Shown: positions 1-45,103 of the stretch, one piece after another
How positions within the stretch are numbered: the first letter of the stretch is position 1
How the letters are laid out: each line of letters opens with the position of its first letter
Assembly (NCBI GenBank): GCA_016871015.1
Contig: VFZX01000018.1
Location: forward strand, 1 to 45,103
Source: Acidobacteriota bacterium
GTDB lineage: Bacteria; Acidobacteriota; Terriglobia; Bryobacterales; Bryobacteraceae
DNA length: 45,103 nt
Reading direction: 5' to 3'
Notes under the pieces: model-generated
Databases searched by the model: none
What the model was told of the DNA's origin: nothing
Seen by the model: the letters and a program-made list of their open reading frames with translations, nothing else
Translations under genes and position numbers: made by a program

Positions 1-66
1 CTTCCGTCTCATGCAACAAGCTGCCACCACTTCTCCGAAGACCTACGACACCCTAGTCGGGCGCAC
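1..66 (-). mobile_element. 5' end of a group II intron (partial)
   Basis: Read on the minus strand from position 66, the sequence opens with GTGCGCCC, followed after a short loop by TAGGGTGT. This has the GUGCG 5' boundary of bacterial group II introns and, from memory, matches the start of the Lactococcus Ll.LtrB intron at about 16 of 19 positions, including the CGCCC/GGGTG pairing that opens domain I. The intron would run leftwards out of the window, so its body and any reverse transcriptase are not visible. The presumed 5' exon is the non-coding stretch downstream of the TonB receptor gene. No coding sense was found in this segment. The call rests on a short motif only. Confidence 0.5.
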
Positions 67-305
67 CACATCCCCACGGAAGGTAGCACAACAGGTTGGG
101 GTCGGCTGAGTGAAAGGGATACCCAGTTGCGGCATTTCCGTCTTGGGTCTCCCGGCCCCCTTTCCCGAGGGCGGGCCAGTGCCTGCGGATGGCTTCTTCG
201 GACCATCGCACATGCTCCCGAACAGGACGGGGCCGGCCAGAAAGCCGGAGTCACTTTCCCCAAGGACTAACTTCTAACTTCCAAGTGCCTGTGAATCCGG
301 TCGCA
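67..305. other. Non-coding stretch between presumed intron and TonB receptor stop
   Basis: No supported gene. On the minus strand, downstream of the receptor stop, about 155-180 can fold into an imperfect GC-rich hairpin (GGCC and CCCT arms pairing with AGGG and GGCC), but no T-tract follows, so a terminator is not clear. The open frames here have no RBS and no family resemblance. Confidence 0.4.
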
Positions 306-3300
306 TCAGAAGACGAAACGGATCTGCGCCTGCAGGCTGCGCGGACCTTGATACGCCGTTGCCACGCCGACGCCCGCGTTCTTGGGCTGCGAGCGGGACG
401 CAATCAGGGCTCCATTCGCGTCGAAGGGCGAATTGTTGACAGTCTGGTTGACCGGGCTGACGAGGGCCAGGGTGGCGTTGCGGCCGGTGATGCGCGCTTC
501 ATTGGGTGCGTTGAAGATATCGAGCCGGAACTGCAGGCGGCGCGATTCGCCGAGTTGCACTTCGCGCGCGATGGCGAAATCGATCGACTGGTTGAAGCAG
601 CCGCGCAGATAGTCGGAGCCGGACTCGAGGCCGACACTGCCGACCGAGGGTCCGGTAAACGCGGCCAGGTTAAATTGCCGGTAGATGTCGCTGCTGCAAC
701 CGGAGCCCGGATCCGACAGGATGCGCACGCGTCCGCCGTAGTTCGGCGAACCGGTGACGTTCTGATTGCCGCCGCCGCCCTGATAGCCGACCCCCAGCGT
801 ATAGGCGCCGCCGGTGGTGGCAGTCCACACTCCGGAGAAGCGCCAGTCGTTGGTGACTAACTTGAGCAGGTGAGCGCTCGCGGAGCCGCCGCGCTTGGCG
901 CCGGGGATCTCCCACACGAAGCTTCCCTTGAAGTAGTGGCGATTCGGCACGAAACGGCCGAGCAGCTTGTCCTGGTCCTTTTGGTCGGGACGTTCGAAGA
1001 AGCTGCCATCGGGATTGTGCTGGAGCCGGGCCGGCGTGCTGCCGCGCTGCGAGAGCAGGATGGTGTCGTTGAGTCCGAACGAGAGTCCGCGCGTGAAGCG
1101 GCGGGTGAGCGAGAGTTCCAGCGTGTGAGCGGTGAGCCAACCGCGCGGGATCGCTTGGGTGATGCCGCTGAAGCCACGGAAGGCTCGCAACTGGTCAGTA
1201 GGTAGCACGGCGCCGCCCGGCAGGGGATTGGTTTGCGTGGGGTCCTGATTAGCGGGCAGGAACGCCGCGCCGAAATCCACGGCGTTGATGTCGACGTTCT
1301 CCACCAGGTTGTAGGCGCGTTCGCCGGTGTACGCCATGTCGAGTACGGTGGAGCCGGGCAGCATGAACTGGACGCCGGTGTTCCACTGCCAGGTAGCGGG
1401 CAGTCCACTCTTGTATTGATAGACGGAGAGCGACGGAGGCGCTTCGGTGGTGAGGCCGCCGCTGAGCGACTGCAGACCGGCGTAGCGCAAGGTGAGATTA
1501 CGGATGGTGGGCGGATTCTGGATCTGGCCGAAGATGGAGTTACCGGCGGGCCGGTCATAGAAAAGGCCGCCGCCGCCGCGCAGCACGACCGTTTGGCGGC
1601 CGGTGACGTCCCAGGCCATACCGAAGCGCGGCGCAGGCCGCAGCAAGGGCCACTCGTAAGTGGTCTTGGCGATGCCCTGGCCGGAGAGGAAGAGGCCGTT
1701 GGTATCCCTGCCGGTGCCGGGCACCAGCGTGCCGATGGCCACCACGCTGTTCGGCCCCAGCAGTTGGCCGGTGCGCGGATCGCGCGCCTGGCGGTTAGCG
1801 CCGGAGCAGGGTGAAGCGCCCACGCAGCCCGGCAGATAGAGCAGCGGGGCCTCGCCGGCTTTCCACTGGCCGGGCAGGAAGTTGGATGCCTGGCCGAACT
1901 TATCGTACTGCGGTTGCTGGCGCACGAAGCGGACGCCGTAATCAACGGTCAGACGGGTCGACAGCTTCCAGTTGTCCTGCACAAAGAACTCGGTGTTGTC
2001 GTAGACCAGACTGCCTTCCACGTAGCGGGAGAACTGATTGTACGACGCGAAGTTGCCGAGGACAGCGTTCGCGAAGCCGAAGCCGGAGTCGAGTGGGTTA
2101 TTCGCATCATTACCGAAATTGATATTACCAGCCCAGCCTTGCCGCTGCTGCGCCTTGAAGCTGTGGGTATTATAAAAGCCCGTCTTCAAAGTGTGGCGTC
2201 CGGTGATCTTAGTCAGGTTGATGGAGACATCCTGCGTGCGATTGATATTGAGGTAGCCGGGGAACGGAAAGTTCGGCGGAGCATTGCCAATGCGGCCACC
2301 CCAGCCAAAGACCGGCACCATTCTGATGCGTGTGCCGTCCCAAATGGGCGGCTTCAAAGACTCGAGAGCCCGGAAGGCATAATACTCGGGATTAATCACC
2401 CCAGCATCGGGAAAGAGCGAGGGCAAAGCGCCCAGTCCGGCCTTGTCGAGATTGGCCTTCTCACTGGTGGGTAACCCGTTCGCGCAGAAAGTGGGCCCAG
2501 TGCCGCCCTGCGCCAGCACGCAACCGGCGAGTTCGTTTTGCGAACGGCCATAAGTGCCTTCCATAAATGTGGTGGGGTTAATGCTGTAGTTGACCGTGGT
2601 GGCTATCAGCGTGATGAAAGGATGATACTGCGTCGAGTCGTTAAAGCCTGGTACGTTGCCGATGATAGTGGGATTCTGCTGCTTCCAGCCGCTCATTTTG
2701 AATGAGCCGCGCAAATTACTGAATGGCTGGTAGTCGACGCGCACCACAGGCTGTTGCGACATCAGCGACTGGTTTGGCGTGGCGTCTTCGTAGTTGTAGG
2801 GCACGCCCGGGACGGAGACGTTGGGCAGGGGATAGAGATTGAGGATCTGCTGCCCGGTGTAGTAAAGGCGGCTCTGCGGAATTTTCCCGAGGACGCCGCC
2901 GTCGCGGAAGCAGCCCGCCTCATTGGCGGCGGAGCAGACGCCGGTCAAAAGCGGATCCTTGATGTAGGGGAACGGGTTGCCGTTGTTGTCAGTGGTGCGC
3001 GAGAAGTCTCCCGCGCGTTCGAGTGAGGTGGGAAAGCGGTAGCGCACGATCGAGCCGCCGGTGGTGCGTGGCGAGTACTCGTGGGCGTAGAAGAAGAAGA
3101 GCTTGTTCTCGCGGCCGGGCCGTCCGATGGGGCCGCCGACGGAATAGCCGAGATCCTTGTCGTCGATCCGGCCTTTGGGGTCGCCGTTGAGCTTGGCAGT
3201 CTGGCTGATGGCGTTCCACTTGGAACGGCGCATCACCATGTAGGTTGAGCCGTGGAGCTGATTGGTGCCACTCTTGGTGACGGCGCTGATCTGCAGGCCG

Positions 3301-3992
3301 CTGGAGCGGCCATACTCGGCCTGATAGTTTGAGACCAGCATTTTGACTTCGGCGATGGATTCGACGTTCATCTGCAGCAGTATGCCGTTATTGCCGGTAT
3401 CCATAGTGGAAACGCCGTCCATCATGATGTTGTTGTTGCTGCCGCCGGTGGAGGCGCGATCGCCGATGCGGCTGGTGCCGGTGACGCCGGGCGAGAGCGA
3501 CGCCAGCGCAGTGAAGCTCCGGTTTGCGATGGGCAGGTTCTGCACCGCCGACGGCGTGATGGAGAAGGAGCGTTCGGCGCTCTGCGTCTGAAGTTGGGCG
3601 GTCTCGGCGCTAACAGTGATGCTCTCGGCAATGGCGCCAACTTCGAGCGTCAGGATACCGAGGCTGCTCTGGTCGCCCGCGCTGACGGCAATGCCCGGAC
3701 GCCGGAGGCTTTTAAAGCCTTTAAAGCTTACTTCGAGCGTGTAGGTGCCCGGCGGGATGTTCGGAATCACGATGTCGCCGTTCGTCGACGAGATGACTTC
3801 CGGCAATCGCAGGCCGCGGCCTTCGTTCAGCAGACTGGCCGTGGCGCCGGCAATGACGGCCGATTGGCTGTCGCGGATGCTCGCCGATAAAGTGCCGGTC
3901 GTCAACTGGGCCAGAGCCATTGACGGCAAGCTCAATAGACAAAAAGCGCCCGCAAGGACACTGAAAAATGCTCTCAGATTAATGTCTTGCAT
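306..3992 (-). CDS. TonB-dependent receptor, Oar-like, with carboxypeptidase-regulatory N-terminus
   Basis: Outer-membrane receptor of about 1228 residues. The start is set at the ATG at 3992: it follows an AGGGG ribosome binding site, begins a clean signal peptide (MQDINLRAFF..., cut near ALA-QLTTG), and the upstream in-frame codons look non-coding. Order: signal peptide (1-29), carboxypeptidase-regulatory-like beta domain (about 30-115, with the GTYTLEVSFKGFK pattern), plug domain (about 120-240, with the NNIMMDGVSTMD segment), then a long beta-barrel ending in aromatic QIRFVF, as expected for BAM-dependent insertion. Such Oar-like receptors are greatly expanded in Acidobacteriota and are thought to import large substrates such as glycans or peptides with TonB energy; the substrate cannot be told here. 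It is a single gene behind its own promoter (4081-4109). Confidence 0.93.
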   Translation of the reverse strand: MQDINLRAFFSVLAGAFCLLSLPSMALAQLTTGTLSASIRDSQSAVIAGATASLLNEGRGLRLPEVISSTNGDIVIPNIPPGTYTLEVSFKGFKSLRRPGIAVSAGDQSSLGILTLEVGAIAESITVSAETAQLQTQSAERSFSITPSAVQNLPIANRSFTALASLSPGVTGTSRIGDRASTGGSNNNIMMDGVSTMDTGNNGILLQMNVESIAEVKMLVSNYQAEYGRSSGLQISAVTKSGTNQLHGSTYMVMRRSKWNAISQTAKLNGDPKGRIDDKDLGYSVGGPIGRPGRENKLFFFYAHEYSPRTTGGSIVRYRFPTSLERAGDFSRTTDNNGNPFPYIKDPLLTGVCSAANEAGCFRDGGVLGKIPQSRLYYTGQQILNLYPLPNVSVPGVPYNYEDATPNQSLMSQQPVVRVDYQPFSNLRGSFKMSGWKQQNPTIIGNVPGFNDSTQYHPFITLIATTVNYSINPTTFMEGTYGRSQNELAGCVLAQGGTGPTFCANGLPTSEKANLDKAGLGALPSLFPDAGVINPEYYAFRALESLKPPIWDGTRIRMVPVFGWGGRIGNAPPNFPFPGYLNINRTQDVSINLTKITGRHTLKTGFYNTHSFKAQQRQGWAGNINFGNDANNPLDSGFGFANAVLGNFASYNQFSRYVEGSLVYDNTEFFVQDNWKLSTRLTVDYGVRFVRQQPQYDKFGQASNFLPGQWKAGEAPLLYLPGCVGASPCSGANRQARDPRTGQLLGPNSVVAIGTLVPGTGRDTNGLFLSGQGIAKTTYEWPLLRPAPRFGMAWDVTGRQTVVLRGGGGLFYDRPAGNSIFGQIQNPPTIRNLTLRYAGLQSLSGGLTTEAPPSLSVYQYKSGLPATWQWNTGVQFMLPGSTVLDMAYTGERAYNLVENVDINAVDFGAAFLPANQDPTQTNPLPGGAVLPTDQLRAFRGFSGITQAIPRGWLTAHTLELSLTRRFTRGLSFGLNDTILLSQRGSTPARLQHNPDGSFFERPDQKDQDKLLGRFVPNRHYFKGSFVWEIPGAKRGGSASAHLLKLVTNDWRFSGVWTATTGGAYTLGVGYQGGGGNQNVTGSPNYGGRVRILSDPGSGCSSDIYRQFNLAAFTGPSVGSVGLESGSDYLRGCFNQSIDFAIAREVQLGESRRLQFRLDIFNAPNEARITGRNATLALVSPVNQTVNNSPFDANGALIASRSQPKNAGVGVATAYQGPRSLQAQIRFVF

Positions 3993-4080
3993 TGTTCCCC
4001 TGCGCGGCCGAACGCATCCTTGACACATTAGCCTGGATTCTTGCTTAACACGCATCAAGGGCGGTCGCGGCTGGATCTTC

Positions 4081-4109
4081 ACGCTACACCTTCTCCGCGC
4101 GATTGTCAA
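4081..4109 (-). promoter_or_regulatory. Sigma70-type promoter of the TonB receptor gene
   Basis: On the minus strand, a perfect -35 box TTGACA (4109-4104) is followed after exactly 17 bp by TAGCGT (4086-4081) as -10. Transcription would begin near 4074, leaving about an 80-nt leader before the ATG at 3992. Confidence 0.7.
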
Positions 4110-4147
4110 TACCTCGATACTCCGGATTTCTTGGTTTCCTGAATGGT

Positions 4148-4174
4148 CCATTTTCGGAGAAAATGGGGCTTTTT
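4148..4174 (+). terminator. Hairpin plus T-tract, terminator-like, reading plus strand
   Basis: CCATTTTC (4148-4155) and GAAAATGG (4159-4166) form a perfect 8-bp stem with a GGA loop, followed by GGCTTTTT. It has the form of an intrinsic terminator on the plus strand, yet no plus-strand gene lies to its left. It sits about 40 bp upstream of the receptor's -35 box, so it may block antisense transcription or may be an operator-like inverted repeat. Confidence 0.5.
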
Positions 4175-4416
4175 CCTTGGCGCGCGTGACGGAAGGAGCC
4201 CGAAGGGCGACTGGAGTTTAACCCCGCATGTAGTCGGTGCCCGGTCGAGCTGACCCATGCATGGCACTGGCCGTTGACTGCGCCGTTACGCTGAATCTGC
4301 GGCGGTTGAATCATGACCGAAGCTGCCGGCGGGTTCAGAACACGCACTTGGCTCACCGTGAGTGGCGGCGAACTGTGATTGCCGGATTTGCGCGGCGATC
4401 CCGGCCTTGGCGCGAC
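4175..4416. other. Intergenic region, no gene seen
   Basis: Open frames in both directions lack ribosome binding sites and resemble no known family. No tRNA or clear RNA structure was recognised. The neighbouring isomerase gene ends at 4417. Confidence 0.4.
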
Positions 4417-5349
4417 TTAACGCTGCCAAGAGTCCAATTTGTCCTTAGCTTCCCGCAAGTGGCCGGGCATGGAGTCAGCGGGACCGCCGATTTCCAGGAG
4501 CAGAACACCCCGATAGTTCTGTCGCCTCATCATGGCGAACAAGCGCTCATAATCGACAAAGCCATGAATGAGCGGTTTGTGCTCCACCCAGGTTCCCGGA
4601 TCGATGTCATGAACATGATAGTGCCAGACCTTGTTTCCAAGTCTTTCCGCAATATCGAGAGTTGTGTCGTTGTAGGCGCGTATGCCTTCGGGCGTCGCTC
4701 TGTCCTCGGGCTTGACGCGAGCCACCAGTTCGGCGTAGCGACTCTGGTGTCCGACGTCAATCGTACAGCCGAGGTTGGGGTGGTCGACTTCGCGGATGAG
4801 CCGGACGAAGTCGCGGACTGAACGCGGGAACATGGTCTCGAGCGTCAGGCGCATGCCGTTCTTCTTCGCCATCGCCGCCCAGATGCGAAAGCGGTCGAGG
4901 AATTCGTCCCAGCGTGTCGGAAGCTGCTGGTCCGTCAATCCGAGTGGATGGAGCACGGCAAGTTTGGCGCCGAGTTCGGCTGAGCCTTGCATCGCGGTTT
5001 CGATTGTCTTGATCGCGTGGCCTCGCTCGGCCGGATCCGCGGACATGTAATTGAGCCCGGTGTACGGCAGGTGCGTCGTAATATGGCGGAAGGACCGCAA
5101 TGACTGCTTCAGCCTCCGGCGAGCGCTTGCATCGAGGGTATCCCACTGAAAACCGGGATACTTGCCGGGGGTCGGCTCCGGACGACCCATTGGATGAATT
5201 TCGATGCACGTCATCCCGAGGCTGCCAAGCAGCTCGATGGACTCAAAGAGTTCGTAGCCGGTTATGGCGGTATTCGCCCCAACTGGATGCCGCGCCGGGG
5301 CCGCTACCGCGGCAGATGGCAATAGTGCCAGCAGGTTTCTTCGGGTCAT
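4417..5349 (-). CDS. Sugar phosphate isomerase/epimerase-like TIM-barrel protein, Tat-exported
   Basis: About 310 residues, of the xylose-isomerase-like TIM-barrel (AP endonuclease 2) superfamily. The likely metal ligands are visible in order: Glu in TLETMF, Asp in TIDVGHQ, His in HYHVHDIDPG and Glu in LLLEIGG. The N-terminus MTRRNLLALLPSAAVAAPA is a twin-arginine signal, so the enzyme probably acts outside the cytoplasm, as is common for this family in Acidobacteriota. Two starts are possible, 5355 and 5349. I chose 5349 because GGAG is 8 nt upstream of it but only 2 nt from 5355, and because the stop of a small leader frame overlaps it as ATGA. The substrate is unknown; the neighbouring glycosidase and deacetylase suggest a sugar. 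Confidence 0.88.
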   Translation of the reverse strand: MTRRNLLALLPSAAVAAPARHPVGANTAITGYELFESIELLGSLGMTCIEIHPMGRPEPTPGKYPGFQWDTLDASARRRLKQSLRSFRHITTHLPYTGLNYMSADPAERGHAIKTIETAMQGSAELGAKLAVLHPLGLTDQQLPTRWDEFLDRFRIWAAMAKKNGMRLTLETMFPRSVRDFVRLIREVDHPNLGCTIDVGHQSRYAELVARVKPEDRATPEGIRAYNDTTLDIAERLGNKVWHYHVHDIDPGTWVEHKPLIHGFVDYERLFAMMRRQNYRGVLLLEIGGPADSMPGHLREAKDKLDSWQR

Positions 5350-5429
5350 GACCATTTCTCCAACCTACGCCCAGCCCGGCACTGCGCCAGCCAGAACGCA
5401 CAATATGCCCAGAGCGGATCCAATCTCAT
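5346..5429 (-). CDS. 27-residue leader frame coupled to the isomerase
   Basis: A small frame, MRLDPLWAYC..., begins 9 nt after a strong AAGGAG site (spacer AGTAACGCT) and ends in TGA that overlaps the isomerase ATG at 5349 (ATGA). The strong RBS and the overlap suggest translational coupling. In another frame the same DNA reads like a signal peptide (ILCVLAGAVPGWA), so it could instead be the frameshifted remnant of a secreted protein. No homology is recognised. Confidence 0.35.
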   Translation of the reverse strand: MRLDPLWAYCAFWLAQCRAGRRLEKWS

Positions 5430-5692
5430 AGCGTTACTCTCCTTCAGACATCCTCCCGGATGTAGAGACCGGAACGCCTCGAAACTACTTGTTTGTCCCC
5501 GTCTTACCAGCTCATCTCTCCCTTCAAACGAGATTCGGTTCGGTCTGTGGGATCGACCATGCTATCCGGAATTTCCGTTTTGGCTTCCGGTCCGGACTCA
5601 GTATACACGCGCCTGCCTCCCTCCGCGTGCATCGGTAGCGCCCGCAGCGCGCCGCCCTCATCCGGGTCAGCATAGACTCCCAAACACCGGGT
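5430..5692. other. Intergenic region with an in-frame continuation of the upstream gene
   Basis: Beyond the TGA of the upstream secreted protein (5695-5693), the same minus-strand frame stays open for about 62 codons to TAA at 5504-5506. It has no RBS and only moderate GC at third positions, so coding is uncertain. No promoter was recognised for the leader and isomerase. Confidence 0.35.
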
Positions 5693-6613
5693 TCACGGGC
5701 GGCGTCCGTATTCCACCGGACTCCGGGCGGCTCCCATCCCGACTTCGATCCAGTTCTCCCATCCTGGTTCGCGGCTCATGCGGACCATGCAGTCGTAACC
5801 TTGCTTGGCCTTTTCAAGCCACAGAGCCGGGCCTCCTTCCCAGGGCTGCCTCTCGCCGGGCGCGGCCAGACGCCAGGTGCCGCGCAACCACTTGTCCTGT
5901 GGATCACCGCGGAGGACCTCCCACACATACGAGCCACCGGGCTGAATGGTGAGCCGTCCGGACTCGGCCTGCGAATCGGTCCGCGTGACAACAGTGGTGG
6001 CTCCTTGCGTGCGGACACTCGTGCTGCCACGATTGGCGGCGCGCAGCAGCCACACGCCCATGTAGTCGCCAGGCTGGGGCGGCTTGCCGTGGTTCGCATC
6101 CACCGCGGAGTTGATGTGAACCGACATGGTGCCTTGCGCGCTCATCTGGTTGCTGAAGGCGAGATCGTACCGGAACGATGTTCCCCGCTCCTTGACGTAG
6201 TCGCGGATCGCAAGGAGAATGGCGTCGCGCTTGGGGTTGCCCCAGGGATCCGGACCCATGAGGCTCTTCGCGTAGGAGACCACCTGTTCCCGGGTGAGCA
6301 GGCCCTCTCCTGTTGGTGGCGCGACTGTCCCGGTGACGGTGGGCATCACCGGTGGCTTCGCCGGTTTCGCACCAGGCCGTCGCACTTCATCGATTGCGTA
6401 GGCCCGCTCGGAGCCTTCGGGGAAGAACTGTGAGGGCTTCTGCCGGATCAGGACCTGTTTGCCACCCGGAATCTCGCGGACGAAAACGCCAGGCTCCCAA
6501 GTTTCGGACGACGTCCGGTACTCGATAGCTTCGCCAGGCTTGTAGGACTGAGCGAAGGCCGTGACCAGGGCCAGAACAGCCGTAAAGAAGAGTCTCACCA
6601 TCTGGATCAACAA
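5693..6613 (-). CDS. Secreted protein with Tudor/SH3-like N-terminal domain, unknown function
   Basis: 306 residues. The TTG at 6613 is preferred because AAAGGAG lies 6 nt upstream; an ATG at 6601 would also give the signal peptide MVRLFFTAVLALVTAFAQ. After cleavage a short beta domain (about 24-80, YKPGEAIEYR...WEPGVFV...AYAIDEVRRP) resembles the Tudor/agenet-like modules found in many secreted bacterial proteins, where it probably binds a ligand. The rest (about 110-300) contains an HINSAVDANHG segment and a WEVLRGDPQDKWLRGTW segment and matches nothing I recognise. It is the fourth gene of a minus-strand operon, starting 14 bp after the glycosidase-like gene, so a role in handling an extracellular substrate is inferred. 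Confidence 0.75.
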   Translation of the reverse strand: MLIQMVRLFFTAVLALVTAFAQSYKPGEAIEYRTSSETWEPGVFVREIPGGKQVLIRQKPSQFFPEGSERAYAIDEVRRPGAKPAKPPVMPTVTGTVAPPTGEGLLTREQVVSYAKSLMGPDPWGNPKRDAILLAIRDYVKERGTSFRYDLAFSNQMSAQGTMSVHINSAVDANHGKPPQPGDYMGVWLLRAANRGSTSVRTQGATTVVTRTDSQAESGRLTIQPGGSYVWEVLRGDPQDKWLRGTWRLAAPGERQPWEGGPALWLEKAKQGYDCMVRMSREPGWENWIEVGMGAARSPVEYGRRP

Positions 6614-6626
6614 CCTGGGCTCCTTT

Positions 6627-8948
6627 CTAACGCGACGGGCACGCGCGAAGCATCAGCCACGCCTCTGCCAACTGCACTGCGCGGCCGGCTCCGCCTTCTC
6701 CCGGACGGCGCTCGAAGCGCAAGCGCAAGTCCCCGTCGGCTGTCGCCTCGCGCGGAATGTCGAATTCAAGCTGCGATACCGGGACCGGTTTCTTGCGCCA
6801 TCCGTGGACCTCGGCGCCGCCATCGGCCAGCAGCCGGAAATCGAAAGGTGCGGCTTCGCCCGCGTAGGTGATCCGGATCTTGTAGCAGGACTCGCGGCCG
6901 AGCCCGGGGTAGTGCAGCTCCAATGGCGAGTCGTCGCGGGATTCGGCGTGCGTCTGCCAGAACACGGGCCACTGTTCGTTCGGACGCTGTGTGGCGGCGC
7001 TGAGCGGCGAGACCAGGTGCGCCGGATCATCGGGATAGGGCTTGCCGCGCACCAGATGCGGCTGGCGCGATGGATTGCCCAGGTCGTCATAGAATCCACC
7101 GGGGCCGGGATTGTCCCAATCGAGAAGCGAGTGGATTCCTGCCATGCGTTGCGCTTCGGAAGGCATCGCACGGATCTGGTCGAACTGGAGCTTGAGCCAT
7201 ACCTTGTTGTTGAGCGGCGTGTCGATCAGGTCGAGATTCGCGCCGCGGCCCACGGCGATCGCCTTGTAGAAAGGGACGCTCAACTGCATGCGAATCGACT
7301 GGAACAGGGCTTCGGCCAGCTCGACTGTGCGGGCGCGCCAATCGGCCGCGACGCGGTGGGTCACGGCGCTATCGAGGATCGCTTCGGCCTGTTGCAGCGC
7401 AAGCTTCGATCCCAACTCGCCCGCCGAGCGAAGCTTCTCACGGGCGCGGTCTTCGAGTGCGGTTTCGTGGATGAGGCGCGCCCGCACATAGGCGTCGTAG
7501 TGAGCGCGGTACTGCGCCTGCTGGAATCGCCAGTTCTGCTGAAGGGCGGGAGTGGCCTCGTGATCCATCTTCTGGAACTGCCTCAGCGTCGTGTAGACGC
7601 TCTCGTTGGCCGTGAGCGGTCCGCGCCAGTTTCGCTCCAACCCGAAAAGGCCTTGCGCGAAACCCTCGGAAAAGCGGTGTCCTATAAAGAAGCGAGAGTA
7701 CTCGCGGAGGATCGCGCCGAGGTCGGCGCCGGGATCCCAGCCGAGTCCGCTCCAGATGATCTTATTGACGTCGTCGTTGCAGCCTTCCGAGTAGGTGATG
7801 AAGCCGGCGGTATGCTGGTTGGTGTGGCGGAAGATGTGGCGCTGATCCACCGGCCGCGGATTGATGGGCTCGCGCTGGAGCGTGACCTGATAGGCAAAGT
7901 CCCAGTTGGGCACCGCGTATTGAGCGCGCAACGAGTGGGTGATGTCCGGATAGTGGCGGATCGGATAGCGCGCCGGAACCTTGGCTCTGAGGTCGGCGAG
8001 GCTGACGCGGATCTGCGGCCCAAAGACGACACCGTCGAGCCACTTGGGCTCCGTTCGCAGGATCGAGTAGAACTCGGTGAGCCATTCGGTTGAGAATCCC
8101 TGGGGCGCGACCCACATCTGCGACTTGGGATGGAAGCGGCGAAGCGAGGCGGCCTGCTTTTCGAGCATCGGCATCAGAAATTTCGGATGCGTGTGGCCGG
8201 GATCGCCGCCGGGAACAAACACCGCGTCGATGCGGGGCAGCTTGCGGAACACCTCGGCCCACTCCTTGAGTGCGAAGTCGACGTCCTTTTGCTGGCCGTA
8301 GTCGGGATCGAGCGCGGGATACCAGATCCAGACGTCGAGTCCGTACTCGTCGCAGATCTTCGACATCCCGGTCATGGTTTCCATCTTCGGCAGCGGGAAG
8401 TGCGGCGAATCGTCGTCGTCATCGGAGCGCGGAGGAATCAGCTCAATCGCGTTCGTTCCGAACACCGCGAGTTCGCGGATGTACTGGTCCCACATGGCAA
8501 GAGTCCAGCCGTCGTAGGAATTGGTCTTCGGCCGGTATCCCAACTGGTGGCCACGCATGGCGACCTTGGGCGCGGTAGTGACGCGGAATCCGTCCGGCGC
8601 TTCGATCATTCCGCGCTCCATTCGCAGGACCCGCAGCAAGTGGCCAATGCCGAACAGCACGCCGCGGGCGTCATTGCCTTCGACGCGAATCCGGTTGCCT
8701 TCGACCGCGATCGTATAGCCTTCCTTCGGTCCGCGATTGGTATTCGAAACAGCGATCACGGGTCCCGCGGGGGGCTGCGTAGCGACCGGCCACCGGATCT
8801 GGCTGCGCTTTTCGACTTCCTCGACGAGCACCTGTACGGCCTTCTTCTCGCGGGCAGAGAACCCGGCAGGAGCGGTGACCATGGCCTGTTTCAGGTCGAG
8901 TGCGATGAGCGGCGCTGTGAGCGCGAGTGAAGTGAAGAAGCGGTTCAT
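6627..8948 (-). CDS. Secreted glycoside hydrolase-like protein (GH20/GH67-type N-domain plus TIM barrel)
   Basis: 773 residues with signal peptide MNRFFTSLALTAPLIALD. Residues about 20-125 form an alpha/beta domain of the kind that precedes the barrel in GH20 hexosaminidases and GH67 alpha-glucuronidases (EGYTIAVEGNRIRVEGNDARGVLFGIGHLLR). A probable TIM barrel follows (about 135-440), with acidic patches such as ELIPPRSDDDDD, the segment WIWYPALDPDYG and the segment FVPGGDPGHTHP. The C-terminal third is mostly helical and ends in a beta-sandwich-like part. I cannot place it in one GH family. The ATG overlaps the stop of the PIG-L deacetylase gene by 4 bp, so the two are made together; an amino-sugar or uronic-acid substrate is a reasonable inference but not shown. 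Confidence 0.75.
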   Translation of the reverse strand: MNRFFTSLALTAPLIALDLKQAMVTAPAGFSAREKKAVQVLVEEVEKRSQIRWPVATQPPAGPVIAVSNTNRGPKEGYTIAVEGNRIRVEGNDARGVLFGIGHLLRVLRMERGMIEAPDGFRVTTAPKVAMRGHQLGYRPKTNSYDGWTLAMWDQYIRELAVFGTNAIELIPPRSDDDDDSPHFPLPKMETMTGMSKICDEYGLDVWIWYPALDPDYGQQKDVDFALKEWAEVFRKLPRIDAVFVPGGDPGHTHPKFLMPMLEKQAASLRRFHPKSQMWVAPQGFSTEWLTEFYSILRTEPKWLDGVVFGPQIRVSLADLRAKVPARYPIRHYPDITHSLRAQYAVPNWDFAYQVTLQREPINPRPVDQRHIFRHTNQHTAGFITYSEGCNDDVNKIIWSGLGWDPGADLGAILREYSRFFIGHRFSEGFAQGLFGLERNWRGPLTANESVYTTLRQFQKMDHEATPALQQNWRFQQAQYRAHYDAYVRARLIHETALEDRAREKLRSAGELGSKLALQQAEAILDSAVTHRVAADWRARTVELAEALFQSIRMQLSVPFYKAIAVGRGANLDLIDTPLNNKVWLKLQFDQIRAMPSEAQRMAGIHSLLDWDNPGPGGFYDDLGNPSRQPHLVRGKPYPDDPAHLVSPLSAATQRPNEQWPVFWQTHAESRDDSPLELHYPGLGRESCYKIRITYAGEAAPFDFRLLADGGAEVHGWRKKPVPVSQLEFDIPREATADGDLRLRFERRPGEGGAGRAVQLAEAWLMLRACPSR

Positions 8949-9799
8949 TTAGGAAACATCCTGCTGAGCTCTTCGAGGTTCGGGCGGCGGCCGTATTCGC
9001 ACAGCTCGAACTGTTCGACACGGGTGACGGCGGCGGCTCGCTCCCTGCCATAGCGGCGGTCGAGCGTGGCGCGAGTTTCAGCCGAGATGGGCTGCACGCG
9101 CCCTTTCGACAGCCACACCTTGCGCTCGGCCGGAGTCTTGGGAACTTCGTGCAAGCGGTGGTCGACCCAGGGCAGCCATTCGTAGAACTGTGACACGTGG
9201 GCGTCGAGGGCGTGGACCTTCTGTTCCCAGATGTCGTCGAGCGCGACCACCACGTCAGGCCGGAAGGGCGAGGGCTTCTGGAATCCGTCCTGGTAGTAGA
9301 GGAAAACCGGGTTGTTCTCGAGCGGCGGGACGTCGGGCGTGACATTGGGGACGACGACCATGTAGGCCGCATCCTGGATCAGGACGCCGGTGTAGCGGTG
9401 GTCCGGGTGGTAGTCGTTCGGACGCGGTGCGATCACGACGTCGGCTTTCCATCGCCGGATCGCACGGATCACCTGACGCCGGACCTCGAGGTTGGGCGTC
9501 AGCTCGCCGTCATGGTTGTCAAACACTTCGTACTCGGCGATACCCAGCCGCCGGGCCGATTCCTGCGTTTCGGCGAAGCGGCGCTTGGCGAGCATGCCGC
9601 CGCCCATTTCATGATGGCCCGCGTCGCCATTGGTCACCGAGACGAATTTCACCGTGTGTCCATCACGCGCGAACTTGTAGGCGGTGCCGCCGAACTTGAT
9701 ATCGCAGTCGTCGGGATGCGCGCCGAAGGCGATGATACGGAGTTTGCGGTCCTGCGCGGCCGCGGTGAGCATGGCGAGGAGAAGTATACAGAATCGCAT
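8945..9799 (-). CDS. PIG-L/LmbE family deacetylase, secreted
   Basis: 284 residues with signal peptide MRFCILLLAMLTAAAQ. The PIG-L zinc motif AHPDDCD occurs at about residues 27-33 (His and Asp ligands, with the following Asp as base), and the third ligand motif HPDHRYTG at about 137-144. Members remove N-acetyl groups from GlcNAc-type sugars (PIG-L, MshB, BshB). A signal peptide places this one outside the cytoplasm, unlike MshB or BshB, so a role in thiol cofactor synthesis is unlikely. The gene starts 7 bp after the flippase-like gene and overlaps the glycosidase-like gene, which suggests joint processing of an acetylated sugar. Confidence 0.9.
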   Translation of the reverse strand: MRFCILLLAMLTAAAQDRKLRIIAFGAHPDDCDIKFGGTAYKFARDGHTVKFVSVTNGDAGHHEMGGGMLAKRRFAETQESARRLGIAEYEVFDNHDGELTPNLEVRRQVIRAIRRWKADVVIAPRPNDYHPDHRYTGVLIQDAAYMVVVPNVTPDVPPLENNPVFLYYQDGFQKPSPFRPDVVVALDDIWEQKVHALDAHVSQFYEWLPWVDHRLHEVPKTPAERKVWLSKGRVQPISAETRATLDRRYGRERAAAVTRVEQFELCEYGRRPNLEELSRMFPK

Positions 9800-9806
9800 G
9801 GGAGCC

Positions 9807-10817
9807 TCAGTGGCTGGCGAAATGTTCGTGGGCGTCGCGATGGATCTCGGTGAGCCGCATCCGGGTGGCGATCAAAGCGATGAATCCGCCCAACAGAAGC
9901 GGCACCGTCACCACCAGGAAGAGGAACGTCGCAAAGCCAGTCGCGTCCGCTTTGTCCAGTCCAAACAAGCTTAACCCGGCGATGACCAGGGCCTGGAAGG
10001 TACCAACGTTGCCGGGCGCGTTGGGCAGGATCGTACCGGTGCGAAGGATGATGAACACCACCACCGCCGCGCCGAAGGAGAGATCCAAATGATAACCACG
10101 CATCAGGAAGAAGATCGGAAAGATCTGGAGGATCAGGTACAGCAAGCTGAGAAGCGCGGCCCACAGGAAAGACCGGGAGCGGCCCATTCCGTGCACCCCG
10201 TCGATCACCGACTGAAGCGTGCGGCCCCAGGGCGTGGCAGCGACCATTTCGTGCGCGTGGCGGCGGTAGATCACGGAGGCGGCGGCGAGGCCGCCGGCGA
10301 TGAGCATGACCACCATCAGGATACGCGCGACGTTGTCGATCCACCCGGGGAGGTCGATGAATTTGCCGAGCACCCAGAATCCGGCGACCAGCCAGGCGCC
10401 GTCGAGAAGCCGCTCGATGATCGCCGACGAGAAGACGACCGAGAGCGGCAGCCGTGTCCAACGGCGCTGGAGGTAGCAGCGGATGATCTCGCCGCTGCGA
10501 AGCGGCAGGATCTCATTGGCGAAGAGTCCGATGTAGATGGCCTGGACCGATTTCCACTTTGAGACCTTGGGACCCAGGGGACTGAGCAGCACCGACCAGC
10601 GCCAGCCCTGGCAGATGTAGACGAACACGTCCGCGACAACGGCTGCCGTCACCCAGCCCCAATGGGTCGCCCGGAGCTTGGGCAGTTCCCGGTGCCAGTC
10701 GAAGCCGCGATACACCCAGATCAGGCACGCAATCGAAACCCCGTATCCTAACGCGGGTATCAACCATGACCGGCTCCGGGCTGCATTTTCCACCTTCCGC
10801 TGCTGTGTGGGATCCAA
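9807..10817 (-). CDS. YbhN/UPF0104-type flippase-like integral membrane protein
   Basis: 336 residues with about eight hydrophobic segments, of the lysylphosphatidylglycerol synthase transmembrane-domain family (PF03706-like). Characteristic stretches are GWVTAAVVADVFVYICQGWRW, here broken as VTAAVVAD and YICQGWRWSVLL, then IGLFANEILPLRSGEIIRCY and PNAPGNVGTFQALV. The family includes flippases for lipid-linked substrates and membrane-domain homologues without a synthase part, as here. The start is TTG at 10817 (LDPTQQ...); an ATG 8 bp upstream is out of frame. It is the first gene of the minus-strand operon leading to the deacetylase and glycosidase, and is divergent from the beta-oxidation operon with 49 bp between starts. 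Confidence 0.85.
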   Translation of the reverse strand: MDPTQQRKVENAARSRSWLIPALGYGVSIACLIWVYRGFDWHRELPKLRATHWGWVTAAVVADVFVYICQGWRWSVLLSPLGPKVSKWKSVQAIYIGLFANEILPLRSGEIIRCYLQRRWTRLPLSVVFSSAIIERLLDGAWLVAGFWVLGKFIDLPGWIDNVARILMVVMLIAGGLAAASVIYRRHAHEMVAATPWGRTLQSVIDGVHGMGRSRSFLWAALLSLLYLILQIFPIFFLMRGYHLDLSFGAAVVVFIILRTGTILPNAPGNVGTFQALVIAGLSLFGLDKADATGFATFLFLVVTVPLLLGGFIALIATRMRLTEIHRDAHEHFASH

Positions 10818-10866
10818 GCAGACATGATAGCTGTTCCGCTAAACTCCATTGTTGGAATTGCCTGGA

Positions 10867-13146
10867 ATGAGAATGATCCATCGGGTTGCGGTGCTTGGAG
10901 CGGGCACGATGGGCTCCCGGATAGCAGCCCATTTTTCGAACGCGGGGATCCCCGCGCTGCTGCTGGACGTGACGCCCGAGGCCGCGCGCAAGGGCCTCGA
11001 GACAGCGGCCAAAGCGAAACCGGCAGCGTTCTTCACGGACGCCGGCGTGGCCCGCGTCACCACCGGCGGATTCGACGACAGCCTAGCCGGGATTGCCGGA
11101 TGCGACTGGGTGATCGAGGCAGTCACCGAACGGTTGGACATCAAGCGCGAGCTCTGGGCTCGCGTGGCGGCGGTAGCGAGTCCCGGCGCGATCCTGTCGA
11201 CGAACACGAGCGGAATTCCGCTGGCGGCGATCACCGAGGGCTTCGATGCTTCGTTCCGCGCGCGGTTCCTGGGCACGCACTTTTTCAACCCGCCGCGTTA
11301 CCTTCATCTCGCCGAGCTGATTCCGCTGCCGGAGACCGCGCCGGAAGTGGCCGCGTTCGTCGAGGACTTTTGCGGGCGGCGGCTGGGCAAGGGCGTGGTC
11401 CGGTGCAAGGACACACCGAACTTCATCGGCAACCGGATCGGCTGCTTCTTCGGCGCGACGATCTATAAGAACACGGTGGAGGGCGGATACACGATCGAAG
11501 AGGTGGACGCGCTCACCGGATCGCTCATCGGGCTGCCGAACAGCGCCAGCTTCCGGCTGATCGACATCGTCGGCCTGGACGTCTGGGCGCACGTGGGGCG
11601 CAACCTGTACGATCTCGTTCCGGAAGATCCGTGGCGCGAGCGGTTCCTGCCGCCGCCGTTCGTCAACCAGATGATCGAGCGCGGCTGGCTGGGCGAGAAA
11701 TCCGGCCAGGGATTCTACCGGCGCGTGGGCAAGGATAAGACGATCGAGGCGCTCGATCTCAACACGCTCGAATACCATCCGTCGAAGAAGGCGTCCTTCG
11801 CCACGGTGGAGGCGGCACGGAACATCGAGGACCTGCCCAGGCGGCTCCAGACGCTGGTGGACTCGCGCGACCGCGCTGGAAGCTTCTTGTGGAACGTGTT
11901 CAGCGACGTGTTCCTGTACTCCGCCGAGCGCATTCCTGAGATCTCGGACCGGATCGTCGAGGTGGACCGGGCGATGCGCTGGGGTTACGCGCACACGTTT
12001 GGTCCATTCGAGCTGTGGGACGCGCTGGGATTCGAGAAGACGGCGCGAAGGATCGAGTCCGAGGGCCGGGCGCTGCCGGAGAACGTGGCACGGATGCTCG
12101 TGGCCGGCGCGAAGTCGTTCTATCAGGAAGAAGCCGGCCGCGCGCGCTACTTCGATCTGGAGGCGGGCGCGTACCAGCCGGAAGAGCCGCCCGCCGGCGT
12201 GACGTTGCTGCGCCGGTGTTCGACGGTGAAGTCCAATGCAGGCGCCTCGCTGAAGGATTTGGGCGACGGCGTGCTGTGCCTCGAGTTCCACTCGAAACTC
12301 AACACGCTGGGCGAAGACACAGTGTCGATGATGTACGCCGGCGTCGAGGAGGCGGCGAAGAATTGGCAGGCGCTGGTGGTCGCGAATCAAGGACCGGACT
12401 TCAGCGCGGGAGCCAACTTGATGCTGGTGCTGCTGGCGGCGCAGGATGGCGAGTGGGATGAGTTGAACGCCGCGGTGCACCGGTTCCAGCAAGCCTGCAT
12501 GGCGCTGAAGTGTTCACCCAAGCCGGTGGTCGTGGCGCCGTTCGGCAGGACCCTGGGCGGCGGATGCGAGATCGCGATGCATGGGGCGCGGGTGCAGGCC
12601 TCGGCCGAGGCGTACATGGGGCTGGTGGAGGTGGGCGTGGGCGTGGTGCCCGCGGGTGGCGGCTGCAAGGAGCTGCTGATCCGGCTCAAGGACGCACGCA
12701 AGGCGTTCGAGCAGATCGGGTACGCGAAGGTGTCTACGAGCGCGGAAGAGGCACGGACACTGAGGTACCTGTCGCGCGAGGACGGTGTCACAATGAATCC
12801 GGACTGCCTGGTGGCGGATGCAAAAGACGTAGCGCTCGCGTTGGCGCGCGACTATGTCCCCGTGCGTCCCGGGATGGTGACCGTGGGCGGCGGCGCGGCA
12901 TACGCACTTCTGAAGATGGGCGCCTGGATGGCGCGGCAGGGCGGATTCATCACCGAATACGACATGGTAGTGGCCCAGAAGCTCGCGCACGTGTTGAGCG
13001 GCGGCCGGGTGACCGGGGAACAGCAGGTGAGCGAGCAGTACGTGCTCGACCTGGAACGTGAGGCGTTCCTGAGCCTGTGCGGGGATCCGCGCACGCAGGC
13101 ACGCATGCAGCATATGCTGAAAACGGGCAAGCCGCTTCGCAACTGA
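10867..13146 (+). CDS. fadN: 3-hydroxyacyl-CoA dehydrogenase/enoyl-CoA hydratase fusion (FadN type)
   Basis: About 759 residues from ATG at 10867; a TTG at 10849 is also in frame but would place six extra residues before the Rossmann strand. The order is NAD-binding domain first (VAVLGAGTMGSRIAAHF, residues 6-22), then the C-terminal dehydrogenase domains (IGNRIGCFF, QGFYRRVG), then an enoyl-CoA hydratase domain (about 455-700, with FSAGANLM, TLGGGCEIAMHG and GLVEVGVGVVPAGGG carrying the expected Glu residues). This order is that of Bacillus FadN, not of E. coli FadB, where the hydratase comes first. It carries out hydration of trans-2-enoyl-CoA and oxidation of L-3-hydroxyacyl-CoA in fatty acid beta-oxidation. 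Thiolase follows after 12 bp. Confidence 0.95.
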   Translation: MRMIHRVAVLGAGTMGSRIAAHFSNAGIPALLLDVTPEAARKGLETAAKAKPAAFFTDAGVARVTTGGFDDSLAGIAGCDWVIEAVTERLDIKRELWARVAAVASPGAILSTNTSGIPLAAITEGFDASFRARFLGTHFFNPPRYLHLAELIPLPETAPEVAAFVEDFCGRRLGKGVVRCKDTPNFIGNRIGCFFGATIYKNTVEGGYTIEEVDALTGSLIGLPNSASFRLIDIVGLDVWAHVGRNLYDLVPEDPWRERFLPPPFVNQMIERGWLGEKSGQGFYRRVGKDKTIEALDLNTLEYHPSKKASFATVEAARNIEDLPRRLQTLVDSRDRAGSFLWNVFSDVFLYSAERIPEISDRIVEVDRAMRWGYAHTFGPFELWDALGFEKTARRIESEGRALPENVARMLVAGAKSFYQEEAGRARYFDLEAGAYQPEEPPAGVTLLRRCSTVKSNAGASLKDLGDGVLCLEFHSKLNTLGEDTVSMMYAGVEEAAKNWQALVVANQGPDFSAGANLMLVLLAAQDGEWDELNAAVHRFQQACMALKCSPKPVVVAPFGRTLGGGCEIAMHGARVQASAEAYMGLVEVGVGVVPAGGGCKELLIRLKDARKAFEQIGYAKVSTSAEEARTLRYLSREDGVTMNPDCLVADAKDVALALARDYVPVRPGMVTVGGGAAYALLKMGAWMARQGGFITEYDMVVAQKLAHVLSGGRVTGEQQVSEQYVLDLEREAFLSLCGDPRTQARMQHMLKTGKPLRN

Positions 13147-13158
13147 AGGAGATTCACG

Positions 13159-14334
13159 ATGCAGGAAGCTGTGATCATCGACTGCCTGCGGACAGCCGTG
13201 GGCAAGGCCGGACGGGGATCGTTGCGCAACACGCGTCCAGACGACCTGGCTGCGTTCACCATCCGCGGGCTGCTAGACCGCTATCCGGCGCTTCCACCGG
13301 ACCAGGTGGACGACGTGATCCTGGGCTGCGCCATGCCCGAGGGTGAACAAGGCATGAACATGGCGCGTGTCGCGGCGTTGCGCGCGGGACTGCCGGACTC
13401 GGTTCCAGCGGTTACGATCAACCGGTTCTGCTCGTCGGGATTGCAGTCCATTGCAATGGCGGCGGAGAAGATCCGTTCGGGCGGTGCCGAGGTGGTCATC
13501 GCGGGCGGCAGCGAGTCAATGTCGATGATCCCAATGTCGGGACTGAAACCCGCTCCGAATCCGTGGATGGTGGACCACCGTCCCGAGATCTACATCAACA
13601 TGGGACTCACCGCGGAGAACGTGCGCACACGGTTCGGGATCACGCGCGAGCAGGCGGACGCGTTCTCCTACCGCAGCCACAGGAACGCGCTCGCGGCACA
13701 GGCGGAGAACAAGTTCGCCGATGAGATCGTGCCAGTGGAAGTGGAGTCCACCGTTCCGAACGGGGGCAAGCCGCACACGCAGAACAAGACGTTCGCGGTG
13801 GATGAAGGTCCACGCGCGGACACTTCGGTAGAGGCTCTGGCCAAGCTCAAGCCTGTGTTTCACACGCAGGGAACGGTGACCGCAGGGAATTCGTCACAAA
13901 CGAGCGACGGAGCGGCGGCGGCGCTCGTCATGTCGGAACGGAAGGCGCGCGAGTTAGGGTTGACGCCCATGGCGCGGTTCGCCGGATTCGCAGTGGGAGG
14001 CGTCGCGCCGGAGATCATGGGAATTGGTCCGGTGGTGGCGATTCCGAAGGCGCTGCGGCTGGCTGGCGTGAAGCTCGATGATGTTGGCGTCATCGAGTTG
14101 AACGAAGCATTCGCATGCCAGGCGCTGGCGGTGATCCAGGAGGCAGGGCTGAATCCGGACATCGTCAACGTGAACGGCGGCGCGGTGGCATTGGGCCATC
14201 CGCTAGGATGCACGGGAGCCAAGCTAACCGCATCGATCCTGCGCGAGATGCGGCGGCGCGACGCGCGCTACGGCATGGTGACGCTGTGCATCGGCGGCGG
14301 ACAAGGCGCGGCGGGAATTCTCGAGTTGATGTAG
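13159..14334 (+). CDS. fadA: Thiolase (acetyl-CoA C-acyltransferase), FadA type
   Basis: 391 residues, the normal length of the family. The acyl-carrying Cys91 lies in NRFCSSGLQ, the catalytic His347 in [14 protein letters not shown], and the second catalytic Cys377 in [10 protein letters not shown]. It cleaves 3-ketoacyl-CoA with CoA to acetyl-CoA in the last step of beta-oxidation. An AAGGAG site stands 8 nt before the ATG. It lies between the dehydrogenase/hydratase fusion and the acyl-CoA dehydrogenase, so all steps of the cycle are encoded together. Confidence 0.95.
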
Positions 14335-14343
14335 GAGGACACC

Positions 14344-16041
14344 ATGGCAACCGGCGGCGGATTTTTGCTCGAAGATGCATTGGACATTTTCACCCCGGAG
14401 GACTTCACCGACGAGCACCGGGACATCGCGCGGACGACGGAGGAGTTCTACAACAAAGAAGTCGCACCGAATCTCGAAGCGATCCAGCACCATGAACCGG
14501 GTGTCGCGGTGGGAATCGTGCGGAAAGCGGCTGCGCTCGGGTTGACGGCGGTAGTGGTCCCCGAAGAGTACGGCGGCATGGAGATGGATCTCGTCTCGTC
14601 GATGGTGGTGGCCGAGAAACTTGCCCGCGACGCATCGTATTCAGGCTGGCACGGCGCGCACGCGGGAATCGGGACGCTGCCGCTGTTGTTGTTCGGCAAT
14701 GAACAACAGAAGAAGAAGTACCTGCCGCGGCTGGCGAGCGCCGAGTTGATCGGAGCGTATTGTCTGAGCGAGCCGCATTGCGGATCGGATGCGCTGGCGG
14801 CAAAGACACGCGCGGACTTGAGCGCCGACGGCACCCACTACATCCTCAACGGCCAGAAGATGTGGATCACCAACGGTGGCGGCGCGGACCTCTACACGGT
14901 GTTCGCCAAGGTGGGAGGCGAGCACTTTTCGGCGTTTCTCGTCGAGCGCGCCTGGCCGGGCGTGAGTCCTGGAGCGGAAGAGAAGAAGATGGGCATCAAG
15001 GGCAGCTCCACGACGGCGGTGTACCTGGACAATGTGAAAGTGCCGGTGGAAAATCTCCTCGGCGAGACAGGCAAGGGCCACCTGATCGCATTCAATATTC
15101 TGAACCTTGGGCGGCTCAAGCTGGGGCCTGGAACGTGCGGCGGCGCCAAGCACGTGCTGTCGGTTTGCCTCAAGTACGCGAAGGAGCGCAAGGCGTTTGG
15201 CAAGTCCATCGCGGAGTTCGGCATGATCCAGCACAAGCTCGCTGAAATGGCGGTCCGGATCTTCGCGTCAGAGACGGTGAGCTACCGGGTGGCGGGCATG
15301 ATCCAGTGCCAATTGCAGGGATTCTCGTGGAGCCAGCCGGACGCGGCGCAGCGCATGATGAAGGCGGCGGAGGAGTTCGCAGCGGAATGCTCCTACGTCA
15401 AGGTGTTCGCCAGTGAAGTCATCGACTACGTGACCGACGAGGGCGTTCAGATCCACGGCGGATACGGCTACCATCAGGACTACGCGGTGGAGCGTGCGTA
15501 TCGAGATTCTCGTATCAATAGAATTTTCGAGGGCACCAACGAGATCAACCGGATGCTCGCCACGGGAATGCTGCTCAAGCGCGCGCAACGCGGCCGCCTG
15601 GGACTGGTGGAGGCGGTGAAGGCGCTGATGGCGGATCCGTCCGCGGCGTCCACTCCAGCCGGAAATGCGAAGAAGGCCGCGCTGTTGTGTCTGGGTGTGG
15701 CGTATCAGAAGCACCTCAACGGGCTTGAAGAGCAGCAGGAGATCCTGGCGGCGATCACGGACGTGGCGATGAACGCGTTCGTGATGGAGTCGGTGGCGTG
15801 CCGGGCGCGCAAGAGCGGATCGGCGCTGATGGCGGACTACGCGGCGGTGTTCACGCAGGAAGCGATGGAAACGGTGGAGTCGGCGGGACGCACGGTGATC
15901 GCGGCGTGTTCCGAAGGCGATGCCATGCGGGTGAACCTGCAGTTGCTGAAGCGCTTCACCAAGATCGAACCGGTGGACGTGATCGCGAGGCGGCGCGCGA
16001 TCGCAGGGCGGTTGCTGGACACGGGCCGCTACGTTGTCTAG
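14344..16041 (+). CDS. fadE: Acyl-CoA dehydrogenase, VLCAD/Bacillus FadE type
   Basis: 565 residues, longer than the 380-residue short/medium-chain enzymes because of a C-terminal extension (about 400-560), as in Bacillus FadE and mitochondrial VLCAD. The FAD/substrate motifs YCLSEPHCGSDA and GQKMWITNGG are present, as are the HGGYGYHQDYAVER segment and FEGTNEINR, whose Glu is the expected catalytic base. It introduces the trans-2 double bond into acyl-CoA and passes electrons to ETF. An AGGAGG-like site (TAGGAGGACACC) overlaps the thiolase stop. No ETF genes are in the window. Confidence 0.95.
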   Translation: MATGGGFLLEDALDIFTPEDFTDEHRDIARTTEEFYNKEVAPNLEAIQHHEPGVAVGIVRKAAALGLTAVVVPEEYGGMEMDLVSSMVVAEKLARDASYSGWHGAHAGIGTLPLLLFGNEQQKKKYLPRLASAELIGAYCLSEPHCGSDALAAKTRADLSADGTHYILNGQKMWITNGGGADLYTVFAKVGGEHFSAFLVERAWPGVSPGAEEKKMGIKGSSTTAVYLDNVKVPVENLLGETGKGHLIAFNILNLGRLKLGPGTCGGAKHVLSVCLKYAKERKAFGKSIAEFGMIQHKLAEMAVRIFASETVSYRVAGMIQCQLQGFSWSQPDAAQRMMKAAEEFAAECSYVKVFASEVIDYVTDEGVQIHGGYGYHQDYAVERAYRDSRINRIFEGTNEINRMLATGMLLKRAQRGRLGLVEAVKALMADPSAASTPAGNAKKAALLCLGVAYQKHLNGLEEQQEILAAITDVAMNAFVMESVACRARKSGSALMADYAAVFTQEAMETVESAGRTVIAACSEGDAMRVNLQLLKRFTKIEPVDVIARRRAIAGRLLDTGRYVV

Positions 16042-16519
16042 ACGGCTTCCGAAGGTGGTGGTGCTGGTGGGGCTGCCCGGCTCCGGCAAGTCCACGTGGG
16101 CCGAAGGAAAGCCAGTGCTTTCGAGCGACCACGTTCGCGGGCTGTTGTCGGATGACGTGACGAATCAGAAGATCCACAAGCAGGTGTTCGCCACGGTTCG
16201 ATACCTGCTGCGGACGCGTGTCGCTCTTGGGTGTCCGGTAACCCATGTCGATGCGACGCACCTGTCGCGTTGGGAGCGCCGGCCCTACCTTCGCATGAAG
16301 GGCGTGCGCCTTGAGGCGGTGTTCTTCGATACGCCGGTGGAAGTGTGCAAGGAGCGGAACCAACAACGCGAGCGCGTGGTGCCAGATGAGGCGATCGACG
16401 CGATGGCGTTGCGCCTTGAGCCGCCGTCACGCGCGGAGGGATTCGCGCGCGTGATCCGGATCACGCCACAGGGGCATCGCCCAAAGCGCCCAGGCCGCCG
16501 CGGGAATCAGAACCAGTAG
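16034..16519 (+). CDS. Small P-loop kinase-like AAA protein
   Basis: 161 residues, apparently from TTG at 16034, which overlaps the acyl-CoA dehydrogenase stop by 8 bp. Walker A is GLPGSGKST (about 13-21). Next come the segment LSSDHVRGLLSDD and VTHVDATHLSRWERRPYL, typical of the polynucleotide-kinase/ATP-dependent small kinase group (PF13671-like), and DTPVEVCKERNQQRERVVPDEAI as the lid region. The substrate is unknown; nucleic-acid ends or a small metabolite are both possible. The position at the end of the fad operon suggests co-transcription. Its last 93 bp overlap the 3' end of the MFS gene on the other strand, so the last 30 or so residues (KRPGRRGNQNQ) may be poorly constrained. Confidence 0.75.
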   Translation: MSRRLPKVVVLVGLPGSGKSTWAEGKPVLSSDHVRGLLSDDVTNQKIHKQVFATVRYLLRTRVALGCPVTHVDATHLSRWERRPYLRMKGVRLEAVFFDTPVEVCKERNQQRERVVPDEAIDAMALRLEPPSRAEGFARVIRITPQGHRPKRPGRRGNQNQ

Positions 16520-17719
16520 CGACACGGCAAGCGCCACGGTGCGCGGCGCCGCGCCCGCGTCGACAGCGACGCCGCCAGTCCACGTGCTGAGCGACATGCT
16601 GACGATGAGGAACGCGTAGTCGGCCGAGAATACGCGGCCGCGGAACCGGTCCTCGGCTTGTGACTGGAGCATGGTGGTCGAAAAGACCCAAATCGTCGAG
16701 CCGGATCCGTGCGCGAGCACGACTCCGGCAATCGCCAGGATCAGCGTCGGGGCCTGCCACACGATCAGATATCCGGCGCAAATTCCGAAGAAGCCGTAGA
16801 GAATACCGCGGCGCAAACGGTCCGGACGCCCACCGGCCCAGTAGCCTGACACAGCGGGTCCGATGAGCGCACCCACGCCACGCGCCGTCATCAGCACGCT
16901 CATGCCAAGCACCGCGCCGGAACCGATGCGGAATTCGCGATCGCCGAGCACTGGAAGGATGATGTGGTTGGCGCCCATGACCCCGAGTCCAGCCTTGGCA
17001 AACAGGGTGGCGAACAGGCGGCGCTGGCTCGCGATATAGCGGAAGCCTTCGAGCACGGGGCGGAAGTTGAGCAGGTCGCGCGGGCGCAAAGGCGGCTCGT
17101 GCTCGGCGTGCGTTTCACGGATACGCAAGCGGAGCAAGAACGCCGCCGAAACGAGAAAGCTGGCAGCGTTGATGACGAACACCGTGTTGACGCCGAAAGC
17201 CGCGGCGAGGAATCCGCCCAGTGCGGTTCCAGCAGCGAGGTTGAACGACCATGTGGTGGCGGACAGCGTATTGGCGGCGAGGCGCTCGCGTTCCGACGAC
17301 GTGAGATTGGGGAGCAGCGCGTCGCGGCCCGGCTCGAACATTCCCCAGAGCACGCTCTCGCAGAACAGCATCACGTAGATCAGCCAGGTGGCGTTGGTGG
17401 CCACCGCGTACATCATGCCGAGTACGATGAAGAAGCGCAGGATGTCGGCGGTGATCATCACGGTCCGGCGCGGGAGCCGGTCATTCAGCACACCGGCGAC
17501 CGGCGATGCGAGCACCTGCGGCAGAACTTGCAGCACCACGGCACCGCCGAGGGCCTTCGCGCTCCCGGTCTTCTCGAGAAGTTGGCTGTAGATGACCACC
17601 GAATAGAGCCAGTCGCCCATCTCGCTGACGATCTGCGCAAACCACAGCCGCCGGTAGTTGTGGTTATGACGGACCAGCCGCCAGTAGTCACGGAATTCGA
17701 GACGGGTGGCCTCACTCAC
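16427..17719 (-). CDS. MFS transporter, EntS/MFS_3-like exporter
   Basis: 430 residues with about twelve membrane segments. The pattern NYRRLWFAQIVSEMGDWLYSV near the N-terminus and the loop DRLPRRTVMI between TM2 and TM3 are typical of the MFS_3 group (enterobactin exporter EntS and relatives). Substrates in this group include siderophores and drugs; none can be named here. The start is GTG at 17719, overlapping the trpS stop as GTGA, so it is translationally coupled to trpS. The 3' end overlaps the convergent kinase gene by 93 bp. Confidence 0.88.
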   Translation of the reverse strand: MSEATRLEFRDYWRLVRHNHNYRRLWFAQIVSEMGDWLYSVVIYSQLLEKTGSAKALGGAVVLQVLPQVLASPVAGVLNDRLPRRTVMITADILRFFIVLGMMYAVATNATWLIYVMLFCESVLWGMFEPGRDALLPNLTSSERERLAANTLSATTWSFNLAAGTALGGFLAAAFGVNTVFVINAASFLVSAAFLLRLRIRETHAEHEPPLRPRDLLNFRPVLEGFRYIASQRRLFATLFAKAGLGVMGANHIILPVLGDREFRIGSGAVLGMSVLMTARGVGALIGPAVSGYWAGGRPDRLRRGILYGFFGICAGYLIVWQAPTLILAIAGVVLAHGSGSTIWVFSTTMLQSQAEDRFRGRVFSADYAFLIVSMSLSTWTGGVAVDAGAAPRTVALAVSLLVLIPAAAWALWAMPLWRDPDHARESLRA

Positions 17720-18702
17720 TCGGTGTAGACGCCCATCCTCTGCTTGACGAGCTTCACGGTGGAATCGGCGATGGGGCGGACCCGCGCCGCTCCTTCGGCG
17801 AGCACGCCAGCGAGATAGCCGGGTTCGGAGACGATTCGCTGATAGCTCTGCTGCAAGGGTTCGAGGTGCGACACCACGGCCTCCGCGACCTGCTTCTTGA
17901 GGTCGCCATAGCGCATTCCGGAGAAGTGGTTCTTCATCTGATCGCTGGTCCAGCCGGAGATGGCCTGGAAGATTGAGAGCAGGTTGTCGACGCCCGGCCC
18001 CATGGTCTCGAAGTCCACGTGGGGATTGGAGTCCGTGGTGGCGCGCATGATTTTCTTCTTGAGGTCGGAGGGCTTGTCGAGCAGCGCCAGTGCGTGTCCG
18101 CTGCCGGTGGCCGACTTCGACATCTTCTTGGTTGGATCATCGAGTCCCATCACTCGCGCGCCGACCATGGGCAGGCTGGTGGCGGGCATGACGAAGGTGT
18201 CGCCGTACAGGGAGTTGAACCGTTGCGCGATATCGCGGGTGAGCTCGAGGTGTTGCGCCTGGTCCTCGCCCACGGGGACAACATTGGCCTGGTACAGCAG
18301 AATGTCGGCCGCCATCAACACCGGGTACTGGAGGAGTCCGTCACCGATCGCTTCCTGCGCTTCCGACTTGGCTTTGAATTGGGTCATGCGGTAAAGCCAG
18401 CCGACCGGCGTGACGCAGGTGAGCAGCCAGGAAAGCTCGGCATGCGCGGGGACCGCCGACTGGATCACCATCGACGACACTTTCGGATCGATGCCCGCGG
18501 CGAGGAACAAGGCCGCGATTTCGAGGATCTTCGCGCGAAGCTCCTCCGGTTGCTGGTAGACCGTGATCGCGTGCAGATCGACGATACAGAACACGCATTC
18601 GTAGCTGTGCTGCATCGCGACCCAGTTCTTGAGAGCGCCCAAATAGTTGCCGATGTGCAGGTCGCCCGTAGGTTGGATCCCGGAGAGGACTCGTGGTTTC
18701 AT
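17716..18702 (-). CDS. trpS: Tryptophanyl-tRNA synthetase
   Basis: 328 residues from ATG at 18702, the standard length for bacterial TrpRS. The class I signatures are intact: HIGN at residues 16-19 (GIQPTGDLHIGNYLGA) and KMSKS at 193-197. It charges tRNA-Trp in the cytoplasm. A longer frame from ATG at 18723 would add seven residues before the conserved start and overlaps the rlmD leader; neither start has a clear SD. The MFS gene overlaps its stop. Confidence 0.96.
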   Translation of the reverse strand: MKPRVLSGIQPTGDLHIGNYLGALKNWVAMQHSYECVFCIVDLHAITVYQQPEELRAKILEIAALFLAAGIDPKVSSMVIQSAVPAHAELSWLLTCVTPVGWLYRMTQFKAKSEAQEAIGDGLLQYPVLMAADILLYQANVVPVGEDQAQHLELTRDIAQRFNSLYGDTFVMPATSLPMVGARVMGLDDPTKKMSKSATGSGHALALLDKPSDLKKKIMRATTDSNPHVDFETMGPGVDNLLSIFQAISGWTSDQMKNHFSGMRYGDLKKQVAEAVVSHLEPLQQSYQRIVSEPGYLAGVLAEGAARVRPIADSTVKLVKQRMGVYTE

Positions 18703-18808
18703 TGAAGAGGGGTAATGTTTCATCGTAAACGAACTGCGATTTGAGAAGCTGGTTTACGGCGGCGAAGCGCTGGCGCGCGACGGCGGCCGCGTCTGGCTGG
18801 CGCGTGGC

Positions 18809-19951
18809 GTGCTTCCGGGTGAGTTGGTGCAGGTGGAAGAGGTGGCGGCCAAGCCGGAGCTGGTGCGCGGCCGGCTCCGAGCGGTGATGGAGGCCTCGCC
18901 GCAGCGCGTTGCTCCTCGATGTCCCTACGTGCCGGACTGCGGCGGATGCGACTATCAGCACATCGCGGAGGCGCACCAGCTCGAACAGAAGGTGGTGATC
19001 CTGCGTGAGGTGTTGGCGCGCGTCGGGAAGGTGGCGGCGCCAGAGGAGATCCGCGTGGTTGCGGGTCCGGCATGGGGATACCGCAACCGGATTCAGCTCC
19101 ACTTTGATGAAGGCAGGATGGGGTTTCACGCGCATGGGTCGAACCGCCTGGTGCGCGCGGAGTCCTGCGTGGCCGCGTCGACGAAGTTGAACGAGGCGAT
19201 GCAGGCGTTTCAACGCATGACGCGGGACCGGCGGTGGCCGCGGTTCGTCAAGACGATCGAGTTGTTCACGAATGAGAGTGAGGTGCAGGTGAACGTGCTC
19301 GACTCGGGTCCGCGGAGGGTGGGCCGGGGATTCTTCGAGTGGTGCGGGGAGAGTCTTGCGGGAGTTTTGGCTCCGGCGCTTGAGTATCCCGCCGCTGGAG
19401 CAATGTTCCGGGTCAGCCACAGGTCGTTCTTCCAGGTGAACCGGTTTTTGATCGATGCGCTTGCGGAGGCGGTGCTGGGCGATGAGGCCGGGGGCGAAGC
19501 CCTGGACCTTTATGCGGGAGCCGGGTTGTTTTCGTTGGGGTTGGCGCGGCGCTTCGAGCGCGTGACAGCGGTGGAATCGGCGTCGAGCGCGGTGGCGGAC
19601 CTTCAGTTCAACGCTGGGCGGGCCGGGGTGCGGGTGGACGCAGTGCGGTCCGGGGCGGCGGAGTATTTGCTGGTGCGTGAGTCAGCGCCGGAGCTGGTGA
19701 TTGCCGATCCGCCGCGAGCGGGCCTGGGCAAGGAGGTGGTGCGTGAGCTGGTCCGGTTGCGTCCGCGGAGATTGGTGGTTGTGAGCTGCGATCCGGCGAC
19801 GTTGGCGCGGGATCTGCGGGGGTTGACGGACGCCGGGTTTGCGGTCGAGTCGATGACGATGGTGGATCTGTTTCCGCAGACAGCGCACATTGAGACTGTC
19901 ACGCGGTGCCGGTTCGGCCCGCTAGAGCAGATCAAATCGGCGCTATCCTGA
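18809..19951 (+). CDS. rlmD: 23S rRNA (uracil-C5)-methyltransferase, RlmD/RumA type; N-terminus lies further upstream
   Basis: The family is clear: iron-sulfur cluster cysteines in CPYVPDCGGC (C-x5-C-x2-C, with a later Cys in AESCVA), the SAM motif DLYAGAGLFSLGL, IADPPRAGLGKEVV, and the catalytic Cys in SCDPATLARDL. The first standard start codon is GTG at 18809, but the same frame is open upstream and encodes the conserved TRAM-like start ELRFEKLVYGGEALARDGG from about 18731. No ATG, GTG or TTG exists in that part. A GAAGAGGGG site (18704-18712) lies 9 nt before ATC at 18722, so either ATC or CTG (18734) is used as start, or a base is wrong in the sequence. The enzyme methylates a conserved uracil of 23S rRNA. 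Confidence 0.9.
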   Translation: MLPGELVQVEEVAAKPELVRGRLRAVMEASPQRVAPRCPYVPDCGGCDYQHIAEAHQLEQKVVILREVLARVGKVAAPEEIRVVAGPAWGYRNRIQLHFDEGRMGFHAHGSNRLVRAESCVAASTKLNEAMQAFQRMTRDRRWPRFVKTIELFTNESEVQVNVLDSGPRRVGRGFFEWCGESLAGVLAPALEYPAAGAMFRVSHRSFFQVNRFLIDALAEAVLGDEAGGEALDLYAGAGLFSLGLARRFERVTAVESASSAVADLQFNAGRAGVRVDAVRSGAAEYLLVRESAPELVIADPPRAGLGKEVVRELVRLRPRRLVVVSCDPATLARDLRGLTDAGFAVESMTMVDLFPQTAHIETVTRCRFGPLEQIKSALS

Positions 19952-19960
19952 TCCATACCA

Positions 19961-21055
19961 ATGAAAGCTGTCGCCGTCCACCCGGACCAGAAAAAATTCG
20001 GACTCGTCGATCACCCCGAACCATCCCGCCTGGGCGAAAGCGAAGTCCGCCTGCGGATCCTCGAAGTCGGCATCTGTGGAACCGACAAGGAGATCGTCGC
20101 CTTTGAATACGGCACTCCGCCAGAGGGGTTCGACTACCTCGTGATCGGACACGAATGCCTCGCGGAAGTGATCGAGACCGGGCCTGGCGTGACGCAGTTC
20201 AAGCCGGGTGACCTGGCGATCCCATCGGTCCGGCGCCCCTGTCAGCACGATCACTGCACCGCATGCCGGGCCGCGCGGCAGGACTTCTGCTTCACTGGCG
20301 ATTTCGTGGAGCGGGGCATCAAGGAAGCCCACGGATTCATGACGGAGCAGATCGCCGAGGACGAGCGGTTCCTCAATCCTGTCCCGCAATCGCTGCGCGG
20401 ACTCGGAGTGCTCGTCGAGCCGCTCACGATCGCGGAAAAGGCCATGGAGCAGGTCTGGCAAGTACAGCAACGGTTGCCGTGGCTCGCGGGAGGGACGCAC
20501 AACCACACGGCGCTCGTATTGGGCGCGGGTCCGGTGGGCCTGCTGGGCGCGATGAAGCTGGTCGCTGAGGGATTCAAGACCTACGTGTATTCACGGTCGA
20601 CTGGCTCGGAGTGCCGCGACGACATCGTTCGTGGGATCGGAGCGGTGTGGCTTCCAGCCGAGGAAGTGAAGGCGCAGGATCTGGCATCGCATCTCGGCAC
20701 CATCGACGTGGTCTACGAGGCGGTGGGCGCATCGGCGCTTGCGTTTGACGTGCTCCACTACCTTGACGCCAACGGCGTCTTCGTGTTCACCGGCGTGCCA
20801 GGGCGTAAGGCGGCAATCCAGGTGGACACGGACCGGCTGATGCGCGACCTCGTGTTGAAGAACCAGGTTATGATCGGCACCGTGAACGCGGGACACACTG
20901 CGTTTGAGGCCGCCATTCGCGATCTCGATTCGTACGCGCAGCGCTGGCCCAAAGAGACTGGCATGATCATCACCAACCGGATTCCAATCGAGGATGCCGC
21001 TGAGCCGCTATCGGGGCGCGTGCCTGGCATCAAGAACGTGATCTGTCCGAATTGA
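19961..21055 (+). CDS. Glucose 1-dehydrogenase-like zinc MDR enzyme
   Basis: 364 residues. It matches the archaeal-type glucose dehydrogenase family (Sulfolobus/Thermoplasma GDH): GICGTDKEI (catalytic zinc Cys), GHECLAEV, a structural zinc region with CTACRAARQDFC, the family-specific DFVERGIKEAHGFM, VEPLTIAEKA, and the nucleotide-binding LGAGPVGLLGAMKL. It would oxidise glucose or a related aldose to the lactone with NAD(P), in a non-phosphorylative sugar route. It begins 9 bp after rlmD and is followed by the convergent enolase-superfamily gene 15 bp away. The exact sugar is inferred from family only. Confidence 0.88.
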   Translation: MKAVAVHPDQKKFGLVDHPEPSRLGESEVRLRILEVGICGTDKEIVAFEYGTPPEGFDYLVIGHECLAEVIETGPGVTQFKPGDLAIPSVRRPCQHDHCTACRAARQDFCFTGDFVERGIKEAHGFMTEQIAEDERFLNPVPQSLRGLGVLVEPLTIAEKAMEQVWQVQQRLPWLAGGTHNHTALVLGAGPVGLLGAMKLVAEGFKTYVYSRSTGSECRDDIVRGIGAVWLPAEEVKAQDLASHLGTIDVVYEAVGASALAFDVLHYLDANGVFVFTGVPGRKAAIQVDTDRLMRDLVLKNQVMIGTVNAGHTAFEAAIRDLDSYAQRWPKETGMIITNRIPIEDAAEPLSGRVPGIKNVICPN

Positions 21056-21070
21056 TCGCGCGAAGCCGCT

Positions 21071-22504
21071 TTAAGCGACCGCGCTCAATCCGGGCCTGTT
21101 CAACGCCGAAGTGTCGATGTTGCCGTCCTTCACCTTGAAGATGCCGGGGAAGCGGTCCTCCCAGCCTTTGTTTGCGATCGGGACGTACTGCCGCGCGTTG
21201 GCTTCGATACCCGACACACGCGGGATGTGAGCCGATAGTCCGGCGGAATGGACCAGCGACGCCCCGGGACAGGTGAGGTCCTGCACGCAGATGAACATCT
21301 TCTGCTTCTCCGCCATCGCGGCGATGAGAATCGAGTGGCTCTGGGCCTTGCAGGCTTTCAGAGCGACGCCCGTGTAACCCATCTTCTGAGTAAGGCGCAT
21401 CGACTCGATGTCGGTCATGGACTCGTCCGCCACCACTGGCTTCATCTTGCCCGCGGCGTGCATCACCTGTTCCGGATGATCCTTGAGGAAGCGCGAGGTC
21501 GGCTGTTCGACGTACTGCACCTTGGCGTAGCCGCGCGGCGTCTTTTGCTTCAGGTCGCTGAGGAACTTCATCAAGTACTCGACGCTCGGGCAGCGCTCGT
21601 TGAAATCGAGCGAGTAGTACCACTGGGCCAGTCCACGCTTCTTCTGGACCTGCTCGGCTTCGCGGTCCACATTGATCACGCGTTCGGTGTCCCACTTCGG
21701 ATCGTCGCCGTTGAGCTTGATCTTGATATGGGTGAGTCCATTGTGGGCGATCCACTCGGCCAGAGTTTCCGGCAGCCCGTCATTGAGGCGCTTGGGGATG
21801 TCCGCCGCGACAATCGGATCGACCGCGGAGACCAGGTGATACAGCGGCAGCCTCGTTTTCGGCGTCTGGAGGAGGTACTTGCTGGGGTACTCGCCCTTGT
21901 AGTCCGCGCCGGCGTAATGCGACAGGTCGTGGTTCATGAACTCCGGACCATAGGTCTGATAGGCGCTCACCTTGTGCGCCTTGCCGAAGGCGTCGTGGAG
22001 GGCCGCATCGAACGCACTTGCGGTAACAAGCACGCCAAGGCGCGGAATCGGTTCCTTCATCTTCAGCGAGGCCGAGAGTTCCGCCGCCGCCTTCTCGAAG
22101 GCGGGCTCGAGCGCGAGATAGAGGTCGATCGGGTGCCCGGACTCCTTGAAGCCGTTCATGACTTTGGTGATGCGCGCGGCCAGATCGCGCATGGCGCCGA
22201 GCGTCACCTCGTACGGCATGGTCTTGGATGGAAACGCCCAGGTATTGCTGAGCGGCATGGATCCGAAGCCCTTGACCACGCGGCCGTCACCGGTACGCAC
22301 CGTCGAGTTCACATTGAGGATCGTGGCCTTGTCGACCACCCGGCCGCCGAATTTGATTGGCACGCGATAGCTGTAGTCTTCGTAGCTGATCGAGATATTT
22401 TCGATCCGGATGTCAGTCTTCTTCTTGGCTGCCGACAGAATATGGAAGGGAGCGAACGTTCCTGTTGCGGCGGCGATCCATTCGCGGCGTGTCGATGCGT
22501 GCAC
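21071..22504 (-). CDS. Enolase-superfamily enzyme of the muconate-lactonizing/mandelate racemase type, Tat-exported
   Basis: 477 residues from GTG at 22504, which has a perfect AGGAGG 5 nt upstream. The N-terminus STRREWIAAATG looks like a Tat signal. Active-site elements appear in order: Lys pair K261-x-K263 (HIKIKLNG), metal ligands D300 (SLDFNE), E333 (YVEQP) and the D360-E361 pair (VADES), and Lys383 (ALKACK). The KxK...K arrangement is that of the MLE/dipeptide-epimerase subgroup rather than of acid-sugar dehydratases. The protein is about 100 residues longer than usual, through N-terminal and loop insertions. Substrate unknown; with the divergent gamma-glutamyltransferase-like gene a peptide or amino-acid substrate is possible. 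Confidence 0.85.
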   Translation of the reverse strand: MHASTRREWIAAATGTFAPFHILSAAKKKTDIRIENISISYEDYSYRVPIKFGGRVVDKATILNVNSTVRTGDGRVVKGFGSMPLSNTWAFPSKTMPYEVTLGAMRDLAARITKVMNGFKESGHPIDLYLALEPAFEKAAAELSASLKMKEPIPRLGVLVTASAFDAALHDAFGKAHKVSAYQTYGPEFMNHDLSHYAGADYKGEYPSKYLLQTPKTRLPLYHLVSAVDPIVAADIPKRLNDGLPETLAEWIAHNGLTHIKIKLNGDDPKWDTERVINVDREAEQVQKKRGLAQWYYSLDFNERCPSVEYLMKFLSDLKQKTPRGYAKVQYVEQPTSRFLKDHPEQVMHAAGKMKPVVADESMTDIESMRLTQKMGYTGVALKACKAQSHSILIAAMAEKQKMFICVQDLTCPGASLVHSAGLSAHIPRVSGIEANARQYVPIANKGWEDRFPGIFKVKDGNIDTSALNRPGLSAVA

Positions 22505-22604
22505 AACTGCCTCCTGATGGGTTCTCCGGCGGGCGCCGGCTGAATTGAGATCGTATCAAGGCGCCGAGCGCCGCCGCAACGGGCTGCCGGAACATGGCGT
22601 GGGG

Positions 22605-22617
22605 TACAATCTGAACC
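22605..22617 (+). promoter_or_regulatory. Possible -10 box placing the transcript start at the ATG
   Basis: TACAAT at 22605-22610 lies 7 nt before the ATG at 22618, and there is no Shine-Dalgarno sequence. If it is the -10 box, the gamma-glutamyltransferase-like mRNA would be leaderless. No good -35 box is present. Confidence 0.35.
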
Positions 22618-24387
22618 ATGCGCCCCCTGATCGCGTTATTGTTCGCAGCCGCTGGCTTCGCCCAGCAGACACAGCAATTGATGTTCTGGCCCGTCCGCGG
22701 AGTCCGTGAGATGGTCGGCGCGGCAAATAACTTCGAGGTGGACGCCGGATACCGGATGCTGCTGCAAGGGGGCAACGCGATCGACGCGGGCGTCGCGTCC
22801 ACGCTCGCCGCCGCCGTTACGGAACAAGCCCGCTTCGGGCTGGGCGGCGAGATGCCGCTCATCATCAAGATGGCCGGCAAGGATCCGGTTGTGATCAGCG
22901 CGGTAGGAGTCGCACCGGCCAAAGCCACGGTGGAGTTCTATCAGTCGCGCAAGGCGGAACCCTGGGAAGAGGGGCAAGGCAAGCTGGCGCCAGTGCCCTT
23001 CACCGGCATGCTCGGAGTCATCACGCCGGGCGTGTTCGACGGACTCATGCTCGCCCTGCAGGATCATGGCACGATGTCGTTTGAGAAGGTCGTCACACCC
23101 GCCATCGAGTTCGCTTCCGGTGGATTCCCCCTCGGAGAAGAGTTCGCCAGCTTCATCCGCACCAACACGCGGATCATCGAGCTTTGGCCCACGTCCCGCG
23201 ACTTCTTCATGCCGGGCGGAACCGCGCCCCGCCGGGGGGACGTGTGGAAGGGACAGGCCCTGGCCAACACGCTGCAGGAACTGGTGCGAGCGGAGAAGAA
23301 GGCACGCGGAAACCGGGCCAGGAAAATCCGCGCTGTTCGCGATTACTTCGGACGCGGACCCATCGCCAGGAGGATCGCCGACTACTCCCAGGCCAACGGC
23401 GGACTGCTTTCCTTCGACGACATGAAGAATTTCAACGCCGAATATGATCAGCCGCGGACCACCACCTACCGCGGCTACACGATCGTCAAGACTGGCTTCT
23501 GGGCGCAAGGTCCGGTGATCCTGCAGGCGTTGAACATCCTGGAGGCCTACGACCTGAAGGCGATGGGGCACAACAGTCCGCGGTACCTGCACACGCTGGT
23601 GGAGGCGGTAAAGCTCGCCTTCGCCGACCGCGACCGGTACTATGGGGATCCCAAGTTCTCCAAGATCCCCGAAGAGACGCTGCTCTCGCGCGAGTACGCC
23701 GCCGAACGGCGCAAGCAGATCGACCCGAACCATGCGTCCATGGATCACCGGCCAGGGAGCTTCGGAGGTCCGCTCGCGATGCCCAGCGGTGGTGGATCAT
23801 CCGGCGGCATCCAGGACACCACCTGTGTCAACGTGGTGGACCGCTGGGGGAACGCTTTCAACGCCACACCGAGCGGCGCCTGGCTGCCATCGGTGATCGC
23901 GGGCAATACCGGAATCCCGCTGAGCTCGCGCCTGCAGTCGTTCGTCACCACTCCCGGACACGCGAACATGCTGCGGCCCGGCGCGCGTCCGCGTGTCACA
24001 CTGAGCCCAACCATGGTCCTGAAGGACGGGAAGCTCTCTTTCATTATGTCCACTCCGGGCGGCGACAACCAGGATCAGGCGATGCTGCAGGTATTGATCA
24101 ACATGATCGACTTCGGCATGATCCCGCAGGAGGCCGTCGAGGCGCCCCGCTTCCAGACCGAGCATTTCCATTCTTCGTTCGCGTTCCATGAATTCACTCC
24201 CGGCAAGGTGAACCTTGAGCGGAGAATTCCGAAGAGCGTGATCGACCGGATGTCGGAGATGGGCCACCAGGTTGAGGTGCGCGGCGATTGGAGCAACGCA
24301 TCCGCACCCACGGTGATCCTGGTGCGCGACGGCATGCTCGACGGCGGAGCCGATCCGCGGCGCGGCCGGTTTATTTTCGGACGTTAG
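22618..24387 (+). CDS. Gamma-glutamyltransferase family protein, secreted
   Basis: 589 residues with signal peptide MRPLIALLFAAAGFAQ. It has the Ntn-hydrolase layout of GGT: large-subunit motif GGNAIDAGVASTLAAAV (51-67) and, at the subunit junction, D400-T401-T402-C403-V-N-V-V-D. T401 is the expected nucleophile created by self-cleavage. The usual THxSVVD motif has Cys403 instead of His. Small-subunit features GNAFNATPSG and LSPTMVLKDGK follow, and MSTPGGDNQDQAMLQVL fits the family. It hydrolyses or transfers gamma-glutamyl groups, or is a cephalosporin-acylase-like amidase. The 3' end overlaps the convergent JAMM gene by 17 bp. Confidence 0.9.
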   Translation: MRPLIALLFAAAGFAQQTQQLMFWPVRGVREMVGAANNFEVDAGYRMLLQGGNAIDAGVASTLAAAVTEQARFGLGGEMPLIIKMAGKDPVVISAVGVAPAKATVEFYQSRKAEPWEEGQGKLAPVPFTGMLGVITPGVFDGLMLALQDHGTMSFEKVVTPAIEFASGGFPLGEEFASFIRTNTRIIELWPTSRDFFMPGGTAPRRGDVWKGQALANTLQELVRAEKKARGNRARKIRAVRDYFGRGPIARRIADYSQANGGLLSFDDMKNFNAEYDQPRTTTYRGYTIVKTGFWAQGPVILQALNILEAYDLKAMGHNSPRYLHTLVEAVKLAFADRDRYYGDPKFSKIPEETLLSREYAAERRKQIDPNHASMDHRPGSFGGPLAMPSGGGSSGGIQDTTCVNVVDRWGNAFNATPSGAWLPSVIAGNTGIPLSSRLQSFVTTPGHANMLRPGARPRVTLSPTMVLKDGKLSFIMSTPGGDNQDQAMLQVLINMIDFGMIPQEAVEAPRFQTEHFHSSFAFHEFTPGKVNLERRIPKSVIDRMSEMGHQVEVRGDWSNASAPTVILVRDGMLDGGADPRRGRFIFGR

Positions 24388-25666
24388 GACCGCGCTTCAA
24401 CTGGGCGTCCGCCCGCCGGATCTGCAGATCGAGGTTCTGGCGGTCTGCGTTTTCATCGCTGATGGCGCGCCGCAACCGGTCGATCTCTTCTTGAAGCTCG
24501 GGTGAAACTTCCGCCGCCGGCTTGGGCTCGGGTACCGGCGCCGGCTTCTTCACGGGTTGTCCCACGAACCGCTTAATGTCGCGCACGGTCATCACGTCGC
24601 CCAGAAACATCTCGATCCGTACCTCGACGTTCTCGGCCTGGCGGCGGTAAACCACCGAGCCCTCGCGGACATCGTCCTGGTCAAGGTCGAGGGAGCGTTT
24701 GGCGGCGCCGTCAGCGATGTAGATATTGCCGCGTGTGGCTTTCCGCACAGCGGGCAGGTTCCGGTCCCACGTGATCGCCAGCTCCGATGCGACCTCTTCG
24801 ACCCGCAGCGCGGCGGGAACCGGCCCGGAGGGAGCGGAAGTCCCCAAAAGGTACCAGAGCAGACCGGCAGGCACGGCGATGAGCGCGGCGAAGACCGCGA
24901 TGGTCTTCCAGGGGAATCCCGGCGGCTCGGGCACGGGCGGGAGATCGGCGGGCTCCGGGGGAGCAGCAACCGGTTCGCGCTGGGGTATCCGGCCCGGCGG
25001 CGGCACCAGCGTCGGCGCGGGCGCGCTCGATCCAGCCTGCGCTGGACGTCGACGGTCCCGCCGCTGCGGCCCCTTGCGGAGCGCGGTCATCCGGGTGGGT
25101 GCGGTCAATGCCGCCGGATCCGGCGCCACGGGAAACTCGTGGAGGCTCGACTCAGCGCGGATCGCCCCGCCTTCCTCGCGAACGAAGAATCCCGCGGAGG
25201 CGCCGTTCTCCTTCGAGAGACGCATGACGAGGGATATCTGCCATGGCTCCGGGAAGAAGCGTTCATGGATCTTGAGGTCCTCGGCGGAAAGGAAGATCTT
25301 GCTGCGGGTGTGCGTATGGAACCAGCCCACCGGCTCAAGCCCCCGCAGCTCGGGCGCGGAGGCACACGTTGCAAGCAAGGCCTCCATTCCCGTAAGGTCC
25401 TTGGGAGACAGCACGAATCCTGGCCCTCTGGCATGTTCGCATTGGATGGGCCGCCATTCCAGCACCCGGACGGCGTCCTGATCGTGGTTGCCGAACAGCA
25501 GAGCGCCGACTTCAATCCCGCCGTGCGGGATCTTTTGAAAACCTTCCTCCGCCATCACGCGGAGCTCTTCCATTACTTGGCGCGAGTACTCCACCGCCGT
25601 CCCATTGCCGGACGGACGCCAGACCGCGAGATCGCTGTTTCTTCTATCTGCGGGTAATGAAGCCAT
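24371..25666 (-). CDS. Membrane-anchored JAMM/MPN metalloprotease with FN3-like and coiled-coil tail
   Basis: 431 residues from ATG at 25666; the frame runs further upstream but without a better start. Residues about 22-180 form a JAB/MPN domain with the full JAMM motif: Glu52 (GGIEVGALLFG) and H117-T-H119-x7-S127-x2-D130 (GWFHTHTRSKIFLSAED), so it should bind zinc and be active. Then come a basic, proline-rich linker (about 195-250), one membrane helix (253-275), an FN3-like beta domain (about 283-355), a second Pro-rich linker (370-388) and a short coiled coil (389-425). The basic residues before the helix suggest JAMM inside and the tail outside the inner membrane. JAMM proteins cleave isopeptide bonds of ubiquitin-like tags or cysteine/cofactor adducts; no UBL or E1-like gene is nearby. 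It is divergent from two permease genes. Confidence 0.85.
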   Translation of the reverse strand: MASLPADRRNSDLAVWRPSGNGTAVEYSRQVMEELRVMAEEGFQKIPHGGIEVGALLFGNHDQDAVRVLEWRPIQCEHARGPGFVLSPKDLTGMEALLATCASAPELRGLEPVGWFHTHTRSKIFLSAEDLKIHERFFPEPWQISLVMRLSKENGASAGFFVREEGGAIRAESSLHEFPVAPDPAALTAPTRMTALRKGPQRRDRRRPAQAGSSAPAPTLVPPPGRIPQREPVAAPPEPADLPPVPEPPGFPWKTIAVFAALIAVPAGLLWYLLGTSAPSGPVPAALRVEEVASELAITWDRNLPAVRKATRGNIYIADGAAKRSLDLDQDDVREGSVVYRRQAENVEVRIEMFLGDVMTVRDIKRFVGQPVKKPAPVPEPKPAAEVSPELQEEIDRLRRAISDENADRQNLDLQIRRADAQLKRGPNVRK

Positions 25667-25713
25667 GAAACGCCGGGGTCCGCGTCCTCCTCCGTCCACT
25701 CTCAAGTTTGACC

Positions 25714-25744
25714 GAACGGGAACGTCCTCGCAACCGTCTAGAAT
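25714..25744 (+). promoter_or_regulatory. Possible ECF-type promoter before the permease pair
   Basis: GAAC at 25714-25717 and CGTCTA at 25735-25740 stand 17 nt apart, which resembles GAACTT/TCTGA-type promoters of extracytoplasmic sigma factors. TTGACC (25708-25713) and TAGAAT (25739-25744) are also present, but 25 bp apart, too far for sigma70. Weak call. Confidence 0.25.
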
Positions 25745-25779
25745 GGGGTAAGGTACTCTTCGTCCCGTTCTAGCCCCGA

Positions 25780-27065
<1,286 letters not shown>

Positions 27066-27069
<4 letters not shown>

Positions 27070-28313
27070 GAGTGCAAGTTTCCGAGACCATGCGGATGGC
27101 TCTGGGGGCCGTGTGGGCACACCGCTTCCGGTCGGGGCTGACGATCCTGGGCATCGTGATCGGCATCACGACCGTGGTCACCGTGTCGAGCCTGCTCACC
27201 GGACTGCGTCAGGGCATCGTCACCTTCTTCGAAGAGTTCGGACCAGACAACATCTTTGTGAGCCGCGTCTCGGGCGACCCGTCCTCGGACGGACTGCCGA
27301 AGGAGCGGAAGCGCCGGCCGATCCGGCCGGAGTACGCCGAGATGATCGAACGGATGAGCCCGTCGGTCGAGCAATCGAGCGTCTCTTTGTTCATTCCGTC
27401 GATCTTTCGCGGCCGTCCCTTGACAGCAAAGGTGCCAGGGTTTGAAACCGACAACGTGAACGTGGCCGGAATCTCGCTCAGCGGATTCGACACCCAGCCG
27501 CGCGAACTCAAGGAAGGCCGCCTGTACACGCGGGAAGAGGAATCGCGCGGCGATCGCGTCGCCGTGATCGGAGTCAACACAGCCGAGGCGCTGTTCCCGG
27601 GACAGTCCGCCGTAGGCCGCGAGTTCATCCTCGATGGAGCGGAGTTCCGTGCCGTGGGAGTGTTCGCGCCGGCCAAGGGCAGTTTCTTCGGCGAGAACGG
27701 ACTGGACCGCCAGGTCGCCATGCCGCTGCGGACAGCTCAAATGCGCTATCCCGCCATCGACCGGTACTTCATTGTCTGCAAGGCCCGGCCGGGGCAGCGC
27801 GATGTCGCCCTCGAAGAAATCGCGGCGGCGCTACGCAAGATCCGCCGCTCGCCGCCCGGCATGGACGATTTCAACGTCTCAACGCCCGATTCGATCATCA
27901 AGCGCTTTGACGCGTTGACCGGGATGATCGTGCTGGTTTCCATCGCGATTTCCGGCCTAGGGCTTCTGGTTGGAGGCATCGGCGTGATGAACATCATGCT
28001 GGTGTCGGTGACCGAGCGGACGCGGGAGATCGGGGTCCGCAAGGCGCTCGGCGCGCGCCGCAACGACATTGTGTATCAATTCCTGCTCGAAGCGGTCACA
28101 CTGACCGGCGTGGGCGGACTGATCGGCATCGTCTTCTCGATCCTGGTTACGCTGCTGGTGAGCGTGCTGGTTCCGGCCCTGCCCTCGGCGGTGCCCGCCT
28201 GGGCCGTGGTCACGGGATTCTGCGTGTCCGTGGCGGTCGGGTTGTTCTTTGGCGTGTGGCCCGCGTTTCAGGCGTCCCGGATGGATCCGGTGGAAGCGCT
28301 TCGCTACGAGTAG
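27066..28313 (+). CDS. MacB/FtsX-type ABC transporter permease (orphan)
   Basis: 415 residues with the same plan as its upstream partner: helix at about 22-42 (SGLTILGIVIGITTVVTVSSL), periplasmic core, and three C-terminal helices with NIMLVSVTERTREIGVRKALGARR. The pair probably forms a heterodimer, since the genes overlap by 4 bp and neither has an ATPase domain. They resemble each other enough, notably in this motif and in the ASRMDPVEALR C-terminus, to be an old tandem duplication. The partner ATPase and adaptor may be those of the opposite-strand operon (30129-34517). Confidence 0.92.
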
Positions 28314-28346
28314 CCGCTGGTTTCGTGGCCCGTCCGCGCCATCTGG

Positions 28347-28709
28347 CTAGATTGCCGTCTTGTGGCGCGGCTCGTAAAGCATCACTTGGACTCCACCTGG
28401 CAGGGCCATCGTCACGTGGATCCCCCAGCCTTCGTCTTGCGGCTCGCCATCGATCTGAATTCCTTTCGCACGCAACTGAGCCACGGTGCCCCCGATGTCA
28501 TCACACATGAATGCGATCTGGTGCCTCGTCCCGGATTCCCATGTGGGTCCCTCCGCTGGATGCACTCCAAGCTCGGCGGGAGGAAGCGCGAAGATCAGCC
28601 AGCCTCCGCCCGCGTCGACCGATTTGAATCCAAACACATCGCCAAGCGTTGCGCGCAATTGCTCCGCCTCGGATGAATACAGCAACATGTGGGTGCCAGT
28701 AATGGCCAT
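28347..28709 (-). CDS. VOC (glyoxalase-fold) family protein
   Basis: 120 residues, one beta-alpha-beta-beta-beta unit pair of the vicinal-oxygen-chelate fold. Likely metal-side residues are His6 (GTHMLLYSS), a His in RHQIAFMCDD and Glu in VMLYEPRH. Members include glyoxalases, dioxygenases and antibiotic-binding proteins; the sequence does not decide which. It is the last gene of the minus-strand operon, 21 bp after the M20 peptidase. Confidence 0.8.
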   Translation of the reverse strand: MAITGTHMLLYSSEAEQLRATLGDVFGFKSVDAGGGWLIFALPPAELGVHPAEGPTWESGTRHQIAFMCDDIGGTVAQLRAKGIQIDGEPQDEGWGIHVTMALPGGVQVMLYEPRHKTAI

Positions 28710-28730
28710 TGAAGTCTCCTCAAGCTTGCG

Positions 28731-30116
28731 TTAACGCCGGCCTGCCAGTGAAACCACCAGATCCCAGTGGAATCGGACGAACTGGTGCAACGACGACTCC
28801 AGAATCCGCTCCTGATCGGAATGCGCTCCGAATCCTTTCGGACCGTCCTCTTCGTCCGTCATCGGCCCGATACCATAGCTCTGGATCCCCTTGGCACGCA
28901 GGTACGCCATGTCGGTGGCGCCAGTGCTCATGGTCGGCAGCGTCACAGCGCCGTAGTGCTTCCGGACCGCCGCTTCCGCCGCCGCGAACGCTTCGTTCTT
29001 GATCGCGGAAGGCAGCGCCGGGGGCCGCGTGTCCCGCTCGCCACGCACAACTTCCACCGCCGGGTCGGCCACCACCTTGCGAATCTCGTCGAGGAAACGC
29101 GTCATGTTCTCGTCCGGAAGAGCGCGGATATCGAGCGTCGCTTCCGCTTCCGAGGGGATCACGTTCACGCGGTAACCGGCCTTGATGATGTTCGGCGAGA
29201 TCGACGTCCGGATCATGGAGTTGTGGCCCGGCTCGTTCACCGCGAAGTACTCTTGGATTTCAGAGGTCTTCCGCGGATTCACCAGGCCGTTATACCGGGC
29301 GGCTTCCTCGGGCGTGGCCAAAGTGGCCAAGCGCTCGAAGTAGGTCCGGGTGGTGTCGTTCAACCGCATCGGCGGCTGCCAGGCGGCGACCCGCGCCACG
29401 GCCTGGGACAGGTGGACGATCGCGTTGGTGCGCAACGGCCGCGATCCATGGCCCGCCGGTCCACGGCTCACCAGGCGGACCGCATAGGGAATCTTCTCGC
29501 TCGTCTGGACCCCGCCGTAACGGATCTTTCCCGCGCGCCGCACCACGCCGCCGCCCTCGGCCAGGCAGTACTCGGCGTCGATCTCGGAAAAGTGATTCTC
29601 CACCATGTAACGGATCCCGAATCGCACAGAGCCCTCTTCGCCCGCTTCAGCCAGGAAGATCACGTCGCGGTCGAGCGGCACATTCATCCGCTTCAGCATG
29701 AGCATGATCATCAGGCAGGCAACGACGTTGTCCTTGTCGTCGACCGTGCCGCGGCCATAAACGTATCCGCCGTCCCGCGTGGCGCTGAACGGCGGGAACG
29801 TCCACTTGCGCGGATCCACGTTCACGACGTCGGTGTGGCCCATGATCAACAGCGGCCGCTTCCGCCCGTTGCCCTTGATGCGCGCGACCACGTTCGGGCG
29901 GTGCGCCTCCAGCGAGAACACCTTCACCGGAATGCCTTCCGCTTCGAGAACGGACTTCAGGTAGTCCGCCGCCGGCTTTTCGTTGCCGGGAGGATCAGAA
30001 GTGTCGAACCGGACAAGCGCCTGGAAGTGGCGCATCGTCTCGTCCTCGTACTGTTTCCAGTCGATTTGCGGTTGCGCGTGGAGCGCGGTTGCCAGAAACG
30101 GGATCAGATATCGCAT
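28731..30116 (-). CDS. M20 family metallopeptidase, secreted
   Basis: 461 residues with signal peptide MRYLIPFLATALHAQ. Two-zinc M20 signatures are complete: MGHTDVVNVDP (His and Asp ligands), GRGTVDDKDN (bridging Asp), AEAGEEGSVRFG (catalytic Glu followed by the ligand Glu), EYCLAEGG (ligand region) and FGAHSDQERI (last His). Such enzymes act as carboxypeptidases, aminoacylases or dipeptidases; here it acts outside the cytoplasm. It begins 12 bp after the ABC ATPase gene, so it is made with that transport system and may process its substrate or peptide nutrients. Confidence 0.92.
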   Translation of the reverse strand: MRYLIPFLATALHAQPQIDWKQYEDETMRHFQALVRFDTSDPPGNEKPAADYLKSVLEAEGIPVKVFSLEAHRPNVVARIKGNGRKRPLLIMGHTDVVNVDPRKWTFPPFSATRDGGYVYGRGTVDDKDNVVACLMIMLMLKRMNVPLDRDVIFLAEAGEEGSVRFGIRYMVENHFSEIDAEYCLAEGGGVVRRAGKIRYGGVQTSEKIPYAVRLVSRGPAGHGSRPLRTNAIVHLSQAVARVAAWQPPMRLNDTTRTYFERLATLATPEEAARYNGLVNPRKTSEIQEYFAVNEPGHNSMIRTSISPNIIKAGYRVNVIPSEAEATLDIRALPDENMTRFLDEIRKVVADPAVEVVRGERDTRPPALPSAIKNEAFAAAEAAVRKHYGAVTLPTMSTGATDMAYLRAKGIQSYGIGPMTDEEDGPKGFGAHSDQERILESSLHQFVRFHWDLVVSLAGRR

Positions 30117-30128
30117 GCCAACCCTCTG

Positions 30129-30839
30129 TTATCGCACTTCCCAGTCTTCCGGCTGCTGGCCCTCGGGTAGCAGCGCGCCCTTGTCGAGGTAACGGATCTT
30201 GGATGCCGCCCGCGCCGCATGCGGATCGTGCGTCACCATCACGACCGTCTTGCCGAACTCCCGGTTCAGCCGCCCCAGCAGCGTAAGCACCTCGCGTGCC
30301 GACACGGCGTCGAGGTTTCCAGTCGGCTCGTCGGCAAGCAGCAGATCCGGATCCGTAACGATCGCGCGCGCAATCGCGACCCGCTGTTCCTGGCCGCCGG
30401 AAAGCTGCCGCGGCGTGTGATCCAGCCGGTCGGCAAGGCCCACCAGTTCGAGCGCCCGGCGCGCATGCTCGATCCGCTGGCTCTTGCTGAGCTTCGTAAG
30501 CTTCAACGGCAGCTCGACGTTTTCGAGCGCGGTCAACACCGGAAGCAAATTGAACGACTGGAAGACGAATCCGATGTGCGCGTTGCGCCATTTGGCGATC
30601 GCGGACTCGCTTAAGCCGCGCAGGTTCTGGCCGAGGACATTGATGTCGCCCGACGTTGGGCGGTCCATCGCAGCGATCAAGTGCAACAGCGTGGACTTGC
30701 CGGAGCCCGACGGTCCCATGAGCGCGACGAACTCGCCCTTGTCCACCGTCAGGTCGGCCCCGTTCAAAGCCACTACCTTGAATTGGTCGCGTGCGAATTC
30801 CTTGCTGAGCCCACGCGTCTGGATGATAGGTTCACTCAT
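30129..30839 (-). CDS. ABC transporter ATP-binding protein, LolD/MacB type
   Basis: 236 residues with all nucleotide-binding motifs: Walker [11 protein letters not shown]-loop in [21 protein letters not shown], signature [14 protein letters not shown], Walker [13 protein letters not shown] and the H-loop MVTHDPHAA. The [17 protein letters not shown] and DEPTGNLD segments are typical of the LolD/MacB/FtsE group that drives type VII (mechanotransmission) transporters. Its ATG overlaps the adaptor stop by 4 bp. It most likely energises the two permeases of its own operon; it may also serve the orphan permease pair at 25780-28313. Confidence 0.95.
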
Positions 30840-32173
30840 GGCAGTAATTTGATGCGCGCGGAATCGGCAAGCCCGGCGGGCGGATCCACGATCACGTCTT
30901 CTCCTCCGATCAGTCCGTCTTCGATGCGGACGCCCTGGCTGGTGGAGGCGCCTGCTTTCACCGCCCGCCGCACGGCCTTTCCGTTCACCGCCACGAACAC
31001 CGCGCCGGAGCGCACCGCGCCGGCTGGCACGAACACCGCGGGCTGCGCGGGTCCGGCCACAGGGCGCCGACCGGGGTCCAGGGCCAGAAACGCGACGCTC
31101 GCGTTCATCTCAGGACGCAAGTAGGAATCCGGGTTCAACACTTTCACTTTCACCTGGACGGTCGCCTTCTGGCGGTTGGCCTCGGGCGACATCTCCTCGA
31201 TCACGCCGTCGTACTTGCGGTCGCGGTAGGAATCCGTGGTGATGATCCCGCGGTGGCGTGGGGACAGCTTGCCGAAATCGTTCTGGCTGATGTCGAGCTC
31301 GACTTGAAGGTCGTTCAAATCGGCCACCGAGACGACGTAGCCCTTCGCCCCGCGTTCGCCAACAAACGACGTGGTGACGAACTCGCCCTTTTCGACAGCG
31401 CGTTCGAGAATCGTGCCGGTGACCGGCGCGCGAATCACGGTGTTGGCGAGCTGTGTCTCGAAGTACGCTACCTGCCCCTTGGCCTGCAAGATCTGGCCGC
31501 GCACCTGGTCGATCTGTTCCTGGCGGGGTCCAATGCGGACCAGCTCGTAGCTTTTCTCAAGCGAAGCCACGCGCGCCGTGTTGGAATCGAAGCGTGCCTT
31601 GGCGTCGTCGAGCGCTTGCGCCGCCATCACCTTCGCCTCGGCGAGCCTGGACACGCGATCAAGATTCACCTTGGCATTGGCGAGGTCCGCGCGGGCCACG
31701 TCGAGATTGGCCTTCGCCACCTGGATCTCTTCCGGCCGCGATCCGTTGAGCAATTCCTGCAGCCTGGCCTCCAGCGCCACGAGCTGCCCCTTGGCCTGCT
31801 GAAGCTGCGCCTTGTACTCGTCATCCTCCAAGCGGACGATCACTTGGCCTTCGCGCACGCGGTCGCCCTTTTCGACGCCGATCCAGGCCACTTTGCCCAC
31901 CACCTTCGATGCCAACTGGATCTTGTGATGCGCGACGATATAGCCGGTGGCGTTGAGGATCACGTCATCCACCGCACCCTGCGCACCCGCTTCGGCCCGC
32001 ATTGCCCGCACGGTCCGCACCTCGACAGGAGTCAGTCCTCCGAAGTACTTCGCTCCCGCGCCCGCGATCAGGAACAGGGCGATCCCGCCCACAATCCATC
32101 GGCGCGCCCAAGGCGACGGCTCGCCCGCCTTGAGCGACTTGTCAATTTTCAGACTGTGAAGGTCCTGAGACAT
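30836..32173 (-). CDS. HlyD/MacA-type periplasmic adaptor subunit
   Basis: 445 residues. An N-terminal membrane helix (about 27-45, [21 protein letters not shown]), first half of the lipoyl/barrel-sandwich domain ([24 protein letters not shown]), a long alpha-helical hairpin (about 105-225, with repeated [16 protein letters not shown]-type heptads), the second half of the lipoyl domain ([21 protein letters not shown]), then beta-barrel domains. It should bridge the inner-membrane permeases with an outer-membrane TolC-like channel, which is not in the window. The two permease genes lie upstream, the ATPase gene overlaps the end. Confidence 0.93.
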
Positions 32174-32182
32174 GCTGAATGA

Positions 32183-33349
32183 TCAGACTTGCCGCAGCGC
32201 CGTCAGGATTTGTTTTCTTGCGGCGGACCAGGCGGGGAACACTCCTCCAACCGCACCCAGAACCAGGGCGAAAGCCACTCCCACCGCCATGATCCTGGGC
32301 GTAACCGCGAACTGGAACGTGATCTCGCTGAACGTGGTGATGCTTCCGATAGCAGTGCCAACGTTGTTCAACGGCAGCACCAGCAGGCAGCCAAGAAGGC
32401 CGCCGATCAGGCTGAGCAGCAGAGACTCAATGAGGAAGCTCGCCAGGATTCCGGTCCGCGAGAATCCAAGAACACGCAGGGTGCCGATCTCGGCCGACCG
32501 GCGCGCCACGGCCGCGTACATCGTGTTCATCGCCGCGAAGCAGGATCCCACCGCCATGATCACCGACACGAACATACCGACGGCGCGGACCGGCGCGGCC
32601 GACTGCGTCTGTTGCGCCAGGTAAGCCTTCTCCGATAGCGCTTCCGGCTTCAAACGGCGGTCCGCCTTGAGGTCGTCGATCAGGGCCTGCATCGACACTT
32701 CGTTCTCAGCCCGCACCAGGATCGAGCTGAGCCCGTTTTCGCGGTTCTGGTCCGACGCGATCTGCGCCAGGTCGCAGAAGATCTCGCTGTTGGCGACCGA
32801 TCTCCCCGCATCCAGCACGCCGACGACCTCCCAGTCGCCGCGGCCGAACTGGAGTTTCCCGCCGATGCGTGCCATGGGATACTTGGCGGCAATCCCCTTG
32901 CCCACCACCACCTCGCGGCGGCCCGGTGTGAACATCCGGCCTTCGGAAATCCGGGCGCCCTCGCGCATCTTCAATCCGGCAATGGTGAGTCCGCGGACGG
33001 TGACGTTGATGCCTCCCGGGTTCTCCGGGCTCTCGAGCACAATGACCGTAACCAGTTCGAGCGAGGCCATCGGGTTCCCGGACGCGTCCTTCGCGATGCC
33101 CGGTTTGGTCTTCACCACGCCGTACTGTTCCTGTGTCACAGCCGACACGAGCTCAGCCGATGCGCCAGTCCGCATCACCAGCAGGTGCAACGGATGCCCG
33201 GAGGTTTCAAGCGACGTCCGCAGTCCCTCGGCAAGGGCCGAGATGCTCAGGAGCACCGCGACCGTGAGGGCGATTCCCAGCGCGGTCATGATCGTGGTCG
33301 TCTTGCGCGCGGCCAGGTTACGCAGGTTGTAGCTGAGCGGGATCGCCAT
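32183..33349 (-). CDS. FtsX-type ABC transporter permease
   Basis: About 388 residues from ATG at 33349, 4 nt after the stop of the preceding permease; a longer frame from 33379 would overlap that gene. One N-terminal helix (NLAARKTTTIMTALGIALTVAVLLSI), a periplasmic domain (about 45-265), and three C-terminal helices with YAAVARRSAEIGTLRVLGFSR, the FtsX counterpart of the MacB motif. It is one half of the probable permease heterodimer encoded with the adaptor and ATPase. Confidence 0.93.
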   Translation of the reverse strand: MAIPLSYNLRNLAARKTTTIMTALGIALTVAVLLSISALAEGLRTSLETSGHPLHLLVMRTGASAELVSAVTQEQYGVVKTKPGIAKDASGNPMASLELVTVIVLESPENPGGINVTVRGLTIAGLKMREGARISEGRMFTPGRREVVVGKGIAAKYPMARIGGKLQFGRGDWEVVGVLDAGRSVANSEIFCDLAQIASDQNRENGLSSILVRAENEVSMQALIDDLKADRRLKPEALSEKAYLAQQTQSAAPVRAVGMFVSVIMAVGSCFAAMNTMYAAVARRSAEIGTLRVLGFSRTGILASFLIESLLLSLIGGLLGCLLVLPLNNVGTAIGSITTFSEITFQFAVTPRIMAVGVAFALVLGAVGGVFPAWSAARKQILTALRQV

Positions 33350-33353
33350 GGGA

Positions 33354-34517
33354 TCAATCCGTGACGCGCAACGCTTCAAGAATGTTGCGCCGGGATGCGT
33401 TCCACGCGGGAACGAATGAGCTCACCACGCCGATCACCAACGCGACCGCCATGCAACCCGCGGCGACGGCTGGTGTGAGCGTGAATCGCGTCATGTCGAC
33501 AAAGGTGGAGGGCAGGCCGGAGAGCCCCCGGCACAGCAGCCCTGCCAGCCCAAGGCCAATACCGCCGCCAAGCAGCGAGATCACGATGGCCTCACCCATG
33601 AGGATCGAGAGCACGCCGCCTTGTGTGAATCCGAGTGTCTTGAGGACCCCCACTTCCCGCAGCCGCTCCCGCACCGACATGGCCATGGTATTGGCCGCCA
33701 CAAGCAGGATCGTAAACGTAATCGCCGCCGAGATCACCATCATGAATAGCTTGACATTGCCTATGAACGCCAGAAAGCTGACTTCAAACGCCCGCTCCGT
33801 CTCGGTCTTGGTGGGCAGCGGAGCATTCCGGAACATATCATCGATCGCTCTCGAGATTGATGCGGCGTGCTCGGGTCCGGTCATCCGGATCACGTAGGTA
33901 CCCACGAGATCCGAGCGGCCAATCTGGCCCGAAGTCCGCATCGACTCATTCAAATACTCAAAGTGGAAGAGCAGGTTCTCGTTGTCCCGGTAGGCGTCGT
34001 AGATCGCGCGCACTGTGAAGGTCAGGTTCACGGGGAAGATGTCGCCGATCAACGGGACGCGGTCGCCGATCTTGAGGTTGTAGCGCTCGGCGGTTTTGCG
34101 TCCAAGCAGGCACCCGGACCGGTCCGCGACGAACGCCTTCCACTGGTCGTCGGGCACCTTATACTCGCTGTACACGTTGAGCAGTTTTTCCGGCTCGATC
34201 GCGGCCCGCGCGAAGAAGTTCGACGGATCGATATAGGTTCCACCGAACCACTGGTAGATCATCACCTCGGCAACGCCAGGCACCTGCTTGATCTTTTCGC
34301 GATAGGACAGCGGCAGCGGGTTGGTCAGCGACACCTTATTCCGCACGATGAGCCTCTGCGCCTGCTCCGGAGCGGCATCAGCCAGGAAGAAGACATGGTA
34401 GAGCACGCCCAGCACGGCCAACAAACACAACGATGCGGCAATACTCACGATGGTGAGCAGGCTGCGCCGCTTGTTGCGCACGCTATTTTTCCAGATCAGC
34501 GGAAAGTGCTGGAGCAT
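33354..34517 (-). CDS. FtsX-type ABC transporter permease
   Basis: 387 residues. An N-terminal helix (KRRSLLTIVSIAASLCLLAVLGVLYHVFF), a periplasmic domain and three C-terminal helices with MSVRERLREVGVLKTLGFTQGG. It is the first gene of the operon permease-permease-adaptor-ATPase-M20-VOC. Only 28 bp separate it from the divergent tadA gene, and TATACT (minus strand, 34540-34535) may be its -10 box, leaving a leader of about 11 nt. Confidence 0.93.
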   Translation of the reverse strand: MLQHFPLIWKNSVRNKRRSLLTIVSIAASLCLLAVLGVLYHVFFLADAAPEQAQRLIVRNKVSLTNPLPLSYREKIKQVPGVAEVMIYQWFGGTYIDPSNFFARAAIEPEKLLNVYSEYKVPDDQWKAFVADRSGCLLGRKTAERYNLKIGDRVPLIGDIFPVNLTFTVRAIYDAYRDNENLLFHFEYLNESMRTSGQIGRSDLVGTYVIRMTGPEHAASISRAIDDMFRNAPLPTKTETERAFEVSFLAFIGNVKLFMMVISAAITFTILLVAANTMAMSVRERLREVGVLKTLGFTQGGVLSILMGEAIVISLLGGGIGLGLAGLLCRGLSGLPSTFVDMTRFTLTPAVAAGCMAVALVIGVVSSFVPAWNASRRNILEALRVTD

Positions 34518-34533
34518 GGGAGGGGATTGGACC

Positions 34534-34540
34534 TAGTATA
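34534..34540. promoter_or_regulatory. Overlapping divergent -10 elements between tadA and the permease operon
   Basis: In the 28-bp gap, TAGTAT (34534-34539) on the plus strand and TATACT (34540-34535) on the minus strand use the same bases. The plus-strand version would start tadA transcription close to its ATG at 34546. No convincing -35 boxes are seen. Confidence 0.3.
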
Positions 34541-34545
34541 GGGGA

Positions 34546-35004
34546 ATGTCCCAACAGACGCGTGACGAGGAGTTCATGCGCCAAGCCCTGGCCGAGGCGC
34601 GCCTGGCCGCGGCGGAAGGTGAAGTGCCGGCCGGCGCCGTGGTGGTGCTCGATGGACGGGTGATCGGCAGGGGGCGGAATCAACCGATGTCGCATCACGA
34701 TCCCACGGCCCATGCCGAGATCGTGGCGCTGCGCGAAGCGGGAGCGGCCGTTGCGAACTACAGGCTGGCGGGCGCGGACCTGTACGCGACGCTCGAACCC
34801 TGCGTGATGTGCGCGGGCGCGCTGGTGCACGCACGAATCGCGAGGCTGGTGTTCGGCTCGCGCGACCTGCGGTTCGGCGCGGTCCGCACCAAGTTCCGGC
34901 TGGCGGATTGCGATGTTCTCAACCATCGCGTGGAGGTCGTTGAGGGTGTCCTTGCCGGGGAATGCGTCGCGCTGCTGCAGGCGTTTTTCGAGGCGCGGCG
35001 ATGA
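34546..35004 (+). CDS. tadA: tRNA-specific adenosine deaminase
   Basis: 152 residues, the usual TadA size. The deaminase zinc site is intact: H56-A-E58 (TAHAEIVAL) and P85-C86-V-M-C89, with Glu58 as proton shuttle. It converts A34 to inosine in the anticodon of tRNA-Arg(ACG) and is normally essential. The downstream TIGR03437-type gene overlaps its stop by 4 bp (ATGA), an unusual companion. Confidence 0.95.
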
Positions 35005-36578
35005 GAGTGCATCTGGCGCTTGCCCTGGCAGTCCTGCCGGCCGCCGCGCAGCGTCCCTTTGTCCCGCTTGATGGAGTCGTCAACGGGGCAAACTACCTGC
35101 CTGGATGCGCGCCCAACGGCGGGATCGCACAAGGCGCGCTGTTCACGGTGTTCGGATCGGATCTTGGACCGCGCCAAGGTGCGCGCGTGACCGTCTTCCC
35201 GCTCACGGAGTCGCTCGCCGGCGTGTCGCTGCGTGTGGACATGGCGGGATTGAGGTTTGCTTCGTGGCCTGTCTACGTGGGTGCCAGCCAGGTGGGTGCG
35301 ATCCTGCCGGCAGCAGTTCCCGTGGGCGACGGGACCCTCGTTCTTACCTACAACGGCCAGATCTCGGATCCGGTACCCATTCGCGTCCGCCGCAACGCTC
35401 CCGGGCTGTTCACCGTGAATCAGCGCGGCACAGGTCCACTTGCGATGGATCCGTCCGCCCAAACACTCCGGCCTGGACAGCTCGCCACAATCTGGGCCAC
35501 TGGACTCGGACCAGCGCCGGGCAACGAAGCAGCCGGACCGATCCCCGGCGACCTCACGGAGATCGACACCCGGGTCTGGGTGGGTGACCGGACGGCCCGC
35601 GTGCTGTATCGCGGCAGATCGGGCTGCTGCGCCGGAATCGATCAGATCATTTTCGAAATACCCGCGGGCATCGAGGGATGCCAGGTTCCGGTCAACATTG
35701 AGGCCGGTGGAGTATCGAGCAACTTCGGGTCGATCGCCATCGCCGCATCGGGGACGTGCCGGGGCGCACAGCGCCTGCCTCCCGTCTCAGGCGCGCGCCC
35801 CGATTTCCGGTTCGGGTTGACGATCCTGATTGACGGGTTCGGATCCGTGCTGCTTCCCTCGGCCCTCGACGACTACGTCCGGCTTGCGTTTTTCCAGCGC
35901 GGGCGGGTGGAGGGCGACGTGGAAGCGCCACTGCATGCCTTCGAGGCGAACGCGGAGGTGCCACCGGGACTGTGCTCAGTGCGCTACGGAGTCGAGTTCC
36001 CGCCGCAACCGGAGCAGCCAAACCAGGTAGCAATGGATGCCGGCACGGACATCGGCATTACCGGTCCCGGCGGGACATTCCGGATCGCGCAGAGTGAGCT
36101 GAACGCGCGCCGATACGAGGATCCGCGCCGGGTGGTGATCCCCGCGGGCCGCTACCGGATCTCGAACGGCCCGGGCGGGAGGGATGTGGGTCCGTTCGGG
36201 TTCGACACGGAGTTGATCACTCTCCGGATGCTCTCGCGGCGGGAACGGATTCCACGCAGTGAGGATCTGCGCGTCACCTGGGACTACCAGGGTCCGCCAG
36301 AGCACCTGTTGACGGTCTTCGGTTCTTCGCGCGGCGCATGCGGACGCGAGCTGATTTCGTTCTCCTGCGTTGCGCACGCAGGGGACGGCGAATTCCGGGT
36401 TCCGGCGCGGATTCTCAGCCTGCTCCCGCCGTCAACCTCGATCTTCGGGGTTTCGAACGGGGCACTGAACATCTCCACCGTGACGCCGGGCGGACTGCGG
36501 CGGTTTACAGCCCCAGGCCTCGACCTGGGGCTCTTCGTCCAGATCAGTATTTCGGCGATCCGGCCACTCTACGAATGA
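35001..36578 (+). CDS. Secreted protein with Solibacter-type (TIGR03437-like) domain and an unknown C-terminal half
   Basis: 525 residues from ATG at 35001, which overlaps the tadA stop and begins a signal peptide ([17 protein letters not shown]). Residues about 20-250 show the TIGR03437 pattern: [32 protein letters not shown], here seen as separate pieces ([20 protein letters not shown]), then [44 protein letters not shown] and [10 protein letters not shown]. Two cysteines in SGCCAG and one in EGCQ suggest disulfides. Residues about 260-525 are beta-rich and match nothing I know. The family is abundant in Solibacter and its function is unknown. The 3' end overlaps the convergent NHL gene by 35 bp. 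Confidence 0.82.
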
Positions 36579-37521
36579 ACCAGACCACGTCATCCGGTCT
36601 CGCGCCGGTGACCACTTCGCCATTCGCCATCACGTCGACCGAGTGGTGCCCCGGTGTTTCGATGTGGCCGAGGATGGCGCCTGTCTTGCGGTCCACCTTC
36701 ACCAGCCAGCCATCAGCACCGTTGGCGGATGTCCGGGGCTGAGTGCCGATCCAGAGATCGCCTGCCGCCGACACCGTTAGAGAAAAGGTCTTGCCCAAGT
36801 GGTCCCACGCACCCAGGAACTTCCCGTCGAGGTTGAACCGCTGGATCCGCCCATTCTCGCGATCCGCGACGTAGAGGATCCCTTCGCGGTCCACTGTGAT
36901 TCCGTGGGGAAGGTGGAACTGGCCCGGACCTTTGCCCGGCGTTCCCCACTCGTTGACACGCTTGCCGTCGCCTGAGTATTCGAGCACCCTTGCATTCGCG
37001 TATCCGTCGGAAATGAAGATCCTGCCCCCCGGTGCGAAGCAGATGTCGGTGGTGCCGCGGAACTCGCTGCGATGATTGGCAGGTTGCCCGCCGACGCTGA
37101 TTTCGAGCAGCTTCTCTCCGGTTGGTGAATGCTTGTAGACCATTGAGCTCTTCGCATCCACCGTCCAAACGTTGCCCTGGGGATCGATGCGGATGCTGTG
37201 CGGAATCTGATAGAGTCCGCGGCCGAACGATCGGACCACCTTGCCGGACTTGTCGATCACAAGCACCGGATCCGCTTTCGCCCCGCGTTGAAACGCGTAG
37301 ATCAAGCCGGAGCGGTCCACCGCCGCGGAGGAAACCATGTCGATCGCGAAGTCCACCGAGGGCGGAGCCACCGCGAGGTTCGTGCGCTGCAGCGCCAGCC
37401 GTGGAGAAGCGGCCACGCGTGCCCGGAGCTCGCGCGCCTGCTGTTCAAGGAGCGCTTTGCTGGTGATCTCACCGGATGCGATCGCGGCGAGGGCTGGAAT
37501 CCAGAAGCACCGGTTGGCCAT
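36544..37521 (-). CDS. NHL-repeat six-bladed beta-propeller protein
   Basis: 325 residues. After a weak N-terminal leader and a helical stretch (QQARELRARV), NHL-type blades recur: LYQIPHSIRIDPQGNVWTVDA, broken here as IPHSIRIDPQG and NVWTVDA, GTTDICFAPGGRIFISDGYANARV, FHLPHGITVDREGILYVADRENGRIQRF and FSLTVSAAGDLWIGTQ. The layout resembles the peptidyl-alpha-hydroxyglycine lyase (PAL)-like propellers common in Acidobacteriota. It may be a lyase or a binding scaffold; the catalytic residues of PAL were not verified. The cell location is uncertain because the signal is weak. Confidence 0.85.
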   Translation of the reverse strand: MANRCFWIPALAAIASGEITSKALLEQQARELRARVAASPRLALQRTNLAVAPPSVDFAIDMVSSAAVDRSGLIYAFQRGAKADPVLVIDKSGKVVRSFGRGLYQIPHSIRIDPQGNVWTVDAKSSMVYKHSPTGEKLLEISVGGQPANHRSEFRGTTDICFAPGGRIFISDGYANARVLEYSGDGKRVNEWGTPGKGPGQFHLPHGITVDREGILYVADRENGRIQRFNLDGKFLGAWDHLGKTFSLTVSAAGDLWIGTQPRTSANGADGWLVKVDRKTGAILGHIETPGHHSVDVMANGEVVTGARPDDVVWFIRRVAGSPKY

Positions 37522-37539
37522 GGCCCCCAGCTTATCACT

Positions 37540-38340
37540 TCACCTTGGCCGGATCGCGAGCTTCACCTGGCCCTGACTGCGTATTCCACCGACGGCAACG
37601 TGGACCTCAGGGTCCCGTGGAGCCCAGTCCGGAATCCTGACGTTGATCTGGTACAGACCCGCGAACCCAGGTGTCACTCCCGCGTAATAGAGATCCGATG
37701 GGGCGGCCGGCTTGCCGTCCAGCAGCACCTGCACCGCGCCTGGATCCTTCACGGCGACGGCGGCCTTGGGGATCTCGCCATATCGCAAAGGGGGCGCGGT
37801 TTCCCCGAGTCCGGTCGCATAGAGCACCACCAAATCACCTGGATGCACCGGCGAGTCCGGCCCAACGGCCGCGCCTTCCGCGTTCGCAGCAACAGCGAAT
37901 GCTCCAGGCTGTTCGAACAACGCCGGAGCGGCTTCGTCGAGCCGCAGCGGGACCTGCGGTCCGGCCCGGCCATCATGGAATACCTGAAGGGTTCCGGGAA
38001 CAGCGCGAAGATTGGCCGGCACCAGAAAGTTGATCTGGCCGGGCGAGACGAAATAAATCTGCGCCGTGATCCCAGAGATCACTACCCGGACCCCGGTACC
38101 GGGCAAGAGCGTGGGCATGGTCCCCTCGCGAATGTCCTCGGGACGAAGTGCACGGGTTATGGCGGCGAGTTCCTGGCCGTAGAGCGTGCCAATGGTGTTC
38201 GGCGCGAGCGCTCCGGGCAGGTTCGATGCGGCGTTAACCACGCTGGACGGCGTGTAGGACAGCGCCTGACGCGTATCATTCCCGGCCCCAATTGAGCGCA
38301 CGGGAATGAGGATTGCCAGCAGCAGAAGGGCTGCGAGCAT
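37540..38340 (-). CDS. TIGR03437-type secreted protein
   Basis: 266 residues from ATG at 38340, chosen because it starts a signal peptide (MLAALLLLAILIPVRSIGAG); the upstream part of the frame overlaps the divergent gene's promoter. It is almost entirely one TIGR03437 domain: SSVVNAASNLPGALAPNTIGTLYG, seen as VVNAASNLPGALAPN, then YFVSPGQINFLVPANL, EAAPALFEQPGAFA, VHPGDLVVLYATGLGET, and YYAGVTPGFAGLYQINVRIP. The function is unknown; it is typical of Solibacter-like genomes, where the domain is usually C-terminal on larger proteins, so this stand-alone form is short. It lies 18 bp after the NHL gene start and is divergent from the dehydratase operon. Confidence 0.88.
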   Translation of the reverse strand: MLAALLLLAILIPVRSIGAGNDTRQALSYTPSSVVNAASNLPGALAPNTIGTLYGQELAAITRALRPEDIREGTMPTLLPGTGVRVVISGITAQIYFVSPGQINFLVPANLRAVPGTLQVFHDGRAGPQVPLRLDEAAPALFEQPGAFAVAANAEGAAVGPDSPVHPGDLVVLYATGLGETAPPLRYGEIPKAAVAVKDPGAVQVLLDGKPAAPSDLYYAGVTPGFAGLYQINVRIPDWAPRDPEVHVAVGGIRSQGQVKLAIRPR

Positions 38341-38362
38341 AGGGTTGTTTGGATCCGCCCCT

Positions 38363-38411
38363 ATTGTATCGCGAAGCGGAATGTCCCGCGCCGGCCGTCC
38401 GGGCATATAAT
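38363..38411. promoter_or_regulatory. Divergent -10 elements between the TIGR03437 gene and the dehydratase operon
   Basis: On the plus strand TATAAT (38406-38411), a perfect -10 box, stands 18 nt before the dehydratase ATG at 38430. On the minus strand TACAAT (38368-38363) stands 22 nt before the ATG at 38340. Neither has a clear -35 box at 16-18 bp. Confidence 0.45.
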
Positions 38412-38429
38412 TGTGTGGATCCCCTGACC

Positions 38430-39659
38430 ATGAACCGCCGCGCATTTCTCCGATCGCTCACCGTTCCGGCCGCCGCTCTCGTGAAGCCCCGGCCAGCCGA
38501 GGCCGCGCTTCCCAAGGCCAAAATCACCCGTGTGAAGATCTACCGTCCGCCCAACCTCAATGAGCTTTTCAATCAAAGCAACATGGTGGTGACGGTCGAA
38601 ACCGACATCGGTGTCACCGGGATCGGCGAGGGCGGCGCGAAGGACACCCTGGAGCAATGCGCCGGAACCCTCATCGGACAGAACCCGTTCCGGATCGAGG
38701 CGCTGTGGCAGGAAATGTACATCGCCTGGTTCTACCCGCCGGGCCGCGAGAAGATCCACGCGCTTGGAGCGCTCGACCTGGCTCTGTGGGACATCAAGGG
38801 CAAGGTGCTGAATCTGCCCGTGCACGACATGCTCGGTGGCGCGGTCCGCAACCACTGCGAGTGCTATGCCACGGGCGGCGCACCGCGCCAGGACGGAGCT
38901 CCAATGAGTCTGCGCGAGCGGGCGCGCGCAACCATGGAGGCCGGATACCGGGCGTTCCGGATGGGCGCGGGAGATACGCGCATCGGCGAGGTGTTCAACA
39001 CGCACGAGCGGGTCCGCAAGGTGGCGCAGGAATGCCGCGAAGCACGCGAGGGAGTTGGCAAGGACGGCGATTGGTGCATCGACTTCCACCAGCGGTTCGA
39101 CTATTCCGATGCGGTCCGCGCGTGCCGGCTGATCGAGGAGTTCGAGCCGTATTTCGTTGAGGATCCCGTGCGCGACGAGCATGCGCACCAGGACATCCCC
39201 AAACTCAGGCAGATGACCACGGTTCCGCTGACGCACGGCGAGGAATGGGGCCAGCGTTACGACTTCAACAAGCTGGTCGAGAACCACGACATCGACTACA
39301 TCCGCGCCACTCTGCCCAATGTCGGCGGAATCACTGAGATGATGAAGATCGCCGCCATTTGCGAGACTCACGCGGTTGGGATCGTGCCGCACTTCACGGG
39401 TCCAATCGCAACGGCGGCGCTGGTGAACTGCTTGTCGACCTTCCCGGGTCCGGTGATCATGGAGTACAACTACGGCGGCAGGCCAATCGAGCACCTGCCG
39501 GAGTGCCTGGACTTCAAGAACGGCAAAGCGCTGCGGAACGACCGGCCGGGACTGGGCGTGACCGCTGATTTCAAACGAATGACCATGATCGGCGAGGTTT
39601 CGCAGCCCGGACGGAAGTACGTCTTCATCCGGCCTGACGGATCGCTGACGCATTGGTAG
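38430..39659 (+). CDS. Enolase-superfamily acid-sugar dehydratase (galactonate/mannonate dehydratase-like), Tat-exported
   Basis: 409 residues from ATG at 38430, which begins a twin-arginine signal (MNRRAFLRSLTVPAAA). Metal ligands are D218, E244 (FVEDP) and E271 (THGEEW). His220, in the D-x-H pair of CIDFHQRF, and His321 (VPHFTGPI) match the acid/base residues of the galactonate and mannonate dehydratase subgroup. It therefore should remove water from a sugar acid to give a 2-keto-3-deoxy acid. The family is normally cytoplasmic, so the Tat signal is a notable feature also seen in other Solibacter-like genomes. A racemase-like gene overlaps its stop and a PQQ dehydrogenase follows. Confidence 0.9.
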   Translation: MNRRAFLRSLTVPAAALVKPRPAEAALPKAKITRVKIYRPPNLNELFNQSNMVVTVETDIGVTGIGEGGAKDTLEQCAGTLIGQNPFRIEALWQEMYIAWFYPPGREKIHALGALDLALWDIKGKVLNLPVHDMLGGAVRNHCECYATGGAPRQDGAPMSLRERARATMEAGYRAFRMGAGDTRIGEVFNTHERVRKVAQECREAREGVGKDGDWCIDFHQRFDYSDAVRACRLIEEFEPYFVEDPVRDEHAHQDIPKLRQMTTVPLTHGEEWGQRYDFNKLVENHDIDYIRATLPNVGGITEMMKIAAICETHAVGIVPHFTGPIATAALVNCLSTFPGPVIMEYNYGGRPIEHLPECLDFKNGKALRNDRPGLGVTADFKRMTMIGEVSQPGRKYVFIRPDGSLTHW

Positions 39660-40342
39660 GCGCAACCTTGGAGAAGACGCTTGCACTGATCCACACGGCG
39701 CCGGTATTGACACCGGTGTTCAACGAGCTCGTGCGGGAACGGCTCGACGGAGTCCGGGTGTTCCACATGGTGGATGAGAGCCTGATCAAGAACACCATCC
39801 GGGCGGGGAGGCTCGAAAAGACCACGATCCGCCGGCTGGTGCGCATGATCGAATCGGCGTCCGAAGCAGGGGCTGATGCGGTGCTTGTTACCTGCTCCTC
39901 CATTGGGGCCGGAGTACCAGCGGCGCGGCCCTTGTTCGACATACCGGTGTTTCGCATTGATGAAGCGATGGCCGAAGCAGCGGTTGCGGCGGGCCGCCGG
40001 ATCGGCGTGATCGCGACGCTTGCGACCACGCTGGAGCCAACCGTTGGATTGCTCGCGGCTACCGCGCGGCACGCAGGGCGGGACTGCGAGATCATCCCGC
40101 ACCTCTGCGAAGGTGCCTTTGAGAAGGCCGTTAGCGGCGACACGGAAGGCCACGACCGTGCGGTGAAAGAGGCGCTGGCGCTGCTGGCGCGCGAAGTGGA
40201 TGTGATCGTGTTCGCTCAGGCGTCCATGGCCCGTGTCGCGAATCAGTTGCCACCCGGCAGCCTGCCGGTGCCTGTGCTCTCGAGTCCGGCACTGGCGATC
40301 GACCGGGTGCGCCAGATTCTCATCGCAGAGAACAGACAGTAG
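39653..40342 (+). CDS. Asp/Glu racemase-superfamily protein with only one catalytic cysteine
   Basis: 229 residues, apparently from TTG at 39653, overlapping the dehydratase stop by 7 bp. Cys81 (LVTCSSIGAG) matches the first catalytic Cys of the Asp/Glu/hydantoin racemase superfamily. The second Cys, expected near 189, is replaced in IVFAQASMAR by Gln189/Ala190. A one-cysteine site occurs in arylmalonate decarboxylase and related lyases, although there the other Cys is kept. So racemisation is unlikely, and a decarboxylase, lyase or isomerase role is possible. No signal peptide is seen. It lies between two genes for oxidative sugar metabolism, so its substrate may be an organic acid from that pathway. 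Confidence 0.82.
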   Translation: MVGATLEKTLALIHTAPVLTPVFNELVRERLDGVRVFHMVDESLIKNTIRAGRLEKTTIRRLVRMIESASEAGADAVLVTCSSIGAGVPAARPLFDIPVFRIDEAMAEAAVAAGRRIGVIATLATTLEPTVGLLAATARHAGRDCEIIPHLCEGAFEKAVSGDTEGHDRAVKEALALLAREVDVIVFAQASMARVANQLPPGSLPVPVLSSPALAIDRVRQILIAENRQ

Positions 40343-40359
40343 ATTGTTGGAAGGATCCC

Positions 40360-42672
40360 ATGCGATTCGCACTGTATGCAATTGCTGCCCTGGCTGCGAC
40401 AGCGTTCGCCCAGAGCCGCGACACTAATCCTCACACGAGCCCGCGTGATGCGGCGGAGGGACGGCGGCTGTACGCGCGTTATTGCGTGTTCTGCCACGGA
40501 ATGGACGGAGCCTCCGGCCGCGGCGCCAAGCTGGCGTCCACGTACCGCAAGCATGGCTCCTCGGACGTGGACATCTACCGTACAATTCTCAACGGCGTCC
40601 CCGGAACCGAGATGTCCGGACATTGGCTCGAAGAGGATGAGGTATGGCGCATCGTCACGTTTGTCCGGGAATTGGAAAAGAACGCCGCGGGAGCCACAGC
40701 CGGTTGTGCGGCTGGACCAGGCGACGCGGGCCGCGGCGCGGCTCTGTTCCGTGGAAAAAGCGCGTGCGCGTCTTGCCACGATCGTGCACGGCTGGGCCCG
40801 GATCTGTCGTCGATCGGGGCCACTCACACCCGGGAGCATCTGCGCGAGTCAATCGTGGATGCGAACCGCCAGGTAGCGCCGCGGTACCGCGCCGTGACGG
40901 TCCGCCCCAAGACTGGATCCCCGGTCCGGGGCTTGATGTTGAAGCAGGATCAGTACACGGTGCACATCATGACCGCGGCGCAGCGCATCGAGTCATTCCA
41001 GCGGTCCAACCTCGCGGAAGTAGCCGTCTCACCGGAATCACTCATGCCCTCCTACGGCCGCGCGCTCACCGCGGGTGAGATCGACGATCTCGCCGCCTAC
41101 CTATGTTCATTGCGCGGCGCCTCACCCAAGGGTCCGGTGGAAGCGCCAACGCGCGAGCTGCTCGACGCGGACAAGTCCCCGCACAACTGGTTGATGTATT
41201 CGGGCAACTACCAGTCACACCGGCATAGCGCGCTCCGGGACATCACAACCGCGAACGTGGCCAACCTGGAGCTCAAGTGGATCTTCCAGACTAAAGTGGT
41301 CGAGAAGTTTGAAGCCACACCAATCGTCGTGGACGGTGTCATGTATGTGTCGTCCCCGCCCAACGACGTGTTCGCGCTCGACGCGGCGACAGGCGTGAAG
41401 CTGTGGGAGTACAAGCGCAGGATGCCGCCCAAGGCACAGGTCTGCTGCGGACAGGTGAACCGTGGGCTGGCGGTGTTGGGCGACCGCCTGTTCATGGGCA
41501 CGGTCGACGCCCACGTGATCGCGCTCGACCGGAAGTCTGGCCAGGTGCTGTGGGATACCAAGATGATCGACTACCAGCCGGGCTACTCAGTCACGCACGC
41601 TCCGCTGGTGGTGAAGGACAAGGTGATCGTGGGCGTGGCCGGCGGAGAGTACGGAGTCCGCGGGTTCCTTGATGCGTACGATGCCGTGACGGGCGAGCGC
41701 AAGTGGAGGTTCTATTTGACTCCTGGTCCCGGCGAGCCCGGCAATGAGACCTGGGAGGGCGACTCCTGGAAGACAGGCGGCGCCTCGATCTGGATCACGG
41801 GCAGCTACGATCCGGAGTCCAATCTGACCTATTGGGGAACCGGGAATCCCGGGCCCGATTGGAACGGCGACGTACGCAAGGGCGACAATCTGTTCTCGTG
41901 TTCCGTGGTCGCCCTGGACGCCGATACTGGGCAGCGCAAGTGGCATTTCCAGTTCACACCGCACGACGAGCACGACTGGGACGCGACCCAGATCATGGTC
42001 CTGATCGACCGTGAGTTCCGCGGCCGGCAGCGCAAGCTGCTCATCAATGCCAACCGCAACGGTTTCTACTACGTGCTCGACCGGCTCACCGGCGAGTTCC
42101 TGCATGGGAAGGCGTACGTGAAGCAGACCTGGGCGAAAGGCCTGGACGATCACGGACGCCCGATCCGGTTGCCGAATACGTTCCCTACAGCCGGCGGAGT
42201 CCATGTGTATCCGCAAGTGGCGGGCGGAACGAACTGGATGTCGCCGGCGTTCAATCCCGGCACGGGGCTGTTCTATGTCCCGGTCCGTGAGGGCGGAAGC
42301 CTGTACTTCAAGGGCGAGGCGGACTACAAACCAGGACGCCGCTTCCAGGGCGGCTTCTTCAACAACGAACGCGTCTCGCATGACTGGTATGGAGCCGTGC
42401 GCGCGCTGGATCCGCTGACGGGCAACATGAAGTGGGAACATCGGCTCGGAGTCCCTCCATGGGCGGGACTGCTTTCGACCGGCGGAGGCGTGATCTTTGC
42501 AGGCACGGAAGACGGCTACTTCAAGGCTCTGGACGCGCGTTCCGGAGGCGACCTCTGGCACGCGAACCTGGGCGGCCGCGTAATCGCGAATCCAATGTCG
42601 TTTGCCGTGGGGGGCAGGCAAAGGATCGCCATCGCGGCAGGCAGCGCGTTGTTCGTGTACGGACTGCGTTAG
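40360..42672 (+). CDS. Cytochrome c/PQQ-dependent dehydrogenase fusion, periplasmic
   Basis: 770 residues from ATG at 40360 with GGAAGGAT just upstream. Signal peptide (MRFALYAIAALAATAFAQ), then two cytochrome c domains with haem motifs C42-V-F-C45-H46 and C136-A-S-C139-H140, with likely axial Met85 and Met229. From about residue 270 follows a PQQ-dehydrogenase eight-bladed propeller with repeated W-motif blades (NLELKWIFQT, SGQVLWDTKM, TGQRKWHFQFTPHDEHDWDA). The vicinal disulfide pair C362-C363 (QVCCGQVNRG), which shields PQQ in quinoprotein alcohol dehydrogenases, is present. In classic quinohaemoproteins the cytochrome is C-terminal; here two are N-terminal. It oxidises an alcohol or sugar and passes electrons to the chain. 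The stop overlaps that of the convergent receptor by 3 bases. Confidence 0.93.
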   Translation: MRFALYAIAALAATAFAQSRDTNPHTSPRDAAEGRRLYARYCVFCHGMDGASGRGAKLASTYRKHGSSDVDIYRTILNGVPGTEMSGHWLEEDEVWRIVTFVRELEKNAAGATAGCAAGPGDAGRGAALFRGKSACASCHDRARLGPDLSSIGATHTREHLRESIVDANRQVAPRYRAVTVRPKTGSPVRGLMLKQDQYTVHIMTAAQRIESFQRSNLAEVAVSPESLMPSYGRALTAGEIDDLAAYLCSLRGASPKGPVEAPTRELLDADKSPHNWLMYSGNYQSHRHSALRDITTANVANLELKWIFQTKVVEKFEATPIVVDGVMYVSSPPNDVFALDAATGVKLWEYKRRMPPKAQVCCGQVNRGLAVLGDRLFMGTVDAHVIALDRKSGQVLWDTKMIDYQPGYSVTHAPLVVKDKVIVGVAGGEYGVRGFLDAYDAVTGERKWRFYLTPGPGEPGNETWEGDSWKTGGASIWITGSYDPESNLTYWGTGNPGPDWNGDVRKGDNLFSCSVVALDADTGQRKWHFQFTPHDEHDWDATQIMVLIDREFRGRQRKLLINANRNGFYYVLDRLTGEFLHGKAYVKQTWAKGLDDHGRPIRLPNTFPTAGGVHVYPQVAGGTNWMSPAFNPGTGLFYVPVREGGSLYFKGEADYKPGRRFQGGFFNNERVSHDWYGAVRALDPLTGNMKWEHRLGVPPWAGLLSTGGGVIFAGTEDGYFKALDARSGGDLWHANLGGRVIANPMSFAVGGRQRIAIAAGSALFVYGLR

Positions 42673-45003
42673 AACTCGTAGCGCAACGCCAACTGGGTGA
42701 CGCGCGCGCCACCGGTACTGGTGATCCGCCCGAATGACTGAGCTGTGTTGAACGTGGTCGCGGGAGCGCCGAGGTTGGCGTGATTCAGAATGTTGAAGAA
42801 GTCCGCCCGGAACTCCAGCCGTTGCCGTTCACCGTGAACCGGAATCGTCTTCTGGAAGGAGAGGTCCCAGTTCCACGATCCTGGTCCGGGGATGATGGAG
42901 CGGCCCGCGTTGCCGTACCGGCCCGGCTGGTTGCGGGTGAACGCGGCGCCATCAAACCAGCGCGCGAACTTCTCGTTCTTGGATCGGCGCTGGGAGAGAA
43001 TCGGATTGCCGGTCACATCGGGCCGGTCGTAGCCAACGGCTGTGAGGGCCACGTCGGCGCCGGTCTGGATCGTCAACGGATTGCCGGTCTGGAACGTGTT
43101 GATGCCGGCGAGTTGCCAGCCTCCGAGGGAATGCTTCAAAGCCGGATGCGCGGACTTGAAGAATGGCATCTCCCACAGATAGGAAAAGACGGCCACGTGA
43201 CGCCGGTCGAACTCGCCCAGTCCACGCGAGCCGAGGCGGTCTCCGGGATCCTGTTGGCGGCACTGGTCGAGCGTTTCCTGCTGGCAGGCGTCGTCGATCG
43301 CCTTGGACCATGTGTAATGGCCGACCACCGTGAGTCCCTTCGACAGCCGCTTGGTGAGCATCGCTTGCAGTCCGTTGTAGGACGAGTTCGAATCGAATCT
43401 GGAGACGAAGAATCCACGGTAGGCGGGCGCCAGGATGCGGCGCGCGTCGGTGTCGCGCGTCGAGGCTCCCGGACGGAACACGGCGGGGTTGAATTGGTTC
43501 TGCAGCGGAAGCTTGCGGCCGTAGTTGCCAATGAATCCGAGCTGCGCCATCCAATCGCGCGAGAGTTGCCGCTGCAGCGTGAAGCTGAGATTCTGCACGT
43601 AGCCAGCCCTGAACGGTGCGGAAATGTGGCCGTTGATGGTCGCGGGCGAATCAAACTTCGCGTTCTTGGGATCCACAGCGTAGGGGAACGGATTGCGCTC
43701 ATTGGCGTAAGGGTTCGACAGAGGCCCGGAATTCCGGATGTCGACCGACAGCGAGAAGGGCTGATTGCCGCCGAGAACGAACTCGGAGGTGAGTCCGTCG
43801 TAGGACACCGCGTAGCCGCCGCGGACGCTCGTCCTGCCATCGCCGAGCACATCCCAGGCGAATCCGATGCGCGGACCGAGGTTCGCCCGGTCGCGCTTAT
43901 AGAGATACTCTGGATCGGTTTCAAAGATCATGCCGCGGGGTGCGGTTGGGAAGGTGCGCGACTGCGCGCCGGGAACGTAGTTGGCGATCTGGCCCTGGTC
44001 TTCGCGCCACGTGTTGTAGATCTCCCAACGCAGTCCGGCGTTCAATGTGAACCGGCGCGTCAGCTTGACGTTGTCCTGGAAATAGAACGCCGGGATCGAG
44101 TAGTCACCACCCTGCTGGACCAATGAGTTCTGGGTGAAGCTGACCACGCGCCCGAGCAGGAAGTCCGCCATGTTGTTGCGCGAGAACGTGCCGTCGAAGA
44201 CGAAACGGCCGGAGGACGCGGAGTTGTTGAACGTCTGGTAGCCGGTGCGGAGGAACTGCGCGCCCCACTTGAATTCGTGGCGTCCGCGGAGCCATGTCCA
44301 ATCCTGGGAAAAGTCATAGGTATCCCCGACCCGCTGGCGGTCCTTCCCCGGCGAGGCGGAGAACCGGCCGTTCACGACGAGCTGTGGAAGACGCTTGGGC
44401 GAGGGCGCGCCAGCATCGATGAAATTGGTTGCGCCGAGATCGGCCAGGGAAATGCGGGCGTCAGCGAGCGCTCCGGTTTCGTCGTAGACGAAGCGCGAGA
44501 AGTTGCCGCGCGTGTTCATCAGCAGGGACGGGGTCCAGGTGCGCAAGTGGGTCAGGTTAAAACTATGGATGTCAGTGGAGGTTGGCCCGGGAGAGTAGCC
44601 AGGGATGTTCGATCCTGGGCTCACGACCACGGGGAAAACGTCGAGTCCCCGTCCCCAGTCGAAGTAGTAACGGAAGCTGAAGCGGTCCCGCTCGCTCATG
44701 TTGTAGTCGAACTTGGAGACGACATTGTCGTTTGTGGTGGGAGATCCGGCCAGCGCGCTGAGCCCGCCAGCGGCAGTGTTGGGCGGCGGGAGCCGGTCGA
44801 GGAACTTGACTGCCAATGGATCGAAGCGCGAAGCGGGAATGATCCGGTTCGGGAAGGGCTGGTTCGTGGTGGGATCCAAGGGCGCGGGGTTGGACTGGCT
44901 GAAGTCGCCGCGCCGCTCGAGGACGCTCGGGGGGAACGCGGAGTTCGACGAGCGCTCCTGGCGCACGCGGACGCCTTGATAGGAGCCAAAGTAGAAGAGC
45001 TTA
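42669..45003 (-). pseudogene. TonB-dependent receptor, Oar-like, 5' part lost to an insertion sequence
   Basis: About 770 codons of barrel sequence with conserved C-terminus (QLALRYEF). Homology to Oar-like receptors starts abruptly at KLFYFGSYQGVRVRQE (about 44958-45002), a motif normally found some 250-300 residues into the protein. The signal peptide, carboxypeptidase-regulatory domain and plug are missing. Just upstream the frame runs into TGA inside sequence that belongs to the IS element. The first in-frame ATG (44966) is an internal Met-Arg-Gln, not a true start. The remaining part reads without frameshift, so the interruption looks recent. The 5' half may lie beyond the element, outside the window. 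Confidence 0.8.
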
Positions 45004-45016
45004 GAGCATTTTCACG

Positions 45017-45022
45017 TATAAT
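45017..45022 (+). promoter_or_regulatory. Possible transposase -10 box
   Basis: TATAAT, a perfect -10 hexamer, 31 nt before the transposase ATG. The -35 position would fall in the flanking receptor gene (around 44994-44999), where no TTGACA-like sequence is seen. Confidence 0.35.
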
Positions 45023-45053
45023 AAAAAGCTCCACGCGAATCCGCCAACTGAGA

Positions 45054-45103
45054 ATGGCTAGGGCCCTAGGAATTGACCTGCGTAGGCGGGTGATTGCGGC
45101 GCG
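45054..45103 (+). CDS. IS630-family transposase, N-terminal fragment
   Basis: Only 16 codons are in the window: MARALGIDLRRRVIAA. This closely matches the start of IS630-family transposases (MARxxSxDLRxRVVAA), where a helix-turn-helix domain begins. The frame is open to the window end. The plus-strand orientation is opposite to the interrupted receptor gene. Confidence 0.7.
   Translation, partial: MARALGIDLRRRVIAA

Follow-up and report, generated by a model that had tools for sequence, protein, structure and literature searches.

What could a JAMM metalloprotease domain be doing on a membrane-anchored protein that is encoded back to back with two MacB-type permeases? The proteasome lid and the signalosome are the most familiar settings of the MPN fold, and the known soluble bacterial JAMMs process cofactor sulfur carriers of the ThiS/MoaD/CysO type. 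The case analyzed here lies in a 45,103-nucleotide stretch of an Acidobacteriota genome (contig VFZX01000018.1), referred to as the window. An earlier note, made from its letters alone, suggested signal-controlled proteolysis or tag removal at the membrane, and offered this as inference.

The gene lies on the minus strand, where an ATG at 25666 opens a 431-amino-acid frame in our ORF analysis. An alternative in-frame start at 25792 would lengthen the protein but also make the gene overlap the start of the divergent permease at 25780, and the shorter start is the one matched by relatives in alignments. The features are:

24371..25666, minus strand: membrane-anchored JAMM protein, 431 amino acids (ORF and translation; similar start in relatives)
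25127..25609, minus strand: predicted cytosolic JAMM/MPN domain, about residues 20-180 (Pfam just below cut-off; MPN fold by AlphaFold2 with Foldseek and VIA)
25511..25513, minus strand: Glu52, predicted catalytic (translation; Glu in six of seven clade members, Gln in L066)
25277..25318, minus strand: predicted zinc ligands H117, H119 and D130, with Ser127, HTHx7SxxD (translation; motif from PMC300881; seven of seven clade members)
24911..25108, minus strand: Pro/Arg-rich linker, residues 187-252 (translation; low pLDDT; K/R count)
24839..24910, minus strand: predicted single transmembrane helix, residues 253-276 (hydropathy; low-confidence AlphaFold2 helix)
24557..24805, minus strand: FN3 domain, residues 288-370, predicted extracytoplasmic (AlphaFold2 of the tail, Foldseek, VIA)
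24392..24502, minus strand: predicted C-terminal helix, residues 389-425, coiled-coil-like (AlphaFold2, full-length and tail models)
25667..25779, no strand: 113-base divergent intergenic region common to the JAMM gene and permease 1 (ORF coordinates)
25780..27069, plus strand: MacB-type permease 1, MacB_PCD and FtsX (Pfam)
27066..28313, plus strand: MacB-type permease 2, MacB_PCD and FtsX (Pfam)

The protein thus runs from JAMM motif through Pro/Arg linker, one membrane helix and FN3 domain to a C-terminal helix. The motif, given as EXnHS/THX7SXXD in PMC300881, is complete and exactly spaced, just as the earlier note had read it: Glu52 lies in GGIEVGALLFG, and H117-T-H119, in GWFHTHTR, is followed by seven residues, S127, two residues and D130. 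Pfam matches to Prok-JAB (E 9.1e-5, 22.8 bits, curated cut-off 25) and JAB (E 2.4e-4, 21.3 bits, curated cut-off 22.5) are significant, yet slightly below the curated cut-offs; among relatives, L083 and L036 pass the JAB cut-off and L082 and L255 match nothing in Pfam. Structure prediction, which the note had proposed as a check, returned an MPN fold. In the AlphaFold2 model of the whole protein (mean pLDDT 69, 9 rows) a mixed alpha/beta domain spans about residues 13-180, and the predicted JAMM part matches MPN structures in Foldseek (E 2.7e-7) and archaeal Rpn11 (6fno) in VIA (Z 16.4, rmsd 2.8, 143 residues). As modeled, this part of the protein has the MPN fold.

The remainder of the architecture also agrees with what had been claimed from the letters. 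The Pro/Arg linker (residues 187-252) has low pLDDT. The single membrane helix coincides with the hydropathy peak of 2.32, in a segment that begins near residue 256; since the AlphaFold2 helix at 253-276 is of low confidence (block means 43-50), the call rests more on hydropathy. The beta domain at 288-368 has block means of 81-92 in the full-length model and, modeled alone, the tail matches FN3con in Foldseek (E 1.9e-4) and FN3 domains in VIA (Z 10.9, rmsd 2.4, 90 residues), the listed VIA matches being mostly FN3-type chains by title. By its predicted structure, the tail is an FN3 fold. Of the claimed coiled-coil tail, the helical part recurs at residues 389-425 in both AlphaFold2 models. 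As 11 Lys/Arg residues fall in the linker (187-256) and one in 277-290, an N-in/C-out orientation is favored, which would place the JAMM domain in the cytosol and the FN3 domain outside the inner membrane.

If the domain is cytosolic, on what might it act? The best structural matches of the JAMM part, by Foldseek and VIA, are archaeal and eukaryotic deubiquitinases, and some JAMMs of the phylum that fall outside the family stand in operons for ubiquitin-like proteins (UBLs). In L254 the order is HlyD, ABC ATPase, MacB permease, YukD-like UBL, E2 and JAMM, and in L251, from the same bacterial family as the window, it is E1, JAMM-TM, FHA, RING, GYF and E2. One possibility is therefore that the window protein is a UBL deconjugase at the membrane, whose UBL and activating enzyme are encoded elsewhere in the genome. 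Consistent with the earlier note, which had seen neither UBL nor E1 nearby, no UBL, E1 or E2 is found among the 11 genes called around the JAMM gene (18.8 to 33.3 kb). The genome does encode two ThiF proteins and a ThiS-type UBL domain, but the latter is fused to a soluble JAMM of its own (on C231), beside a ThiF-rhodanese gene and a PALP (cysteine-synthase-like) gene. Moreover, neither a UQ_con E2 (positive controls G205 and G026 matched) nor a YukD-type UBL (B. subtilis matched among 14 controls) was found in this genome, by searches that could miss a divergent or free-standing UBL. We consider deconjugation improbable. The same JAMM-ThiS fusion, with its PALP and ThiF-rhodanese neighbors, might instead suggest that the window protein processes a cofactor sulfur carrier of the ThiS/MoaD/CysO type. 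However, that system already has its own JAMM, and the window protein, anchored in the membrane, lacks neighbors of that kind; the chance that it serves in sulfur-carrier processing seems very slim.

Since the clearest outgroup JAMMs sit in UBL/E1/E2 operons, the family to which the window protein belongs is probably a detached derivative of UBL-linked JAMMs.

Outgroup loci L258 to L263 fit a UBL origin imperfectly. L258 and L259 have an E2-like neighbor below the UQ_con cut-off. At L260 and L261 a JAMM is present, which in L260 passes the JAB cut-off, and none of the called neighbors was recognized as a UBL, E1 or E2. The JAMM match at L262 falls in no called gene, and close to it are a ThiF gene and a YukD-like gene below cut-off. 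L263 has both ThiF and UQ_con genes, but the ORF carrying its JAMM match is without a Pfam match.

How widespread is the membrane-anchored form? The earlier note had proposed a search for the same architecture in other Acidobacteriota, and this succeeded within the window's bacterial family (probably Bryobacteraceae), where the paralogous family is near-universal (195/200 sampled genomes), and gave few cases outside it, where the family is rare. Among 199 genomes of the phylum, a single-sequence search matched three, the window's own included, and a 37-row profile matched 12: two belong to the window's family, eight matched over the JAMM part alone, G196 matched over the membrane/FN3 part, and G188 matched along the whole architecture. 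In an order-level sample 128 of 150 genomes matched, and among the matches listed G404 is the only genome from outside the window's family. We found no description of a membrane JAMM-FN3 family in Acidobacteriota, and no paper on JAMM together with MacB, among titles and abstract starts of the open-licence PMC literature.

Ligand conservation, whose absence from homologues the note had said would refute its reading, breaks down in the family at large and holds in the window's clade. H-x-H is missing in 36 of 62 relatives examined, which are top matches and not a random draw. In a census of 22 genomes, E, H, H and D are all kept in eight of 55 copies (a count that leaves out fragment L226), and 16 genomes have ligand-less copies only. 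Changes of ligand state number eight on a first tree and seven on a second, which omits L083 and L036 as long branches. By contrast, in the seven-member clade of the window protein, whose members are 38-55% identical, H117, H119, S127 and D130 are invariant (7/7) and Glu52 is kept in six; the exception, L066, has Gln there, keeps H, H, S and D, and is probably inactive. Invariant columns in this clade number 61 of 161 in the JAMM domain, 11 of 83 in FN3 and five of 69 in the linker.

These patterns bear on whether the protein cuts anything. It is possible, if somewhat unlikely, that the MPN domain is purely a scaffold that does not act as a protease, the intact ligands of the clade being a structural or ancestral remnant such as a fold-stabilizing metal site. 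Most family members lack the ligands (47 of the 55 census copies miss at least one of E, H, H and D), as do 17 of 18 copies found beside permeases (see below), and L066 has lost Glu52 alone. However, the ligand residues appear free to go, because they have been lost repeatedly elsewhere in the family, and in the window's clade two residues outside the set of zinc ligands, Ser127 and Glu52, also persist at about 40% identity (7/7 and 6/7). Proteolysis by the window protein is plausible. An obligate heterodimer of ligand-intact (MPN+) and ligand-less (MPN-) copies was also considered and is ruled out by the 16 census genomes without any ligand-intact copy; eight g124 tree loci, all of the Arg form, likewise count against it.

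The divergent neighbors are two MacB-type permeases, as the note had stated, with MacB_PCD and FtsX domains in both. On the strand opposite to the pair, the nearest genes for an ABC ATPase (30132-30839) and an HlyD protein (30836-32173) come with their own MacB-type permease (32186-33349); no ATPase or membrane-fusion gene lies directly with the pair in the window. A relative of permease 2 (E<=1e-80) is present in 188 of 200 genomes of the bacterial family, and in all 80 regions fetched, from those listed places with contig room upstream of the pair, a permease 1 relative adjoins it. A JAMM-family gene lies upstream, facing away, in 18 of these 80 regions, as the direct neighbor in 13 and with one gene between in five. 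Together with the same arrangement in the window and in L043, L044, L045, L065 and L066, the adjacency, whose conservation the note had proposed to check, spans 11 genera. The divergent permease pair is a conserved neighbor of the JAMM family gene.

Does this adjacency reflect function? The JAMM gene and the permeases could share nothing more than ancestry. In the other 62 regions no JAMM gene lies within the fetched stretch, so the pair needs none there; unrelated genes hold the upstream slot in many of them, and L047, inside the window's clade, is without permeases. On the second tree, the permease-linked copies do not group together (five label changes, weak deep support, with L046 scored as unlinked although its contig ends at that place), and ancestry and function are therefore not cleanly separated. 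Against mere ancestry, the adjacency is conserved across 11 genera, in L254 a MacAB-type operon precedes an outgroup JAMM and its UBL and E2, and a second membrane protein that shares operons with JAMM paralogues also neighbors the pair. This small membrane protein is encoded divergently to the permease pair in 24 of the 62 regions without a JAMM gene (directly adjoining in 23, about 1.1 kb off in L169) and just upstream of JAMM paralogues in eight loci, with ATGA stop-start overlaps at four of these junctions and TAATG at a fifth. We consider it rather unlikely that the genes are functionally unrelated.

A search of the genome to which the window belongs, made without a positive control, gave no match to the small membrane protein. 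Four members scanned have weak Pfam matches only; a desaturase identity was set aside, as FA_desaturase matched one of the four, below its cut-off (E 2.4e-5, 24.7 bits, cut-off 29.7).

The JAMM site is degenerate in 17 of the 18 copies in the new permease regions; L140, the single ligand-intact copy, seems by eye to lack FN3. Since most permease-side copies are without conserved ligands, the permease link does not require proteolysis, and its persistence after ligand loss argues for a shared non-catalytic role; L066 also keeps the link despite Gln at position 52. We therefore tentatively favor, at somewhat less than even confidence, a permease-linked, single-pass membrane MPN protein whose family role is probably non-catalytic and whose window clade is probably also catalytic. 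The window protein, a member of a lineage-specific paralogous family, would be an inner-membrane protein that places its JAMM (MPN+) domain in the cytosol and, beyond a flexible Pro/Arg linker and the one membrane helix, its FN3 domain and C-terminal helix in the periplasm, and it would work with the divergently encoded permease pair. In the cytosol the tethered MPN domain would probably bind a partner or a substrate at the permease, which it may contact, and on the periplasmic side contact would be made by the FN3/helix tail. For the window's clade, which keeps the site, the domain would probably also cleave a substrate at the cytosolic face by hydrolyzing a peptide or isopeptide bond.

A broader and more doubtful proposal is that these are transporter-coupled MPN systems, in which a JAMM freed from UBL conjugation became membrane-anchored and coupled to MacB-type permeases, with active and zinc-less versions occupying one genomic slot. 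If so, the MacAB-UBL-E2-JAMM operon of L254 would represent an ancestral stage, with transporter state controlled by UBL attachment and removal. Bacteria would then have taken the MPN fold out of ubiquitin-like chemistry into cell-envelope transport, as a recurring membrane-anchored part from which catalysis was repeatedly lost.

How does the window protein compare with known systems? It shares the MPN fold and the EXnHS/THX7SXXD motif with the metalloproteases AfJAMM, PfJAMM1, the Caldiarchaeum Rpn11 homologue, Csn5 and BRCC36 (at 8-23% identity among the structural alignments listed), but adds a membrane helix and an FN3 tail, and neither an E2 nor a YukD-type UBL was found in its genome. 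Eukaryotes have MPN+/MPN- partner pairs, such as Rpn11/Rpn8 and Csn5/Csn6. The family resembles these in having ligand-intact and ligand-less paralogues within one genome, but no active partner is obligate, as 16 of 22 census genomes have ligand-less copies only. From soluble sulfur-carrier JAMMs of the CysO/Mec+ type the window protein differs by its membrane helix and its neighbors. Similarity to CBASS Cap3 and defense JABs is confined to a PADLOC JAB match (E 0.034) and to Cap3 structure 9ild among the fold matches of the JAMM part (VIA Z 14.4); no CD-NTase is among the 11 called neighbors. The permeases share MacB_PCD and FtsX domains with MacB/LolCE-type ABC permeases, but form a tandem pair that in the window directly adjoins neither an ATPase nor a membrane-fusion gene. 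With bacterial UBL/E1/E2/JAB operons, as outlined by Iyer et al. (2006; PMC1779556), the JAMM domain is in common, whereas the window gene has no adjoining UBL, E1 or E2 and its family is multi-copy, often without ligands; in the JAMM of L251, from an operon of this type, the domain is followed by a hydrophobic helix, as in the window protein. Finally, Bacillota JAMM-TM-LysM proteins (L037-L042) likewise combine a JAMM, one hydrophobic helix and an extracytoplasmic-type domain. They carry LysM where the window family has FN3 (five of six scanned), and L040 neighbors a glutaminase, a GTPase and a threonyl-tRNA-synthetase-like gene, but both groups share an ERFFPEPWQ block after the motif.

The JAMM gene was confirmed as an open reading frame, and its 431-residue translation carries E52, H117-T-H119, S127 and D130 at the spacing of the JAMM motif in the form EXnHS/THX7SXXD, as given in PMC300881. 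The genes that concern us in the window are:

22618–24387, plus strand: gamma-glutamyltranspeptidase gene, overlapping the JAMM gene tail to tail by 17 bases (24371–24387)
24371–25666, minus strand: JAMM gene
25780–27069, plus strand: MacB-type permease 1 (MacB_PCD and FtsX)
27066–28313, plus strand: MacB-type permease 2 (MacB_PCD and FtsX)
30129–33349, minus strand: separate MacAB-type set of ABC ATPase, HlyD-type fusion protein and MacB-type permease

Pfam matches of the JAMM protein to JAB (E = 2.4e-4) and Prok-JAB (E = 9.1e-5) fall slightly below the curated cut-offs, PADLOC JAB gives only E = 0.034, an NCBIfam scan gave no match, and matches to solved MPN proteins (Prp8, AMSH and an archaeal Rpn11 homologue) are weak, with a best E of 0.0064. 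By predicted structure the MPN fold is clear (Foldseek E = 2.7e-7), the modelled JAMM part aligning with the Caldiarchaeum Rpn11 homologue over 143 residues (VIA Z = 16.4, rmsd 2.8). The whole-protein model is modest (pLDDT 69 from 9 rows), and its helix 253–276 is of low confidence; the membrane segment was assigned from hydropathy. Modelled alone, the tail (pLDDT 82, 3 rows) matches FN3 domains (Foldseek E = 1.9e-4, VIA Z = 10.9). The anatomy described in the earlier note, a membrane-anchored JAMM protein with an FN3-like tail, was correct. The positive charge of the linker ahead of the helix favors an orientation with the JAMM domain in the cytosol and the tail in the periplasm.

Family matches occur in 195 of 200 sampled genomes of the window's bacterial family. 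Across the phylum sample, a single-sequence query matches 3 of 199 genomes and a profile 12 of 199, of which eight match in the JAMM part only. Since the window's genome also holds two further members, both with damaged JAMM sites, the gene belongs, on sequence matches, to a lineage-specific family that is nearly universal and often present in several copies per genome. The two paralogues are:

L002/L082: H117 replaced by Arg
L003/L083: E52, H119 and D130 all replaced

An extra C-terminal domain, alike in appearance, lies past the FN3 part in L083:8242–9936 and L036:5977–7941.

Damage to the zinc site is widespread. Among 62 proteins from the best matches, 26 retain H-x-H (25 of them with Glu52); the first His is replaced by Arg in 19 and by V, L, I or E in 16, and the remaining protein is damaged at several positions. 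A count across 22 genomes gave 55 copies and one fragment. The full E, H, H and D set is present in eight of the 55 copies, spread over six genomes, and these eight include the E1-linked JAMM of locus L233. Loss recurs on the tree (eight label changes in one tree, seven in a second), from which we take the family's basic role to be independent of the zinc site. The window's clade (the window, L043–L047 and L066) retains H117, H119, S127 and D130 in 7/7 members and E52 in 6/7 at 38–55% pairwise identity, and we therefore regard the site as probably maintained by selection there. Invariant columns in the clade number 61 of 161 in the JAMM domain versus 11 of 83 in FN3. The earlier note proposed signal-controlled proteolysis or tag removal, and had named non-conserved ligands as counting against it; in the wider family the ligands are indeed mostly lost, so that proteolysis is a plausible reading only for the window's clade, where the site is kept.

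The suggestion that the neighboring permeases matter gains support from conservation of the neighborhood. Of 200 same-family genomes, 188 have a permease 2 match at E ≤ 1e-80 (58–82% identical in the best listed rows, excluding the window), and a permease 1 relative adjoins it in 80/80 fetched regions. The tandem pair (25780–28313), which has no adjacent ATPase, is possibly a core envelope transporter of the lineage. A JAMM-family gene lies upstream, pointing away, in 18 of the 80 regions, directly adjoining in 13 and, by eye, separated by a single aldo/keto-reductase-like gene in five. The link is also present in the window, L043 (whose contig terminates inside permease 1), L044, L045, L065 and L066, which with the 18 regions span 11 genera. 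Synteny without function is an alternative. In clade member L047 (10721–12632) the permeases are absent, and the divergent neighbors are a gene resembling penicillinase repressors and one for an M56 (BlaR1-like) peptidase. Of the 18 new permease-linked copies, L140 has an intact zinc site and the other 17 a degenerate one, a pattern that a pure scaffold, a rival reading, would also produce; the site retained in the window's clade is the evidence on the other side. Most likely, a membrane-tethered MPN domain acts at the permease pair, perhaps in physical contact with it. Much of the family would do so without catalysis; in the window's clade the domain would be able to cleave a substrate.

In 24 of the 62 JAMM-less permease regions, the divergent position is taken (directly in 23) by a small membrane protein of ~100–130 amino acids with a W-x-x-x-GGQ-x-x-x-D core. 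The same protein lies just 5′ of JAMM paralogues in eight loci, with stop-start overlap ATGA in four and TAATG in a fifth. None of the 80 permease regions held both genes, and a search of the window's genome, run without a positive control, did not find the small protein. The small-protein family (set A3, with L166:1614–1982 and L057:10435–10827 among its members) has no convincing Pfam match. A separate group of JAMM paralogues, of the Arg form, is divergent to a TP_methylase (rsmI-like) gene, in some loci with a ClpB-like AAA+ gene near, and another ligand-intact group stands near a YCF48-like gene.

Where did the family arise? Its clearest JAMM relatives outside the family are linked to ubiquitin-like systems:

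L254:7672–12242 (G026:C274), one strand: HlyD-type protein, ABC ATPase, MacB permease, YukD-like ubiquitin-like protein, UQ_con E2 and JAMM, the last four closely spaced
L251:8075–15621 (G205:C18), window's bacterial family: E1, JAMM with hydrophobic helix, FHA, Prok-RING/TM2, three GYF-like genes (one scanned) and E2

L254 unites a MacAB-type transporter with a ubiquitin-like module. The remaining outgroup loci are less clear, and L260 and L261 show no ubiquitin-like-system neighbor among the called genes around JAMM. These relatives would suit a ubiquitin-like deconjugase, another alternative; in the window's genome, no YukD and no UQ_con E2 were found, two positive-control genomes matching in the E2 search. 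The simplest history would have a membrane JAMM escaping from a ubiquitin-like operon and then multiplying, with repeated loss of its zinc site.

Bacillota proteins (L037–L042, about 5690–6690) also join JAMM to a hydrophobic helix, followed by a LysM domain; in L040 the gene adjoins a glutaminase, with a threonyl-tRNA-synthetase-like gene near. Sulfur-carrier processing is a further alternative, and the window's genome has two ThiF proteins, one of them in this row:

L252:4980–7803 (G000:C231): PALP enzyme, soluble JAMM fused to a ThiS domain, ThiF-rhodanese

In this set the JAMM is of the sulfur-carrier type well known from bacteria.
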